A stretch of 64,000 nt of DNA from Acidobacteriota bacterium (lineage in GTDB: Bacteria; Acidobacteriota; Terriglobia; Acidiferrales; UBA7541): positions 1 to 64,000 of the forward strand of contig JAKASX010000003.1 of the NCBI GenBank assembly GCA_021818865.1, given 5' to 3'. The translations under genes and the position numbers were made by a program. Under the pieces are notes generated by a model. The model was not told where the DNA came from, did no database searches, and saw only the letters and a program-made list of their open reading frames with translations. Shown here piece after piece: positions 1-64,000 of the stretch (its first letter is position 1; every line of letters begins with the position of its first letter).

Positions 1-2
1 TG

Positions 3-344
3 CTACGCGAAGGGACCGACGCGCGCTACGGCGCGCGCCATCTGAAACGGGCGATCGACCGGCACCTGGTGTGTCCGCTGGCGAATCTGATCGCCAGCGA
101 ACAGGTGGGCCAATCGGACCTGGTGACGGTGGACTACGACGAAGGATCGGGCCAGTTGGTGTTCGCGCGCGAGCCGGGAGCGGGCGGCAGCCTGATCGCG
201 GCAGCCGATTCTAGGCCGGCGGCGAGGCTTTTTGCGGCCAGCGATGCCGAAGCGGCGGCCGCGGCACCGGCGATCGCTCCGTGTCCGGCTCCCGAACGGC
301 AGGCACCGGCCGAAGCGCATCGCGCGCGCCGGCGCGACCGCTGA
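3..344 (+). CDS. Clp-family AAA+ ATPase, C-terminal end (partial)
   Basis: Only the last 113 codons are inside the window; the gene enters from the left edge in frame at base 3 and stops with TGA at 342-344. The visible stretch YGARHLKRAIDRHLVCPLA is the C-terminal small subdomain of the second AAA+ module of ClpA/ClpB/ClpC-type unfoldases, where GAR-x-L-(K/R)-R carries the sensor-2 arginine. After it comes an Ala/Pro/Arg-rich tail of about 50 residues that looks disordered. The protein would be a cytosolic hexameric ATP-driven unfoldase or disaggregase. Whether it is ClpB-like or a protease partner cannot be told from this fragment, because the N-domain and any ClpP-binding loop are outside the window. 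Confidence 0.8.
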   Translation, partial: LREGTDARYGARHLKRAIDRHLVCPLANLIASEQVGQSDLVTVDYDEGSGQLVFAREPGAGGSLIAAADSRPAARLFAASDAEAAAAAPAIAPCPAPERQAPAEAHRARRRDR

Positions 345-394
345 CCTGCCCGAGCTCAGTATGAAAGGCAATCCTCGCGAAGCCTGCGAGCGGT

Positions 395-413
395 CCCGCG
401 CGAGAAGCGCGGG
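395..413. terminator. Hairpin between convergent genes, possible bidirectional terminator
   Basis: The arms CCCGCGC (395-401) and GCGCGGG (407-413) pair perfectly around a GAGAA loop. The hairpin sits between the converging Clp and histidine-kinase genes. There is no clear T-run on either side, so terminator function is inferred from position only. Confidence 0.35.
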
Positions 414-444
414 CAGAGAGCGCAAAGGACGCCGGCGGAGAATT

Positions 445-1263
445 TCAGGATTGGGGTTGCGGGGCCGATTCCGCCGGAGCGGGGCAATCGAGCGTTTCGC
501 GCACTTTCCGCCACAGTTTTGCGCGGTCAAATGGTTTTTGCAGCAGTGTAATGCCGGGTTTGGGAACACCGTGATGCACAATCGTCTCGCCGGTGTATCC
601 CGACATGTAGAGCACCTTCAATTCGGGACGAATCCGCACCAGACGGGCGGCAAGTTGACTGCCGCTGATTTCCGGCATCACGACGTCGGTCATCAATAAC
701 TGGATCGGCCCGGCGAAATCGCGAACCAGGCGCAGCGCCTCCATGCCGTTTGCCGCTTCGAGGACGGTGTAGCCGCCGCGTTCGAAGAATTGGCGAGCCA
801 GATTACGCACGCCTTCTTCGTCCTCGACGAGCAGAACGGTTTCGCGGCCGGTGGACGGGATCTCCTCGGCTTCCGGATTTGAGGATTCCGGGATGGGGGC
901 GTGGCGCGGGAAATATGCGCGGAAGGTGGCGCCGCGGCCTGGCTGGCCTTCAATTTCCAGGAAACCTTCATTCTGTTTCACCACCGCGAAAACGGTGGAC
1001 AGGCCGAGACCGGTTCCATTCGGCTTGGTGGTGAAGAAAGGCTCGAAAACGCGAGACTTGATTTCGGGCGTCATGCCGCAGCCGGTATCGGTGACGGCGA
1101 GCATGACGTCGCGGCATTCGACGCTTGCGCCGTTTGCGCTTCGGAAGTGTCGAGTTGGCATTCGGCCAAACTTGGATTCCGCAGGGTTTTGCCAGCCATA
1201 CGTGCGACGTAAAAGAATTCCCGCAACAGCCGGCGTCGCGCGGAGGCGCGCACCGGTTTGCAT
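445..1263 (-). pseudogene. N-terminally truncated hybrid histidine kinase (HATPase remnant plus receiver domain)
   Basis: The 272-codon reading frame begins with about 50 residues of no recognisable domain. It then enters the kinase ATP-binding domain at the G1 box (DTGCGM), followed by the F box (FEPFFTTKP) and G2 box (GTGLGLST). A complete receiver domain follows, with acidic pair (VEDEE), phospho-Asp (LMTDVVMPE), Ser/Thr (YMSGYTG) and Lys (LQKPFD). The sensor, HisKA dimerisation domain and N box, which supplies the Mg-binding Asn, are absent, and no kinase sequence is found in the other frames upstream. It cannot be a working kinase. The receiver may still be made and be phosphorylatable by another kinase, so orphan response-regulator function remains an alternative. 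Convergent to the Clp gene. Confidence 0.6.
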
Positions 1264-1471
1264 CCGGCCGCCCGGACTTCGAACGGCTTATCCCCGGATT
1301 CTTCTATCTACGCTCGGATGCGGCGGGAGGCAACGGTACAACCGTACTAAATGTTTCCATAGCGGAGTGGGCCTCGCACGGCAAGACCGGCCGCCGTTCC
1401 CGATAGTTCAGCTGGTTTTGGTCGGGCGGCTTTGCCGGCGGCCGCATCGGCGAAGCAAAGATAAGGAAGAA

Positions 1472-2218
1472 TCAGAGATCGGTGCCGCTGCGGCCAGCCA
1501 TATCGCGCGGATGGAAGCGGAAATCGAGCCTGGTTTTTTTCAGCCGGCAGACGAGATCGACCTCATTTTCGCTCGGGCCGATCATCGGCTGGCCATTGGC
1601 GGCGGTTCTGGCGAAATGGAAAGTGACGCCGAGCACCTGCTTACCGTTCAGCGAGCGGTAAATGTTGACGCTTGATGGCTCGAGTTCTTTCTTTGCTGAC
1701 CTGAGATGGAGATAGGAGTCCTTGGTCAGTTCAGCCGGTGTGAGATCGGCGAAGGGGGTCATGTCGGACCCGAGAACCATGATCTCGTAATCGGAGGGCT
1801 GCTTGGCGACGTCGCTGTCGGCTCGCGCTTCGGGAATTTCACCCGCCAGAACCTGGCGGCGAGCAACTGCTTCGCGGATGGTCTTGGCGGAAATCCAGCG
1901 AGCCACGAACGTGGCATGCGGCTCTTGCGGGCGCATACCGAGCGATGGAGAGCCTCCACCCGGCCCACCCCCAGCGTCCACAGAGGCCGAACCGCCGAGG
2001 GATGCTGCCGCGGCTGGGGAGTTATACATGGGTAGGGGGTGCCAGCTTACCGGCACGGTGAATGACTGCACCCAAGGCGAATGTTCGAGGACCTGCATGA
2101 CGTCATTTTTATTCCATTGCTGGTAGGGTTTGGTTTTCCAAGGAGTGCCGGCCCAGGCGATTGCCGCCAGCGTACCGGCGAACATCAGTGCGGCCAAAAT
2201 CCTGGAGAGAGAGCGCAT
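1472..2218 (-). CDS. Secreted protein of the PYQQW/HSPWVQ family, tandem copy A
   Basis: A 248-residue secreted protein of unknown function, most similar to the two genes upstream of it on the same strand. The start at 2218 is preferred because GGAGG lies about nine bases upstream and a signal peptide (MRSLSRILAALMFAGTLAA) begins there; the open frame extends further but lacks these signs. The mature N-terminus carries KPYQQW and LEHSPWVQ. A Gly/Ala/Pro-rich low-complexity linker follows, then FVARWISAKTIREAVAR and SDYEIMVLG. The end is FRFHPRDMAGRSGTDL, whose last residues are shared by copies B and C. I recognise this as a lineage-specific secreted family but know no biochemical role; periplasmic or outer-membrane location is inferred. 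Confidence 0.8.
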   Translation of the reverse strand: MRSLSRILAALMFAGTLAAIAWAGTPWKTKPYQQWNKNDVMQVLEHSPWVQSFTVPVSWHPLPMYNSPAAAASLGGSASVDAGGGPGGGSPSLGMRPQEPHATFVARWISAKTIREAVARRQVLAGEIPEARADSDVAKQPSDYEIMVLGSDMTPFADLTPAELTKDSYLHLRSAKKELEPSSVNIYRSLNGKQVLGVTFHFARTAANGQPMIGPSENEVDLVCRLKKTRLDFRFHPRDMAGRSGTDL

Positions 2219-2308
2219 ACCCGACACCTCCACGGTTCGCTTGCCGCGCCGGCTGCCGGTTATTCGCGACCGCTGCGCCGGAAAAAGCACAGCGATCGCG
2301 AACCTCCA

Positions 2309-3046
2309 TCAGAGGTCGGTGCCGTCGCGGTTGGCCATGTCGCGCGGATGGAAGCGGAAATTGAGCTTGGCGTCCTTCACACGGCAAACGAAATCCACTT
2401 CCTTTTCGTTGGAGCCAATCATCGGCTCGCCATTGGCGGCCGTTTTGGGGAATTGAAAGGTGATGCCGAGGACCTGGTTGCCGTCGGGCGTGCGGTGAAT
2501 TTCGACGCTGGAGGGTTCGAGCTTTTTCTTGGCGCCCTTGATGTCGAGGTAGGAGTCATTGGTCAGTTCGGCGGCAGTGAGGTGGACGAACGGCGTCATA
2601 TCGGGGCCGATGAGGAGGATTTCATAGTCGGTCTGTTTCTGGGCGAGATCGGTAGTGGCCTGCGCCTGGGTGATCTGACCGGCCAGGATTTCGCCGCGAG
2701 CCATCGCTTCGCGGACGGTTTCGGCGGAAATCCAGCGTGCTTGGAATTTGACGTGGGCCTCGTGCGGCTGCATGCCGAGTCCGGCGGCGCCGCCCATGGG
2801 CCCTCCGCCGACCATCATCGGCGAACCGCCGTTGGTGGTTTCGCCAGGATTCAACATGGAGGACGTTTTCCAGTTCGCTGCCACGCTGACCGACTGCACC
2901 CACGGCGAATGTTCGAGAACCTGCTGGACGTCCTTCTGACTCCACTGCTGGTAAGGTTTTGAATCCCAGGGATTGCTGGCCCAGGCGATTGCCGCCAGCG
3001 CCCCAAGAGAAAGCAAAATCGTGGAAATTCTGGAGAAATGGCGCAT
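2309..3046 (-). CDS. Secreted protein of the PYQQW/HSPWVQ family, tandem copy B
   Basis: Second tandem paralogue, 245 residues. Two ATGs are adjacent (3049 and 3046); AAGGAGG lies two bases before the first and five before the second, so 3046 is preferred. Signal peptide MRHFSRISTILLSLGALAAI, then KPYQQW, VLEHSPWVQ, a Met/Gly-rich linker (MMVGGGPMGG), ARWISAETVREAMARGE, TDYEILLIGPDM, and the C-terminal signature FRFHPRDMANRDGTDL. It is closest to copy A in its C-terminal half. The gap to copy A is about 90 bases with its own good ribosome binding site, so the copies may be co-transcribed but are initiated independently. Function unknown. Confidence 0.8.
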   Translation of the reverse strand: MRHFSRISTILLSLGALAAIAWASNPWDSKPYQQWSQKDVQQVLEHSPWVQSVSVAANWKTSSMLNPGETTNGGSPMMVGGGPMGGAAGLGMQPHEAHVKFQARWISAETVREAMARGEILAGQITQAQATTDLAQKQTDYEILLIGPDMTPFVHLTAAELTNDSYLDIKGAKKKLEPSSVEIHRTPDGNQVLGITFQFPKTAANGEPMIGSNEKEVDFVCRVKDAKLNFRFHPRDMANRDGTDL

Positions 3047-3278
3047 CATGGCCTCCTTGGCGCTTTTCCCACCTACGCCTGCCGGAAATTTCGCGCGAAC
3101 ACCCCAATGCCCCCACATGCCCCATGGCCAAACGGCCTGTGCCCTTCGCCCGCCCGTCGGTGAAGCGCAGGTGCGGGGCAGGGAACAGGTCCCTGCCCGT
3201 TGGCCCATCAAACCATACTTATCAGATTTCGCAGCATTCCCACAACCCCCGACCTGAGGTGCAGCGGCGGCGCAAGCG

Positions 3279-4049
3279 TCAGAGGTCGGGACCCTGCTTG
3301 GTGGTCATTTTGCGCGGGTCGAAATGAAATTGGAGAGTTCTCCTTTTCGTTTTGCAAGCGAATTCGATCTGTTTTTCCTTCGGACCGATCACCGGCTTGC
3401 CGTTGACCGTGCGCGGGAAATCGAACTCCACGGAAGTCACCGTCTTGCCATCGGGCGACCGCCCGATGGTGACCTTGTCAGGCGCCACTTTCATCCTGGA
3501 TTCCTTGGCGTCGAGAAAGCTGGCCTTGGCCAGTTCCGCTTCCTGCTCGTGGACGAAGAGGGACATATCCGGCCCGACGACGGCAATTTCGTAATCGGCG
3601 GGCGTTTCCGCCAGATAGTGTTCCACGGCGGCTTGCGATACCTTGCCTTGCAATTCGGAAATCCGGGCGATTGCCTGCCGCATGGTCAGCGCGGAAACCC
3701 ACCGCGCCTCGAAAAAGGTCTCCGGCGCGGCCTGCACGGGCCCGCCGCCCATGCCGGGCTGTCCCCCGCCCATGCCGGACTGTCCACCACCCATGCCGGG
3801 ACGGCCGGAGGCGGTGGTTTGACCGGTCGGCGCACCCATGGGCTGGCCGCCCATGGAGGGCGCACTCAAATCCATATCCGACCCGATGGGCACGTGGACG
3901 ATCTGAACCCAGGGAGAATGATTCAGAATCTGATTGATGTCCTTTTGGTCCCACTGCTGATACGGCTTTGATTTCCAGGGATCACTTGCCCAGGCCAACG
4001 CCGCCAGCGCCAGGATGGCAAGTGATACCTTCACGAATCTCGTCATCAT
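3279..4049 (-). CDS. Secreted protein of the PYQQW/HSPWVQ family, tandem copy C, with GMGGGQ repeats
   Basis: Third and most divergent paralogue, 256 residues. Signal peptide MMTRFVKVSLAILALAALAWA is followed by KPYQQWDQKD, LNHSPWVQI, and a linker with three near-identical GMGGGQ/P units around residues 84-104. Then FEARWVSALTMRQAIAR, ADYEIAVVGPDM and the end FHFDPRKMTTKQGPDL, where copies A and B have RDM and GTDL. GAGGAG lies about nine bases before the start. The linker is the most variable part of the family and probably a flexible spacer; conserved blocks at both ends imply one ancestral fold. It lies directly downstream of the selenoprotein gene on the same strand, with a gap of about 18 bases. 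Confidence 0.8.
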   Translation of the reverse strand: MMTRFVKVSLAILALAALAWASDPWKSKPYQQWDQKDINQILNHSPWVQIVHVPIGSDMDLSAPSMGGQPMGAPTGQTTASGRPGMGGGQSGMGGGQPGMGGGPVQAAPETFFEARWVSALTMRQAIARISELQGKVSQAAVEHYLAETPADYEIAVVGPDMSLFVHEQEAELAKASFLDAKESRMKVAPDKVTIGRSPDGKTVTSVEFDFPRTVNGKPVIGPKEKQIEFACKTKRRTLQFHFDPRKMTTKQGPDL

Positions 4050-4067
4050 GCTTCTTTTCTCCTCGCT

Positions 4068-4349
4068 CTACGTTTCTTCCCGCAGACCCTCATCGTAGGC
4101 CACGGGATCGAATCCCAAAATCACTCGTCTCCCGACGCGCAATGTCGGCGTCTGGCGGCTGCCCAGTTCCTCGACCAGTTCGAAAAGAGCCTGGTAGTCG
4201 CCGCGAACATCCTTCTCCTCAAAGAGCACTCCGCGGGCCGAAAGAAACTCTTTCGCGTGTTTGCAAGGCGGTCAGCCGGGCTGGGTGTAAAGGACCACCC
4301 TGCGCGTCGCGCCATTCGCCGGATTGGATTTTTTCTCGTACGGATTCAT
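4068..4349 (-). CDS. Glutaredoxin/NrdH-like selenoprotein, in-frame TGA read as Sec (UPPC)
   Basis: Not visible to a plain ORF search. Reading from ATG at 4349 to TAG at 4068-4070 gives 93 codons with one internal TGA at 4274-4272 (codon 26). Around it the protein reads VVLYTQPG-TGA-PPCKHAKEFL, exactly where glutaredoxins have C-P-P-C; the second Cys (residue 29) is intact. Downstream family features are all present: LFEEKDV (~42-48), the cis-proline QTPTLRVG (~66-73) and GFDP (~79-82). Continued similarity after the TGA shows the frame is maintained. A six-pair hairpin with loop AGUUU starts 17 bases after the TGA, with its loop 22 bases after it, as expected of a bacterial SECIS. Predicted role: cytosolic thiol/selenol reductase. 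It starts 15 bases after the GT2 stop. Alternatives are a Cys-to-stop mutation or a sequencing error. Confidence 0.8.
4239..4255 (-). promoter_or_regulatory. Candidate bacterial SECIS hairpin
   Basis: In the transcript, CGAAAG and CUUUCG form six consecutive pairs around the five-base loop AGUUU. The loop begins 22 nucleotides after the UGA and has G at its second position. Published descriptions of bacterial SECIS elements place the apical loop about 16-37 nucleotides downstream with a G among its first two bases, so the geometry fits. The hairpin lies inside the coding sequence, as bacterial elements must. Confidence 0.65.
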
Positions 4350-4364
4350 TTTGAGCGAAATCTC

Positions 4365-5363
4365 CTAGCGGTGTGCGTTGGTGAATTGAGAGCTGCCCAG
4401 CGTGGATTCCACCCGGTACACCGGCTGGCGGTGCGCGTCGAAATAGGTTCTCGTCATCAGCTCGCCGAGCAGGCCGATCGCCAGCAACTGGACGCCAAAC
4501 ACCACCAGGATCATACCCAAGAGCAGCATCGGCCCGTGTTTCAGGAACAGGTGCGAACCGTGCAAGATTTTATCGAACAGAAGCCAGGTCAATATGCTCC
4601 CGCCGAGGAACAGGCCGCCCAGACCGGCGGGCCCGAAGAAATGGAGCGGGCGAGTCATGTAGCGGATCAGGAAGCGAATGGTGATCAGGTCGAAAAAGAC
4701 GCGGGTGGTGCGGGAGATGCCGTAGTGGGATTTGCCCTGGGGCCGTTCGATATTGCGGATGGGCACCTCGATCACCTTCGCGCCGTTCCAGGATGCGAGC
4801 GCGGGGATGAAGCGGTGCAGCTCGCCGTAGAGGGCGATCTCCTTGATGATTTCCCGGCGGTAGACCTTGAAGGTGGTGCCGAAATCGTGGATGTTGACGC
4901 CGGAAAGTTTGGCCATCATCCAGTTGGCGGTGCGCGAGGGCAGGCGGCGGAGCCAGAAATTGTCCACGCGCTTTTTGCGCCAGCCGCTCACCAGGTCGCA
5001 GCCGGTCGCTTCCATCGCGTCGAGCATCGCGGGGATATCGGAGGGATCGTGCTGCAGGTCGCCATCCATCGCGATGATGATTTGCCCCTGCGCCAGATCG
5101 AAGCCGGCGGCGAGGGCAGCGGTCTGACCGTAATTGCGTTTCAGGCGAATGGCGTGGACGCGGGGATCAGCATCGGCGATGCGAGCGAGGATTTCCGGGG
5201 TTCGGTCGGTCGAATGGTCGTCGACGAAGACGAATTCCACGGGCTGGTAGCGGCCGTTCATCATGTCGGCCAGGCGCGCGTAGAGTTCGGCCGCGCTCTC
5301 TTCCTCATTGTGGAAGGGAACGACAACCGAATATTTCGGTTCGGCGCCGCTGGGTTCAAACAT
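4365..5363 (-). CDS. Family 2 polyprenyl-phosphate glycosyltransferase (ArnC/DPM1-like)
   Basis: 332 residues. The GT-A domain shows VVVPFHNEEE (~14-22), VDDHSTDRT (~47-54) and the metal-binding DGDLQHD (~99-105). Two C-terminal transmembrane helices follow (~236-258 and ~270-295), the layout of ArnC and dolichyl/undecaprenyl-phosphate sugar transferases. Expected reaction: transfer of a sugar from a nucleotide donor to undecaprenyl phosphate at the inner face of the membrane. It overlaps the upstream deacetylase gene by 8 bases, implying translational coupling, and is followed by the Sec-glutaredoxin gene. With the ChbG-type deacetylase and the GT39 enzyme it forms the same trio as FlmF2-NaxD-FlmK or LgmA-C-B, which add hexosamine to lipid A. 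The sugar is inferred to be an N-acetylhexosamine. Confidence 0.88.
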   Translation of the reverse strand: MFEPSGAEPKYSVVVPFHNEEESAAELYARLADMMNGRYQPVEFVFVDDHSTDRTPEILARIADADPRVHAIRLKRNYGQTAALAAGFDLAQGQIIIAMDGDLQHDPSDIPAMLDAMEATGCDLVSGWRKKRVDNFWLRRLPSRTANWMMAKLSGVNIHDFGTTFKVYRREIIKEIALYGELHRFIPALASWNGAKVIEVPIRNIERPQGKSHYGISRTTRVFFDLITIRFLIRYMTRPLHFFGPAGLGGLFLGGSILTWLLFDKILHGSHLFLKHGPMLLLGMILVVFGVQLLAIGLLGELMTRTYFDAHRQPVYRVESTLGSSQFTNAHR

Positions 5364-6240
5364 GCGCTTCCGCCATCTCTCCGAAATGCGCCAGGCGAAT
5401 GCCGCGCCGTTCGACGGCTTGCCTGACCTCGGGCGCAGTCAGCGCCTCGAGTTCCTGTTCGCGCTCGCGTTTCAGGCGCGTGGCCTTGTGCGCGAGTTCC
5501 TCGTCGTTGTGGCCCGGATGGCACATCAGCTCGGTTGTGCCTTCGGGCAGACGGTCGAGCCATCGCACCAGCCGCGCGGCGGTCAAATCGCCCGTCCACG
5601 CGAGACCGCAGAAATGATCGGGCGTGCGCAGGCCGCTCGTTCGCGCCTGGCGCAGAAAGCGGGCGCGACCCATGCGGGCGGCGAGAGCGGTGAGCGAACG
5701 CCGACGCCGGCCTCGCTCGCTGCCATTTTCGCCGTTTTTCCCGAGGAGGGTCCGCAAATCTTCGTACGGCTTGCGGGCCGCGCGAATTCCGAATTCGGCG
5801 GAGACGCGCGCGACGGCAGCCATCACGCGGGGATAAAGGTGGGTATGCTTGTGCGTATCCACGTGAGTGGGCCGGAGGCCGGCGGCGGTGACGCGCGAAA
5901 TCTGGGCGCGCAATTCCCGCTCGAGATCCGCCTGGCGGATTCGCCCAAGGGCCAGCCGCGCAACGAGCGTTCGAAGCGAGCCCGGCAGACGGCCCTCCCG
6001 ATCGGCGAGAGTCGGGATGGACTCACGGGGCGCGACCGCTCGTTCGGCCACGAGGACAAGGTGGCAACCCACGCCGAGGCCAGGATTTTCCCGCGCCATA
6101 TGGATGGCGTCGTCGAATGCGTCTCCCATAGCCATTAGCGTCGTGCTCGTCAGAATGCCGTTTTGAAAGGCTCGCAGAATGCCGGCGTTCACGCCGCGCG
6201 TGTAGCCGAAATCGTCGCCGTTGACGATTAGCCGCCTCAT
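5356..6240 (-). CDS. ChbG/HpnK/NaxD-family carbohydrate deacetylase
   Basis: 294 residues from the ATG at 6240, chosen because the family begins almost at once with the metal-binding NGDDFG (~7-12); the open frame runs 37 codons further upstream without family similarity. A second metal site is HVDTHKHTH (~126-134), and MCHPGHND near the C-terminus is also typical. The YdjC/ChbG superfamily removes acetyl groups from N-acetylated sugars; named members act on diacetylchitobiose (ChbG), hopanoid GlcNAc (HpnK) and undecaprenyl-phosphate-GalNAc (NaxD). Its position between a GT2 and a GT39 gene with overlapping ends favours a NaxD-like role on a lipid-linked sugar. An HpnK role is possible because an HpnI-like gene lies 5 kb away, but no HpnJ is seen. 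Confidence 0.85.
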   Translation of the reverse strand: MRRLIVNGDDFGYTRGVNAGILRAFQNGILTSTTLMAMGDAFDDAIHMARENPGLGVGCHLVLVAERAVAPRESIPTLADREGRLPGSLRTLVARLALGRIRQADLERELRAQISRVTAAGLRPTHVDTHKHTHLYPRVMAAVARVSAEFGIRAARKPYEDLRTLLGKNGENGSERGRRRRSLTALAARMGRARFLRQARTSGLRTPDHFCGLAWTGDLTAARLVRWLDRLPEGTTELMCHPGHNDEELAHKATRLKREREQELEALTAPEVRQAVERRGIRLAHFGEMAEAHV

Positions 6241-6325
6241 GCTCGCCGCGAGCAAATCCGCCAAAACCGATGATACCATGCACCCGGCGTGGTGCAGCCA
6301 GCGGAGGGGAGACCGGCCAGACCCT

Positions 6326-7894
6326 TCAAAACCGGTACACCTCGACGACATCGAGGCCGTCGTCGCGGACGCCGAGCAGAGGGTGGTGGCTGCGCCGGAT
6401 GACGTTGATGAGGGAGCTGGTTTCGAAATAGCGGCGGGAAACCTGAATCAGGAGGTAATCGCCGGGACGCGGCTCGTAATCCGGGTCGAAAAGCGGCACG
6501 ACTTGAATATCGGGGCGGCCGAACCGATGCATGTAGTAGCGGGTGCCCATCGGGTCGCTGGCCGCGACGCGGGCGCCGCGAGGAGCAACGCGCGCCACGT
6601 ACTTGTCGGCTTCGCGGACGCCGAGATCGTAGACCTCGTCGGGAGGGAAAAGCTGGCCGACGTTTTTCCGGCCGCCGCCGAACGCGTTCAAATACAGGCG
6701 GTTGTAGGGCGTCCAAGCGAGCGCATTCGCCATAGGCCAAGCGACCAACGTCAACGCCGCCGCGGCCACGGCCGTTCGCCACGCCCATCGTCTGCTTTTC
6801 GCCCAGACGTAGAACTTGCCCACGGCCCAACCGGCGGCGAGGTAGAACGAGGGCAGAATGATGACGAGGTAGCGAATCCATTTCGACCCGAACAGGGCGT
6901 AGGGCACGAACCAGAAGGTGAGCGTGACGCGCAGGAAAATCGAAATGAGCGAAGTCCTGTCGAAAAAGAGCAGCGCGATGCCGGCCGCCGCCGCAACGAT
7001 GATCGGAATCGGGGTTTTCACCAAAAAGACCCAAATGTAAAAATACCAAGGCAAGCCAAACGGGGTGGTCAAGGCGTTATTCAGATAAATCTGGCCATCC
7101 AGCAGATAGCCGTGATGCTGAATGGTCTTTTGCTCGCTGTAGCGCAGCATCGCGCGCAGATCCTTGGGCGAGAGAACCACTGGATTGCACAAGAGGAAAA
7201 CCAGGCCCATCACGACAAGCATGCGCCGGAAATAGGGCCCCATGTCGCGGCTGCGGATTCCCACCTGATTGGCGATGTGCCAGATGAGCACGATCAGGCC
7301 GAACTGGGCAATCGTTAGATAATACGCGGCTTGGCCCATGCCGAAGACGGCTCCCGAGAGCAGAAACCATTTTTTCGATTCGCGGTCGGTCTGGGCGAAC
7401 TTCCCGCGGTTGTAGCACGCGAACGCGGCAAGCGTGAAGAAAACGAACAGATTTTCTTCTTTGAGAACGCGGTTCAACGAGACCGAAAGCGGCGAGACGG
7501 CCCAGAAGACCGCGCCGAGGCCCGCGCCCAACGGCCCGATCATTTGCCTGCCAAGCCAATAGAGAATGAGAGCGGTGAGCGAACCAAGCAACGCGATGGG
7601 AAGGCGCAGCCAGGCCACATCCCGCACGTGCGGCCAGCCATGGCCGAGCGCCCAATGGTTGTACAGTTCGCCGGCGTCGAGGCTTCCCCACGCCAGCATT
7701 TTCATCACCATCGGATGTTCGCTGTTCACGCCGGCGAAATGGCCATGGCGGTATTTCTGGATGGCAGTCCATTTCGCGGCTTCGTCTTCGCTCAGACTGG
7801 CCTGGCCGAGGTGGTAAAACCGCAGACCCAGACTCGTGAGCAGAAGCAGCGCCAGGAAGAGAAGCTCGATTCGCCGCCCGCGACCGCTATTCAT
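6326..7894 (-). CDS. ArnT-like GT39 membrane glycosyltransferase
   Basis: 522 residues with about 11-12 transmembrane helices. The first periplasmic loop has the conserved acidic pair in SLSEDEAAKW (~34-42), the hallmark of GT39/ArnT/PMT enzymes that use polyprenyl-phosphate sugars. The C-terminal ~120 residues after the last helix form a soluble domain. The start at 7894 lies within the upstream permease's final codons (TATGAATAG), an 8-base overlap, and it precedes the deacetylase gene. Expected role: transfer of the sugar from undecaprenyl phosphate to an envelope acceptor such as lipid A at the periplasmic face. The acceptor is inferred from gene order, not from sequence. Confidence 0.85.
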   Translation of the reverse strand: MNSGRGRRIELLFLALLLLTSLGLRFYHLGQASLSEDEAAKWTAIQKYRHGHFAGVNSEHPMVMKMLAWGSLDAGELYNHWALGHGWPHVRDVAWLRLPIALLGSLTALILYWLGRQMIGPLGAGLGAVFWAVSPLSVSLNRVLKEENLFVFFTLAAFACYNRGKFAQTDRESKKWFLLSGAVFGMGQAAYYLTIAQFGLIVLIWHIANQVGIRSRDMGPYFRRMLVVMGLVFLLCNPVVLSPKDLRAMLRYSEQKTIQHHGYLLDGQIYLNNALTTPFGLPWYFYIWVFLVKTPIPIIVAAAAGIALLFFDRTSLISIFLRVTLTFWFVPYALFGSKWIRYLVIILPSFYLAAGWAVGKFYVWAKSRRWAWRTAVAAAALTLVAWPMANALAWTPYNRLYLNAFGGGRKNVGQLFPPDEVYDLGVREADKYVARVAPRGARVAASDPMGTRYYMHRFGRPDIQVVPLFDPDYEPRPGDYLLIQVSRRYFETSSLINVIRRSHHPLLGVRDDGLDVVEVYRF

Positions 7895-8996
7895 AAGCCA
7901 GGGCATCCACCGGATCGAATCGAGCGGCGCGATAGGCGGGATAACAGGCGCCGGCGGCGGCCGCAGCCAGCGCCAGCAGGATGGCGTTGGCAATCCAGAA
8001 TCCGGGAATCAGGATGGACAGCGAGGGCATACGAACGTGCAGGATGAAACGGGTGAGCCAGGTGACGCCCAGGCCAAGCAGCACCCCCAAACCGGCCATC
8101 ACCAGCGTTTCTTTGAGGATCAATCCAACGATTTGCGGCCGTGAGGCGCCGAGCGCTTTCAGAATTCCGATTTCGTGCGTGCGCTCGAGCACGATCGTGT
8201 AGGTCGCCAGAAATACCACGAGAAAGCTAATCGCGACGCCCAAGCCGACCATCGAGTGGATGAAAGGCTGCAGCGCCGGCAGATGCGAGGAGTTCATCAG
8301 CGTCAGATACTCTTTCATCGAGAGAATCTGATAGTTGGGCAAGAACTTGAGCAAGGCTTGGCGCGTCGCCTGGGTGTCGCCGGTGCTATGGACGTAGAAC
8401 ATTGAAACCTTGTCGCTCACACCGGTGATCTGCTGGGCGGTCTGAAGCGGCATGAAAAGGCGCGCGCCGCGGCCGCTTTCGACGATTCCGCAGATGGTGA
8501 AGGGATGGCCGAGGAGGGTTACCGTCTGACCGACGTGCAAGTGATACGCTTGCGCTTGGATGTTGTCGATAATCGCGTCGTTGGGCCCGCTGAAAGGACC
8601 GCCGGCGAGGAATTTGAAGCCTCCGCCTAGGTCGTTGAAGCTCTTGTAGTCAATTCCGTAAATGATTTCGAGCGTCTTCGTTTGCACCGTCACCAGAACC
8701 GGTGAAACTTTGGCCACTCCCGGCACCTGCAGGAGCTTTGCGCCGAGGGATTCCGGCAAAGAGGCCGAGGAAAACGAGAAGAAAATGGAGGAATTCGGTG
8801 GCCGCACCAGCAGATCCGCGCCGACGCCCTCGACGCGATGGCCCCATTCCGTCACCACGCCATTGATCATGCCCACGATCAGCAGAATGAGCACCACCTG
8901 GATCGCAACCGCGACCACGCACAAGCCCGTGCGCACCGGCCGCACCTGCAGGTTGTTCCGGATGAGACGCCAGTAACTGAATTCCTTTTTTGCCAT
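7887..8996 (-). CDS. ABC transporter permease, MacB/FtsX type
   Basis: 369 residues from ATG 8996 (MAKKEFSYWRLIRNNL). The first transmembrane helix (~25-45) is followed by a large periplasmic MacB-type core domain of about 190 residues, then three C-terminal helices of the FtsX domain with the cytoplasmic motif LERTHEIGILKALGA that docks on the ATPase. The final YRAARFDPVDALAYE is the usual FtsX-family ending. No ATPase or membrane-fusion gene adjoins it in this window, unusual for this type. It heads the coupled operon of GT39, deacetylase and GT2 genes, so a role in lipid or glycolipid extraction is possible but not shown. Confidence 0.85.
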   Translation of the reverse strand: MAKKEFSYWRLIRNNLQVRPVRTGLCVVAVAIQVVLILLIVGMINGVVTEWGHRVEGVGADLLVRPPNSSIFFSFSSASLPESLGAKLLQVPGVAKVSPVLVTVQTKTLEIIYGIDYKSFNDLGGGFKFLAGGPFSGPNDAIIDNIQAQAYHLHVGQTVTLLGHPFTICGIVESGRGARLFMPLQTAQQITGVSDKVSMFYVHSTGDTQATRQALLKFLPNYQILSMKEYLTLMNSSHLPALQPFIHSMVGLGVAISFLVVFLATYTIVLERTHEIGILKALGASRPQIVGLILKETLVMAGLGVLLGLGVTWLTRFILHVRMPSLSILIPGFWIANAILLALAAAAAGACYPAYRAARFDPVDALAYE

Positions 8997-9123
8997 GAGC
9001 GAACGGGAAGGCGAAACCGCAGCCGCCTGCCTGACCGCGTAACTGTAGCATTCGCGCACAGCGGCGGCAACGCCGACGGGACTGGCGCGGCGTTTGCTGG
9101 CGCCTTGCGTGATCGTTGGGCGC

Positions 9124-9151
9124 GAGTTTTCAACACCTGTGTTGAAAACTC
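9124..9151. repeat. Perfect 28-bp palindrome in an intergenic region
   Basis: The arms GAGTTTTCAACAC (9124-9136) and GTGTTGAAAACTC (9139-9151) are exact reverse complements around the spacer CT. The next bases, CTGTGGAAAT, resemble a degenerate DnaA box in reverse. It lies about 130 bases upstream of the permease operon start and 200 bases after the end of the next minus-strand gene. It lacks a T-run, so an operator or protein-binding site is more likely than a terminator. The rest of 8997-9349 shows nothing else recognisable. Confidence 0.7.
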
Positions 9152-9349
9152 TGTGGAAATGGGCCTCGCGGATTTGCCTAACCGCGCGAAAAAAAACGAG
9201 CTACTGCTCTTTGCACCAATCTTGTAGCAGTTGAAGCCGGGAGAAACGCGGCGCGAAGCGGAGGGAAGTCAGAGCAATATTATTTCGGGCAATTCGGGTG
9301 CCGAAAATGCGATTCTTCCGGAAAAAATTTTTCGACGGACCCGATTTTC

Positions 9350-9787
9350 TTAGTACCAGTGAGTCGTGGGCCGCTTCAAGTGGATTTCCACGTGGGGATT
9401 TTTCGCTGTGACCTCGTAATATTCGCCGAATGTTTGCCACCGCGGGGCGACCACCTGGATCAACACCTTGCCCTGCGGCATGTCGGGAAACGTGGCGTAG
9501 CCGTTGTCGTCCGTTTTCAGGTCCAATTCGACTTTTTGTTTCTTGTGAAGCAGGAACAGCAGCGATTGCCTTTCCTGGAAGCGGAGATAGACGCTCGCGT
9601 TGGACACCGCTTCCTTGTGCTTCCCGCCGACCACGTGGATGCGGATGTCGATGGGAGCGTCGTCCTGCCTTTTATCCTGGTTCTTCTGGCCGGCGCGGGC
9701 GGATTGCACCGCGAGAGGCGCCATCATCATCAGAGCGGCCCCGATCAGGATCGCCGCCGTTCTACCTGCTGTACCATTGCGTTTCAT
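9350..9787 (-). CDS. Secreted protein with carboxypeptidase-regulatory-like fold
   Basis: 145 residues. The start at 9787 has GGGAGG eight bases upstream and opens a signal peptide (MKRNGTAGRTAAILIGAALM ... AVQSARA). The mature part reads as a beta-sandwich: IDIRIHVVGGKHKEAVSNAS, then VYLRF, LDLKTDDNGYATFPDMPQG, VLIQVVAPRW and VEIHLKRP. The DDNGYATF and MPQGKVLIQV strands match the pattern of carboxypeptidase-regulatory/SpaA-like domains that serve as structural modules in exported proteins. No catalytic residues are seen. It is monocistronic, divergent from the downstream PLP enzyme gene. A structural or binding role in the periplasm is inferred. Confidence 0.65.
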   Translation of the reverse strand: MKRNGTAGRTAAILIGAALMMMAPLAVQSARAGQKNQDKRQDDAPIDIRIHVVGGKHKEAVSNASVYLRFQERQSLLFLLHKKQKVELDLKTDDNGYATFPDMPQGKVLIQVVAPRWQTFGEYYEVTAKNPHVEIHLKRPTTHWY

Positions 9788-10287
9788 TACTATCCCTCCC
9801 CCGGAAATGCTTGCCACCGGCGGCCTGCGTGGAAACTTGTCTGGTGCGCCTCGCAAAACCGGCCGAGGCCGTTGAGGCAAAACAAGCGGCGCTTCGTTCC
9901 CCACGGACGGGTCGATCCGCCCAACGAAGAATGCGTATCCTCTTGGATCGTAGCCCCTTTGGGCGAGATACCGCAACCGAAGCGTAACGGCGACTGGGCG
10001 GCGACGTAAGCGAACATTGACCGGGGCCGGACACTGGGGTAGTGTTTCGCTCGGCGCGACCGCCGTCCTCGTTTTGGAATTTGCTGCAAACAAATAGCCG
10101 CTTTGCGATCGGGATGGCAGGTCCCGTAAAAAGCCGTTTGGAGCCAGGAATTCGCCCTTCGACGAGATCGAGTTCCCGCGCACGGTGCGGCGACGCTTCT
10201 TAGTCCCGTATCTGCGGAGTGCTTTTGCCAACGGAAAAACTGGCCGGCGGGAGGTTCGCTCCACGCCTGCTCTGCGGCCAAGGAGAC
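9788..10287. other. 500-base divergent intergenic region
   Basis: Between the divergent secreted-protein gene and the PLP enzyme gene. It must contain both promoters, but no convincing -35/-10 pair, riboswitch fold or hidden gene was recognised. In particular no SAM-riboswitch-like structure was seen ahead of the trans-sulfuration enzyme. Confidence 0.5.
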
Positions 10288-11436
10288 ATGATTGCCATGG
10301 GATTTGCCACCGACGCCATACACGTGGGCCAGGAACCGGATCCGGCGACCGGAGCGATCGTCGCACCGATCTATCAGACCTCGACGTACGTGCAGGAAGA
10401 ATTCGGGAAGACGAAAGGGTACGACTACGCGCGCACAGCGCACCCGAACCGACGGTCGCTGGAGCGGTGCCTGGCGAAGCTGGAGGGCGGTGCGGGCGCC
10501 TTCGTTTTCACGTCCGGGATGGCGGCGATTGATTCAGTGTTCCGGTTGTTGCGGCCGGGAGACCATCTGATCGTTTCGCGCGCGGTTTACGGCGGCGTCT
10601 ACCGGTTGCTGACGCAACTGCTCGGGCAGTTTGGACTTGCCTTCGATTTTGTGGATACGTCTGACCTTCATGCGGTCGAAGCCGCGATTCGGCCTTCTAC
10701 GCGGATGATTTACGTGGAAACGCCAACCAACCCCACGATGATTCTGACCGACATCGCGGCCGTCGCGAAAATCGCGCGGGCGAGGGAAATCACGCTGGTG
10801 GTCGACAATACGTTTTTGAGCCCCTATTGCCAGCAGCCGCTCGCGCTGGGCGCGCACATCGTGGTGCATTCGATGACGAAATACTTAAACGGGCACAGCG
10901 ACGCGGTAGGCGGCGCGGCGATCCTCTCGCGGCAGGAAGATTTAGACCGCATCTATTTTCTGCAACGCTCGGCGGGCGCGGGGCTTGGGCCGATGGATTG
11001 CTGGCTGGTGTCGCGCGGAATCAAGACGCTGGCGGTGCGGATGGAGCAGCACAACTGTAACGGAATGGCCGTGGCGCGGTTCCTCGCATCGCACCCGAAA
11101 GTGAAGCGCGTCAATTATCCAGGGCTCGAGTCGCATCCGCAGCACGAGTTGGCCAAGCGCCAGCAGCGTGGCTTCGGCGCGATGATCAGCTTCGATCTGG
11201 GTTCGCTCGAAGCGGCGCGGAAGCTGCTGAATCACGTCCGCGTCTGCTCGCTGGCGGAGAGCCTGGGAGGGGTGGAAACGCTGATTTCGCATCCCGGCCA
11301 GATGACCCACGCTTCGATGCCGGCCGAATTTCGCGAGAAAGTCGGGATCACCGAGGGGCTGGTGCGGATTTCGGTGGGAATCGAAGACGTGGCGGATCTG
11401 ATCGCTGATCTGGATCAGGCGCTCGCCAAGGTGTGA
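10288..11436 (+). CDS. PLP-dependent trans-sulfuration enzyme (cystathionine gamma-synthase/lyase family)
   Basis: 382 residues of the Cys/Met-metabolism PLP family. Visible motifs: YQTSTYVQEEFG (~29-40), the substrate/PLP phosphate loop FVFTSGMAAI (~72-81), VDNTFLSPY (~172-180) with the PLP-ring aspartate, and HSMTKYLNGHSD with the Schiff-base lysine at ~198. The C-terminal SLAESLGGVETL and ISHPGQMTHA are also typical. AAGGAG lies two bases before ATG 10288 and 11 before ATG 10297, so the start is uncertain by three codons. The family includes cystathionine gamma-synthase (MetB), gamma-lyase and methionine gamma-lyase, and sequence reading alone does not separate them. Cytosolic, tetrameric in known members. 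No other Met/Cys pathway gene is adjacent. Confidence 0.85.
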   Translation: MIAMGFATDAIHVGQEPDPATGAIVAPIYQTSTYVQEEFGKTKGYDYARTAHPNRRSLERCLAKLEGGAGAFVFTSGMAAIDSVFRLLRPGDHLIVSRAVYGGVYRLLTQLLGQFGLAFDFVDTSDLHAVEAAIRPSTRMIYVETPTNPTMILTDIAAVAKIARAREITLVVDNTFLSPYCQQPLALGAHIVVHSMTKYLNGHSDAVGGAAILSRQEDLDRIYFLQRSAGAGLGPMDCWLVSRGIKTLAVRMEQHNCNGMAVARFLASHPKVKRVNYPGLESHPQHELAKRQQRGFGAMISFDLGSLEAARKLLNHVRVCSLAESLGGVETLISHPGQMTHASMPAEFREKVGITEGLVRISVGIEDVADLIADLDQALAKV

Positions 11437-11439
11437 GAG

Positions 11440-11456
11440 ACGAAATTCGAAACTCG
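11440..11456. repeat. A-rich dispersed repeat, copy 1
   Basis: The 17-mer ACGAAATTCGAAACTCG occurs here and again at 53782-53798, each in a short intergenic gap and each close to a CGAAAAACGAAA stretch. Two exact copies 42 kb apart suggest a dispersed intergenic repeat rather than chance. Confidence 0.6.
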
Positions 11457-11480
11457 AAAAACGAAACCTGAAATTCGCGG

Positions 11481-11503
11481 CTCGGTTACCGAGTTTCGGT
11501 TTT
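11481..11503 (+). terminator. Rho-independent terminator candidate
   Basis: The stem CTCGG-TTA-CCGAG (11481-11493) is followed by TTTCGGTTTT. It sits 45 bases after the PLP enzyme stop and abuts the stop of the converging HpnI-like gene. The longer inverted pair CGAAACTCG/CGAGTTTCG (11448-11456 and 11490-11498) can also form. Confidence 0.5.
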
Positions 11504-12731
11504 AGCGCTCGGCTTCCGAATCGAGCTTTTCCGGTGCGGCGCGAAATCCGGAGTGGTGGTCGGTCGTCGGCTGCGGAGTTGCGATCGGAACCAACTGGCC
11601 TTCGACGATGCGGTAATCGGCGTTGCGCCAGCGGACCTGGCTGCGGAAGAAACTGGCCAGCCAGAGAGTGAAGGCGAGCGCGTCCCAGACGGGGACCAGC
11701 AGCATTTTCCGCCAGATACCTGGCTCGCTCAGTCCGCGGCGGCCAATTTCCCAGGTCATAGCGGTCCGCAGCGCCGCGTAGAAACCCAGATACGCGAGGG
11801 CCGTCAGGGGCGTTGGCCTAATCGCCACTGCGGCGATCGCCCAGGCCAGCCCTTGCGTGAAAACCAAACCGATATGGCCCCAGGGACGCATGTGGCGCAT
11901 GACGACGAGCCAGCGCAGGCGCTTGGCCCACAAATCGCTCATCGAGTGATAGTCGGCAACGGTGAGAATCGTGTAGGGAAGCAGCTCGACCTGGTAGCCT
12001 TGCTCGGCGATCAGCCGACCGACCAGAAGGTCGTCCGCCGGGCGATTTTCCAGCGCGGCGTAGCCGCCGAAATCGTTGAGCCGGGCGCGGCGCGTGGCGA
12101 TCGTCGGCCCCAGGGCGAATTTGACGCCGTCGAGTTCCCGGGCCACCAGGATGCCGGCGTAAAAATCGGAAATCATTCCCACCGTTTGCAGCCGTTCGGC
12201 AAAGGTTTTTTCGCCGGTCGAAACGTAGAAGCAGGTCACCGCGCCCACATTTTGATGCGCCAGCGGAGCGACGACGCTGCGGAGATAATCGGGGCGGACG
12301 CGGACGTCGCTGTCGCTGATGACCAGCACTTCGTGTTGCGCCTCGCGCGTGAGCCGGGCGAGTTTCGCCACCTTGTCGTTCGTCGCGCGGCTGCCGTTGT
12401 GGAAGATGACGCGGATCTGGCGGGAGGGAAATTCGGCGCGCAGGCGCTCGACGAGCGGAAGAACGGGATCGTCACTCGACCCGACGCAGAACAGAATCTC
12501 GTAATTGGGGTAATCCTGTCGGCAGAAGCTGGCGAAATTTTCGTAAGCGTCGGGATCGAGACCCCGTATCGGTTTCAGGATGCTGACGGGTGGGGTGAAC
12601 GGTGGATCGGATTTTTCCGCGGCGGGAGGGCGGCGGAAAAATCGCAGGGAGCTGTACAGAACGAGCAGATAATAAATGAAAGGAAACGCCGCGATACCCA
12701 GCAACGCGTAGTCGACCATCCTCTGGACCAT
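11502..12731 (-). CDS. HpnI-like / ceramide-glucosyltransferase-type GT21 family glycosyltransferase
   Basis: 409 residues. ATG 12731 has AAGGAG five bases upstream. A single N-terminal membrane helix (~6-27) is followed by the GT domain: PPVSILKPIRGLDP (~47-60), the D1 region, ISDSDVRV (D-x-D, ~139-145), a late acidic GGYAALENRPADD, and the AKRLRW signature that represents (Q/R)xxRW. Two to three C-terminal helices follow. This is the hopanoid-associated HpnI type, which attaches GlcNAc to bacteriohopanetetrol from UDP-GlcNAc at the inner membrane. An HpnK-family deacetylase is encoded at 5356-6240, which would be the next enzyme, but HpnJ and squalene-hopene cyclase are not in view. An alternative is synthesis of another glycolipid. 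Confidence 0.82.
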   Translation of the reverse strand: MVQRMVDYALLGIAAFPFIYYLLVLYSSLRFFRRPPAAEKSDPPFTPPVSILKPIRGLDPDAYENFASFCRQDYPNYEILFCVGSSDDPVLPLVERLRAEFPSRQIRVIFHNGSRATNDKVAKLARLTREAQHEVLVISDSDVRVRPDYLRSVVAPLAHQNVGAVTCFYVSTGEKTFAERLQTVGMISDFYAGILVARELDGVKFALGPTIATRRARLNDFGGYAALENRPADDLLVGRLIAEQGYQVELLPYTILTVADYHSMSDLWAKRLRWLVVMRHMRPWGHIGLVFTQGLAWAIAAVAIRPTPLTALAYLGFYAALRTAMTWEIGRRGLSEPGIWRKMLLVPVWDALAFTLWLASFFRSQVRWRNADYRIVEGQLVPIATPQPTTDHHSGFRAAPEKLDSEAER

Positions 12732-13055
12732 CCCTCTCCTTGACGACGCGGGAATCCCGCCGCCGCCGTACCTAGCAGAATAGCAGGAATCCGCTCGGCG
12801 GGGCGAGCATGCGGCGATGAACGCTTGCTTTGGACGTGAAACCGGGCAGCGCCGTAATGTCGCCCCGCATCTTAACGTTCGCCTGGCGGCGTGGAGAAGG
12901 CGCTTTCGTTGAGTCTGCCGGGGCTTTATGATAGGCTTCGTGGCAGGCCGGAGCCTTTCCGCCGGCAAGATCGGCGCCTCTAACGCCCGCCGGCCGCCGG
13001 GGCGGCGGCATTTCTCGAATCTAGGGTTCGTTGCCAGGCTCGGGAGAATACCTGT
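12732..13055. other. 324-base divergent intergenic region
   Basis: Between the HpnI-like gene (minus) and the asparagine-synthase-like gene (plus). Apart from the ribosome binding site GGGAG ahead of the plus-strand gene, no hidden gene, hairpin or confident promoter was recognised. Confidence 0.45.
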
Positions 13056-14981
13056 TTGTGCGGAATCGTCGGTTTCACCCAGAGCAGTCACGCATTTGGA
13101 CCTCGCCGCATTGAAACTGCGGTAGATACACTGATTCATCGCGGCCCCGACGAGCGGGGTGTTTTTCGCTCCGAGCGCGTTTCGCTTGGTTCCACACGGC
13201 TGAAAATCATCGATCTCGACTCCGGCCACCAGCCGATGTCCTCCGAGGATGGGGACACCGTTCTGGCGTTCAACGGGGAAATCTACAATCACAACGAATT
13301 GCGGCGCGAACTCGAAGGGCTGGGACACCGCTTTTTCACCAGGAGCGACACGGAGGTGGTGCTCCGGGCGTTTCTGCAGTGGGACACGGGAAGTTTCGAG
13401 CGGCTGCGGGGGATGTTTGCCATCGCGCTGTGGAGCGAATCGAAAAAGCGGCTGGTGCTTGCGCGAGACCGAATGGGAATCAAGCCGCTTTACCTGTGCA
13501 GACTTCAGGACGACATCCTGTTCGGATCGGAACTGAAAGCCATCTTCGTGCACCCGGAAGTGAAGCGCCAGATCAGCTTGCCGGGCCTGAATTGCTACCT
13601 GTCGCTCAACTACGTGCCCAGCCCGTGGACGTTGGCCGACGGCATCGAAAAGCTGCCGCCGGGGCAGTTCCTTGAATGGACCGATGGGACGGTGCGCACG
13701 CGGCCGTACTGGCGGCTGGAGTTCAGCGAGCGGACGGAATGGACGGAAGAATCCGCCAAGGAGCGGCTGGATTGGCTGCTGCGGGAATCGATCCGGGAGC
13801 ACATGATTTCCGACGTGCCGCTGGGGATCTGGCTGAGCGGCGGACTGGATTCCTCTACCATCCTCCATTACGCCGCGACTCAAACGTCGGCGCGGCTGAA
13901 AACATTCTCGATTTCCTTTCAAGGGCGGAGCTTCGATGAGACGGATTACGCGCGGTCGGCCGCGGCGCGCTACGGCGCCGAACACCATGAACTCGATTTG
14001 AATCCCGAGCAGGACCTGGCGGGAGCGATCGAGGAATTCGCCTACTTTTCCGACGAGCCCAGCGCCGATTCCGGCGCGCTTCCCGTCTGGTTCCTTTCGC
14101 GGATGAGCCGGAAGCAGGTGACGGTGGCGCTGAGCGGAGAAGGCGCGGACGAACTGTTTGCGGGGTACTTGACCTATCAGGCGGACCGTCTGGCGCAAGC
14201 GGCGCGGCGCGTGCCCGCGCCGGCGCGTGCGCTGGCGCTTCGCGCGCTCGATCGATGGCCGGTTTCCGACGAGAAAATCGGCCTGGAATACAAGGTGAAG
14301 CGGTTTCTGGAAGGTTCGCTTCTGCCGCCGGGCGAAGCGCACCTGTATTGGAACGGGACGTTTTCCGAGAAACAAAAAAAGGCGTTGCTGCCGGGAGCCG
14401 ATCACCAATATTTGCGCGACGCCTTGCGCCAATTGTCCCGCACGTCGGCGGTGCTGGGCGGAGTGAACCGCTTCCTGCTGCTCGACCAGAACTGCTACCT
14501 TCCCGACGACATTCTCTACAAGAGCGACCGGATGAGTATGGCGCACTCGCTCGAAGTGCGGCCGCCGTTTCTCGATCACCGGCTGGTGGAATTCGCCGCG
14601 TCGCTGCCGGAGCAATTCAAGCTGCGCGGCATGCGAAAGAAGTATCTGCTGAACGAACTGATGAAGGAAAAGCTTCCCGTCGCGATCCTCCAGCGAAAGA
14701 AGGTCGGGCTGGATATCCCGACGCACGACTGGCTGCGCGGCGCGCTAAGGCCCTTGCTCGAGGACACGCTGGCGGGCGAAGCGGTCGAGCGAATCGGGCT
14801 GTTCCGCCCCGGCGTGGTACAGTCCTTTGTGCGCCGGCACGTGGAACGCCGGGCCAACCTCGGGTTTCACCTGTGGGGCCTAATGATTCTGTTTCTATGG
14901 ATGAGGAGATGGGGAATCCAGCCAATACCGTACCAGGAAGTCTGTGGAGAAACGCTAGAAAAAGTGTCGCCCTCCATCTGA
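13056..14981 (+). CDS. asnB: Asparagine-synthase-like glutamine amidotransferase (AsnB family)
   Basis: 641 residues. The start is the TTG at 13056, forced by the family: the next codon is Cys2, the glutaminase nucleophile that must become the N-terminus after Met removal (CGIVGF). The class II glutaminase domain (~1-200) contains HRGPDERG (~28-35) and FNGEIYNH (~72-79). The synthetase domain has the ATP-pyrophosphatase loop SGGLDSS (~261-267) and GEGADELFAGY. Expected activity: glutamine-dependent amidation via an acyl-adenylate, usually of aspartate. AsnB paralogues in glycan loci often modify sugars or lipids instead. Here it overlaps a GT39 gene by about 85 bases and is flanked by glycosyltransferases, so a role in envelope glycolipid or glycan amidation is plausible. 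Substrate unresolved. Confidence 0.88.
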   Translation: MCGIVGFTQSSHAFGPRRIETAVDTLIHRGPDERGVFRSERVSLGSTRLKIIDLDSGHQPMSSEDGDTVLAFNGEIYNHNELRRELEGLGHRFFTRSDTEVVLRAFLQWDTGSFERLRGMFAIALWSESKKRLVLARDRMGIKPLYLCRLQDDILFGSELKAIFVHPEVKRQISLPGLNCYLSLNYVPSPWTLADGIEKLPPGQFLEWTDGTVRTRPYWRLEFSERTEWTEESAKERLDWLLRESIREHMISDVPLGIWLSGGLDSSTILHYAATQTSARLKTFSISFQGRSFDETDYARSAAARYGAEHHELDLNPEQDLAGAIEEFAYFSDEPSADSGALPVWFLSRMSRKQVTVALSGEGADELFAGYLTYQADRLAQAARRVPAPARALALRALDRWPVSDEKIGLEYKVKRFLEGSLLPPGEAHLYWNGTFSEKQKKALLPGADHQYLRDALRQLSRTSAVLGGVNRFLLLDQNCYLPDDILYKSDRMSMAHSLEVRPPFLDHRLVEFAASLPEQFKLRGMRKKYLLNELMKEKLPVAILQRKKVGLDIPTHDWLRGALRPLLEDTLAGEAVERIGLFRPGVVQSFVRRHVERRANLGFHLWGLMILFLWMRRWGIQPIPYQEVCGETLEKVSPSI

Positions 14982-16822
14982 TCGTTTTGCTTTTCGCCGC
15001 GGCCACGTATGTAAGTTGCGCTTTTGCCGGGCCATCGCTCATGGACGACGTGGACTCGGTGCAGGCGCAAATCGCGCACAACATGCTGCAGACGGGGGAT
15101 TGGGTGACGGCGCGGCTCGACGGCATCGCCTATCTGGAAAAATCCCCCCTCGTCTATTGGGCGATGGCCCTTTGCTTCTGGATCTTCGGCGTGCACGCGT
15201 GGGCGGCGCGAATTTTTGTGGTGCTCTCGGTATTTCTGCTGTGCTGGCTGACCACGAGTTTCGGCATGTGGGCGTTTGGCAAACGGGAGGGATTTTACGC
15301 GGGCTTATGCATCTCCACCTGCATCGGGCTATTTCTCTTCACGCGAATCCTGATTCCCGACGTGACGCTGGTGGCGATGATGACGCTGTCCATGTGGGCG
15401 TTTCTGCGCCTGCTGGACGAGGAAGAGCCGCATCCGCGCTTATGGGCCTACATCGGGTGGGCGAGCATGGCGGTGGGGCTGCTGCTGAAGAGCCTGATCG
15501 CGATGGTTTTTCCGATTGGCGCCGCTCTGGTCTATCTGGCCATCACGCATCAGCTCTTTCTGCGCAGGACCTGGCAGCGGCTGCACGTTTACACCGGGCT
15601 GATCCTGCTGCTCGCGATCGCCGCGCCGTGGCACATCCTCGCCACGCTCCACAACCCTCCCTACTTCGTGTGGTCGATGTACAGCGGGCCGGGAATTTAC
15701 CACGGATTTCTGTGGTTTTATTTCATCAACGAACAGTTGCTGCGTTTTCTGAACATGCGCTATCCCCGGGACTACAACACGGTCCCGCGGCTATGGTTCT
15801 GGCTGTTCAATCTGATCTGGTTGTTTCCCTGGAGCGCGTATCTGGTGGGCACGGCGAAGCTTTCCTACAAGCCGGAGGATCGCGCCGGAAGGACGCGGCT
15901 GCTGGCGCTTTCCTGGGCCGGCTTCGTGATGGTGTTTTTCACCTTCTCCACCACGCAGGAATATTATTCGATGCCGATCTACCCGGCGGTGGCGCTGCTG
16001 CTCGGCTCGGCGATGGCGGCGGAAGGGAAGTGGGTTCGCTACGGCAACCGGTTGATCTCGGTGATCAGCGCTCTGGCCGCGGCGGCGATCGGCGTGATCC
16101 TCTACCAGGTGTGGCGGATGCCGGCGCCGGGCGATATCTGGAGGGCGCTCAGCTACAATCCCAAGGTATACACGCTGTCGCTCGGGCACATGGAAGATTT
16201 GACGATGCGCTCGTTCGCCTACTTGAAGGAGCCGCTGGTGATCGCGGGACTCGCTTTCGTGTTGGGCGCCTTCGCGGCCTGGCGCTACGCCGGCAAACAC
16301 GTTGTGCGGGGCTACATCCTGATCGCCTTGATGATGGTGATGTTCCTGCAGGCGGCGCGACTGGCGATGATCGTCTTCAATCCCTATATGTCTTCCGAGC
16401 CGCTGGCCATGGCGCTGCGGAAGTCCCCGCCCGGGAAACTGATTCTGGACAATCAGTACTATCATTATTCGTCGGTCATTTTTTACACGAACCGCCGGGC
16501 GCTCCTGCTCAATGGCCGCGTGGAGAACCTGGAATACGGCTCCTACGCGCCGGACGCTCCGGATTACGTTTTTATAAATGACCAGGATTTCAAGAAGATC
16601 TGGATGACCAATCAGCGCTATTATTTGGTAACCGACCACCGGCAACTGGCGCGATTCGAAGGCCTGGTGGGCAAGGCGAATCTGTATACGGTGCTCGAAA
16701 GCGGCGGAAAATCACTGTTCACGAACCAGCCTGTGAAGGAAAGCAGTTCCCGGATCCAGCCGGCCCGCCATGGCGTGGGCGTGGCGTGGATGCCGCCTAC
16801 GGGACACGGCGGACATACATGA
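14897..16822 (+). CDS. ArnT-like GT39 glycosyltransferase (second copy)
   Basis: 641 residues with about 11-12 transmembrane helices. After the first helix comes SLMDDVDSVQAQIAHNML and LEKSPLVYW, the acidic and Lys/Pro positions of the first periplasmic loop in ArnT-type enzymes. A soluble domain follows the last helix (~from residue 510), with KLILDNQYYHYSSV and VENLEYGS. The start at 14897 is inside the asnB gene by 85 bases and has no strong ribosome binding site, so translational coupling is likely; ATG 14909 is an alternative. Expected: transfer of sugar from polyprenyl phosphate to an envelope lipid or protein. It ends with ATGA shared with the next gene. It resembles the GT39 at 6326 only in general layout. 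Confidence 0.85.
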   Translation: MDEEMGNPANTVPGSLWRNARKSVALHLIVLLFAAATYVSCAFAGPSLMDDVDSVQAQIAHNMLQTGDWVTARLDGIAYLEKSPLVYWAMALCFWIFGVHAWAARIFVVLSVFLLCWLTTSFGMWAFGKREGFYAGLCISTCIGLFLFTRILIPDVTLVAMMTLSMWAFLRLLDEEEPHPRLWAYIGWASMAVGLLLKSLIAMVFPIGAALVYLAITHQLFLRRTWQRLHVYTGLILLLAIAAPWHILATLHNPPYFVWSMYSGPGIYHGFLWFYFINEQLLRFLNMRYPRDYNTVPRLWFWLFNLIWLFPWSAYLVGTAKLSYKPEDRAGRTRLLALSWAGFVMVFFTFSTTQEYYSMPIYPAVALLLGSAMAAEGKWVRYGNRLISVISALAAAAIGVILYQVWRMPAPGDIWRALSYNPKVYTLSLGHMEDLTMRSFAYLKEPLVIAGLAFVLGAFAAWRYAGKHVVRGYILIALMMVMFLQAARLAMIVFNPYMSSEPLAMALRKSPPGKLILDNQYYHYSSVIFYTNRRALLLNGRVENLEYGSYAPDAPDYVFINDQDFKKIWMTNQRYYLVTDHRQLARFEGLVGKANLYTVLESGGKSLFTNQPVKESSSRIQPARHGVGVAWMPPTGHGGHT

Positions 16823-17889
16823 ACGCGGCCGAGGAAACGCAAAGTCCTTCCGGGACGCTTGTTGCCGAGAGCCCCTCTCTCGGGACGCCGCTGCGCCGCG
16901 TCCTGATGGCGATCGCGCGTTTTGGAATCGGCCTCGGGCTGTTGGTTTACTTGGTGGAATCGGGCTTGATCAGTTTCCACGCGATGGACCGCCTGGTGAT
17001 TGGCTGGCCGTTCGCTCTGGGCGCGGGGATCCTGTTTTTGTGCGACATGGGGCTGATGGCCGTCCGGCTTTCGGCGCTTTTCCGGCCGCACCGATTGAAG
17101 CTATCGGTAGGATCGGCATTCCGGCTGACGATGGTGGGGCAATTTTTCACGGCGTTTCTGCCGGGGGGCGCCGGCGGCGACGTGGCGAAACTCTACTACG
17201 CGACGCGGGAAAACCGCGGGCGGCGCACCGAAATCGTCACGATCGTCCTGTTCGATCGCGCCGTGGGCATGTTTTCGCTGCTGCTGCTTTCGCTGCTGAT
17301 CGCGCCGTTTTTCCCTCGCCTCATCGGATCGAGTTCCATTCTGAGCGGCCTGCTGGCGGCAACTGCGGTGCTCGCCTTGGGGCTGCTAGGGGCCGGTGCG
17401 ATCGCCGTTTCCGATTTCCAGATCCGGCATCGGCTGCTTCTGTGGATGTTTGAGCGGCTTCCGGGAAAAAGCCACGTGGTGAGGATGCGAGAGACGCTGC
17501 GTTCCTATCGCCGTAACTTGGGAACACTGGCCGCAGCGGTCGGGCTTGGCTTGGTGGGAAATCTGATGGCGCTGGCTTCGACTATGCTCATCGGGCTGGC
17601 GGTGGATCCGGGCCGGATCGCGTGGCCAATGAGTTTTCTGATTCCGCTGGGAGACGTGGCGAATTCCGTGCCTTTGACGCCGGGGGGGTTGGGAGTGGGC
17701 GAAGCGGCGTTTGGGCTGCTGTTTTCGCTTGGCCGGATCGCCCGCGGAGCCGATATTCTGCTGGGTTGGCGCTTGGTGACGGTGCTGGTGGGTTTGCTTG
17801 GGCTGCTTTACTACCTGCAGGGATTGCGGCGGTGCATTTCCGAGAGCGATGCCGCATCGCTCAAGATGCCGGCATCTTCCACGGAATAG
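16819..17889 (+). CDS. YbhN/UPF0104-type integral membrane protein (LPG synthase TM domain family)
   Basis: 356 residues, about eight transmembrane helices. The start ATG 16819 overlaps the previous stop as ATGA, a clear coupling signal; an in-frame GTG 11 codons upstream is less likely. Family signatures: LTMVGQFFTAFLPGGAGGDVAK (~107-128; FLPG-GGD core) and the C-terminal NSVPLTPGGLGVGEAAFG (~284-301). Members of this family include the membrane part of lysylphosphatidylglycerol synthase/flippase MprF and glycan-linked YbhN proteins. There is no C-terminal aminoacyl-transferase domain here, so flipping or export of a lipid intermediate is more likely than aminoacylation. Context with GT39 and AsnB genes supports a lipid-linked glycan role. 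Confidence 0.8.
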   Translation: MNAAEETQSPSGTLVAESPSLGTPLRRVLMAIARFGIGLGLLVYLVESGLISFHAMDRLVIGWPFALGAGILFLCDMGLMAVRLSALFRPHRLKLSVGSAFRLTMVGQFFTAFLPGGAGGDVAKLYYATRENRGRRTEIVTIVLFDRAVGMFSLLLLSLLIAPFFPRLIGSSSILSGLLAATAVLALGLLGAGAIAVSDFQIRHRLLLWMFERLPGKSHVVRMRETLRSYRRNLGTLAAAVGLGLVGNLMALASTMLIGLAVDPGRIAWPMSFLIPLGDVANSVPLTPGGLGVGEAAFGLLFSLGRIARGADILLGWRLVTVLVGLLGLLYYLQGLRRCISESDAASLKMPASSTE

Positions 17890-18013
17890 ACGCGACAGGG
17901 TCGAGCGGCCGCGGCGCCGGGCGAGCTTCCACGCGACTACGGAAAATGGGCAAGACCCGAAAATCTGGCGATGGCACTGGCTTCGGCACCCGTGGGCACG
18001 TAAAATCGGATGC

Positions 18014-18496
18014 GTGGCAGCGACCAGAATAGCGAACGAGGCGGAAAGCCTGCTTCACCGCGAGCGGGAACGCCGACTGCGAACGAAAACATTCGTCTTT
18101 TTACTGCTGATGGCGCTGCTGGGTCCTTCGAGCAATGTGATGTTTCGGGTCGGGATGCAGCACGTGGGAACGCTGCATGGGTTGACCCCGGCCGGCGTGC
18201 TGCTCTACGCCTGGCGCATTTTCACGAACGGGGTGGTGGTGCTGGGGATCGTCACGCGGATCCTCTTCACGATTGCCAGTTTTCTGGTTCTTTCGTGGGC
18301 GGACTACAGCTTCGTGACCCCGGCCTCGGCGATCAACTACGCGATCGTCGCCCTGATGGGACATTATTTGCTGGGAGAATCGGTGAGTCCGGCGCGCTGG
18401 GCGGGCATCGTGCTGATCTGCCTGGGAGTGGGGCTGGTGGGGTTGACGCCGACGAGCACCACGCAGGCCATCGTGCATTCAGCGGCCGAACCCTGA
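18014..18496 (+). CDS. Small EamA/DMT-superfamily transporter (ArnE/F-like size)
   Basis: 160 residues from a GTG at 18014; an upstream reading frame exists but shows no family similarity, and a -10-like TAAAAT (18001-18006) ends only seven bases before this GTG. Four transmembrane helices: FVFLLLMALLG (~25), FTNGVVVLGIVTRILFTIASF (~68-95), TPASAINYAIVALMGHYLLGE (~105-125) and WAGIVLICLGVGLVGL (~131-146), a single EamA unit as in ArnE/ArnF and other small multidrug-resistance-sized proteins. It follows the YbhN-like gene by 124 bases and could flip a polyprenyl-phosphate sugar for the neighbouring GT39. The alternative is a generic metabolite exporter. Confidence 0.75.
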   Translation: MAATRIANEAESLLHRERERRLRTKTFVFLLLMALLGPSSNVMFRVGMQHVGTLHGLTPAGVLLYAWRIFTNGVVVLGIVTRILFTIASFLVLSWADYSFVTPASAINYAIVALMGHYLLGESVSPARWAGIVLICLGVGLVGLTPTSTTQAIVHSAAEP

Positions 18497-18553
18497 AACC
18501 CGATTGAGGGAATCCGCATCGAAGTGCTTGGGTTTTGCAGGCAAATTCTTTGA

Positions 18554-19916
<1,363 letters not shown>

Positions 19917-19975
19917 CTGAGAATCCCGGATGCCGAGTCCCGCAGCGCCCTCGCGCGCGCGGCGGCAGGCGTTTC

Positions 19976-20323
19976 CTACTTGCTGCTTCGCCGACGCGGC
20001 GCGCCGGCGAGCCATTGCTCCATCCATGCGAGGTAGGCGCGCGAGCCCGCGACGATGGGCAGCGCGATGATTTCCGGAGTTTGGTAGCTGTGCAACTGGC
20101 GGACGCGCCGTTCCAGCCGGGGGAAAACGCTTTTCGCCGTTTTAATGAGGAGCAGTGTTTCCCGCGCGCGTTCCACTTTTCCTTGCCAGCGATAGACGGA
20201 CCGGACGCTCGCTTCGAGCACGTTGACGCATGCCGCCAGGCGCTCCTCGACCAGCGCGTGGGCGATTCGCTCGGCTTGGCGCCGGTTTTCGCACGTCACC
20301 ATCGCCACCAGTTTTCCGGTCAT
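19976..20323 (-). CDS. cutA: CutA1 divalent-ion tolerance protein
   Basis: 115 residues, the usual length of CutA1. The start at 20323 has AAGGAG about eight bases upstream. Family motifs: VTCENRRQAERIAHALVEE (~9-27), RLAACVNVL (~28-36), SVYRWQGKVE (~42-51), ETLLLIKTA (~55-63) and HSYQTPEIIALPI (~78-90). CutA1 is a very stable trimeric cytosolic protein with a ferredoxin-like fold linked to copper tolerance in E. coli, though its exact role is unsettled. It stands alone, convergent to sqdB and divergent from the phosphohexomutase gene. Confidence 0.9.
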   Translation of the reverse strand: MTGKLVAMVTCENRRQAERIAHALVEERLAACVNVLEASVRSVYRWQGKVERARETLLLIKTAKSVFPRLERRVRQLHSYQTPEIIALPIVAGSRAYLAWMEQWLAGAPRRRSSK

Positions 20324-20473
20324 CGGCTTTTGCTCCTTGGCACCGCTTCTTTGCAGTCTGCTCTCAGGCCGAGCGATTCGTCGCCGCTGCCGCCGCGCTG
20401 ACGTTACTTCTTCGCGCTTTGGCGAACGCGAAAGATTCCGCGGCCGCCTAGCACGGCTATACAATACCAGCCG

Positions 20474-21877
20474 ATGATGTCGCCTGCGGGGACCGATTCC
20501 GGCCGAGTGCGTTGCCGCGGAACGATCGGCGACGACTTCACGTTTGCCCGAGTGCGCCTGGCCGCCGCGGCCTTTGCCCGCATCGTGCGCGGGCGCGGCA
20601 ATGCGCCGGCGATTTTCGTCGCGGGAGATACGCGGTTTTTCTCCGAGGATTTCGCCCGTGCGGCGGCTCGCGCGATCGAGGCGGAAGGCGTTCACGCCAT
20701 TCTGGCCGACCGGTTCGCCCCTCGCGCGGCGGTGAGCTTCGAAATCCGGAGCCGGCATCTGGCTGGCGGCATTTACGTGACCGGCGGCAGCCGGCCGGCG
20801 GAACAAAGCGGGCTGAAATTCTTGAGCCGCGACGGCTCGAGCGATCGCGCGCTTGAGCGGGAAATTCTGGAGCTGGCCGAAACGCTGCCGGAATCGCTCG
20901 GCAAACCCAGCGCAAGCGAAACGGCTGAGCTCGAAACGGCCGATCCCTCGGTCCACTACCTGGAGCGGCTGGGCGAGCAGGTGCGATTCCCCGCGATTCG
21001 GCGCGCCGGGATTCGGTTGATTTTCGACGCCATGCACGGATCCGCCGCGGGCTGGCTGGACCGACTGGTGGCGCAGCGCGGCGTTCCGTTGGAGTTGCTG
21101 CGCGGGGACCGCGACGTCCTTTTCGATGGCGCGAGCCCGAGTCCCGTCGCTGCGAATCTGAAATCGCTCGCTCACCTCGTCCGCGCGGGCGGGAAAACGC
21201 TGGGCTTCGCCGTTTCGGGCGACGGGGCCCGGTTCGCGATGCTCGATTCGGAAGGCCGGTATTTGATGCCGGGGCAGATGGTCGCCCTGCTGTACGATTT
21301 TCTGGTGGAAACGCGCGGCTGGCGGCTCGATGCGGCGCGCAGCGTGGCGACTTCGCATTTCGTGGATGCGGTCGCAAGCAAACACGGGCTTTCCGCCGTG
21401 AAAACGCCCGGAGGGTTCCGGCACTTCGCGCCGTATCTGCTCGGCGGACGCGTCGCGCTGGCGGGCGACGCCGACGGCCGGCTCGCGATTCGCGGGCACG
21501 TTCCCGAAAGCGACGCGATTCTGGGCGCTTTGCTAGCGGCGGAAATGGTGGCCGAGCGCGGACCGCTCGAAGCGCAGTTGGAGGCGCTGTTTCGGCGCGT
21601 TGGGCGCGAGTTCTGGCCGGTGCGGCGGGACGTGCCGATGGACGATGCCGCGCGCGAGCGCCTGGCGCAGCGCCTGGAACCGGATCCAAGGCAATTTCTG
21701 GAACGGCCGGTGACGCGCGTGGACCGCACGGACGGCTGGGAAATCGAATTCGAGGATGGCTCGTGGATGCTGCTGCATCCGGCGAAAGGCCCGCATCTGG
21801 AAATTCACGCCGAAGCTGCTTCGCACGACGTGGCGACTCGCCTGGCAAAGGAGACCGAACGGTGGATGCTCAATTGA
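20474..21877 (+). CDS. Phosphohexomutase-family protein with degenerate catalytic motifs
   Basis: 467 residues with the four-domain layout of phosphoglucomutase/phosphomannomutase. Fold landmarks remain (FVAGDTRFFSE ~48-58; IFDAMHGSAAG ~183-193), but catalytic positions are altered. The phosphoserine loop, normally TASHNP, reads TGGSRP (~103-108), so Ser is replaced or shifted by one. The metal loop, normally DGDxDR, reads SGDGAR (~248-253) and loses two of three Asp ligands. The sugar-binding GEMSGH equivalent is not visible near LLGGRVALAGDADGR. It is therefore probably a pseudoenzyme, or an enzyme with changed chemistry. A -10-like TATACAAT ends eight bases before the ATG. It overlaps the next gene by 16 bases, suggesting a role tied to the FtsB-like protein. 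Confidence 0.75.
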   Translation: MMSPAGTDSGRVRCRGTIGDDFTFARVRLAAAAFARIVRGRGNAPAIFVAGDTRFFSEDFARAAARAIEAEGVHAILADRFAPRAAVSFEIRSRHLAGGIYVTGGSRPAEQSGLKFLSRDGSSDRALEREILELAETLPESLGKPSASETAELETADPSVHYLERLGEQVRFPAIRRAGIRLIFDAMHGSAAGWLDRLVAQRGVPLELLRGDRDVLFDGASPSPVAANLKSLAHLVRAGGKTLGFAVSGDGARFAMLDSEGRYLMPGQMVALLYDFLVETRGWRLDAARSVATSHFVDAVASKHGLSAVKTPGGFRHFAPYLLGGRVALAGDADGRLAIRGHVPESDAILGALLAAEMVAERGPLEAQLEALFRRVGREFWPVRRDVPMDDAARERLAQRLEPDPRQFLERPVTRVDRTDGWEIEFEDGSWMLLHPAKGPHLEIHAEAASHDVATRLAKETERWMLN

Positions 21878-22233
21878 AACCGAAACGCTCGCGCCTGGAG
21901 CGCATCGTTTACATGGCGCTCGCGCTGGCGCTCGTCGCGCTCGTGTTGGACGGCATTTTCGGCCCGCACGGCACGTTCGCGGCGTACCGGCTGAAGCTCC
22001 AGGTGAATCAGGAGCAGCAGAATTTGAAGCAGCTCGACCAGGAAAATCAGGTTTACGCGGAACAGGTCCGCAAACTGAAGACCGATCCGAAAACGATCGA
22101 GCACGTCGCGCACGAGCGCATGGGCTTGGTCAAGCCGGGTGAGCTCATTTTCCAGCTCCCGCCGCAATCGCCCAAGCAGCAATCCGCCGCGCCGAATGCC
22201 AGCGGCGCACCGCAGCAACCCGAGAAGCGTTAG
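21862..22233 (+). CDS. FtsB/DivIC-family septum formation initiator
   Basis: 123 residues from GTG 21862, with AAAGGAG eight bases upstream inside the previous gene. Layout: short basic cytoplasmic N-terminus, one transmembrane helix (~16-36, IVYMALALALVALVLDGIF), then a coiled coil (~47-78, rich in Gln/Leu/Lys) and the conserved DPKTIEHVAHERMGLVKPGE (~81-100) typical of FtsB/DivIC. The last ~20 residues are Pro/Gln/Ala-rich. Members bridge FtsL and FtsQ/DivIB in the divisome. Coupling to a mutase-like gene is unusual; enolase is the more common neighbour of ftsB. Confidence 0.82.
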   Translation: MDAQLKPKRSRLERIVYMALALALVALVLDGIFGPHGTFAAYRLKLQVNQEQQNLKQLDQENQVYAEQVRKLKTDPKTIEHVAHERMGLVKPGELIFQLPPQSPKQQSAAPNASGAPQQPEKR

Positions 22234-22267
22234 CGGCGCGCGTACGCGCGGCACGGAAGTTTTCCGC

Positions 22268-23422
22268 TCATTCGCTGGCGGGAGCCGCTTGGCCGGTGAG
22301 TTTCCGCAGGCGAGACCAAAATTCGGCTCCCCGGCCTTTCCATTTGGTGCGCGCGACGGACAGCGCAACCATCGCCGTGAAAATCGCAACCAGGCCAAGC
22401 GTCGCCTCGGGAATGCTCGACGCCCTCTTCGGCAGAATCGAGAACCGGCCGTAGACGAATTCGATGTGAACCCAATACACGATGAGCGAAGTGGTGCCGA
22501 GCTGAACGAGCGGCCGGAAACCGCCGGTGAGCCGGTTAAGGCCAATGCGCTCGGCTAAAACGGGCGTCCAGTGGCACCAGGCGTAGGCGAGCGCGACGAT
22601 CATCACAAGAACGCCGACGCGCGCAAGGAAGAAATTCGGGCTGGTGTGCCAGAAATCGTAAACGGGATAAATTTTCCCGGGCAGCGAATCGAGCCAGAGC
22701 GCCAATCCAAAAAGCCCCGCGCCGAATGCGGCGAAAGCAAAATGTGCGCGGACGGGATATTCACGCGCGGGCTGGGAAATCAGGATGAAGCCGAAGACGA
22801 GGCCCGCGCAGGCGAACGCGGCCCAGGGAAATATCGGGAAAAGCCAGGGCTGCGGCTTCGCGAAGGTGTGCACGCCGTTGATGTAGGTTTCCAGATACCA
22901 CGGCAGCCAGCGTGGCTGCCAGGTGGTCCACAGGAGCGGCGTGAGCAGGCTGATTGCGGCGGCAGCGAGCGCGGCCACAAACGCGGTGCCGCGGCGCGTG
23001 CGGCCCAGCCAGTAAATCACGCCGAGCAGCGCGATTGAAACGCCGATTTCGTTGAGAATGTCGACGCGCAGCAGATCCGTCCACGGCGACCACGGCTGGC
23101 CGAGCGCCCATTCCTGCACGCGGAAGAGCAGACCCAGGCCGAGAATTTCGCCGCCGCGGCGAATCGTCTCCCAGGTGATGCGATGGCGAGGAACGTTGCG
23201 GCTGAGCTTGCGATCGATCACCAGCGCCACGGCCACGCCCGCCAGAAACAGAAAGAGCGGCGCGGGCAGAGTCCCGCCGAGCTGCGACCAGCGAAAAAAC
23301 GAACTGGCGCGCGCCGGCGGGCCGAGCCAGGAATCGTAGCAATGCGTCTGGAACATCAACAGGCAGGCGAATCCGCGCATCCAATCGATGTGTGTGAGCC
23401 GGAGTTTGGCGGTCGGCGGCAA
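22268..23422 (-). CDS. DUF1624 multi-pass acyltransferase-like membrane protein
   Basis: 384 residues with about ten transmembrane helices. The start is TTG at 23422; it leads directly into RLTHIDWMRGFACLLM (~8-23), the conserved first helix of the heparan-alpha-glucosaminide N-acetyltransferase/DUF1624 family (usually RxxxLDxxRG). FQTHCYDSW with a membrane His and the late SLIVYWVHIEFVYG fit that family. Known relatives transfer acetyl groups across membranes onto sugars. The substrate here is unknown. It is convergent to the FtsB-like gene and divergent from the CPBP protease gene. Confidence 0.75.
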   Translation of the reverse strand: MPPTAKLRLTHIDWMRGFACLLMFQTHCYDSWLGPPARASSFFRWSQLGGTLPAPLFLFLAGVAVALVIDRKLSRNVPRHRITWETIRRGGEILGLGLLFRVQEWALGQPWSPWTDLLRVDILNEIGVSIALLGVIYWLGRTRRGTAFVAALAAAAISLLTPLLWTTWQPRWLPWYLETYINGVHTFAKPQPWLFPIFPWAAFACAGLVFGFILISQPAREYPVRAHFAFAAFGAGLFGLALWLDSLPGKIYPVYDFWHTSPNFFLARVGVLVMIVALAYAWCHWTPVLAERIGLNRLTGGFRPLVQLGTTSLIVYWVHIEFVYGRFSILPKRASSIPEATLGLVAIFTAMVALSVARTKWKGRGAEFWSRLRKLTGQAAPASE

Positions 23423-23550
23423 ATGAGGGTCGCTGCTTTTGGGATCGTCCCACCCATCTTACACGATGGCTCAGCGGCGCGGCGGCGTGACACAATGGCA
23501 GCCGGAAACGCGCGACGGGCGACGGCGCGAGGGGGAGCGCGAAGGAGCGG

Positions 23551-24522
23551 ATGAACGGGAGCCGAGCAATTCCCATATGGGGCGCGGTCGGCCTGTGGGC
23601 CGCGCTTTCGCTTGCGATCACGTTGCTCGGGCTCTTGCGATTCGGCTACGGCGGCGAACGCTACGCCTGGGCCGCGCTGGTGATTTCGCTGCTGCTCGCA
23701 GGCCAGATTTTTCATGCGGCGCGCGGCTTCACGGAAAACCTGAAAAAACTGCTTGGCCGCGCGGGCGTGACGTTGCTGCCGTTGCTGCTGGGCGCGGTGT
23801 ACGTTGCCTATCTCCTCGGCACGGGGGAATTTTCCTGGCTGCGCATGCTCGGCGGAATTGCGTGGATCGAAACACCGGCCTTGCTCGCGCTTTCCGCGCG
23901 CGGACGACGCGCCGGCGCCTGGCAGGACTACGCGGTGATGGTGGTGCTGTGGATGCCGATCGAATTCGCCTGGGGACGCTACCTTTTTCCGTATCCCGGC
24001 GAAGCGACGCACACGCTGGAAATCCTGCTGGCGCTGAACGCAGGGACGATCGCCTTTCTCGATTTGCGGGAACTCGAAGGCATCGGCTACACAATCGCAT
24101 GGGGACCGGGATTCGCCGCGGCTGTCGCGATCAATTTCCTAGTTTTCGCGGCGATCGCGATTCCGCTAGGCGAATGGATGCATTTCATCGAGTGGGCGCC
24201 GTCGGTCGCTCGGTTCAAGGAACTGCCGATTTCGGCGTTGGGCATTCTGTTTTTCACCGCGTGGCCGGAGGAGTTTCTGTTTCGCGGCGTATTGCAGAAC
24301 GTGCTTTCGAAAAGTTTTCGCAGCGAAACGGCGGGCTGGATCGTCGCGTCGTGCTTGTTCGGACTCTCTCACATCGTCCACGGATTTCCCAACTGGCGCT
24401 ACGTGCTGCTGGCGGCGATTGCCGGGCTCTTCTACGGCCTCGCGTGGCGGAAAACGAAATCGCTGACCGGAGACGCGCTGGTCCACGCGCTGGTGGACAC
24501 GGTGTGGCATTTGCTGTTTTGA
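23551..24522 (+). CDS. CPBP-family intramembrane metalloprotease
   Basis: 323 residues, about nine transmembrane helices. AAGGAG lies three bases before the ATG. The C-terminal half has all CPBP/CAAX-protease motifs: EEFLFR (Glu240, Glu241, Arg245), FGLSHIVHG (His ~274) and ALVHALVDTVWH (His ~314, Asp). These form the metal/catalytic centre in Rce1-like abortive-infection family proteins. The first ~200 residues are an additional hydrophobic module. Expected role is membrane proteolysis; in bacteria the substrates are mostly unknown. Confidence 0.85.
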   Translation: MNGSRAIPIWGAVGLWAALSLAITLLGLLRFGYGGERYAWAALVISLLLAGQIFHAARGFTENLKKLLGRAGVTLLPLLLGAVYVAYLLGTGEFSWLRMLGGIAWIETPALLALSARGRRAGAWQDYAVMVVLWMPIEFAWGRYLFPYPGEATHTLEILLALNAGTIAFLDLRELEGIGYTIAWGPGFAAAVAINFLVFAAIAIPLGEWMHFIEWAPSVARFKELPISALGILFFTAWPEEFLFRGVLQNVLSKSFRSETAGWIVASCLFGLSHIVHGFPNWRYVLLAAIAGLFYGLAWRKTKSLTGDALVHALVDTVWHLLF

Positions 24523-24669
24523 ACGCGCGCGGGGCGGGGCTGCCGTGTGTGGGTATTCGCCGGAGGGCGAGCAACGGGACGGGCCGATTAAGCATCTTCT
24601 CGTTGTCGGGCGTGGCGTGGAGTTCATGGTTTTTTCGTTAGCACCGTCATATCGAGAGGAAAATTGTAG

Positions 24670-25638
24670 ATGCAAGTGACGAAGGGGAAGTTCGTTTCGC
24701 TCCTGTTGGGTTTTGCGGTTTGCCTGTTGGCCGCGGTGCCGTTGCGCGCGCAAACGGCCGGGGCCACGCTTACGGGCGCAATCGCGGGGCCTTCCGGCGC
24801 CGTGCCGAACGCGACGGTGACCATCAAAAACGTGGCGACGGGAAAAACACAAACCGCGCAGGCGGACGCCCAAGGGCGGTATGCCGTGGCGAACCTGGCG
24901 GCGGGCGGATACGAAGTGACGGTGACGGCACTGGGATTTTTGAAAGCGACCTCGACGGTGACGCTCGCCGCCGGTGGATCGAAAACGCTGAATTTCCAGA
25001 TGACGCCGTCTCTTTCGCTTTCTTCGCTCGGTTTTTCCTCTTCGGTGACGCGGGGAAGCGCGAAAGAGCAAGCGCTGCTGAACAAACGCTCCCGCATGCT
25101 GCAGATTCATCAGAAGCTCGGTTTGATCACGTTTTTCCCGCTCGTCGCGACGGTGGTCACTTCGTTTCGGGCGCACGGTCGCCATACGACCGCGGCCGCG
25201 CGAGATTTGCACATCGGCCTCGGCTCCGCTACGGCCGGTTTGTATTTCGCGACGGCGTATTACGCCATCTTCGCTCCCAAGCCGAAAGGGTTGAAGCGCA
25301 GCGGGCCGACGCGGTTTCACGTGGCGATGGCCTGGATTCACGGCCCGGGCATGATTCTGACGCCGATTCTGGGCGCGATGGCGGAATCGCAGTTGAACAA
25401 GGGAGAAAAACTGCACGGCATCGCGAAATACCACGGCGATGTAGCGCTAGTCACCGCTGTCGCGTACGGTTTGGCGTTGCTTTCGGAAACGAAACCAAAC
25501 TGGATTCCGGGCCTCGGCCACAAAGTCGCCGCGCTGTTGCCGTTTCATCACCATCAGGGCATTCGCGATGCAATGGCTGGCACGCGAATGACGAAACACG
25601 AGCGGCAGGTGTTTGCCGCGCTCGCGGCCACGAATTGA
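24670..25638 (+). CDS. Carboxypeptidase-regulatory domain fused to a cytochrome b561-like membrane domain
   Basis: 322 residues. A signal peptide (1-~28, ending PLRAQ) and a single carboxypeptidase-regulatory beta-sandwich (~30-117; TLTGAIAGPSGAVPNATVTI, DAQGRYAVANLAAGGYEV) precede a four-helix membrane region (~140-300). The membrane part has evenly spaced histidines: IHQKLGL, RAHGRHTT, DLHIGLGSATAG, FHVAMAWIHG and LHGIAKYHGD, a pattern suited to heme binding as in cytochrome b561-type proteins. The next gene encodes YceI, and b561-YceI pairs are known in other bacteria. The protein is therefore probably a periplasm-facing electron carrier with an exported binding domain. Heme ligation is inferred only from His placement. 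Confidence 0.65.
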   Translation: MQVTKGKFVSLLLGFAVCLLAAVPLRAQTAGATLTGAIAGPSGAVPNATVTIKNVATGKTQTAQADAQGRYAVANLAAGGYEVTVTALGFLKATSTVTLAAGGSKTLNFQMTPSLSLSSLGFSSSVTRGSAKEQALLNKRSRMLQIHQKLGLITFFPLVATVVTSFRAHGRHTTAAARDLHIGLGSATAGLYFATAYYAIFAPKPKGLKRSGPTRFHVAMAWIHGPGMILTPILGAMAESQLNKGEKLHGIAKYHGDVALVTAVAYGLALLSETKPNWIPGLGHKVAALLPFHHHQGIRDAMAGTRMTKHERQVFAALAATN

Positions 25639-25672
25639 TCCTCACTGTGAATTCATACGAAGGCAGGTTGCG

Positions 25673-26242
25673 ATGAAATTCAAATCAGCCGCATTCCTCG
25701 AAATGAAATGGATTGGCATTTTGTGCATTCTGTTTGCGTTTGCCGGCCCCGCCCGCGCCCAGACGACCTGGATTCTGAAGCAGTCCACGCTTACCTATCA
25801 CGTGACCCATCCGCTGCACCACGCGGCCGGCGTCAGCCACGCGGCGCGAGGGAAGGGCATCTGCAACGGCGGGAAGTGCACGTTTCTGGTGGCCGTGCCC
25901 GTGGATTCGTTCAAATCGGGCGATACGAACCGCGACCTGCACATGCTGCAAATCACGCGGGGCGCGCAATATCCGATGGTGGTGGTGCGAGGGAAATTGC
26001 CGGAAAACGAGCTGAAAAACGGCACGCTTCACGCCGATTTCCAGATTCAATTCGCCGGGCAGACGGCCAGTTTCAAGCAGGTGCCGTTTCAGGTGAAGCG
26101 GCAAGCGAACGACGTGCAGCTGAACGGAACGATTCCCGCCACGCTGACCGATTTCAAAATTCCCGCTCCGGAATTGCTCTTCGTGCCCATCCGGAATCAG
26201 ATTCCGGTGACGGTGCAGATGACGTGGCAGGAGCAAAAATAG
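25673..26242 (+). CDS. YceI-family periplasmic protein
   Basis: 189 residues. A signal peptide runs to FAFAGPARAQ. The lipocalin-like YceI fold is indicated by TTWILKQSTLTYHVTHPLHH (~30-49), CTFLVAVPVDSFKSGD (~70-85), RDLHMLQ, YPMVVVRG (~103-110), and the paired strands FQIQFAGQTASFKQVPFQV and LTDFKIPAPELLFVPI. YceI proteins bind isoprenoid or amphiphilic ligands in a barrel; some are associated with b561 cytochromes. The gene lies 34 bases after the b561-like fusion gene on the same strand, so co-transcription is likely. Extra His residues (HVTHPLHHAAGVSH) could bind metal. Confidence 0.82.
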   Translation: MKFKSAAFLEMKWIGILCILFAFAGPARAQTTWILKQSTLTYHVTHPLHHAAGVSHAARGKGICNGGKCTFLVAVPVDSFKSGDTNRDLHMLQITRGAQYPMVVVRGKLPENELKNGTLHADFQIQFAGQTASFKQVPFQVKRQANDVQLNGTIPATLTDFKIPAPELLFVPIRNQIPVTVQMTWQEQK

Positions 26243-26275
26243 AGCAACGCAGCAGTTGTACCACCGCACGTTGCT
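26243..26275. terminator. Stem-loop between convergent genes
   Basis: The arms AGCAACG (26243-26249) and CGTTGCT (26269-26275) directly follow the YceI stop and precede the converging DUF4870 pseudogene. The loop is long (19 bases) and there is no T-run; a terminator role is suggested by position only. Confidence 0.3.
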
Positions 26276-26327
26276 AGAGGCGCTTTTCCCGAAGGCTGGA
26301 AGCGGTGCGGCGGGCGAGCGCGCCAGT

Positions 26328-26758
26328 TCAGATTCCCGCGGCTCGCCGCGCCCAGCGGCCGATTACGGGGTACCCGGCCCATTCGCCTCGCATGGCTTTG
26401 AGCGTGAAAAGGATGCCCAGCACGAAATTCAACACACAAGCCGTCACTGCGAAAATCCATACCACCCCAAATCCCATGAAAAGCGCGATGGGGAGGTTCT
26501 GTCGGGCGTGGGAGCCTTGCGCCGGAATCGTTGAAAGCACGGCGAAGAAAAACGTAGCGAAAATTGCAACGTAGAACACTCCGAAAATGATCTGCCAGAA
26601 AAGCGCTTGAAGCGCGATTCCTTTTTCGTCAGGAAGATGATCAGCGGCCCGATCCACCAAGTGACGATCACCAACGCGTGGGAAAGCCCCGCGTACGCCT
26701 TTTCGTCGCTCGTCAGCTGTGCCGGAACTTCTGTTAGAGCTTTTGTAGTGTCCATCAC
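26328..26758 (-). pseudogene. Frameshifted DUF4870-type small membrane protein
   Basis: Two overlapping frames together make one protein. The first, from ATG 26758 (MMDTTKALTEVPAQLTSDEK, then YAGLSHALVIVTWWIGPLI and FLTKKESRF), is the N-terminus of a DUF4870/Tic20-like membrane protein. The second frame supplies the rest: ALQALFWQIIFGVFYVAIF, two more helices and a short tail. The switch is at about 26600-26618, where GCGCTTC-like units repeat; loss of bases between such units would explain the shift. In intact relatives SRF(V)RFHALQALFWQ is continuous. Either the gene is dead or this is an assembly error. Translation past the shift in the first frame gives Arg/Ser-rich non-membrane sequence. 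Confidence 0.7.
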
Positions 26759-26901
26759 TCCTCCCCACGTCTGTCAGCCGTCTTGTCCAGCGACCCGTAG
26801 CATACTCGCATTCCAGTGACGAGGGTCACATGAGGTGTCGTTCATGCAGCGTCTCCCCCGTTACTCTTGGAGCCGCCGCGGGCGCGCTGGTTGGAAGAGG
26901 C

Positions 26902-26929
26902 TTGACCCGAGCGCGGGCGGGGCTATAAT
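26902..26929 (+). promoter_or_regulatory. Sigma-70-type promoter, TTGACC-N16-TATAAT
   Basis: A near-consensus -35 (TTGACC, 26902-26907) and a consensus -10 (TATAAT, 26924-26929) are 16 bases apart. The start codon of the small membrane protein is 13 bases after the -10, leaving a leader of only about six bases. Confidence 0.75.
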
Positions 26930-26942
26930 CCCGGCCAAGAAG

Positions 26943-27305
26943 ATGTCCGAGAGCGAAGGCAAGAGCGTAAGTTGCACCACGGCTTCGTCGCTGTGTTACT
27001 GGGCTCTGGTGTTTGTGATCGTCCTTGGGCTGTTTTCGTTGGCCAAGCTGGTTTGGCCGGAACTCCGAATCTACTCCAATGCGTTGCTTTTCGCCGCCGC
27101 GGGCATTGCCTGCGTGGTGAACTATCGCCGCAACTGCACCTATCATTGCGCCATCACCGGGCCGCTGTTTCTGATCGCGGCGGTGGTGCTCGTTATCGGC
27201 GTGAGAAGAGGATGGGAGATGCCGGCCGTGCTGGTATGGGCGGTGGTGCTGCTTGGCGTGGGGTTCGCGCTGCTGCTCGAACGCCGATTCGCCGCGCTGC
27301 GATAA
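26943..27305 (+). CDS. Small cysteine-containing membrane protein
   Basis: 120 residues from ATG 26943, chosen because the strong promoter ends just upstream; the frame is open for 36 further codons that would lie within that promoter. Three to four helices: CYWALVFVIVLGLFSLAKLVW (~18-38), ALLFAAAGIACVV (~46-58), TGPLFLIAAVVLVIGV (~72-87) and AVLVWAVVLLGVGFALLLE (~95-113). Between helices two and three is RRNCTYHCAITGPLF with a C-x3-C pair and a His, a plausible metal or redox site; two further cysteines are near the N-terminus. I do not recognise a named family. Its own promoter suggests independent expression. Confidence 0.65.
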   Translation: MSESEGKSVSCTTASSLCYWALVFVIVLGLFSLAKLVWPELRIYSNALLFAAAGIACVVNYRRNCTYHCAITGPLFLIAAVVLVIGVRRGWEMPAVLVWAVVLLGVGFALLLERRFAALR

Positions 27306-27339
27306 CCGCCGATTTTCGCGGAACTGCCGTGGCGCCGAT

Positions 27340-28116
27340 TCAGCGCACCACGCCGGCGAGCGGACTCGAAGCCGTGGCGTAGAGCTTCTTTTCGATGCGG
27401 CCCGCGAGGAACGCTTTGCGGCCGGCTTCGACGGCATGGCGCATCGCCTGCGCCATGAGCGCCGGCTCCTGCGCGCCGGCAATCGCCGTGTTCATCAGCA
27501 CGCCATCGTAGCCGAGTTCCATGGCGAGCGTGGCATCGGAAGCTGTGCCGACGCCGGCATCCACCACGAGCGGAACTTCCGTGATGCGCTCGCGCAAGAT
27601 GCGCAGATTCGTGACGTTCTGGATGCCGAGCCCCGAGCCGATCGGCGCGCCCAGCGGCATCACCGCGGCCGCGCCCGCGTCCACCAGCTTGCGCGCGACG
27701 ATCAGATCGTCGGTGGTGTAGGGAAGGACGACGAATCCTTCGGCGACGAGCGAGCGCGTGGCGGCGAGCAACTGCTCGGTATCCGGAAACAGCGTTTGCT
27801 GATCGCCGATCACCTCCAGCTTGACCCAGTTCGAAAGGCCCAATTCGCGCGCCAGATGCGCGGTGCGAATCGCTTCATCGGCCGTGTAGCAGCCGGCGGT
27901 ATTCGCCAGCAGGAAATAGCGGTCGCGATCCAGATAATCGAGCAGCGTTTCCTTCGGCCGGTCGGCCAGCTGAATGCGTCGCAAGGCGACGGTGACGACG
28001 TCGGCGCCCGAGGCTTCAATCGCCTGGGCCATTTCCCGCATGGTGCGGTATTTTCCCGTTCCCACGATCAGCCGCGAACGGAACTGGCGGCCGTGAATGA
28101 CCAATGCATCTTCCAT
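27340..28116 (-). CDS. thiG: Thiazole synthase ThiG
   Basis: 258 residues, normal length. Conserved blocks: LIVGTGKY (~16-23), [12 protein letters not shown] (~36-47), [11 protein letters not shown] (~72-82), [10 protein letters not shown] with the Schiff-base lysine at ~99, VLPYTTDD (~131-138), [10 protein letters not shown] (~154-163), [10 protein letters not shown] (~184-193) and MNTAIAGAQ (~205-213). ThiG condenses 1-deoxy-D-xylulose-5-phosphate, the ThiS thiocarboxylate and dehydroglycine into the thiazole phosphate of thiamine. No other thiamine gene is adjacent and no TPP riboswitch was recognised upstream, so regulation is not evident. Confidence 0.93.
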
Positions 28117-28345
28117 GTTCGGCTCCCAAGAAAACGATTGTACTCCGGCGCGAGCGCCGCGTCCCGTCGGTAGCGGGCGAAGGGAAAGTCGTGGAGGGAG
28201 CGGATTGATCTTTCGCGGCGCGTTCCCGCCCGCGCTGGCGATGCTGATCCGGCCGCTACTTCCCAACCGCCGAGCAGCCGGGCAACAGGGAGATTTTTCA
28301 ATTTTGGGGGCGCACCCCTACGCTGTTTGCCTATACAATCCGGCT

Positions 28346-29224
28346 ATGCTCAAGGCAATCGCGCTAATGGCCCTCGCCTGCTCGCTGGCTGGGACCAGCC
28401 CTGCATCAAGCGCGACTAGACCAATTAAGGACGAATCGCTGCGGATGGATGTTCTCCGCGCTGTTTTCCCTGGAGCCACAATCTCCCTCGAGGCCGGACG
28501 CTCGATCGATGATTCGTGGAGTCCCGCAGGGCACTCTAAGGAGTTCCTGTTCCCGGATGCCTTGGCAACCGAGAGGGTGTACCGCGTCGTCGGTCCGCCT
28601 TCAGGAACGGCCGAACGGTGTGCTGCATCGAATGTGGTCAACGAGACATTATCTTCGAAAACCCGGGAAGTTCGTTTCGAGGTATTTCGCTGGCCGGGAG
28701 CTGCCGATTCGAGTTCGCTGCTGGCCGTCCTTCAATATAAGTTTCTCGGGGCGGATCCACCCATGTCGTGTCCCTCAATAGCCCGCCTCGCACGCATAAC
28801 GGATACGGCCAGAAAATGGCGCGAATCCACCGGTCTCGACCTGGATACAACCCACCACACCTCAATCCAGCGGATCGAGTTGACCAGCTTGGACGGGCGC
28901 CATTCTCAAGAACTGCTGATAGAGCCAGACTGGGGCGCTGCCGGAGTCATCGGAACCAATTTAGTCGTATTCTCCCTGAGTCGGGGCAGATTCGGTCAAT
29001 GGCTGAACGTGCCTTCTCGCGTTTATTCTTCCACGGGTGGGGACAGCTTTGTGCAAACTCTGGACCTCCCGAGGACCAGAGAAGATGATGCTGAACGCTT
29101 CTGCTTCCGAAAAGTCACCTTCGCCAGAAATGGTCTGTGGCTATCGCAGCCGGTCGAAACCCATCCATATTACCCGCGCTTTACGGGTCGGCCTGCCAAA
29201 GTGCGGTTCTACATGGTCCCGTAG
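28346..29224 (+). CDS. Secreted protein of unknown function
   Basis: 292 residues from ATG 28346. N-terminal signal peptide MLKAIALMALACSLAGT; the ALAC here is only a poor lipobox, so a type I signal is more likely. The mature protein has VLRAVFPGATISLE (~36-49), a pair of cysteines (ERCAASN ~92; MSCPSIARLA ~144) and a C-terminal WLSQPVETHPYYPRFTG. No known domain was recognised. A -10-like TATACAAT (28332-28339) ends six bases before the ATG, leaving almost no leader. Base composition appears lower in GC, with more ATA/AGA/CTA codons than its neighbours, so recent acquisition is possible. Confidence 0.65.
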   Translation: MLKAIALMALACSLAGTSPASSATRPIKDESLRMDVLRAVFPGATISLEAGRSIDDSWSPAGHSKEFLFPDALATERVYRVVGPPSGTAERCAASNVVNETLSSKTREVRFEVFRWPGAADSSSLLAVLQYKFLGADPPMSCPSIARLARITDTARKWRESTGLDLDTTHHTSIQRIELTSLDGRHSQELLIEPDWGAAGVIGTNLVVFSLSRGRFGQWLNVPSRVYSSTGGDSFVQTLDLPRTREDDAERFCFRKVTFARNGLWLSQPVETHPYYPRFTGRPAKVRFYMVP

Positions 29225-29356
29225 GCAACCCGCCGGATCCCCGACTAACGGTCAAGACGGAATTTATTCCGGGCCAGGGCTCCCGAGAACAACTCCCGGC
29301 AGCGCCCACTTGGCAAAACCGTTCCGGGCACATTGCGGCCCGAATGGCGCGCGGCG

Positions 29357-31168
29357 CTACTCATCCCGGCCGGAAAGCGCTTCGTCCGCGTTGGCAAACA
29401 ATTTTTCGATTTCCGCTTGGTAGCGCTGCTCGACGATGCGCCGGCGCAGCTTGAGCGTATAGGTCATCTCGCCTTGATCGAAAGCGAAATCGCGGTCGAG
29501 CAGCAGAAAACGCTTCGGCCGCTCGTATTGGGCGAGCGGCTCGCTGAGCCGGCGAATTTCCTCGCCCAAGAGGCGCTGCGCCCAGGGACTGGTGGCGATT
29601 TCGGTGGGCGTCGAAAGCGTCACGCCTTCCTGGCGGGCGCGGACGCGCAGCGTTTCGAAATTCGGGACAACGAGCGCGGCGACGAATTTCCGGCGGTCGC
29701 CCAGGACGCAAGCATTGGAAATGAGCGGGCTGGTCCTCAGCAGATTTTCGATCATCTGGGGCGCGATGAATTTCCCTCCGGCCGTCTTGATCAGATCCTT
29801 TTTGCGGTCGGTGATGACGAGAAAGCCGTCCTCATCCAGATGACCGATGTCGCCGGTGGAAAACCAGCCGTCCGAGGAAAGCACCTCGGCGGTTTCTTCG
29901 GCAGCTTTGTAGTAGCCCTTCATCACGCACGGGCCGCGCACTTGGATTTCGCCGTCGGCGGCTACGCGCACTTCGACGTTGGGAATCGGCTTGCCGACGC
30001 TGCCGGGACGGTGGTCGCGGAACGAGCTGGCGCTGACGATCGGCGATGTTTCCGTCAAGCCGTAGCCCTCGAGGATGGGCACGCCAACCGACCAGAAAAA
30101 TTCAGCCAGTTGGCGCGAGAGCGGCGCGCCGCCGGAATTGAAAAATCGGATCCGGCCGCCCAGCCGCCGCCGGACGCGGCTGTAAACGAGAAACCAGGCC
30201 AGGTACCAGCGGAGTTTTTTCTTGAGTTCGAGCGGCTTGCCGTACGCGCGCCACTCGACCGATTCATGCGCCACGCGCAGGCCCCAATCGAACAACTGGC
30301 GCAGTTGGCCGCCAAGCCGCTCGCGCGCTTCGAAGATGCCGGCGTAGCTTTTTTCGAAGAAACGGGGAACGGCGGCGGCGACAGTGGGACGCACTTCGAC
30401 GAGCGCTCCGGCGACCTCGTCCATGCGCTCGACGTAGGCGAGCGCCACGCCGCGGAACAGCGCGATGTAATCCATGATGCGCTCGTACACGTGTGCGAGC
30501 GGAAGAAACGACAGCACCACGTCGGTTCGCCGCATATCCACCAGGCGCAACGTATCCAGCGCGTTCGAGGTGAAGTTCGAATGCGTCAGCATCACGCCTT
30601 TCGGCTCGCCGGTGGTGCCGGAGGTGTAGATGATGCTGGCGAGATCGGAAGGCTTGACCTGCGCCGCACGGCGCGTGTAGGCGACGATGTCGTGCGGATC
30701 GGCGCGGCCCATCAGTTCTTCCCAGCGGCGGATTTCGCGCGGCAGCGGTTTGCCGTAAGCGGCGACGACGATCGTTTCGAGATGAGGCGCGTGCTCGCGG
30801 CAGGCGAGCAGGCGTTCAACCTGGGCCGGGCCGACGGCGATGGCGGCTTTGGCCTCCGAATGATTCAGGATGAAGAGGATTCGCTCGGCGGATTCGTTGA
30901 AATAAATAGGAACTGTGACGCCGCCCAGTCCCAGGATGGCGAGATCGGCGATGTGCCATTCGGGCCGATTCGGCGAAAAAAGAGCGACGCGATCGCCGGC
31001 GAAGATGTGCGCCTGCTCGAGCGCGGTTGCCAAACCGGCGACTCGGCGCACCACCTCCCGCGACGGCGTGGCAATCCACCGGCCGCCCTCCTTGTGCAAT
31101 TGCGCCCGCGGGTTCGGATAGCTTTCGGCCGCGGCGAGGAAGCTTTGCACGATCGTCGGGTATTTCAC
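29357..31168 (-). CDS. AMP-forming long-chain acyl-CoA synthetase (FadD-like)
   Basis: 603 residues if started at GTG 31168 (VKYPTIVQSFL); the frame extends 15 codons to an ATG at 31213 and the true start is not certain. ANL-superfamily motifs: IIYTSGTTGEPKG (P-loop, A3), LPLAHVYER (A4), ILEGYGLTETSP (A5), WFSTGDIG (A7), ITDRKKDLIKTAGGKFI (A8) and, near the end, a catalytic Lys in TLKLRRR. The insertion between A4 and A5 and the length fit long-chain enzymes of the FAA1/FadD15 type. It activates fatty acids as acyl-AMP then acyl-CoA, probably at the membrane surface. It is divergent from the hut genes. Confidence 0.88.
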   Translation of the reverse strand: MKYPTIVQSFLAAAESYPNPRAQLHKEGGRWIATPSREVVRRVAGLATALEQAHIFAGDRVALFSPNRPEWHIADLAILGLGGVTVPIYFNESAERILFILNHSEAKAAIAVGPAQVERLLACREHAPHLETIVVAAYGKPLPREIRRWEELMGRADPHDIVAYTRRAAQVKPSDLASIIYTSGTTGEPKGVMLTHSNFTSNALDTLRLVDMRRTDVVLSFLPLAHVYERIMDYIALFRGVALAYVERMDEVAGALVEVRPTVAAAVPRFFEKSYAGIFEARERLGGQLRQLFDWGLRVAHESVEWRAYGKPLELKKKLRWYLAWFLVYSRVRRRLGGRIRFFNSGGAPLSRQLAEFFWSVGVPILEGYGLTETSPIVSASSFRDHRPGSVGKPIPNVEVRVAADGEIQVRGPCVMKGYYKAAEETAEVLSSDGWFSTGDIGHLDEDGFLVITDRKKDLIKTAGGKFIAPQMIENLLRTSPLISNACVLGDRRKFVAALVVPNFETLRVRARQEGVTLSTPTEIATSPWAQRLLGEEIRRLSEPLAQYERPKRFLLLDRDFAFDQGEMTYTLKLRRRIVEQRYQAEIEKLFANADEALSGRDE

Positions 31169-31304
31169 ATTGCCGCCGCGTGGCAGAGTACCGCACGCGG
31201 CGCGCCGGCGCAATCGCCGCGATTCGTCTGCTTCGAGTCTCGAAACACCCGCCGGGCTGCGCTAAGATGGGCCGCGAGCAGTTTTTTCCTTCCGAGGTGA
31301 GGCC

Positions 31305-32984
31305 ATGAGCCAGATCGCCAGTGAACATCCCTCCGAGGCACGCGCCGTCCGCGCGCCGCGCGGCCCGCAGCGCACCTGCAAGGGCTGGAATCAGGAAGCG
31401 GCGATGCGCATGCTGATGAACAACCTGGATGCCGAAGTCGCCGAACGGCCGGCCGATCTGGTGGTGTACGGAGGATCGGGGCGCGCGGCGCGCAGTTGGG
31501 CGGCGTTCGACGCGATTGTGCGCGCGCTGACGGAACTCGGAAACGACGAGACGCTGCTGATCCAGTCGGGTAAGCCGGTGGGCGTTTTCCGGACGCACGA
31601 ATGGGCGCCGCGCGTCCTGATCGCAAATGCGAATCTGGTGGGCCATTGGAACGATTGGCGCCATTTCGGCGAACTCGAACGCGCCGGACTCACGATGTAC
31701 GGTCAGATGACGGCGGGGAGCTGGATTTACATCGGGACGCAGGGAATCCTGGAAGGAACGTACGAAACGTTCGCCGCGGCCGGGCGCAAACATTTCGCCA
31801 GCGACCTGGCCGGAAAACTCGTCGCCACGGGCGGCATGGGGGGGATGGGCGGAGCGCAGCCGCTGGCGGCGACGATGGCCGGTGCGGCGATTTTGTGCGT
31901 GGAAGTGGATCCCGAGCGCATCAAGCGCCGCGTGAAAACGGGCTACTGCGACGTCATGGTGAATTCGCTCGACGAGGCGCTCCGCATTTTGAAAAACGCC
32001 GTGCGCAAACGCGAAGCGGCTTCGGTGGGCCTGGTGGGCAATTGCGCCGACGTGATTCCGGAGCTGGCGCGGCGCGGTGTGGTGCCCGATCTGCTGACCG
32101 ATCAGACGAGCGCGCACGATCCGATCAACGGATACATTCCCCAGGGGCTTTCACTCGAGGAAGCGGCGGAACTCCGCCGGCGCGATCCGGAAGAATACCG
32201 GCGGCGCGCGCTCGATTCGATCGCCGAGCACGTGCGCGGAATGCTCGCGCTGCAAAAGCTGGGCGCGGTGACGTTCGATTACGGAAACAACATCCGCACG
32301 ATGGCGTTCGAAGCCGGCGTGAAGAATGCGTACGATTTTCCCGGCTTCGTTCCCGCGTACATCCGGCCGCTCTTTTGCGAGGGCCGCGGACCGTTCCGAT
32401 GGGCTGCGCTATCCGGCGAACCTTCCGATATTCACCGCACCGATCAACTGGTGCTCGAGCTGTTTCCCGAAAACGAGATTCTTTCGCGCTGGATTCGACT
32501 GGCGCAGAAACGGGTGCGGTTCCAGGGACTGCCGGCGCGGATTTGCTGGCTCGGCTACGGCGAGCGCGACCGCTTCGGCGTGGCGATGAACGATCTGGTG
32601 GCGCGCGGCGAGCTGAAAGCGCCGATCGTCATCGGCCGCGATCATCTCGACACCGGTTCGGTCGCTTCGCCGTTTCGAGAAACCGAGGCCATGCGCGACG
32701 GCTCGGACGCCATTGCCGATTGGCCCTTTCTGAATGCGCTGCTCAATACGGCGAGCGGAGCGAGTTGGGTTTCCATTCACAACGGCGGCGGAGTGGGCAT
32801 CGGCTATTCGCAACACGCGGGGCAGGTGGTGGTAGCCGACGGCACGAAAGAGATGGCGGCGCGAATCGAACGCGTGCTGACTAACGATCCCGGCATCGGC
32901 ATCGCGCGCCACGCCGACGCTGGCTATCCCGAAGCGGCGGATTTCGCCCGCGCGCACGGGATCAAGATTCCCATGTCAGAATAG
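31305..32984 (+). CDS. hutU: Urocanate hydratase
   Basis: 559 residues, the usual size. NAD-binding and family motifs: [14 protein letters not shown] (~48-61), [17 protein letters not shown] (~88-104), [19 protein letters not shown] (~129-147), [13 protein letters not shown] (~176-188), FDYGNNIR (~324-331), [13 protein letters not shown] (~346-358) and [17 protein letters not shown] (~491-507). It hydrates urocanate to 4-imidazolone-5-propionate using NAD+ as electrophile, the second step of histidine degradation. GAGGTGAGGCC precedes the ATG. HutI and FtcD follow on the same strand. HutH (histidine ammonia-lyase) is not in the window. Confidence 0.96.
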
Positions 32985-33008
32985 CGTGTCGACGGACGAA
33001 AGGAACCG

Positions 33009-33030
33009 GCACGGCCAGGATTGGCCGTGC
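33009..33030. repeat. GCACGGCCA-type hairpin repeat upstream of hutI
   Basis: The arms GCACGGCCA (33009-33017) and TGGCCGTGC (33022-33030) pair perfectly around GGAT. A related hairpin, GGCACGGTT/AACCGTGCC, occurs at 58131-58150. It sits in the hutU-hutI gap and may affect relative expression or be a REP-like element. Confidence 0.55.
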
Positions 33031-33086
33031 TACCGGAAACGGTTTCGTGCCCGACCCTCCGGGTGCGTGCGGAGAAGCGAAGTTCA

Positions 33087-34352
33087 GTGGCCGAGAATCT
33101 CCTACTGACGAATATCGGGCAGCTCGTGACCATGCGCGGACTGGTGCCGCGGCGCGGGCGTTCGCTTGCCGATCCGGGCCTCGTGAGAGACGCGGCCGTG
33201 CTCGTCGAAGACGGCCGTGTCGCGGCCGTCGGAGCGCGGCGCAAGATCGAGCGGATGCGCGAAGCGCTGCGGGCGCGAAAGATGGATCTGGGCGGGCGCG
33301 TGATGTTGCCGGGGCTGGTGGATTCGCACACGCACCTGGTTTTTGCGGCGAGCCGCGTGGAGGAATACGAAATGCGGATTGCCGGCGCGAGCTACGAAGA
33401 GATCGCGCGAGCGGGTGGCGGAATCCGGGCGAGCGTGCGAAAGCTGCGCGCGATGCCGGAACCGGCGCTCGAACGGCTGGCGCTCGGCCGCCTGGCGCAA
33501 TTCGCGGCGCACGGGACGACGACGGTCGAGGCAAAGAGCGGTTATGGGCTGGACCTGGCATCGGAACTGAAAATTCTGAGGGTGCAACGATCGCTCGCGC
33601 GCAAGCAGCCGCTCGAAATCATTTCCACGTTTCTCGGCGCGCACGTTGTGCCTCCTGAATACGCCAACCGCCAGCGCGAATACGTCGAACTGCTGACGCG
33701 GAGAATGATTCCAGCGGCTGCTCGGGATGCCTTGGCCGAATTCTGCGATGTATTTTGCGATCGCGGGGCATTTTCCGTGGAAGAGGCGCGGCGGATTCTG
33801 ACGGCTGGGCGCGCTTGCGGCCTCTATCCTCGCTTGCACGCCGAGCAACTAGCGCGGACGGGTGCGGCGCGGCTGGCGGTGGAACTCCGCGCGGCGAGCG
33901 CGGATCATCTGGATCAGGTGACGCGCGGCGACATCGAGCTGCTGGCGAAATCGAGCGTGGTTTGCACGCTGCTTCCCGGCGCGAGCCTGCATCTTGGCGT
34001 TCCGTTCGCGCCGGGCCGAGCGCTGGTGGACGCGGGTGCGATCATCGCGCTGGCCACTGACTTCAATCCCGGAACGAGTCCCACGTTGAGCTTGCCGATG
34101 GCGATGTCGCTCGCTTGCGACGGGATGCGGCTGCGGCCGGCGGAGGCGATCGCGGCGGCAACGGTGAATGCGGCGTATTCGCTCCGGCGGCACGACCGGA
34201 TCGGCACGATTGAGGTTGGCAAACAAGCCGACCTGGCCGCATTCGACGTGGCTGACTACCGCGAAATTCCTTATTATTTTGGTGTTCACCTCGCCTGGCT
34301 GACGATCAAACGGGGAAAGATTCTCTACGCGCGCGAGCCGAAGCAGATCTGA
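33087..34352 (+). CDS. hutI: Imidazolonepropionase
   Basis: 421 residues from GTG 33087, close to the usual 405-420; an open frame upstream to TTG 33021 would run through the hairpin repeat and is less likely. Amidohydrolase metal motif DSHTHLVFAASR (~81-92), with RIAGASYEEIARAGGGI (~98-114), THAEQ-equivalent LHAEQLART (~252-260), a catalytic His in SADHLDQV (~272-279) and ATDFNPGTSPTLSLPMAM (~325-342). It hydrolyses imidazolonepropionate to N-formimino-L-glutamate, the third step of histidine degradation. Flanked by hutU and ftcD in pathway order. Confidence 0.95.
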   Translation: MAENLLLTNIGQLVTMRGLVPRRGRSLADPGLVRDAAVLVEDGRVAAVGARRKIERMREALRARKMDLGGRVMLPGLVDSHTHLVFAASRVEEYEMRIAGASYEEIARAGGGIRASVRKLRAMPEPALERLALGRLAQFAAHGTTTVEAKSGYGLDLASELKILRVQRSLARKQPLEIISTFLGAHVVPPEYANRQREYVELLTRRMIPAAARDALAEFCDVFCDRGAFSVEEARRILTAGRACGLYPRLHAEQLARTGAARLAVELRAASADHLDQVTRGDIELLAKSSVVCTLLPGASLHLGVPFAPGRALVDAGAIIALATDFNPGTSPTLSLPMAMSLACDGMRLRPAEAIAAATVNAAYSLRRHDRIGTIEVGKQADLAAFDVADYREIPYYFGVHLAWLTIKRGKILYAREPKQI

Positions 34353-34454
34353 GCCGCAGCGAGGCGAACGGGAGCCGTCTGCCAGCCATTCCGGCCCAGG
34401 GCGCATCTGTTTGTGAAGGGAGAAAGCGCAGGCCGGCGCGAGGAAGGGAAGCGA

Positions 34455-35993
34455 ATGCCGAAGATTATCGAGTGCGTGCCGAATTTTTCCGAAGGGCGAG
34501 ACGCGGCGAAAGTGGACGCGCTGGTGGCGGCGATGAGCGCGGTCGCGGGAGTCGCGGTACTCGACCGGGAAATGGATGCCGACCACAACCGCTCGGTGGT
34601 GACGCTGGCGGGCGAGCCGGAAGCGGTGGCCGAAGCGGCGCTGCGCGGGGTGGGCAAGGCGCTCGAACTCATCGATCTGACGCGGCACCAGGGCGCGCAT
34701 CCGCGGCTGGGCGCGACGGACGTGGTGCCCTTCGTGCCCGTCGAAGGCGTGACGATCGAGGATTGTGTCGCGCTGGCGCGGCGCGTGGGCAAGGAAATCT
34801 GGCAGCGGTTCCGCATTCCCGTCTATTTCTACGAGGCCGCCGCGCAACGGCCGGATCGCGTGAACCTGGAGGACGTGCGGCGCGGGCAATTCGAGCGCGT
34901 GCGCGAGGAAGTGCTGGTAAATCCGGACCGCGCGCCGGACGTCGGCGAGCCGCGGCTGCATCCGACGGCCGGGGCGACGATCGTGGGAGCGAGGAAATTC
35001 CTGATCGCCTACAATATTAATTTGAGCACGCCGGACGTTTCGGTGGCGAAAAAGATCGCCAAGGCGATCCGGTTTTCGACCGGCGGATTGCGGCACGTGA
35101 AATCCATGGGCGTGGAACTGAAGGCGCGGAACCTGGCACAGGTTTCTATCAATTTGACCGATTTCGAGCAGACGCCGATTCATCGCGTGTTCGAGATGGT
35201 CCGCTCGGAAGCGGCGCGCCATGGTGCCGCGATCGTGGGTAGCGAGATCGTGGGCCTGGTGCCGCGGCGCGCGATCGAAATGACGGCCGATTTTTACCTG
35301 CAATTCGAGAATTTCACCGCCGATCAGGTGCTCGAAAACCGCATGGCGCAGGCGCTCGCCGGCCAAGCCACGCCGGCGGCAGGAGTGGGACGCCTCGAAG
35401 CGATGGCGCGGCCGTTTCTCGACGCGCTGGGCGAGCCGACGGCAACGCCGGGCGGAGGGTCGGCGGCGGCGCTGGCGGGCGCGATGGCGGCGAGCCTGGG
35501 GCGAATGGTGGCCGGACTTTCGCGGAAAAAGAAATCGCAAGCGGCGCACGTGGACGAGCTGACGCGGCTCTTCGAGGAATTCGGCGCGGCGGCGCGTGAG
35601 CTATCGGCGGCGGTGGACCGGGACGCGACGGCATACGACGGGGTGGTCGCGGCGGCGCGGATGGCAAAAGCGACCCCTGAAGAACAGCGCAAGCGTGCCG
35701 AAGCGCTCGATTCGGCCACGCGGCACGCGGCGGAAGTTCCGCTCGAAGTGGCGCTGCGATCGGCGGGTTTGCTCGATCTGCTGGCGCAGCTCGAACCGGT
35801 GGCGAGCCAGGCGATGAAATCGGATTTGAAAGCGGCCGACGCGCTGGCGCGAGCGGCGGCGCGCGGCGCGATGGAGAACGTGGCGATCAATCTGGAATCC
35901 ATCGAAGACGCCGGGTACGTAGCGGAAATGAAGAAGCAGGCGGCGGCGATCGAAGCGCGGTGCGAACGAGCGCCGGCCGTTACCGCTCCCTGA
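34455..35993 (+). CDS. ftcD: Bifunctional glutamate formimidoyltransferase / formimino-THF cyclodeaminase
   Basis: 512 residues from ATG 34455 (MPKIIECVPNFSEGRD). The transferase domain (~1-300) shows CVPNFSEGRD (~7-16), DADHNRSVVT with the catalytic His (~39-48), GAHPRLGATDVVPFVP (~80-95) and YNINLSTPDV (~180-189). The cyclodeaminase domain (~320-500) has the hallmark PTATPGGGSAAALAGAM (~330-346) and a helical body. It moves the formimino group from formiminoglutamate to tetrahydrofolate, releasing glutamate, then cyclises to methenyl-THF with loss of ammonia. Bacteria often use HutF/HutG or HutE instead; this fused, animal-like architecture defines the folate-linked route here. Confidence 0.95.
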   Translation: MPKIIECVPNFSEGRDAAKVDALVAAMSAVAGVAVLDREMDADHNRSVVTLAGEPEAVAEAALRGVGKALELIDLTRHQGAHPRLGATDVVPFVPVEGVTIEDCVALARRVGKEIWQRFRIPVYFYEAAAQRPDRVNLEDVRRGQFERVREEVLVNPDRAPDVGEPRLHPTAGATIVGARKFLIAYNINLSTPDVSVAKKIAKAIRFSTGGLRHVKSMGVELKARNLAQVSINLTDFEQTPIHRVFEMVRSEAARHGAAIVGSEIVGLVPRRAIEMTADFYLQFENFTADQVLENRMAQALAGQATPAAGVGRLEAMARPFLDALGEPTATPGGGSAAALAGAMAASLGRMVAGLSRKKKSQAAHVDELTRLFEEFGAAARELSAAVDRDATAYDGVVAAARMAKATPEEQRKRAEALDSATRHAAEVPLEVALRSAGLLDLLAQLEPVASQAMKSDLKAADALARAAARGAMENVAINLESIEDAGYVAEMKKQAAAIEARCERAPAVTAP

Positions 35994-36015
35994 GCGGCAA
36001 AAAGGGGATACGAAG

Positions 36016-36993
36016 ATGAGGAAGAAAGCGGCGTGGGGGCTGGCGCTGGTTGCGGCGCTGGCGATCGGGATCGTTCCGGCGGCACGAGCGAGCACGCTCG
36101 ATACGCAGGTGGTGGCGCTGTTTCCGAAAAGCGTGGGCGAATTCGCTTACGCGGACATGAAAGCGGCGCAGCGGCACATATGGTTTCCGCAGCTGGAGCA
36201 GCAGATTCTGCCGGCGCGCTTCCGCCAATTCGAAACGTTTCTGAAATCGGCCGGCATCGATCCGACGACGCAGGTGGAACAACTTGCCTTCGCGGCGATT
36301 CCGGCGAGCCAGAAGAACCCGGAGGAAGTGCTCGGCGTCGCGCTGGGTGAATTTCAACCGGATACGGCCGAGGCCAACCTGAGACGGCTGAAGCTGCCGA
36401 CCAAGCGCCTGCACGGCTACACGCTTTACGCGTTCGGCTCCGGCACGAGCCCTTATGACATTTTCTTTTTCTTCCTCGATTCGAACACGGCGGTTTTCGG
36501 GCAGGGCGACGCGATCAACAAAATGCTGGCGGTACGCTTCAACGGCGAACCAAGCCTGCTTTCGAATAACGAGCTGTATCCCTTGATCGATCAGGTGAAC
36601 GGACAAGGGCTGATCTGGGCGGTGCTGAATCAGCACTACACGAGGCTCGGATTGCGGCAGCTGCTGCCGGAAGTGGCGCAGGCGCAGCAATCGGCGCTGC
36701 TGTTCCAGAAAATCCATTCGATGATCATCAGCGTGGACGATTCTTCGGGCATCGACACCAAATTCGAGGCCGTTTGCACGACGCCAACCGATGCCGACAA
36801 TCTGGCGGCGCTGCTGCAGGCGGGCATTCTGTACCGGCGATATCAGGCCAGCCAGTCGAATCCGGCTCTGGCGAAGTTGCTGGACCAGGCGCAGGTCGCG
36901 CCGCGGGGCGACCGGCTGGATCTGGAATTCGATCTGAGCGAGAGTCAGATGGTCGCGCTGATCGCGCAGCGGACGTTCGCGGTTTCCATGTAG
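36016..36993 (+). CDS. Secreted or periplasmic protein of unknown function
   Basis: 325 residues. A signal peptide (MRKKAAWGLALVAALAIGIV, cleaved near ARA-S) precedes LDTQVVALFPKSVGEFAYAD (~32-51). Later parts are VEQLAFAAIP, YAFGSGTSPYDIFFFFLD, AVFGQGDAINKMLAVR, then helical repeats rich in Leu/Gln to the end. No cysteines suggest disulfides except one near residue 253. The pattern LFPKSVGEFAYADMK, a self-assessment of deviation by score-like domain, recalls DUF3352-type exported proteins, but I cannot assign it. It lies 22 bases after ftcD and has its own AAGGGG site, so it is possibly co-transcribed with the hut genes. Confidence 0.7.
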   Translation: MRKKAAWGLALVAALAIGIVPAARASTLDTQVVALFPKSVGEFAYADMKAAQRHIWFPQLEQQILPARFRQFETFLKSAGIDPTTQVEQLAFAAIPASQKNPEEVLGVALGEFQPDTAEANLRRLKLPTKRLHGYTLYAFGSGTSPYDIFFFFLDSNTAVFGQGDAINKMLAVRFNGEPSLLSNNELYPLIDQVNGQGLIWAVLNQHYTRLGLRQLLPEVAQAQQSALLFQKIHSMIISVDDSSGIDTKFEAVCTTPTDADNLAALLQAGILYRRYQASQSNPALAKLLDQAQVAPRGDRLDLEFDLSESQMVALIAQRTFAVSM

Positions 36994-37017
36994 AGGCGCG
37001 GCAAACCGGCCCGGGCG

Positions 37018-37407
37018 TCAGGAATGGGCGTGGGAGGGATGGGCGCCGGGCAGGAACTTCACGAGTTTCAGGCGCGTTTCGACGGCGCCGGTTTGCTCTT
37101 CGACGCGATCGATTCCCGCCAGCTTCCGCGCGGAGGCCCATTCACCGTGGCCGGCGCCCGGCCGCTCCAAATCGATTTCGATCCGGTTCGGGTGTTCGCC
37201 GATGCGAACGGTGACGGTTTCGTCGGCAGCGAGCGTGGCGAGCGCTTCCTTTAGCAATCCTTCGGTGGTGGCGACGAGCGCCGCTTCCTCTTCCGGAGGC
37301 AATCCCAGATGGCGGGACGTATGCTCGATCGCTCCACGGACGGCGCCCACCGCGCGTGAGTCGCTCGGAACGCGTAATTCGGTTTGGCAGTGTTCAGTTG
37401 GGGTCAT
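37018..37407 (-). CDS. Degenerate RsbW/HATPase_c_2-like protein
   Basis: 129 residues from ATG 37407. The opening CQTELRVPSDSRAVGAVRGA and IEHTSRHLGLPPEEEAALVA match the first strand and helix of RsbW/SpoIIAB-type anti-sigma kinases. The following helix is TTEGLLKEALATLA, where active proteins have E-(A/L)-x-x-N. The G1 (D-x-G-x-G) and G2 (G-x-G-L) boxes are not visible; VRIGEHPNRIEIDLERPG and the acidic tail stand in their place. ATP binding is therefore doubtful, and a partner-binding role is more likely. It converges on the previous gene with a 24-base gap. Fold assignment is tentative. Confidence 0.5.
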   Translation of the reverse strand: MTPTEHCQTELRVPSDSRAVGAVRGAIEHTSRHLGLPPEEEAALVATTEGLLKEALATLAADETVTVRIGEHPNRIEIDLERPGAGHGEWASARKLAGIDRVEEQTGAVETRLKLVKFLPGAHPSHAHS

Positions 37408-37944
37408 GGATTGCCAATCAGCGGCCGTTTTCACCAGGCCGTTCCCTTCGGATCACCCGCGCCGCCGGTTTCCGGCGGCCCTTCCCTGCGCCTCGCGGCG
37501 CATTTGCCCGTGACCGGGAACTATATGACAGACGCAGCCGGTTGGACAACTTCGGAAAGGGGGTTTTTGTGAGGTTGGGCAGGGATGAGCCGGTTTGCGG
37601 AGGCGCGGACGCGGGTCGAACAGCGTGAATTTGCGCTTTCGCTTTCGATTCGCTTGCGTGAAAGCCCCCGATGGTCGTAGTCTGTAAATCTGGTGTGAGC
37701 AGGGATTCGCTCCCCCCTGCGGGCCGTAAGGTAAGGAATTGTTCCGGGCTCCTCCGCAAGGGCGTCACACCGGAACGTGGCTCGGGAGGCTTCGGATTTC
37801 TCCTTCGCCCTTCCAGTGGAGCGAACGTGGCCGGTGCGGCGCCGGCCGTTGTCGCATTTCCCTCACCCTTTTCTCTTCCACGAGTTTTCCCGTAGTCGGT
37901 TTCTCGTCGTCGGCCCCAACATATTTCCCTTTTGAGGTGAGCTG
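37408..37944. other. 537-base divergent intergenic region upstream of pntAA
   Basis: Between the RsbW-like gene (minus) and the transhydrogenase operon (plus). It must hold the operon promoter. GAGGTGAG just before the pntAA ATG is the ribosome binding site. No hidden gene, riboswitch or convincing promoter pair was recognised in the rest. Confidence 0.45.
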
Positions 37945-39114
37945 ATGGTTATCGGTGTTCCCAAAGAAATCTTTCCCGGCGAGCGGCGCGTCCCTCTGAT
38001 ACCGGCGGTGCTGCCGAGTCTCGCAAAGGCGGGTCTGGAAGTGGTCGTGCAAGCGGGGGCCGGGGTCGAAGCCGGCTATCCCGACGCCGAATTCGAAGCG
38101 AAAGGCGCCAAGATACTGCCGGACCGAGCCCAGGTGTTCGCGAAGGCCGACGTGATCCTGCAAGTGCTTTGTTACGGCGCGAACGACCGCAACGGCGCGG
38201 ATGATCTGCCGCTGCTCCGCCGCGGCCAGGTGCTCATCGGATTCCTGCGGCCGCTGGGCTCGAAGGAGATCGTCGGCCGACTGGCCGCGACGGGCGTTTC
38301 GGCGTTTTCGTTCGAGCTGATGCCGCGCATCACTCGGGCGCAAAACATGGACGCGCTGAGCTCGATGGCGACGATTTCCGGTTACAAGGCCGTGCTGCTG
38401 GCGGCCGACCGGCTGCCGCGGGTGTTCCCGATGCTGACCACCGCGGCGGGTACGATCACGCCGGCGCGCGTCCTCGTGATCGGCGCGGGCGTGGCCGGGC
38501 TGCAGGCGATCGCCACGGCGCACCGGCTGGGAGCGATCACCTCCGGCTACGACGTTCGCCCGGCGGCGCGCGAGCAGATTCAGAGCCTTGGCGGCCGCGT
38601 GGTCGAATTGCAGCTGGAAACCGCGCAGGCGGAGGACAAGCGCGGCTACGCCACGGCCCAGGACGAGTCGTTTTACCAGCGCCAGCGGGAACAGCTCGGC
38701 CAGGTTGTGGCGGCAAGTGACGTCGTGATTACCACCGCCGTTGTTCCGGGCCGCAAACCTCCCTTGCTCATCACCGCAGACGCGGTGCGCCACATGGCGC
38801 CGGGATCGGTGGTGATCGACATGGCCGCCGAGCGCGGCGGCAATTGCGAATTGACGCGCACTGGCGAAGTCGTGGTCGAAAGCGGTGTCACCCTGGTGGG
38901 GTATTTCAACCTGGCCAGCACCGTGCCGTATCACGCGAGCCAGATGTACGCCCGCAATGCGGTCACGTTCCTGCAACACTTGGTGAAGGACGGCCAGATA
39001 CCGCTCGATCGCGACGACGAGATCCTCCGGGAGACGCTCGTTACGCGCGGGGGCGAAATCGTTCAGCCGCGCGTGCGCGAGTTCTTCTCGCTCCCGGCGC
39101 TGGGAAAGAATTAA
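37945..39114 (+). CDS. pntAA: Proton-translocating NAD(P) transhydrogenase, subunit alpha part 1
   Basis: 389 residues, the length of the split alpha-1 (domain I) subunit. Motifs: GVPKEIFPGERRVPLIP (~4-20), GAGVEAGYPDAEFEAKGAK (~36-54), MPRITRAQNMDALSSMATISGYKA (~129-152), the NAD(H) fold GAGVAGLQAIATAHRLGA (~178-195), and the late SVVIDMAAERGGN and ARNAVTFLQHL. It binds NAD(H) on the cytosolic side. With PntAB and PntB it drives hydride transfer from NADH to NADP+ using the proton gradient. The next gene starts 12 bases later with AAGGAGG in the gap, so this is an operon. Confidence 0.95.
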   Translation: MVIGVPKEIFPGERRVPLIPAVLPSLAKAGLEVVVQAGAGVEAGYPDAEFEAKGAKILPDRAQVFAKADVILQVLCYGANDRNGADDLPLLRRGQVLIGFLRPLGSKEIVGRLAATGVSAFSFELMPRITRAQNMDALSSMATISGYKAVLLAADRLPRVFPMLTTAAGTITPARVLVIGAGVAGLQAIATAHRLGAITSGYDVRPAAREQIQSLGGRVVELQLETAQAEDKRGYATAQDESFYQRQREQLGQVVAASDVVITTAVVPGRKPPLLITADAVRHMAPGSVVIDMAAERGGNCELTRTGEVVVESGVTLVGYFNLASTVPYHASQMYARNAVTFLQHLVKDGQIPLDRDDEILRETLVTRGGEIVQPRVREFFSLPALGKN

Positions 39115-39126
39115 GGAGGAAGGCGA

Positions 39127-39423
39127 ATGCCGGCGGATTTCATCATTAGCTTGTACATCTTTGTGCTGGGCGGATTCATCGGGTTCAGTGTGATTACCCG
39201 CGTTTCCCGCCTGCTCCACACCCCCTTGATGTCTCTCACAAATGCTCTGGACGCGGTCGTGGTCGTTGCAGCCATGATCATCGCCGGCCGGCGCGAAACG
39301 GAACTGGCGGTGATTCTGGGCACGATCGGCGTGGCCGCCTCCTTCAGCAACGCCGTGGGCGGATTCATCATCACCGAGCGGATGCTGGGCATGTTCAAGA
39401 CAGGCAAGGCGAACAAGTCATGA
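39127..39423 (+). CDS. pntAB: NAD(P) transhydrogenase, subunit alpha part 2
   Basis: 98 residues with three transmembrane helices: FIISLYIFVLGGFIGFSVI (~4-22), LDAVVVVAAMIIAG (~41-54) and ELAVILGTIGVAASFSNAVG (~59-78), plus the conserved TPLMSLTNA loop (~32-40). This is the separately encoded membrane part of the alpha subunit, found in three-gene transhydrogenases. It forms part of the proton channel with PntB. Its stop overlaps the pntB start by four bases (ATGA), a clear coupling signal. Confidence 0.95.
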   Translation: MPADFIISLYIFVLGGFIGFSVITRVSRLLHTPLMSLTNALDAVVVVAAMIIAGRRETELAVILGTIGVAASFSNAVGGFIITERMLGMFKTGKANKS

Positions 39424-40814
39424 ATCCCATCGTTCAACAGCACGTCACCGATTTCGTCTACCTGGCTTCGATCATCCTCTTCATCCTTTCGCTCAAGTGG
39501 CTCAGCTCTCCCGCGACCGCCCGCCGCGGCGTGCGCGCGGGCGAGATCGGTATGGCGATCGCCATCCTCGCTACGCTCGCCGGCGCTGGCATCGTCCAAT
39601 ACACGTGGATCCTGGTCGGACTGGCCGTTGGCGGGGCGGTGGGCGTCCCGCTTGGCTTGGTGAAGACGACGGCGGTGCCCCAGCGAACCGCGCTCAGCCA
39701 CGCATTCGGCGCGCTGACCGCGGCGCTGATTGGCATCTCGGAGTATTACATCCAGACGCCGCACGTCCCTAAATTCGGCATGATCGAGATCGCGCTCGAA
39801 GTGATCATCGGCGGCCTCACCTTCACCGGCAGCTTGATCGCCGCAGGGAAGCTGCAGGAAATCCTGCCGCAGCGCCCGATGACGTATCGCGGACAGAACA
39901 TCGTCAGCCTGACTGTGCTCGCCGCCGCGATCGGCATCGGGATCACGCTGATGTTCTGGCAGGACATTTCGTGGCTTTTCCCTGTAATGGTCGTCATTTC
40001 GTTGTTGTTTGGCATGATGCTGGTGATGCCGATCGGCGGCGCGGACATGCCCACCGTAATCGCGCTGCTGAACTCCTACGCCGGCTTGGCCGATGCCCTG
40101 CTCGGTTTCGTGCTCAACAGCAAGGTGCTGATCGTCGCCGGCGCGCTCGATGGGGCGAGCGGCTTCATCCTCGCGGTGATCATGTGCAAGGCGATGAACC
40201 GTTCCTTCACCAACGTGCTCTTCGGCGCGTTCGGCCAGCTGCAAACGGGCGCGGGCAAAGGCGTCGAAGAGCGCACGGTGCGCTCGGCCACGCCGGAAGA
40301 CGCCGCCGACATCCTGAAAGCCGCAAGCAGCGTGGTGATCGTGCCGGGCTACGGTATGGCCGTCGCGCAGGCGCAGCACAAAGTGCGTGAACTGTACGAC
40401 CTCCTCACCAAGCAGGGAATTAACGTGACCTTCGGCGTGCATCCGGTGGCCGGGCGCATGCCGGGACACATGAACGTGCTGCTGGCCGAGGCCGATATTC
40501 CCTACGACAAGCTGCTCGACATGGACCAGGTGAACGGTGATATGCCGCAAACCGACGTCGCGCTCATCATCGGTGCCAACGACGTCTGCAACCCGGCTGC
40601 GCGCACCGATTCTTCCAGCCCCATCTTCGGCATGCCGATCATCGACGTGGACAAGGCGCGCACCGTGATGGTGGTCAAGCGAAGCCTCAATCCCGGCTTC
40701 GCCGGAATCGATAACCCGCTGTTCTACATGGACAAGACCCTGATGCTCTTCGGCGATGCCAAAAACTTCATCGGCGAAGTGGTTCGGGAACTCGGTCCAG
40801 GCTCGCACCTCTAG
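39420..40814 (+). CDS. pntB: NAD(P) transhydrogenase, subunit beta
   Basis: 464 residues. About nine membrane helices (~1-270) are followed by the NADP(H)-binding domain III (~285-464). Visible motifs: MPIGGADMPTVIALLNSYAG (~202-221), VIVPGYGMAVAQAQHKVREL (~306-325), FGVHPVAGRMPGHMNVLLAEA (~338-358), IIGANDVCNPAARTD (~382-396) and SLNPGFAGIDNPLFY (~421-435), all typical of dIII. It makes NADPH for biosynthesis and reductive defence at the inner membrane. The cytochrome bd genes follow 177 bases later on the same strand, but whether transcription continues is unclear. Confidence 0.96.
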   Translation: MNPIVQQHVTDFVYLASIILFILSLKWLSSPATARRGVRAGEIGMAIAILATLAGAGIVQYTWILVGLAVGGAVGVPLGLVKTTAVPQRTALSHAFGALTAALIGISEYYIQTPHVPKFGMIEIALEVIIGGLTFTGSLIAAGKLQEILPQRPMTYRGQNIVSLTVLAAAIGIGITLMFWQDISWLFPVMVVISLLFGMMLVMPIGGADMPTVIALLNSYAGLADALLGFVLNSKVLIVAGALDGASGFILAVIMCKAMNRSFTNVLFGAFGQLQTGAGKGVEERTVRSATPEDAADILKAASSVVIVPGYGMAVAQAQHKVRELYDLLTKQGINVTFGVHPVAGRMPGHMNVLLAEADIPYDKLLDMDQVNGDMPQTDVALIIGANDVCNPAARTDSSSPIFGMPIIDVDKARTVMVVKRSLNPGFAGIDNPLFYMDKTLMLFGDAKNFIGEVVRELGPGSHL

Positions 40815-40991
40815 GCTGCACTTTCCGCGAGCGCATGCTCGCGCCGGCATCCGGTCCTCGGCCGCGTGGATTGCGGCCGAGTGACCCCGTCGGGAAGCCA
40901 CGCTCCGGCACGGCTCTCGGTGAACGGCGGATGCGAGCCGGCAAAGCCTGCGCCCTGGAATTTTGGGCAAGGCGGCGCAGGGAGGTGAACG

Positions 40992-42314
40992 TTGGGCTCG
41001 GCACTGACGATCGATCGTTGGCAATTCGCTTTTACCGTCACGTTCCACTACATCTTTCCGCAGATCACCATGGGGCTGGCGCTGCTCATCCTGATCCTGA
41101 AGACGCTCGCGCTGCGCACCGGCGAGGAGCGGTACAACCGGGCGGCGCGATTCTGGCTGCGGATTTTCGGCATCAGCTTCGCGCTCGGGGTGGTCACCGG
41201 GATTCCGATGGAATTCCAGTTCGGCACGAACTGGGCGCAATTTTCCCGCGCGGTGGGCGGCGTGATCGGCCAGACGCTGGCGATGGAGGGCGTTTTCGCC
41301 TTCTTCCTCGAATCGAGTTTTCTGGGACTGCTGCTCTTCGGGGAAAAGCGGCTGAGCCCGCGAGCCCATTGGGCCTCCTCGCTGGCGCTTTTCCTGGGTT
41401 CGTGGCTCTCCGGCTATTTCATCATCGCGACGAACGGATGGATGCAGCACCCGGTCGGATATACGCTCGGATCGAACGGACAATTTTCGCTCGCCAGTTT
41501 TTGGGCGCTCGTCGGCAATTCCTGGGCCGGCTGGGAGTACGCGCACAACATGCTGGGCGCGGTGGTGACCGCGTCTTTTCTGATGGCCTCAATCGGGGCC
41601 TTCTACCTGCTTTCGGGCCGCGAGCGCGTCCACGGCGAGCTTTTCGTTCGAACCGGCGTGATTGTGGGGCTGGTGGCGGCGTTGCTGATGGTCTTTCCGA
41701 CCGGCGATAGTGAAAGCAAAATGGTGGCCACGAATCAGCCCTCGACCTTCGCCGCGATGGAGGGGCTGTTTGATTCGCAAGCCGGCGCGCCCATCGCGAT
41801 TCTGGGCCAGCCGGACATGGCGAAACGCCGGCTGGATAATCCGCTGACGATCCCGCGCGTCCTGAGTTTTCTGACGTATCGCCGCTGGGCTGCGGAAGTG
41901 AAGGGGCTGGATGCGATTCCGGAATCGGAATGGCCGGATCAGGTGCCGCTCGTCTATTACAGCTATCACATCATGGTGGGGCTGGGGACGATTTTCGTCG
42001 CGGTGCTGGTGATTGCGGGATTCTTGCTGTGGCGCGGGCGCCTGTTCGATTCGCGGGCGATACTGTGGGCGCTGCTGCTGTCTTTGCCGTTTCCCTTCAT
42101 CGCGAATACGGCGGGTTGGATCACCGCCGAAGCGGGCCGCCAGCCATGGCTCGTCTATTCGCTGGTGCGGACAAGTGCCGGCTATTCCACGCAGGTTTCC
42201 TCGGGCAACGCGCTATTCACCTTGGTCGGATTCCTGGGCATGTACGGCCTGCTGAGTCTGCTGTTTCTCTTCCTCGTGTGGCGGGAAATCGAGCGCGGAC
42301 CGGAGGTGGCATAG
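40992..42314 (+). CDS. cydA: Cytochrome bd oxidase subunit I, cyanide-insensitive type
   Basis: 440 residues starting at TTG 40992, with GGAGGTGAACG immediately upstream. Heme ligands are visible: His19 (FHYIF, heme b595/d side) and the His of GWEYAHNML (~183-191, heme b558). GWITAEAGRQPW (~377-388), a bd-type signature, is present. The quinol-binding Q-loop region between helices is short, as in CioA/CIO-type oxidases rather than the long-loop E. coli type. The enzyme oxidises quinol and reduces oxygen to water with high affinity and without proton pumping. cydB follows two bases after the stop. The upstream transhydrogenase suggests a redox-balancing block. Confidence 0.93.
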   Translation: MGSALTIDRWQFAFTVTFHYIFPQITMGLALLILILKTLALRTGEERYNRAARFWLRIFGISFALGVVTGIPMEFQFGTNWAQFSRAVGGVIGQTLAMEGVFAFFLESSFLGLLLFGEKRLSPRAHWASSLALFLGSWLSGYFIIATNGWMQHPVGYTLGSNGQFSLASFWALVGNSWAGWEYAHNMLGAVVTASFLMASIGAFYLLSGRERVHGELFVRTGVIVGLVAALLMVFPTGDSESKMVATNQPSTFAAMEGLFDSQAGAPIAILGQPDMAKRRLDNPLTIPRVLSFLTYRRWAAEVKGLDAIPESEWPDQVPLVYYSYHIMVGLGTIFVAVLVIAGFLLWRGRLFDSRAILWALLLSLPFPFIANTAGWITAEAGRQPWLVYSLVRTSAGYSTQVSSGNALFTLVGFLGMYGLLSLLFLFLVWREIERGPEVA

Positions 42315-42316
42315 CC

Positions 42317-43357
42317 ATGGGCACGGTCTGGTTTTGCCTGGTGAGCCTGATGCTGGCGGTTTACGTCGTGCTCGATGGATTCGACCTGGGCGCCGGCATC
42401 CTGCATCTGCTCGTGGCGAAAACGGCCGAGGAACGCCGCGCCGTGATCGCTACGATCGGCCCGGTATGGGACGGCAACGAGGTGTGGCTGCTTGCTGCCG
42501 GAGGCACGCTGTATCTGGCGTTTCCGGTGCTCTACGCATCGAGTTTCAGCGGCTTCTACCTGCCGCTGATCATCGTGCTCTGGCTGCTCGTGCTGCGCGG
42601 AACGTCCATTGAATTTCGGAATACGCTCAAAAGCCCAGTGTGGACTCCGTTCTGGGATGTTGTCTTCAACCTATCGAGCCTGTTATTGGCGCTCTTTTTC
42701 GGCGCGGCGCTCGGCAACGTGGTGCGCGGCGTTCCGCTCGACGCGAACCATTGGTTCTTCGAGCCGCTCTGGACGAATTTCCGCGTCGGCGCGCATACGG
42801 GCATCCTCGATTGGTACACGATTCTGGTTGGCCTCGCGGCCGTTGCGGCGCTCGCGCTGCACGGCGCGCTCTGGATCGCGCTGAAAACGGAAGGCGCGAT
42901 CGAGCAGCGCGCCGAGCGCCTGGTGCGGCCGCTCTGGGTGCTGGTGGTGCTGCTGACGTTTGCGATCACGGCCGCTACGCTCTATTTGCAGCCGCAGGTG
43001 GGCATGAATCTGCGTAGTCATCCGTGGGGATTTCTTTTTCCGGTGATCGCGGTGGTCGGGCTGGTGCTCGAAATGTACTTTTTGCGCCGAAGCCGCCTGC
43101 GCGCGTTTCTCGCTTCCTGCGCGTATCTGGCCGGCATGCTTTCGAGCGCCGCGTTCGGCCTCTATCCTGACGTATTGCCGGCGCGATCGGAACCCGCGCT
43201 CGCACTGACGGTCGAAAATGCGCAGGCCGCCCCGCATGGCTTGCACGTAGCCCTTGTCTGGTGGATTATCGGCATGATTCTCGCCACCGGCTATTTCACC
43301 TACACCTATCGCCGCTTCGCCGGCAAAGTGCGCTCCGGCGAAACCTACGGCCACTGA
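42317..43357 (+). CDS. cydB: Cytochrome bd oxidase subunit II
   Basis: 346 residues, about eight to nine helices. VVLDGFDLGAGILHLL (~17-32), IGPVWDGNEVWLLAAGGTLYLAF (~47-69) and FSGFYLPLIIVLWLLVLRG (~77-95) are CydB family blocks containing the conserved acidic residues of the quinol/heme environment. LEMYFLRRSRLRAFLASCAYLAGML and YPDVLPARSEP are typical of the second half. It pairs with CydA in a two-subunit membrane oxidase. No cydX-like microprotein gene was recognised downstream. It converges on the ADOP-type permease gene. Confidence 0.93.
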   Translation: MGTVWFCLVSLMLAVYVVLDGFDLGAGILHLLVAKTAEERRAVIATIGPVWDGNEVWLLAAGGTLYLAFPVLYASSFSGFYLPLIIVLWLLVLRGTSIEFRNTLKSPVWTPFWDVVFNLSSLLLALFFGAALGNVVRGVPLDANHWFFEPLWTNFRVGAHTGILDWYTILVGLAAVAALALHGALWIALKTEGAIEQRAERLVRPLWVLVVLLTFAITAATLYLQPQVGMNLRSHPWGFLFPVIAVVGLVLEMYFLRRSRLRAFLASCAYLAGMLSSAAFGLYPDVLPARSEPALALTVENAQAAPHGLHVALVWWIIGMILATGYFTYTYRRFAGKVRSGETYGH

Positions 43358-43387
43358 GGCCTTACCGCGCGCCTCACGGCGATCTGC

Positions 43388-43416
43388 GGCCCTCCAACCC
43401 AAGAGGAGCGAGGGCC
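43388..43416. terminator. Stem-loop between convergent cydB and permease genes
   Basis: GGCCCTC (43388-43394) and GAGGGCC (43410-43416) pair perfectly with a 15-base loop. It sits about 30 bases after cydB and 40 bases before the end of the converging gene. No T-run; a bidirectional terminator role is inferred from position. Confidence 0.35.
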
Positions 43417-43456
43417 ATCTGTGGGGGCCGCTACCGCGCGGCGCGAGTTGCGGAAA

Positions 43457-46078
43457 CTACTCCTCACGCATCAGCATGGAAGGGTCGATTGAAAGAGCTC
43501 GGTGCGCGGGAATCCACGTCGCAAGCAAGCCCACAACGAGCATAGCCAGAACCACGCCTAGCAAAACAAATGGATCGTCCGGCGTGGCCTGATAGACGAT
43601 GGAAGCCAAGACCCGACTCGCCAGAATTCCAAGCGCCAGTCCCGCGGCGGAGCCGAACGCAAGCAATTTGAAAGCCCGCCCTAACGCCGCCCGCAAGACC
43701 TCCCTCCGCTGCGCTCCAAGAGCGATGCGAATTCCCAGTTCGCGCTTTCTCTTGCTTACCGAATATGCCGCCATCCCAAAGATGCCCGTAACCGATAGCA
43801 TCGCGCCCATCAGCCCCAAAATGCCGAGCGATGCCGTCGCCATACGCGGGGCAAATAATGCGCCGTCCATCTCCTCATTCCATGTCTGAATGAAGATAGG
43901 CAGGCCTGGGTCGAGGCCGCGCAGTTTGCTTCGTATCGCGGCCGCGAGCTGCTGAGGATCGTCACTCGACCGTACCACGAGCCACGTATCTCTTGCGGGT
44001 GATTGTAGGATAGGGAGAAACATCGCCGACTGACGGCGCTCGCCGAGGTCCGCCGAGTACTTCCCATCTTCGACTATGCCGATCACCTTTGTGCGGGTTC
44101 CATTCCACATCTTGAAATAATTGCCCAGCGCGTTCGCTGGCGAGCCGAACAGTTTCCGGGCGAACTCCTCATTCACCACGGCTACACGCGCGGCCCTCCT
44201 GTCGTCCCGCCATGTAAAGGTTCTTCCTTCTAATAAGGCTGCGCCTGCCGCGCGGAAATAGCCGGGAGAGACATCATACTGGAAGGCGATCGCAGCGGCA
44301 TTAGAAGGCGACAAATTTGCCTTGGCGTTCGTGAAGACGGCCGTGCGGTCCCAATCCACACTCAAAGGCAAGATACTGACCAAACCAACCGAGGCTACCC
44401 CAAGAATGGTTTTCATGGCGCCGATCATGCGCCTTTGCATGGCAGGCGCTGTGTCCCTGCTATAGCCGGCCATCTTCAGATCGGTTTCGACCAGCATCGC
44501 GTTTCTCGGCTCGACGCCGAGACGCGCATTGAGCGACCGCTCGAGTCCGCGCACGGCAACAAAAGAAGAAGTAACCAGAACCGCGCAGAGTGCAATCTGG
44601 ACAGCCAACAACAAGTCGAGGACAGTAATCCTGCGGCTTGTGTTGATGGGTGATCCTGACCTGATGATTCCGTATGGGTTCTTCCGTAGGACTTGCCGAA
44701 CGGGCACCGCCCCGAAGAGGAGCCCGCTTGCTAGACTGAGCAGCAGCGCCGCCGTGTACACGTGCCAGCCCGGATTTACCGGGACATTCAGCGGGAACTG
44801 CGGAAACGGGTGCCACGCGCTGATCCAATGAAGCAGGACCACGCTGCCCCACAGGCCCACTGCGCCGCCCGCCAATGAAACCAGAATGGCTTCGGTTAAG
44901 AGCTGGCGAAGCAGGCGCCTGCGAGTTGAACCGAGAGCCAGGCGCATGGCCATTTCACGGGAGCGGTCCGCAGCGCGCGCCGCAAATAGGCTGCCGAGGT
45001 TGGCGCACGCGGCGAGCAGGATCAAGCCCGCCAGCAGCATCAATCCGCCCAGAAACGCCTTGACGGCGCCCCCCAAGACGCTGGCTACACCCACATGGAC
45101 CAGTCGAAAAGTGATCTCGGCCTCGTCCTTTGGATAAATCTTCTGTAGCTGCCTGTTAATCAAGTTCAGATCGGCCGCTGCTTCTGTTGGGGAGATTCCC
45201 GGCTTCAGCCGCCCGAACAGTTCGAACACCCAGTCGGAGGCGCGCGCATTCAGCAGGTTTTCGCCGTCAATCTGTTCCTGATCGATAATGGGAACGAAAA
45301 AGTCGGCCGGGAAAATCTGCAAGGTTCCTTGGAACCCGGGCGGGGCCACACCGATGATCGTGAATGGATGCTCGTTGAGCTGAACCGTGCGTCCAATCGC
45401 ACTCCGATCGGCTTGAAAATGGCTTTTCCAGTATGCGTACGTCAGAACGACATAGGGTGCGCTGTCGGGACCGTGTTCATCGGAGGCGTGGAAGAAACGA
45501 CCTAGATATGGTCGCAATCGCAAGGTACCGAAATAGTTTCGGCTGACTTCATAGCCCCAGGCGCTCGACGGATTCTTGCCGGTGTCGAGCCCAACTTCGC
45601 AAAAATCGGCAGCAGCCAAATTTTCGAAACTGCGGTTGAGGTCGCGGTAATCGACATAGTTCGGATAGGATTCGCTCGCAGTCGCCTGGCCGACGTGCGT
45701 TAGGTCGTACAGCCGCTGAGGCTGTGGCACGTCCAGGGGCCGCAGGATCAGGGCATTCAGCGCGGCAAACACAACTGTGTTTGCGCCGATGGCTGCGGCC
45801 AGCGTCAAGATGGCAACCAGCGTAAAGCTGGGGGATTTGCGCAGCATGCGCGCGGCGTAGCGGAGATCCCCCCAGAGATTCTCGAACCACATCCAGTGGC
45901 TGCACTCATAGAAACGCTCCCGCGCCTGGGTGACGTTGCCAAACGCGCGATGCGCCGCCGTTCGTGCCTCCTCGTGGCCGAGCCCTTGCTCTTCGAGGCG
46001 CTCCATCTCCAGGTTCAAATGAGCCTGAACTTCCGCGCTGAAATCTTCGAGCTTGCGCCTGCGCCCGAACACTCTCAC
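43457..46078 (-). CDS. Acidobacterial duplicated orphan permease (ADOP), MacB/FtsX type
   Basis: 873 residues. An N-terminal helical prefix ([36 protein letters not shown]) precedes two MacB-core plus FtsX repeats. The first has [20 protein letters not shown] and [19 protein letters not shown], then a periplasmic core (~100-270) and FtsX helices (~285-430) with [20 protein letters not shown]. The second repeat ends with [20 protein letters not shown] and [10 protein letters not shown]-like [20 protein letters not shown]. This size and order define the orphan permeases expanded in Acidobacteria, which lack a linked ATPase. The transported substrate is unknown. Its start overlaps the padR stop by four bases, so PadR controls it directly. 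Confidence 0.93.
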
Positions 46079-46431
46079 CCCTCCGCCGTCTCCGTTCCCA
46101 GAATCCGGCCGATGGCCCTAGACAGCCGCTTCCACTTCGTCGTTTCCCGGACCAGTTGTTTGCGGCCCTTCGCAGTCAGCGAATAGAACCGGGCCTTGCG
46201 GTTGTTTGAAGACGTCCCCCATTTCGCGCTGATCCAGCCGCGGTCTTCCAGCCGCCCTAAGGCAGGGTAGAGCGCGCCATGTTCGACAAGTAGTTCCTGC
46301 TGCGACGTTTGCTGAATCGCCCTGGCAATTCCTTGACCGTGCTGCGGGCCGAAGATGAGCGTGCGCAGGATCAGCAGGTCCAGCGTTCCCTGCAGCAGTT
46401 CGAGCCTTTCCTTTTCTTCTTGGGTTGACAT
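46075..46431 (-). CDS. PadR-family transcriptional regulator
   Basis: 118 residues. [23 protein letters not shown] (~13-35) starts the winged helix. [33 protein letters not shown] (~36-68) contains the recognition helix pattern Y-P-A-L-x-R-L-E, and the wing is [19 protein letters not shown]. The remaining ~25 residues form the dimerisation helix. PadR proteins are repressors that dissociate on binding small ligands or stress signals. It sits directly in front of the ADOP permease gene with an ATGA-type overlap. A 7-7 inverted repeat covers its own -10 box, suggesting autorepression. Confidence 0.93.
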
Positions 46432-46434
46432 CTC

Positions 46435-46459
46435 ACCCGAATGGTAGACGCCTTCGGGT
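46435..46459 (-). promoter_or_regulatory. Predicted PadR operator
   Basis: The inverted repeat ACCCGAA (46435-46441) and TTCGGGT (46453-46459), with an 11-base spacer, spans the -10 box and likely transcription start of padR. Its placement is that of a repressor operator; binding by this PadR is inferred. Confidence 0.55.
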
Positions 46460-46469
46460 CAGATGTCAA
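46441..46469 (-). promoter_or_regulatory. Sigma-70-type promoter of the padR-permease operon, TTGACA-N17-TACCAT
   Basis: On the minus strand a consensus -35 TTGACA (46469-46464) and -10 TACCAT (46446-46441) are 17 bases apart. The padR ATG is nine bases after the -10, so the leader is at most a few bases long. Confidence 0.7.
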
Positions 46470-46588
46470 CCCACAAAATATGCCGCAGCCACCTCTTCTC
46501 GATTTGATGCAGCGCCCCCGCCCCGATTCACGACGCCCAAGGAGTTTCGAGGCTGGCGAGGTCCATCCCGCCCCGCCAAGCACGACCG

Positions 46589-47065
46589 CTAAGGGCTGAG
46601 GGTGTCCTGCGCGTCGCGAATTTTCCAGTGCGATCCCTCCTTCACCATCACCCAGGTGGAGATGCCCGGTCGGGTGCGCGCTGCCGCGCCATGGGACGAT
46701 GCGTCGGCGCTCACGCTCCAGGTGATGTGAACGACGACGATATCCGGCTGTAGGAAACGCAAAGAGACATCATTGGTGGTCCAATGCCTCGCGGAGGGAT
46801 TGGCGGATGCGAGTCCCGTAAACCAGTCACGAAACTGCTTCCGGCTGCGGAGCCAGAATCCCTGGAAATTGACGTAGTCGGCATCCTCGGTCAGCAGATC
46901 GGCGAGCGCCTCGGCCTTGTGATGATTCCAATCCTGCTGCCAATAGGTGGCAACGCGGCGGATGGCGCGTTCGTCTTTTTCCGGATTCTGCGCGCGCGCC
47001 GGTATCGCGGCGCAGAGAATTGCCGCGCAGAGCGCCAATCCCGTTTGTTTCGCGATGAAATGCAT
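46589..47065 (-). CDS. Secreted SnoaL/NTF2-like protein
   Basis: 158 residues with signal peptide MHFIAKQTGLALCAAILCAA, cleaved near ARAQ. GAGGAGG lies ten bases before the ATG. The NTF2-like fold shows RRVATYWQQDWNHHKAEALA (~36-55), LLTEDADYVNFQGFWLRSRK (~57-76), FRDWFTGL and the beta-sheet VSLRFLQPDIVVVHITWSV (~100-118), then WVMVKEGSHWKIRDAQDT (~138-155). DUF4440/SnoaL-like domains bind small hydrophobic ligands, and some are isomerases or hydrolases. No catalytic residues can be assigned with confidence. It is the last gene of a minus-strand series of secreted hydrolases. Confidence 0.75.
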   Translation of the reverse strand: MHFIAKQTGLALCAAILCAAIPARAQNPEKDERAIRRVATYWQQDWNHHKAEALADLLTEDADYVNFQGFWLRSRKQFRDWFTGLASANPSARHWTTNDVSLRFLQPDIVVVHITWSVSADASSHGAAARTRPGISTWVMVKEGSHWKIRDAQDTLSP

Positions 47066-47129
47066 TTTGTGCGTGCCTCCTCGTTCGATGCCCCGCTCGC
47101 GCCGAGACTACAGACGTCCCGCTGGTACG

Positions 47130-49415
47130 TCAATGGCGGCTGGCGCTGGGCCTGCCGGTGGAGATCAAGATGGACTCGGGCGCTGCGCCGGCGAGAAATT
47201 GCAGACGCGCCACGGGCTTGCGCGACCATCCCGCGCCTGGCGCGGCTTTCATCCAGAAAGCGTTCGGCATGAAATCGAGCGAGATGCGCGCGCCGGGCCG
47301 CGCCGAAAACCACAATTGCACCCGATTCGAGCCGGCACGCTTTGCCACCAGCCAGCCATTCACACCGAGCGTCCCGGCCACGGGGCTTTTGCCCAACGTA
47401 AATTGGAACTTTTGTTCGCTTGGCCAGTTGACGCGGCTATTGAAAACGAACGCCGTTTCGCCCACGCGAAAAATCGCGGCGCGACCGGCGACCGGAGCGG
47501 GGCACTTGCGATCCGGAATTGAATGGAGCCTGTGAGTGGATCGAAATTCCGGCGGCTCGAATGGAATCCAGTAGCATGCTCCTGACTGCGGCACTTCCTC
47601 GAAGGGATATTCGATGCCAAGCGTGGTGGCGAATAGCGTCCTCAGCGCGCGTGGATAGCCTTTTCGAAATGCAAGGTCGGCCGGCGCGATTTCGTGCCGG
47701 AAAGGCACGGCTTTGGCGACCGCGCTTTCCGTCGGGATCGTCCGCGAAAGAAGCAGGCGAGCGAGCGGCAGAAAAATATCCTGAAGCGAATGAGCATCGC
47801 CGAGGCCGGAGGAGATCGCGTCCGCGCCGGGCTCGAAAGAATACACGGCGGCGCCGGCGCTCGCGCCCACGAGCGCGAGCTGCTGAAAAATCACCGGCGG
47901 TGCATCTGTGCGCAGCCCCTGTTTGTAATCGAGCTGCGTGCCAAGCTTCCGGAATCCCGCTTCCACCCAATACCAACTCTCCGGCTGCACTCCCCACGCG
48001 CTCACCGTGCCGCGAAGCCACAAGCCGAGCAGGCCCGCGGGAGCGAGATTGGGAACGAAGCCGCCATTCATTTTCCAGACGGGAATCAAGTAGCCGCGAT
48101 GCGCTCGCAGGAAAGCGCGAAACGCGCGATTGGCCAAGACCGTAAGCCAGATGTTTTGGCCCCAATTCGCGTCGGCCCAGATGACGGGCCTGCCCGTTTC
48201 AGCGCCTATGGCGATGAGCCGTTTCAGGTAATCGCGCACTTCGGAATTTTCGATTCCGCCTTGAATGGCCTGCTCGCAGATGTAAAACGCCTTCAGATTC
48301 GGAAATTCGCGCGCCCAATCGAGAACGCGCGCGAGCGGCAACCGGTCCCAGCGCCCCGCAATGATGTCGTGTGGACCATTCACTTGCAACGCAACCGGAA
48401 TATCGCGCGCCTTCGCCCGCGCAAGCATCTCCGGCACGTCTCCAAAGGGACCGCCAATGCGAATGAGAAGATGCGGACGGATATCGGCAGGGAAATGCGG
48501 CAGCGGATTTTTCGTCCCGAGCGAGCCCCATTCGATCACAAAAAACGGATTCGCGGCGGAGGGCGCGAAATCGGCGGGAATCGCGCGCGGAGCGGGATGC
48601 ACGGTGAACGCCGTCCACGGCGACCACGGCCCTGCGGCGTCGCGCAAACTAAACGCGCGCACTCGCCACGCGTAGCGGCCCGGCGCGAGCAGATGCGGCG
48701 GCGAAGCGCGCATCGCGTTTGTGGTGAAATAGGAAGCCAACCGCAAACTGTGAATTTTGCCGCCGACGCGCCGCCACTCCAACTCGTAGGCGCTCGTCGT
48801 CGCGCTCGATCGGGCTTGCCAGAAAAAATCCGCTGCCGCGGGCGTGGGAGCGTCCGAGGCGTCAGGCGAAACGGGAAGCGGCGCGGCGGGGATGATCCGA
48901 AGCGCCGGCACGATCTTCAGTTCGGACAGACGCAGATAACCAGGATTATCGCCGGGAATGCCGATTTTAATTCCGATGCGCGCATCCGCCGATCCCGCCG
49001 GCGCACCGACCGGAAATTGGAATCGCCCCTCTTGCGAGCCGTCGTAGAGGATGTGAACGCGGCCCTTGGAGCCGTAGGGCACAGCCAGGGCGAACGTCCA
49101 GCCTTGTTCGGTGACGGCACCGTGGTTGAATCCCACGACGACGTACGCGCCGGGCGCCGGAACCTGCGTCCAGCAGGTGACTTGACGCGGCGCGAATTGC
49201 GGAAGCGACTGGGCGCGAATCACAAGCCATTTGCCCCGGTGCGTGACGCTGGCGCCGGGCGAAGCTTGCCATGCACAGGAACGCAGATCGATTGCCGCGT
49301 CGGCGTTTTCGTTGGCCGTCGCTTGCGCCCACGTGGCCGTGCACATCGCCCACGCGAGGCCCACCGCGATGGGTCCCGTGATACGGCGTAGCGCGAACCG
49401 CGTGGAACCAAGCAA
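47130..49415 (-). CDS. Large secreted protein, possible GH98-like glycoside hydrolase
   Basis: 761 residues if started at TTG 49415, just after the upstream GH3 stop; the frame is open further but overlaps that gene. A signal peptide follows (FALRRITGPIAVGLAWAMC, ending WAQA). An N-terminal beta-rich region (~30-165) and a fibronectin-like domain (~175-275) precede NPFFVIEWGSLGTKNPLP (~289-306). A barrel-like part contains ALQVNGPHDIIAGRWDRLPL and FYICEQAIQGGIE, where Glu residues could be catalytic, and WADANWGQNIWL. This order reminds me of family 98 hydrolases, but I am not certain. It follows a beta-glucosidase gene on the same strand, consistent with polysaccharide breakdown outside the inner membrane. 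Confidence 0.55.
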   Translation of the reverse strand: MLGSTRFALRRITGPIAVGLAWAMCTATWAQATANENADAAIDLRSCAWQASPGASVTHRGKWLVIRAQSLPQFAPRQVTCWTQVPAPGAYVVVGFNHGAVTEQGWTFALAVPYGSKGRVHILYDGSQEGRFQFPVGAPAGSADARIGIKIGIPGDNPGYLRLSELKIVPALRIIPAAPLPVSPDASDAPTPAAADFFWQARSSATTSAYELEWRRVGGKIHSLRLASYFTTNAMRASPPHLLAPGRYAWRVRAFSLRDAAGPWSPWTAFTVHPAPRAIPADFAPSAANPFFVIEWGSLGTKNPLPHFPADIRPHLLIRIGGPFGDVPEMLARAKARDIPVALQVNGPHDIIAGRWDRLPLARVLDWAREFPNLKAFYICEQAIQGGIENSEVRDYLKRLIAIGAETGRPVIWADANWGQNIWLTVLANRAFRAFLRAHRGYLIPVWKMNGGFVPNLAPAGLLGLWLRGTVSAWGVQPESWYWVEAGFRKLGTQLDYKQGLRTDAPPVIFQQLALVGASAGAAVYSFEPGADAISSGLGDAHSLQDIFLPLARLLLSRTIPTESAVAKAVPFRHEIAPADLAFRKGYPRALRTLFATTLGIEYPFEEVPQSGACYWIPFEPPEFRSTHRLHSIPDRKCPAPVAGRAAIFRVGETAFVFNSRVNWPSEQKFQFTLGKSPVAGTLGVNGWLVAKRAGSNRVQLWFSARPGARISLDFMPNAFWMKAAPGAGWSRKPVARLQFLAGAAPESILISTGRPSASRH

Positions 49416-49420
49416 GGGCG

Positions 49421-51537
49421 TCAGCGCAGCGCGAGCGTTTCCTTCAGCGGAAGGTCGCGCGAAGACGAGCCGACGAGGATTTCGTATTCTCCGGAATCCT
49501 CTCGCCAATTGTGAACCGCCGTGTGGTAGTAGGCGAACGCCGAGCGCGGCAGCGTGATTTCGATGTGGCGCGTTTCGCCTGGAGAAAGTTCCACGCGCGC
49601 GAATCCCTTCAGCGTCTTTACCGCGCGCTCAATCTTCGGATGCACCGGATGAATGTAAACCTGCGCGACTTCGGCGCCCGCGCGCGCGCTCGTGTTCTTC
49701 AGATCGAACGCGACTTTGACGGCCGAGCCATCGCGCGCGATCGAAAGATGGCTGAACGCGAACGTCGAATACGAAAGGCCGAAGCCGAAGGGAAATAGCG
49801 GTTCGATGCCGGCGTGATCGAACCAGCGGTAGCCGACGAAAATGCCTTCCTTGTAATCCACCGTGCCGTCCTTGCCAGGGAAGTAGTGCTCGGCCTCGGC
49901 GTCGCCCCACGCCTTTTCAAACGTCGCGGGAAGTTTTCCTGAAGGATTCACCTGGCCAAAGAGAATCTGCGCGACGGCGCGGCCGCCCTCCTGTCCGGGA
50001 TACCACGCCTCGATCAGTGCGCCAATTTGGTTGACCCATCCGGTCATGTCGACCGCGCCGCCGGAATTCAGAACGACGATCGTGCGCGGATTCGCCTGCG
50101 CCACCGCTTCAATCAGACTGTTTTGTCCCTTGGGCAGGGCGAACGTGCGATCGAAACCTTCGCTTTCCGTCTTCTCGTCGAATCCGATGCAAACCACGGC
50201 GACATCATCCTTTGCCGCCAGCGCGCGCTCGGCGGCGTAGGGCCCTCCCGTCGCCGGTTCCTGAATCGGCGGAAACGGCATGTAGTCCACGCGAATGCGG
50301 GGCTCAGCGAGTTCGACGAGTCCTTCGAGCACGCTCGTCGCGCGAAACGGCGCCACGTGGGAACTCCCCCCGCCGCCGGTGACCGCGGGATTCGCATTCG
50401 GGCCGAAAACGGCGATCGAGTGCACGCGGCCCGGATCGAGCGGCAACAGGCCGTTCTCGTTGCGCAACAGGACGATGCCTTCCTGCGCGCCCTGGAGCGC
50501 GACCAAGCTCGACGCGCCGGAATAGCGCGAAAGGTCCGGCTCGAGCTGCGGCCGGTTGAAAAATCCCATCGAAATCGCGGCGCGCAGGATGCGGCGAACC
50601 TTGCCGTCGATCGCGGACATGGGAATTTTCCCGCTCTGGATCGCGGGCAATAGCGTCTTCGCGTTCATATACCGGGGCGAAGGCATTTCCAGATCGAGCC
50701 CGGCGAGCGCGGCCTTCACTCCCTTGTGCGTCGCGCCCCAATCGGACATGACGAACCCGCGGAATCCCCATCGCTTTTTCAAAATATCGGTTAGAAGAAC
50801 CTTGTTTTCCGCGCAATGGTTTCCGTTCACCGGTTGTAGGCGGCCATCACCGCCCACGCGTGGCCCTGGTCGATCGCCGCGCGGAATGCGGGCAGATAGA
50901 TTTCGTGCAGCGCTCGTTCGCCAATGATTTCGTTGATGGAGCCGCGATTCGTTTCCTGATTGTTGGCGGCGAAATGTTTCACCGTGGCGATTACGCCTTC
51001 CGATTGAACGCCGCGGACGAACGCGGCAGCGATCTGGCCGGCGAGGTATGGATCTTCGCCATAGAATTCGAAATTGCGGCCGCCCACAGAAACACGCTGA
51101 ATATTGACGCCCGGCGCGAGCAAAATGTTCACGCCGCGCGCCCGCGCCTCGAGGCCCATCGCGCGGCCCATGCGATCCGCTAGCTGCGGGTCCCACGCTG
51201 CGGCGAGTGCAATGCCGGCGGGAAACGCGGTGGATGGACCTTGATTGCGCAAACCCATCGGGCCGTCGGACATGCGAAGCGCCGGAATGCCGAGCCGGGG
51301 AATCGCTGCGGTGAAGAATCCGTTCACTCCACCGAGCATGCGGATTTTTTCGTCGAGCGTCATCCGCGACAGCAGCGAATTGACGCGAGCTTCGACCTGC
51401 GCGGGCGTGAGCTCTACCGGTTGCGGCGTGCGACGTCTGGGCCGCGGCGCAGCGACGGAGGTTGCGGTGCAGAGCACGGCCACCGCCAGGAGGAATGTCG
51501 TTCCTTGCGCCATCCCCAACCACGCGTTGCGTTTCAT
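49421..51537 (-). pseudogene. GH3 beta-glucosidase interrupted by a one-base frameshift
   Basis: The first frame (51537 to 50827) encodes a signal peptide and the GH3 N-terminal barrel (RMTLDEKIRMLGG, RMSDGPMGLRN, APGVNIQR, FEFYGEDPYLAGQ, KHFAANNQETNRGSINE), then stops right after WAVMAAYNR. The second frame continues seamlessly (VNGNHCAENKVLLTDILKK, FVMSDWGATH with the nucleophile Asp) through the C-terminal domain (FDEKTESEGFDR with the likely acid/base Glu, GYRWFDHAGIEPLFPFGFGL) and a fibronectin-III-like end. Intact relatives read AAYNRVNG across this point. Adding one G at about 50828-50832 (CCGGTGAAC to CCGGGTGAAC) restores one frame of ~705 residues. So either a recent inactivating deletion or a sequence error; all catalytic motifs are intact. 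Confidence 0.85.
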
Positions 51538-51639
51538 TTTCGACGCCCCCCTGAACGCTTCCGGAGGGCAAGCTAATCCGTCGCGTGGCGGAAGTCAACC
51601 GTGTCGCGCAGATCGCCGGTTTGCCTTCAGGCAGGCCCT

Positions 51640-53730
51640 TTATGGGCCGCCGAATTTGTGGAACCAGGCGAGCGTCTCCATGATTTTCGCCACCTGGTGG
51701 CTGGGAAAACGTTCAATGCCGTGCGGTTCGTTTGGCACGGCGATCAGCATCGTCTGGATTTTGCGCAGCTTCAGCGCCACGTAGAACTGCTGTGCTTCGC
51801 TGATCGGCGTGCGGTAATCGGAAAGGCCGGTCATCAACGCGGTCGGCGTTTCGACGTTGCCCACCAGATTGATCGGCGAGCGCTCCATGTATTGCTGCCA
51901 GCATTGCCACGGCGGGCCGGGGAACCAATATTTCGAGCCGAGGATCGGCAGATCGGCGTCGAGAGCCCAGCTGTACCAGTTGATCACCGGATACATCGCC
52001 ATGGCGGCGCGGAAGCGCGTCGTGTGATCGACCACCCAGCAGGTCAGCACGCCTCCCCCGGAACCGCCGGCGACGTAGAGGCGATGAGGATCGATAAAGC
52101 CTTTCGCGATTGTGGCGTTCACGCCGGAATTCAGATCCTCGAAATCGTGCCCCGGATACGCGTGGTTGATCAGATTGGCGAAGGCTTCGCCGTAGCTCGT
52201 CGAGCCGCGCGGGTTCACGTAAACGACCACGTAGCCCGCGGCGGCCCAGATCTGTTTTTCGATGTCGAACCGGTCGCCCCAATTAGCGAACGGCCCGCCG
52301 TGAATGCTGAGGAAGAGCGGATATTTGCGCGCGGGATCGAAATTCGGCGGCGTGATGTACCATCCCTGGATTTCGCGGCCGTCGTAGCTGGATTTGAAAG
52401 TGAATTCGTGGCCCTGGCCGAGCGTCTTGTCGGCGAGGAATTCGCGATTGGGATTATCCACGATGCGGATTGCACCAGGACGCGAAACATCGCCGACGGC
52501 GATCGCGCCGGGCAGATCGATCATCGTGTAGGGAACGGCGAAATGGCCGTCGCGGGCGACGGAAAAACTCACGCCAGCCGTGTAGGTCGTGTCGCCTGTG
52601 CCCAGATGCTGCGCGAGAACGTGGACTTGGCCGCTCGAGGAAATGAGCGCGAATTTCGAATCGGCGTGATCGGTGAAGGCCGCGTAGATGCCGCTGCCGT
52701 CCGGCGCCCAATGCGGCTCGCGAATATCGCGATCGAAACTTCCGGTGACCACGCGGGAATCCGAACCGTCGCGATTCATGATGTACAGATGCGTGGTCTG
52801 ATGGCCCACGTAGCGGTCGTTGAATCCGGTGTACGCGATTTTCTCGCCGTCGGGAGAAAGCGCCGGCGCATTATCCGGTCCGAGCCGGTTGGTGAGCGGT
52901 TTCCAATCGCCGGTTGCGACAGAAATCTGGTAGACCTCCGTATTCAGCATGTCGTAGCTCGCGTGTGGGCGCAGATTCGCCGAGAAAATCAGATCCTTGC
53001 CGTCGGGCGTCCAGCGCGGCGCGCCGCCGCCAAACGCTCCGCTGAAGTTGTAGTCGCCGCGGGAAACCTGATGCAGGCCGGAGCCATCCGCGCCGACGAC
53101 GAAAATCTGGATGTAGCCGTTGGGGATGCGGCCGCGGCCGTTGAATCGCCACACTAATTTATGCGCCAGGAGCGGCTGCGGCTGCCATTTCGCGCCGGGC
53201 GGCGGCGATGGCAAATGAGCGAGAACGGTGGGCGAGCCGGGAACGAAGCTGGTGAACGCGATGTCCTTACCGTCGGGCGACCACGAGATGCCCATTGGCG
53301 GATGCGTCAGGTGCGTGATTTCGGCGGTTTGCCCGGTATCCATCCAGCGGACGTAGATTTGCGGATGGCCGTCGCGATCGGAAATGTACGCGACGCGCGT
53401 GCCGTCCGGCGACCAGCGCGGAAACGAATCGCTGAAATCGCCGGTGGTCAGCGGACGGTCGTCCCTGCCGTCGTAATTCACGATCCAGAGGTTCGAGCGC
53501 CAGCGATCGTGAAAAATATCGGCGAAGTGGCGCTCGTAGACGATTTTCGTTCCGTCGGGCGAGATTTGCGGATCGGAGTCGTATCGGACGTGGAAGATAT
53601 CCATCGGAACCAGCACGCCGGAGGGCGCGGCAGCCGGACGAGGCTGGGCAGCCGCCGTGAGAACGGCGAACGCGGCGACGATGATCGCTGCAACCAAGGG
53701 GGCGAGTGGCCGGATGCGGATGCTGGACAC
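51640..53730 (-). CDS. Secreted S9-family prolyl-oligopeptidase-like serine peptidase
   Basis: 696 residues from GTG 53730, preceded by GAGGAGG six bases upstream. A signal peptide (IRIRPLAPLVAAIIVAAFAV, ending AAAQP) leads into a beta-propeller domain (~40-420) with WD40-like repeats: ISPDGTKIVYER, RWSPDGTRVAYISDR, SWSPDGKDIAFTS, RWTPDGKDLIFSAN, ALSPDGEKIAYTGF. The alpha/beta-hydrolase domain has YVAGGSGGG with the nucleophile Ser, the Asp within GLSDYRTP and the His of VPNEPHGIE. Such exported enzymes cleave short peptides, often after Pro or as dipeptidyl/acylaminoacyl peptidases. It lies 92 bases downstream of an M61 peptidase gene on the same strand, forming a peptidase group. Confidence 0.9.
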   Translation of the reverse strand: MSSIRIRPLAPLVAAIIVAAFAVLTAAAQPRPAAAPSGVLVPMDIFHVRYDSDPQISPDGTKIVYERHFADIFHDRWRSNLWIVNYDGRDDRPLTTGDFSDSFPRWSPDGTRVAYISDRDGHPQIYVRWMDTGQTAEITHLTHPPMGISWSPDGKDIAFTSFVPGSPTVLAHLPSPPPGAKWQPQPLLAHKLVWRFNGRGRIPNGYIQIFVVGADGSGLHQVSRGDYNFSGAFGGGAPRWTPDGKDLIFSANLRPHASYDMLNTEVYQISVATGDWKPLTNRLGPDNAPALSPDGEKIAYTGFNDRYVGHQTTHLYIMNRDGSDSRVVTGSFDRDIREPHWAPDGSGIYAAFTDHADSKFALISSSGQVHVLAQHLGTGDTTYTAGVSFSVARDGHFAVPYTMIDLPGAIAVGDVSRPGAIRIVDNPNREFLADKTLGQGHEFTFKSSYDGREIQGWYITPPNFDPARKYPLFLSIHGGPFANWGDRFDIEKQIWAAAGYVVVYVNPRGSTSYGEAFANLINHAYPGHDFEDLNSGVNATIAKGFIDPHRLYVAGGSGGGVLTCWVVDHTTRFRAAMAMYPVINWYSWALDADLPILGSKYWFPGPPWQCWQQYMERSPINLVGNVETPTALMTGLSDYRTPISEAQQFYVALKLRKIQTMLIAVPNEPHGIERFPSHQVAKIMETLAWFHKFGGP

Positions 53731-53781
53731 GGAGAGCCTCCTCAAGTGAAATACGAAAAGCCGAAAAACGAAATTCCAAAA

Positions 53782-53798
53782 ACGAAATTCGAAACTCG
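53782..53798. repeat. A-rich dispersed repeat, copy 2
   Basis: The 17-mer ACGAAATTCGAAACTCG is identical to that at 11440-11456 and again lies close to CGAAAAACGAAA (53762-53773). It occupies the short gap between the M61 and S9 peptidase genes. Confidence 0.6.
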
Positions 53799-53822
53799 CG
53801 ATCGGCCCGTCCGGCCCCACGG

Positions 53823-55733
53823 CTACTGGACCGTCGGGGCGTGCTGCTTCAAGATCTGGCCCAACAGGTTGGGCCGGCCGGGAATCCGCCTCAGATGCGG
53901 ATAGCGCAAGCCGCCTTCGTACTGGATGCTGTAGCTGCGCACCTGGTCGTCGTTTTGCGCGACCACGCGGATGGGCAGGTTCGCCTGCCCGCTCGCCCGA
54001 ATCGCGTCGCGCAACGCCGCCGGCGACCACGGACGCCCATTCACTGCGAGAATGCGCATGCCGGGCGCGAGGCCCGCGTCGTAGGCGGGCGAGCCCACGT
54101 CAGCATCCTCGATCTGTCCGTCGTCCTCGACCGTGATGCCGATCGTGAACGTGCAATCGAGGAAATGATCGGCGGTTTCCATCACGTCCTGGCGCGTATT
54201 CGGGGTGGTGTTGTAGACGAGCATCCATCCCGAATCGAGCAGGCCCTCAAGCGGCGCGTGGCCGCCGACAGCGTCGAGGCGCTCGCGCAGCAGTTTCGCC
54301 CAATCGTAGGGAGCGACCTCGTTGAGCGCGGTCACGATGTCCTGGAAATCGTACGGCTTGAGCGCGGGCGCGCCGCCCGGTCCGCCTTCGAAGAGGCGAA
54401 GGAAATCATCGAGCGATTTTTTGTCGCCGGTGAGCTGGCGGATTTTCGTATCCACTTCAAGCCAAATCAGCGCGCCTTCGTCGTAGAAATCGGTGGACCG
54501 GCGCCAGTTCTCCCACTCGGGCGAAGCGGCGTAGAGGAACGGCGCGGCATCGGCGGTGTCCTGCAAGGGACGCCACGCGCGCCCCGAGCGGTGATCGAGC
54601 GACGCGGCGACGTACGCCCACAATTCGCGGCAATCGTGCGGCCGGCACAGTCCGCTGCGCGCGGTCAGCACGAACGAGAGATATTGCGTGAGGCCTTCGT
54701 AAACCCACAGCAGATTGTCTTTCATCGGCTGCTGGTAGTTTTTGTCCACCAAACCGATCGGTCGGCGGTATTTGCCGTTCCAGGAATGCGTGAATTCGTG
54801 CGGCAGCAGCGTTTCGCTGGCGGCCGCGAGCGCGGGATCGGTGAGCATATGGCCAAACGTGCGATCGTCGCTCGATTCGTGGTGTTCCAGTCCGAAATGG
54901 GCGATGTAGTCGCTGAGTGTGAGCAGGAAATGGTAATCGCGATAATGGCGCGAGCCGAACATCGCTCCGGTTTCGGCGACCAGTTGCTTGTAATGCTCGA
55001 CGAGCGACGGGCTCATATCGAGTTCGTCCGGCTCGTCGGCGACGATATCGATTTCCTGCGGCGGACCGCTCGCAAGCGGAACGACGCGGGAATATTCGCC
55101 CATCTGCACCGGCGAATCCACCAACGTATTGAGCGGCGCGGGCTGGAACACCACGAAATTGCCGGTGACTTGCTGGACGGGCAACGCGGTGTGGAATTGC
55201 CAGCCGAGCGGCATGCGCAACGTGGCGTCGTAAACGATCTTGCGGAAATCGTAGCCGGCGGGGTAGAGCAGCACCTGGTTCCAGTTCATCACCGCTAGAT
55301 GTGGCGTCACGGAAGCGCCGGAGGAAAAGCCGTTCGGGGGTTCGCTATTCACGTAATCGAGTTCGGCGACCAAAGTATGCACGCCGGCGGGGATGGTCAG
55401 ATGAAACGTGTACATCTGCACCAGATCGCGCCGCCAGGCGATCGGTTTGCCGTTACCAGTGAATTTCAGGCCCATGAGGTCGGCGATCGGACCGCTCGGC
55501 ATGTGCTCGCCGGGAATCCATTCGGGGTAGTAAAGCTCCATCGGGCCAGGCGTGACGGGAATTTCCAGCCGCGCGTGAAAGAGCTTGCGGCCGGGCGCTT
55601 GCGTCGCGTCGACAAAAAGTTTGACTGGGTCGGGCGGAACCTGCGCGCCGAGCCGTGGGACGGAGAAAATCGCGATGGCGCCCAGCAGCGCTAGGAGAAA
55701 CCGCCACGCGCGGAAATCGGATTTTCGCTGCAT
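53823..55733 (-). CDS. Secreted M61-family metallopeptidase with PDZ domain
   Basis: 636 residues; AGAGGAGG lies about five bases before ATG 55733. Signal peptide FLLALLGAIAIFSVPRLGAQ. An N-terminal beta domain (~35-220) precedes the catalytic block LLPHEFTHSWNGKYRRP (~307-323), the H-E-x-x-H zinc motif of M61. The third ligand Glu is likely in LWVYEGLTQYLSFVL (~339-353), as in gluzincins. A PDZ domain (~535-615) includes AYDAGLAPGMRILAVNGRPW. M61 (glycyl aminopeptidase-type) enzymes are periplasmic or secreted. It is followed by the S9 peptidase and preceded by the S9A gene, three exported peptidases in a row. Confidence 0.9.
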   Translation of the reverse strand: MQRKSDFRAWRFLLALLGAIAIFSVPRLGAQVPPDPVKLFVDATQAPGRKLFHARLEIPVTPGPMELYYPEWIPGEHMPSGPIADLMGLKFTGNGKPIAWRRDLVQMYTFHLTIPAGVHTLVAELDYVNSEPPNGFSSGASVTPHLAVMNWNQVLLYPAGYDFRKIVYDATLRMPLGWQFHTALPVQQVTGNFVVFQPAPLNTLVDSPVQMGEYSRVVPLASGPPQEIDIVADEPDELDMSPSLVEHYKQLVAETGAMFGSRHYRDYHFLLTLSDYIAHFGLEHHESSDDRTFGHMLTDPALAAASETLLPHEFTHSWNGKYRRPIGLVDKNYQQPMKDNLLWVYEGLTQYLSFVLTARSGLCRPHDCRELWAYVAASLDHRSGRAWRPLQDTADAAPFLYAASPEWENWRRSTDFYDEGALIWLEVDTKIRQLTGDKKSLDDFLRLFEGGPGGAPALKPYDFQDIVTALNEVAPYDWAKLLRERLDAVGGHAPLEGLLDSGWMLVYNTTPNTRQDVMETADHFLDCTFTIGITVEDDGQIEDADVGSPAYDAGLAPGMRILAVNGRPWSPAALRDAIRASGQANLPIRVVAQNDDQVRSYSIQYEGGLRYPHLRRIPGRPNLLGQILKQHAPTVQ

Positions 55734-55848
55734 CGTGCCTCCTCTGCTGGCGCGCCGTTCAGGCGGTGAATTCGGAGGGCGCGGTGAAGGGAAAATCCCC
55801 TCGCCCGGAAAAACGCGCGCTGCGCCTGCCGAAGCCAAACGGCATGGC

Positions 55849-58023
55849 TCAATTTCCGGCGTGCACGCCGAGTTGCCAGAACAGGAAACTCAGGATGTTC
55901 GTCATCTCAGCGATTTGCTGGCCGACGGGCCGGCCGCCGGAATGGCCGGATTTCGTGTCGTAGAGCAAGAGAATCGGTTTGTCGGGGCCGTTCGCGGCAT
56001 CGGCTTGCAGGCGCGCCGTCATTTTCCTCGCGTGGAGCGGCGCCACGCGCGTGTCGCCGTCACCGGTGATGAAAAGCACGGCGGGATAATGCGTGCCGCG
56101 GTGAATATTCTGATAGGGAGAATATTTCAGAAGATATTTGAACTGCCGGGGATTTGCCGCCGAGCCGTATTCGGAAACCCACCACGGTCCGCCCATGAAT
56201 TTCTGATAGCGGAGCATATCGAGCAGCGGATACATGCAGACGACAGCGCGGAACAGATGCGGCTCCTGCGTGAGCGAAACGCCCATCAGCAGGCCGCCGT
56301 TGCTCATACCGATAATCCCGAGTTTTTCAGGATTGGTGTAGCGATTGCGGATGAGCCAGTGCGCCGCGCCGTAAAAATCGTTAAAAACGTTCTGCTTCTT
56401 CCCCATCATGCCAGCGCGATGCCACGCCTCGCCGAATTCGCCGCCGCCGCGCATGTTGGCCACCGCGTAAATTCCGCCGCGCTCGGCCCAGACGATCGCT
56501 TCCGGACTGAAACGCGGCGTCAGGCTGATATCGAACCCGCCGTAGCCGGTGAGCAAGGTCGGAATATGGCCGTTCGGCTCGAGTCCCTTTTTGTAAAAGA
56601 GGAACATCGGGACGCGCGTGCCGTCTTTCGAGTGATACCAGACTTGGCGGAGAACGAAATCGGCGGCGACGACGGGCGCCTGCTGCTGCTCGATCGCGCG
56701 CAGCCGTTTCGTGGCCATGTCGTAATGGTAGATCCTCGGCGGAATCGCGGAGGATTGATAGCTGAACATCACATCGCTCGATTGCCAGCGCGATTCGACG
56801 CCGCTGACGCTGCCCATCGCCGGCAGCGGAATTTCGCCCTCGAATTTTCCGCTGGGAGCGAAAAGTTTCAGGCGGTAGGAAGCGTTCACCAGATAGCGGA
56901 CCAGCAGCTTGCCGCCGGCGAGCGAGAATCCCTCGATCGGATCGGCGCTTTCAGGCACAACGTCGCGCCAGGCCGAAGGCGCCGTATTGCCGGCGAGGTT
57001 CACCGCGACGATCCGGTGGTCGGGCGCGTTCCAATCGGTCATCAGATAAAGCGTGTTTCCCGCGATTTCTGGAGTGAAATAGTTGGTTGCGCTGTGCGCG
57101 ATCAGGCGGAAGGCCGAATTTTTCGCGAGCAGGTTTTTCACGTAAATCGCGTTCCCGCCGCTCGTCCCCTGGCTCACGTGCGCCAGCAGCCAATGGCCGT
57201 CGCCGTAAACGTGGGCCGAAATGATGTATTGGCGGTTGTACGTTCCGCCAAAAACGCGCCGATCGGCCGAAGACGCCGTCCCCATGCGGTGATACAGAAT
57301 GCGCGGGCCGCGGCGGCCCGTGGTGGCGTAGTAGAGGCCCTTATCGTTGCGCGTGAATCCAATGCCGAAATAGAGCCGGTGCGCGAACCGGTCGGGAAGG
57401 TTCTGCCGCGTCGCGACGTTCATGACGTGGAGCGTGACCTGATCCTGCCCGCCGAGCCGTACGCCATAGAGCATGTAGCGGCCGTCGTCGCTCGCGCCGA
57501 GCAGCGAAACGCTGGTCGAGTGATCCGCGCTCATCGGGCGCGGGTCCACCAGGACTACGGGCTTGCCGTCGAGTCCCTGGCGCATGTAGATGAGGAAAAG
57601 GTCCTGATGGGCGCCGCGCTGCATGTAGAAAAAGCGGTGGTTGCGCTCAAACGGCACGCTCGATTGGCGTGTGCGCATCAGCTTGCCGAGTTCCGCGGCG
57701 ATCGCTTTCCGTCCCGGTAGCGTATCGAGCGTGCCGGCGGTGCAGCGGTCCTCGGCGGCAATCCATTTGCGCGTCGCGGGACTGTATTGCGCTTCCAGCC
57801 AGCGGTAAGGATCGGCAATGCGGACGCCGTGAAGAACGTCGACGACGTTATCGCGCTGCGCCGTGGGCGGGCAGCCGGAGGGAAGCTTCTGCGCCGCGGC
57901 AGGTAGCGCGAAAACGAGCGCAAAAAGCGCGCAGATGAATGCCGGCGCCAGCACCACGCGGCTCCGTGTGAAAAATCTGGAATCGCCTCCCGCTAGCTTT
58001 GCGAAGAACTTTGTGAAGAACAT
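55849..58023 (-). CDS. Secreted prolyl oligopeptidase (S9A)
   Basis: 724 residues from ATG 58023 with GGGAGG about nine bases upstream. Signal peptide around ICALFALVFALPAAAQ (~30-46). DPYRWLEAQYSPATRKWIAA (~72-91) opens the S9A family. The propeller (~110-440) is followed by the hydrolase domain: GYGGFDISLTPRFSP (~520), RGGGEFGEAWHRAG, GIIGMSNGGLLMG with the nucleophile Ser, GDGDTRVAPLHARK with the Asp, and SGHSGGRP with the His. It cuts short peptides after proline. Export is unusual for classical prolyl oligopeptidases but common in this lineage. It begins the minus-strand series of peptidases. Confidence 0.92.
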   Translation of the reverse strand: MFFTKFFAKLAGGDSRFFTRSRVVLAPAFICALFALVFALPAAAQKLPSGCPPTAQRDNVVDVLHGVRIADPYRWLEAQYSPATRKWIAAEDRCTAGTLDTLPGRKAIAAELGKLMRTRQSSVPFERNHRFFYMQRGAHQDLFLIYMRQGLDGKPVVLVDPRPMSADHSTSVSLLGASDDGRYMLYGVRLGGQDQVTLHVMNVATRQNLPDRFAHRLYFGIGFTRNDKGLYYATTGRRGPRILYHRMGTASSADRRVFGGTYNRQYIISAHVYGDGHWLLAHVSQGTSGGNAIYVKNLLAKNSAFRLIAHSATNYFTPEIAGNTLYLMTDWNAPDHRIVAVNLAGNTAPSAWRDVVPESADPIEGFSLAGGKLLVRYLVNASYRLKLFAPSGKFEGEIPLPAMGSVSGVESRWQSSDVMFSYQSSAIPPRIYHYDMATKRLRAIEQQQAPVVAADFVLRQVWYHSKDGTRVPMFLFYKKGLEPNGHIPTLLTGYGGFDISLTPRFSPEAIVWAERGGIYAVANMRGGGEFGEAWHRAGMMGKKQNVFNDFYGAAHWLIRNRYTNPEKLGIIGMSNGGLLMGVSLTQEPHLFRAVVCMYPLLDMLRYQKFMGGPWWVSEYGSAANPRQFKYLLKYSPYQNIHRGTHYPAVLFITGDGDTRVAPLHARKMTARLQADAANGPDKPILLLYDTKSGHSGGRPVGQQIAEMTNILSFLFWQLGVHAGN

Positions 58024-58130
58024 TGCCAAGACCTCCCGAAATTTCGTGCAGCGCCGCGCAGTGGCGCAGGATTTATCCCGCGCCGATCGAGCCCCTCGCC
58101 AGTTCGTGCGGCATCCTAATTCCCGTGAAG

Positions 58131-58150
58131 GGCACGGTTTCAACCGTGCC
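58131..58150. repeat. GGCACGGTT/AACCGTGCC hairpin repeat
   Basis: The arms GGCACGGTT (58131-58139) and AACCGTGCC (58142-58150) pair perfectly around TC. A related motif (GCACGGCTTCAGCCG) follows within 40 bases, and a similar hairpin is at 33009-33030. It lies in the 247-base gap upstream of the S9A gene; nothing else was recognised in that gap. Confidence 0.55.
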
Positions 58151-58270
58151 GTAAGTCGCGGCCACCAATGCACGGCTTCAGCCGCTGAGGGCCGCACTTG
58201 CGACCCGCCGCGTGGAACCTTCATCCGCTGCCGATCACCACTCGGAGCATCCCTTCGCGCTCATGCGCCG

Positions 58271-59473
58271 TCACGCGCCGGCGGGCGTCGCCGTTTTCCG
58301 CGGCGGGTTGAAAAAGGGAAGCGGAACAACGCGCGCGCCCACCCTATGCCGCACCGCTTCCACCGTGTATTCGAATTCCAGGCGCGTGCCGGGCTTTTCC
58401 TCCCCCTTTTCCACGCTGGCGAGCGCGATCAGCTTTTTCAGGACGGGTGACCACGCCGTGGACGTGGCTTTGCCCACCTGGCGCCCGGCGCGATAAACGG
58501 GCACGTGGACGCGCGAAGCGACGGTCGGCGCTTGCGGCGGCAGGCCGGCGCGCTCGCACAGCTCCTCGACTTCCGCCCAATCCATTTCAAGCCCGACCAG
58601 ACGGCGGGCGCTCGACCGGCGTTCCTCTTCGACGAGCGCGGCGCGGCCGACGAAAGCTTCTTTCTTCAAATCCACCAGCCGCCCCAGGCCGATTTCGAAC
58701 GGCGAATATTTTTGCGATTCGATGAGGGCGCGGCGGCTGCTGATGTATTCGACGTCCTGCAAAATCAGCCCCGCTTCGATGCGCGCCACGTCGAGCGCGA
58801 GCATTCCCGCCGGTTGCGCGCCGCAAACGGCGCCTTGCGCAGCAACGGCATCCCAAACGGCGAGCGCGCGTTCGCGCGGAATCCAGATTTCGTAGCCGAG
58901 ATCGCCGGTGTACCCGGTTCGCGAAATTTCCACGTCCGTGTCGGCGATTCGCGCGCGCAGCAGCCGGTAATAGCGCAGATTCGCCAGTTCCGGTCCCGCG
59001 AGCGGCCCGAGCAGCCGCGCGGTAAGCGGCCCTTGTACCGCGAGCGCGGCTAGGCGCTCGCTCACGTCCTCGATCGAAACGTCCATCCCCACCGCGTTTT
59101 CACGGAACCAGCGCAGATTGGGTTCGGCCGCGGTCCATCGATAGGTGGAATCCCCGAGCCGCGCGATCGTGCCGTCGTCGATCACCTTGCCGCGCTCGTC
59201 GCACCAGCAGCAATAGAACATCTGCCCGACGGCCAGCCGCGCGGCGTCGCGCGCGACCACGCGTTGAATCAGGCGCAAAGCGTCTGGACCGCTCACGTGA
59301 TATTTGTAGAGCGGAGAGACGTCGATCAGCGCCGCGGCGTTCCGAATCGCGTTGTATTCGTGTTCGTGGGTGGTTTCGTAGGAGCCGGCCGCGTAGTAGC
59401 CCGACCAGTCCCGGAAATTCAGGCTATCCGACAGCCGGAACGTCCGCTCGTGAAATGCGGTGCCAACGGGCAA
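58271..59473 (-). CDS. GcvT-family folate-dependent aminomethyltransferase-like protein
   Basis: 400 residues from TTG 59473, with AAAGGAG seven bases upstream. Glycine-cleavage T-protein fold: AALIDVSPLYKYHVSGPDAL (~47-66), GKVIDDGTIARLGDSTYRW (~95-113), LAALAVQGPLTARLL (~140-154), ISRTGYTGDLGYEIWIP (~184-200), ALDVARIEAGLILQDVEYIS (~226-245) and the C-terminal barrel KEAFVGRAALVEEERRSS (~269-286). FRDWSGYYAAGSYETTHEHE is a less usual N-terminus. T-protein moves the aminomethyl carbon of glycine to tetrahydrofolate; paralogues such as dimethylglycine or DMSP demethylases share this fold. No gcvH or gcvP is adjacent, so substrate specificity is open. Confidence 0.82.
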   Translation of the reverse strand: MPVGTAFHERTFRLSDSLNFRDWSGYYAAGSYETTHEHEYNAIRNAAALIDVSPLYKYHVSGPDALRLIQRVVARDAARLAVGQMFYCCWCDERGKVIDDGTIARLGDSTYRWTAAEPNLRWFRENAVGMDVSIEDVSERLAALAVQGPLTARLLGPLAGPELANLRYYRLLRARIADTDVEISRTGYTGDLGYEIWIPRERALAVWDAVAAQGAVCGAQPAGMLALDVARIEAGLILQDVEYISSRRALIESQKYSPFEIGLGRLVDLKKEAFVGRAALVEEERRSSARRLVGLEMDWAEVEELCERAGLPPQAPTVASRVHVPVYRAGRQVGKATSTAWSPVLKKLIALASVEKGEEKPGTRLEFEYTVEAVRHRVGARVVPLPFFNPPRKTATPAGA

Positions 59474-59552
59474 GCCGGAACTCCTTTCGCCGAGTTGGCG
59501 CGGATTATACCGAGCGCCGTCGTCCGCCTACAAGACCCATCACGCGGACCAC

Positions 59553-59570
59553 GTCATGCTGAGCGAAGCG
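59553..59570. repeat. Dispersed repeat GTCATGCTGAGCGAAGCG, copy 1
   Basis: The 18-mer GTCATGCTGAGCGAAGCG occurs here and at 59745-59762. Similar sequences (GTCAT-C/G-CTGAGCGAAGCG) are familiar as dispersed intergenic elements in Acidobacteria and some other phyla. It marks the left end of a repeat-rich interval without functional genes. Confidence 0.65.
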
Positions 59571-59639
59571 CCTGCCCACCGGCTTTTGGGCAGGAAGCTT
59601 CCCGGCGCTATGTTTCCTTACTGCACTTACCACGCGGCG

Positions 59640-59694
59640 CCATTTTCGGGACCCTTCCCGACGAAATGCGTCGGGACTCCCTCCGATCGTCGGC
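59640..59694. repeat. Hairpin-bearing repeat, copy 1
   Basis: A unit of about 55 bases beginning CCATTT and containing CCCTTCCCGAC, a seven-base variable loop, GTCGGGACTCCCTCCG and TCGTCGGC. CCCGAC and GTCGGG form a perfect hairpin. A second copy lies at 59808-59861 with loop changes that keep the stem. Confidence 0.6.
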
Positions 59695-59744
59695 CAACAG
59701 CTTCGGTCAAGGTGACAACACCCCGGATTCCTAAAGAATAAACT

Positions 59745-59762
59745 GTCATGCTGAGCGAAGCG
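59745..59762. repeat. Dispersed repeat GTCATGCTGAGCGAAGCG, copy 2
   Basis: Exact second copy of the 18-mer at 59553-59570, here followed by AAGCATCCCGAGG. Each 18-mer is followed by one copy of the hairpin-bearing repeat, so the two form a composite unit repeated in tandem about 190 bases apart. Confidence 0.65.
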
Positions 59763-59807
59763 AAGCATCCCGAGGCTACGCCGAACCACCCGCGTTACCC
59801 CTCTCAC

Positions 59808-59861
59808 CATTTGCGGGGCCCTTCCCGACAAAAAACGTCGGGACTCCCTCCGGTCGTCGGC
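59808..59861. repeat. Hairpin-bearing repeat, copy 2
   Basis: Second copy of the unit at 59640-59694; the loop is AAAAAAC instead of GAAATGC while CCCGAC/GTCGGG and ACTCCCTCCG are unchanged. Conservation of the stem but not the loop suggests the structure is what is kept. Confidence 0.6.
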
Positions 59862-59889
59862 TGGCCGGGCCTCAGGGAGCCAGGAACGG

Positions 59890-60030
59890 TTACTGTAGTT
59901 TGGCGTATTCGGATTTGGCTTGCTGCAAAACGGGGATATTGGGATCGGCGCGCTGCCAGAGGGCGAGGAAATCCTGATACTGTTTGCGCGCGCCGGATTT
60001 GTCGCCGGAAAGCGCGCGGCCTAAGCTCCG
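59890..60030 (-). pseudogene. Decayed C-terminal fragment of a TPR protein
   Basis: The minus-strand frame reads [20 protein letters not shown], then [20 protein letters not shown] and AKLQ before TAA. This is the characteristic last repeat of long TPR proteins in Acidobacteria, often attached to serine/threonine kinases or winged-helix regulators (pattern [29 protein letters not shown]). Nothing upstream continues the protein, so only the tail remains. It borders the repeat cluster, suggesting a deletion or recombination scar. The remainder up to 60259 shows no gene. Confidence 0.55.
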
Positions 60031-60259
60031 GCGTGTCTGCGCCGATGCCGTGCGGCGTTGCATGGACGGCACTCACAATGCACGCCAGCCTCAGAAGCGC
60101 CGCTATGGCTTTTACCGCCCGGTGAAAACTCAGTCAGCGGCTTCCAAAGTTTTACATGAGGAGCACAGCTTCTCTTCCACACCGCATTTTTGTACGAATT
60201 TTAGTCATGGCGCTGTCACAATAAACCTCGATTAACCCGCGACCGGGGCCGGATACAGC

Positions 60260-60640
60260 TCAACGCATTTTGCCGTGGGCCCTCTCTACCTGACTGTCTA
60301 TCTTGAAGGCTACAGCATTATGGGTTACGCCGTACACGTACAAAAAGTCAGGGTCCGGCGCCAGCGTCGCCTCGTAGTTCTTCCCCGCCTCAGGCATGTA
60401 GCACGAATCGCCCCCCTCGGTCCACTCCAGTTCGTATCGGACCGTCTTGCTTTCGGCTCGGACATCAATGACTAAGCCCTCTCGCACCACGCTGCTGACG
60501 TGCAAGACAAATCTTGGCCGGCTCTGTGCTGAAACCGAGGAAGCGACTGTTGCGGCTATCGCTAATACGAAGCCAAAGCGGCAGAAACGGCAGAGCCCCT
60601 TTGCGTCCATCGCAGGGCGACCGCCGATTGATTTTCGCAT
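60260..60640 (-). CDS. Small secreted protein of unknown function
   Basis: 126 residues from ATG 60640, which has GGGAG about nine bases upstream; ATG 60610 is an alternative. Signal peptide RFGFVLAIAATVASSVSAQ (~22-40). The mature ~86 residues are beta-rich: PRFVLHVSSVVREGLVIDVR, KTVRYELEWTEGGDSCYMPE, YEATLAPDPDFLYVYG and NAVAFKIDSQVE. One cysteine remains after cleavage. No domain recognised. It stands alone beside the repeat-rich region. Confidence 0.6.
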   Translation of the reverse strand: MRKSIGGRPAMDAKGLCRFCRFGFVLAIAATVASSVSAQSRPRFVLHVSSVVREGLVIDVRAESKTVRYELEWTEGGDSCYMPEAGKNYEATLAPDPDFLYVYGVTHNAVAFKIDSQVERAHGKMR

Positions 60641-60842
60641 CTGGGGGCTCCCTCGCGAAGACTTCGGGGGCACTATATCACCACCCCTCCTGCGTACTTT
60701 CCACCGACCTGACTCGCACCGCGGCATGAATCGGCGCCCCGGAGGCGCGCATCCTCGGGGACGTAGACCCGGCCCCAACTCGCCACGCTTGTTTCTACGG
60801 CGCCCGGTGCCACCAGAGTCCACACACCTGCCTGGCACCCAA

Positions 60843-60875
60843 GGGACGGGGTCCGGCCCCAGGGCCGCCCGTCCC
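60843..60875. repeat. Nested GC-rich hairpin upstream of the oxidoreductase pair
   Basis: The outer arms GGGACGGG (60843-60850) and CCCGTCCC (60868-60875) enclose an inner stem GGCCC/GGGCC (60855-60859 and 60862-60866). It lies 81 bases before the TTG start of the first CrtI-like gene and could act as a terminator or attenuator. Nothing else was recognised in the 315-base gap 60641-60955, apart from a -10-like TAGAAT (60941-60946) nine bases before the TTG. Confidence 0.5.
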
Positions 60876-60955
60876 AAGTCCGGTCAACAGAGCAAATCTG
60901 CCAACCGTACCTGGGCCTTTCCCCGCGGGCGCAAAGCCGGTAGAATCGCGGCACC

Positions 60956-62545
60956 TTGGCTACGACCTACGACGTCGTGGTGATTGGCGGCGGGCACAAC
61001 GGCCTGGTCCACGCGGGTTACCTTGCGCGCGCGGGCCGCAAAGTGCTCGTGCTCGAGAGCCGGCCGGTGCTCGGCGGCGCGGCCGTCACCGAGGAAATCA
61101 TTCCTGGTTTTCGTTTTTCGGTATTTTCCTACGTCGTCTCGCTGCTGCGGCCGGAGATCATTCGCGATCTCGATCTGGTGCGCCACGGCCTGGAAATTTT
61201 GCCGCTCGACGGCACGTTCACGCCGCTCGAGGGCAATTATCTGTGGCGCGTGGACGATCACACGCGAACGCGCCGCGAAATCGCCCGATTCTCCGCGGCG
61301 GACGCGGAAGCGTACGAGGATTTTGGGCGCGCGATGGTGCGCGTCTGCCGATTCGTGCGGCCGTTTCTGGGCGCCGCGGCGCCCGATCCCACCTCGTTTT
61401 CGCTCGGCGACCTGGAACGGTTGCTTTGGCTCGCTCGCCGCTATCAGGCGCTCGATTCCGAGGACAAATTCCAGCTGGCGCTGCTTTCCACGTCGAGCGC
61501 GGTGGATTTTCTGGATAGATGGTTCGAAACCGATCCGCTGAAAGCGACGATGTCGGCTTCGGGCATCATTGGAACGTTTCTCGGCGTGCGGTCGCCGGGT
61601 ACGGCGTACGTTTTGCTTCACCATTACATGGGCGAAATTGACGGAACGTTTCGCGCCTGGGGATTCAGCCGCGACGGCACCGGCGGCTTGTCGCGCGCGA
61701 TCGCGTTCGGGGCGCAGGCCGCGGGCGCGGAAATCCGCACCGAGGCGCGCGTCGCGAAAATTCTGGTGCGCGACGGCCGCGCCGAGGGCGTCGCGCTCGA
61801 ATCGGGCGAGGAGATTCGCGCGAGTGCGGTTTCTTCGAGCCTCGACCCGCGGCAAACGTTTCTGCGGCTGATGGATTCCGGCGATTTGCCGGCCGAGTTC
61901 GCCGAGAACATCCGCCGCTACAAATTCCGCGGCTCTTCGGGCAAGGTGAATCTGGCGCTCGACGCGCTGCCGGAATTCACCTGCCTGCCGGGAGTCGGCT
62001 CGCATCTGCGCGGCGCGATTTCGATTTCGCCGAGCGTCGAATACATGGAACGCGCCTACGACGACGCGAAATACGGCCGATTTTCGCGCCAGCCCTACGT
62101 GGATGTCGTCATTCCCACGCTCACCGATCCGCAGCTCGCCCCGCCGGGCAAGCACGTGATGAGCTGCTTCGTGCAATACGCGCCGTATCAACTCGCCCAA
62201 GGGAGTTGGGACGCGCGGCGCGAGGAATTCGGCGACGCGGTGATAAACGCGATCGCCCGCTTCGCGCCGAATCTGCCGAACATCATTCTGGGCCGACAGG
62301 TGCTCACGCCGCTCGATATCGAGCGAATGACCGGATTGAGCGAAGGCAATATTTTCCAGGGCGAGCTTTCGCCCGAACAGCTTTTCTTCCAGCGGCCGGT
62401 GGGCGGATGGGCGAAATACCGCACGCCGGTGCGCGACCTTTTCCTTTGCGGCTCGGCGACGCACCCGGGCGGAGGGATCATGGGCGCGCCAGGACGGCTC
62501 GCGGCGCTGGAAATCTTGAAAAAATCCCCCGGCAAGGGAGCCTGA
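60956..62545 (+). CDS. CrtI/PYROXD2-like FAD-dependent oxidoreductase, first copy
   Basis: 529 residues from TTG 60956. The N-terminal dinucleotide fold YDVVVIGGGHNGLVHAGYLA (~5-24; G-x-G-x-x-G) with LVLESRPVLGGAA (~32-44) binds FAD. GFSRDGTGGLSRAIAFGAQA (~236-255) and the C-terminal LFLCGSATHPGGGIMGAPG (~499-517) are typical of the phytoene-desaturase superfamily. Length and the FRGSSGKVNLALDALPEF region resemble PYROXD2-type proteins rather than carotenoid enzymes. No carotenoid gene adjoins. The next gene, a paralogue, starts two bases after the stop, so the pair is co-translated. Substrate unknown; cytosolic or membrane-associated redox enzyme. Confidence 0.85.
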   Translation: MATTYDVVVIGGGHNGLVHAGYLARAGRKVLVLESRPVLGGAAVTEEIIPGFRFSVFSYVVSLLRPEIIRDLDLVRHGLEILPLDGTFTPLEGNYLWRVDDHTRTRREIARFSAADAEAYEDFGRAMVRVCRFVRPFLGAAAPDPTSFSLGDLERLLWLARRYQALDSEDKFQLALLSTSSAVDFLDRWFETDPLKATMSASGIIGTFLGVRSPGTAYVLLHHYMGEIDGTFRAWGFSRDGTGGLSRAIAFGAQAAGAEIRTEARVAKILVRDGRAEGVALESGEEIRASAVSSSLDPRQTFLRLMDSGDLPAEFAENIRRYKFRGSSGKVNLALDALPEFTCLPGVGSHLRGAISISPSVEYMERAYDDAKYGRFSRQPYVDVVIPTLTDPQLAPPGKHVMSCFVQYAPYQLAQGSWDARREEFGDAVINAIARFAPNLPNIILGRQVLTPLDIERMTGLSEGNIFQGELSPEQLFFQRPVGGWAKYRTPVRDLFLCGSATHPGGGIMGAPGRLAALEILKKSPGKGA

Positions 62546-62547
62546 GC

Positions 62548-64000
62548 GTGGCTGCGGCAAACAAGCGCGTGGTGATCGTCGGCGCCGGTGTGAACGGCCT
62601 GGTGGCGGCGTGCCTGCTCGCGCGGGAGGGGCATCGGCCGCTTGTGCTCGAACGCTCGGACGCGCTGGGCGGCGTGGCCGTGACGCGGGAATTTACGCCG
62701 GGATTCCGCGCTTCAATGGTGGCGCCGGTCGCCGGGCCGCTGCTCGCGAGCGTGGCCGCGGATACGCAACTCGAAGGCGTCGAATGGCTGGAATCACCCG
62801 CGCGCGTGTTTTTGCCCGCGGTGGATGGGCGCGGCCTGACGCTATGGGCCGACGAGGAGAAATGCGCGGCGGAAATCGAAAAAATTTCGCCCGGCGACGC
62901 GGCGCGCTATCGCGAAACGCGAAACGCTCTCGAAGCCATGTCCCGATTCTTCACCGCGCTGCTCGAAACGATTCCGCCGGCGATGGACGATTTGTCGAAC
63001 CGCGAACTGCTGCGTTCGGGGCGGCTCGGGTTGCGGCTGCGTTCGCTCGGCAAACGAAACATGTTGCGCGCGCTGCGCTGGCTGCCGATGCCAGCGGCCG
63101 ATCTGGCCTCGGAATGGTTTGAAAACGAGGCGCTGCGCACGGCAATTGCGGCGCGTGGCGTTTTCGCGGCGCGGCTGGGTCCGCGTTCGCCGGGAACGGG
63201 TGGGCGAGTGTTGTTTCAGACGGGGCCGTGGGGCGATCCATTCGCGCCGGTGGTTGCGCCGCGCGGCGGTATGGGCGCGCTGGCTGAAGCGCTTGGGCGC
63301 GCGGCTCGCACGGCAGGCGCGGAAGTGCGAACGGAAGTGGAAGTGGCGCGGATTCTAGTGACGGGTGGGCGCGTTTCGGGCGTCGAACTCGCGGGCGGCG
63401 AGCGGATTGACGCGCTGGCGGTGGTTTCCGCGGCCGATCCGGCCCGCACGCTGCTTCAACTCGTCGATCCGGCGCATCTTGCGCCGAGCGTTCTCGCCAG
63501 GATCCGCCATTACCGGATTAACGGTTCGGCGGCGATCGTGCATCTGGCGCTCGACGCGCTGCCGCGGTTTCGCGGGGTCGAAGGGAATGGCGCGCCTTCA
63601 CCTGCGCTTTCCGGGAAGATCCTCATCGCCGATTCCGTGGATGCGATCGAGCGAGCGTTCGACGCGGCAAAGTACAGGAAATTTTCTGACGAGCCATTCC
63701 TCGAAGCCACGATTCCCACAGTGCTCGATCCTTCGCTTGCGCCTCCGGGGAAGCACGTGCTCACGGCCTGGCTGCAATACGCTCCCTTCGATTTGCGGGA
63801 AGGGAATTGGGAAGCGCGGCGCGAGGATGTGTTGCGGGCGACGCTGCGCCTTCTCGAAACCCGCGCGCCAGGGATTTCCTCGCTCGTCGCCGGAAGTTGC
63901 GTGCTTACGCCGGCGGATTTGGAGCAGGAATACGCGCTCACCGGCGGCCACATCTTTCACGGCGACCTGGCCATGGACCAGATGTTTTCGTTGCGCCCGA
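62548..64000 (+). CDS. CrtI/PYROXD2-like FAD-dependent oxidoreductase, second copy (partial)
   Basis: Runs off the right edge; 484 codons are visible from GTG 62548, with AGGGAG about seven bases upstream. FAD-binding fold KRVVIVGAGVNGLVAACLLA (~6-25) and LVLERSDALGGVA. VVAPRGGMGALAEALGRAA (~236-254), VVSAADPARTLLQLVD (~292-307) and AAIVHLALDALPRF (~329-342) parallel the upstream copy; the later PTVLDPSLAPPGKHV (~389-403) and LQYAPFDLREGNW (~408-420) are also shared (there PTLTDPQLAPPGKHV). The two genes arose by tandem duplication and may form a heterodimer or act in sequence. The missing C-terminus should hold the GG-rich FAD motif. Confidence 0.85.
   Translation, partial: MAAANKRVVIVGAGVNGLVAACLLAREGHRPLVLERSDALGGVAVTREFTPGFRASMVAPVAGPLLASVAADTQLEGVEWLESPARVFLPAVDGRGLTLWADEEKCAAEIEKISPGDAARYRETRNALEAMSRFFTALLETIPPAMDDLSNRELLRSGRLGLRLRSLGKRNMLRALRWLPMPAADLASEWFENEALRTAIAARGVFAARLGPRSPGTGGRVLFQTGPWGDPFAPVVAPRGGMGALAEALGRAARTAGAEVRTEVEVARILVTGGRVSGVELAGGERIDALAVVSAADPARTLLQLVDPAHLAPSVLARIRHYRINGSAAIVHLALDALPRFRGVEGNGAPSPALSGKILIADSVDAIERAFDAAKYRKFSDEPFLEATIPTVLDPSLAPPGKHVLTAWLQYAPFDLREGNWEARREDVLRATLRLLETRAPGISSLVAGSCVLTPADLEQEYALTGGHIFHGDLAMDQMFSLRP

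Follow-up and report, generated by a model that had tools for sequence, protein, structure and literature searches.

Reading frame and gene neighbourhood

The window, a stretch of 64,000 nucleotides, is part of contig C58 of an acidobacterial draft genome of 3.97 Mb (95% complete, 165 contigs). Its minus strand contains a frame of 93 codons for a glutaredoxin-domain protein (4068-4349), with a single in-frame TGA and the stop codon TAG. This arrangement, with the TGA at the first cysteine of a CPPC motif, had been put forward in the original prediction and was confirmed by translation of the window. With TGA taken as selenocysteine (Sec), the product is MNPYEKKSNPANGATRRVVLYTQPG-U-PPCKHAKEFLS...TPTL...GFDP...EET. 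The following features were annotated:

4071..4349, minus strand: predicted coding sequence of a Sec-containing glutaredoxin-like protein of 93 residues (reading frame, Pfam match, dN/dS, predicted glutaredoxin fold)
4068-4070, minus strand: stop codon TAG (sequence)
4272..4274, minus strand: TGA codon 26, predicted to be read as selenocysteine, position 1 of UPPC (TGA or Cys codon in 86 of 86 tabulated rows)
4239..4255, minus strand: SECIS-like hairpin CGAAAG-AGUUU-CUUUCG, loop 22 nt past the UGA (paired in 8 of 8 Sec forms of the same order, with compensatory changes)
4362..4366, minus strand: AGGAG, possible ribosome-binding site, 12 nt 5' of the ATG, a somewhat long spacing (sequence only)
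4365..5363, minus strand: upstream gene, family 2 glycosyltransferase (PF00535 at 2.5e-37)
3279..4049, minus strand: gene located downstream, the first in a tandem of three paralogues with apparently secreted products (no Pfam match; relatives beside the Sec gene in other genomes)

The gene is located 15 nt behind the glycosyltransferase gene and 18 nt ahead of the next gene, all on the same strand, and because of this tight spacing it looks like a member of an operon. The glycosyltransferase neighbour is 95% and 79% identical in L023/L026 and L024/L027. The other two tandem paralogues are encoded at 2309-3211 and 1472-2290. No Pfam match was obtained for the tandem secreted proteins (1472-4049), which share the pattern WxxKPYQQW...HSPWVQ...FHPRDM. 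Their relatives adjoin the Sec gene in L023, L024 and L026-L030, of which L028-L030 belong to other genera. In the genus of the window, the gene is found among glycosyl-transfer and sugar-related genes (PMT_2, YdjC, GT2) together with genes of the tandem secreted proteins, and this neighbourhood hints at an envelope-tied role.

In comparisons with two relatives, the dN/dS ratio past the TGA was 0.17 and 0.14 (about 0.15). Judging by these low values, the part past the TGA is translated and under purifying selection.

Selenocysteine machinery and the state of codon 26

The original prediction required that the machinery of Sec synthesis and insertion be encoded elsewhere in the genome, and all of its components were found there, namely, tRNA-Sec, the selC product (67.4 bits; SeC with anticodon tca according to ARAGORN), SelA (569 bits), SelB (378 bits) and SelD (140 bits), the gene of the latter being interrupted by a contig end and therefore partial. 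SelD (L018:2-340, contig C116 of genome G000) has an in-frame TGA of its own, in the motif AAGUAAKLSP, and is thus likely to be a second selenoprotein of this genome.

Among the 86 tabulated rows, codon 26 is TGA in 58 and a Cys codon in 28, with nothing else at this position, although the tabulating motif itself admitted only C or a stop there. Only three rows were missed by the motif, all with D before the site and all from genomes with tRNA-Sec; one of them has TGA and two have Cys. Weaker Cys matches are represented by a sample only, and three of the TGA rows (L132-L134) are UXX-star paralogues. Accordingly, the in-frame UGA is aligned with the redox cysteine of the homologues, as the proposed homologue check had anticipated.

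In the order of the window, eight Sec rows, including the window itself, have TGA at exactly codon 26, and members of other genera and families across the phylum likewise keep TGA there. Only two close relatives were recovered by a single-protein scan of the genome contigs, while whole-genome searches gave more; a profile search of the sister order detected family members or close paralogues in 90 of its 397 genomes, and the phylum was also searched. Plasmids yielded only distant Cys glutaredoxins. L033 and L034, also from the order of the window, have Cys (TGC or TGT) at the site; tRNA-Sec was not detected in their genomes, and SelB over the cut-off was absent both from these genomes and from three better-sequenced congeners, while 80 of the 95 genomes of the order have SelB. 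The protein tree requires five Sec/Cys changes.

tRNA-Sec over the cut-off was found in the genomes of 49 of the 58 Sec rows; each of the remaining nine, all drafts, has SelB, in seven cases over the cut-off and in two as a fragment. Conversely, 17 of the 28 Cys rows are from genomes without detected tRNA-Sec, and for 16 of these rows the genome is also without SelB over the cut-off, the exception being G765. The 16 rows include two of the window's own order and those from the single-contig genomes G505, G528, G531 and G559. The other 11 Cys rows are from genomes possessing tRNA-Sec. Fisher's test of Sec against machinery gave p = 3e-8, a descriptive value that overstates independence, since the rows are related to one another and two of the genomes enter twice; moreover, SelB was searched in part of the genomes. 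On this comparison, the Sec/Cys state appears to be tied to the machinery by a link that is strong but, because of the eleven Cys rows with tRNA-Sec, not absolute. These rows, L074, L107, L112, L119, L135-L138 and L140-L142, represent a Sec/Cys difference without machinery loss.

Hairpin registers and the reading of the UGA

The hairpin described originally, with 6 bp and the loop AGUUU, is present, and its geometry had been given correctly. The stem is formed by C20-G25 and C31-G36 (numbered from the T of TGA); 16 nt separate the UGA from the stem, and 22 nt separate it from the loop. The published model of the bacterial SECIS includes a stem of 4-16 bp, a loop of 3-9 nt with G in its first two positions, located 16-37 nt after the UGA, and a minimum free energy of at most -7.5 (PMC13188914). 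The window's hairpin fits this model, as had been claimed. Its energy is -7.9 kcal/mol when 40 nt are folded and -11.6 with 47 nt, which leaves little margin, as the bare hairpin of 23 nt gives only -6.6 kcal/mol against the limit of -7.5. The folding energy by itself is not above chance (z = 0.05, 95 of 200 shuffles as stable), and Rfam matched nothing in the window or in the local segment. Since the energy of the single sequence falls within the shuffles, it was dropped as proof, and covariation was used.

In the Sec forms of the window's order (n = 8), stem columns 20-25/31-36 are paired in 48 of 48 cells. Three of the pairs show double changes, such as A-U to G-C at 23-33 and G-C to A-U at 21-35. 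Covariation is 0.399, compared with 0.221 for shuffles, of which 0 of 500 attained the observed value; slid registers are paired to at most 71%, and the loop AGUUU is retained in all eight forms. In the sister order, this first-register stem was found in none of the 46 distinct sequences. Another stem, columns 30-35/39-44 with the loop GGA, GGC or GGG, is fully paired there in 43 of the 46, its loop lying 32 nt past the UGA; double changes occur at four pairs (26 cells), the adjoining pair 29-45 included. Neither stem is whole in any Cys form (0 of 28).

The proposed mechanism is as follows. The mRNA hairpin just past the UGA, a bacterial SECIS, would recruit SelB with Sec-tRNA-Sec, and the ribosome would decode the UGA of codon 26 as selenocysteine, made by SelA and SelD. 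In the protein, Sec26 would attack and Cys29 would resolve, with cis-Pro68 adjacent. The machinery of the genome and the TGA or Cys codons of the homologues support the Sec reading of the original prediction; we infer, with a probability of about 95%, that this gene encodes a true selenoprotein and that its UGA codon 26 is read as selenocysteine by means of the hairpin.

Several other explanations were weighed. The assembly behind the window is a draft in 165 contigs, and the TGA might be an artefact of assembly or sequencing, or the gene might be a pseudogene in which a Cys codon has recently mutated to a stop; however, the same TGA in independently assembled relatives (74-86% identity within the genus, about 55% outside) makes a sequencing error very unlikely, and with the dN/dS of 0.14-0.17 past the TGA and the retention of the hairpin in TGA forms only, the probability of this explanation is negligible. 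UGA is reassigned in some bacteria, and here ordinary near-cognate suppression could account for its read-through, or Trp or Cys could be inserted in place of Sec. Such a reading is highly improbable given the complete Sec machinery, the interchange of TGA with Cys codons, the presence of tRNA-Sec or SelB sequence in the genomes of 58 of 58 TGA rows, and the covarying stem. The conserved TGA, the selection past it and the machinery thus led us to reject a sequencing error, a pseudogene and ordinary read-through alike.

A separate explanation concerns the hairpin, which could be a by-product of the conserved peptide KEFLS, Sec being inserted via another structure. The stem does lie over the conserved codons AAA-GAG-TTT-CTT-TCG, and its folding energy does not exceed that of shuffles, but L031 and L032 alter both sides of the stem, in part synonymously, the stem is lost in Cys homologues of similar peptide, and the sister order has another stem with covariation of its own. 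This explanation is accordingly very unlikely.

Acidobacterial UXX-star paralogues with the motif SQPGUxFC have a hairpin with the loop AGUUU or AGUAU, mostly in the first register, across the phylum, which suggests that the first register is probably ancestral. UXX-star-like Sec paralogues, mostly SQPGUxFC, with the first-register hairpin are L035-L040, L042, L046, L047, L049, L050, L132-L134 and L143. Genome G657 carries both types, namely, the second-register UPPC gene L128 and the first-register UXX-star gene L143. We lean towards a shift of the SECIS by 10 nt within one acidobacterial family of Sec-glutaredoxins, the loop lying 22 nt past the UGA in the window's order and 32 nt past it in the sister order, and each register covarying in its own right. 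The two branches are likely, though not proven, to be orthologous, since the tree is based on 77 columns and the UXX-star paralogues are not firmly placed in it. Two SECIS registers in one family are the least expected and most novel detail, and the shift, if true, is a natural experiment on SECIS relocation, along with repeated Sec/Cys exchange linked to machinery loss.

Protein family and comparison with known selenoproteins

The Pfam domain Glutaredoxin (PF00462) matched over its full length when C was put for U (8.7e-13, 48.7 bits vs. the gathering cut-off of 22.9), running across the position of the TGA. The protein has the other attributes of glutaredoxins, namely, Cx2C/Ux2C, TP with the cis-Pro, GFD and the predicted beta-alpha-beta-alpha-beta-beta-alpha fold. 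The AlphaFold2 model (three-sequence input, mean pLDDT 76) has the glutaredoxin order of strands and helices and places residue 26 immediately before the first active-site helix. The top PDB matches are BC3987 and dithiol cGrx1 (7c10), the latter ranking among the best by both sequence and fold. cGrx1 is the characterised clostridial Sec-glutaredoxin. Of the original label "glutaredoxin/NrdH-like", the first part holds, while the NrdH part needs correction, as the NrdH model (38 bits) is more distant than those of YruB-family glutaredoxin (71.1 bits) and Uxx-star (47.7 bits). The product would be a small, probably cytosolic thiol oxidoreductase of the glutaredoxin/UXX-star type, and the anatomy of its active site suggests a dithiol glutaredoxin, with Sec as the attacking and Cys29 as the resolving residue.

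Acidobacteriota are common soil bacteria, in which the family represents an additional selenoprotein branch and natural evidence of UGA recoding. None of the tested members reaches the NCBIfam cut-off of any matching model, and gene callers are therefore likely to truncate or skip the branch. The 86 natural variants comprise Sec and Cys forms, genomes that have the machinery and genomes that do not, and both hairpin registers; with this set one can test directly how the hairpin is recognised by SelB and which factors drive the exchange of Sec and Cys.

Sec-containing glutaredoxins have been listed for Geobacter, Moorella, Alkaliphilus and Sargasso Sea sequences (PMC1794560, PMC1088965, PMC13188914). 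The acidobacterial branch has in common with Sec-containing glutaredoxins (PF00462, UxxC) the UxxC active site, the glutaredoxin domain and the downstream SECIS-like hairpin, but differs by the motif UP[PA]C and the signature SRxTPT/GFDP. Members of the UXX-star family (NF041212, NF041114, NF041211, NF047338) are likewise small, glutaredoxin-like and of one domain, with Sec in the first position of the active site, whereas all tested members of the window's family score under the cut-offs, for example, 47.7 vs. 66 bits for NF041212 (46-58 bits in relatives); the scanned UXX-star-like paralogue L035 is also below the NCBIfam cut-offs. YruB-family glutaredoxin (TIGR02196) is the best-scoring NCBIfam model for the tested members (66-85 bits), yet all are below its cut-off, the window protein with 71 vs. 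88.55 bits. Accordingly, the gene is known in kind, Sec-glutaredoxins and UXX-star proteins being listed in reviews, and it is a new member within this kind, the novelty being the UP[PA]C branch of Acidobacteriota under the tested NCBIfam cut-offs.
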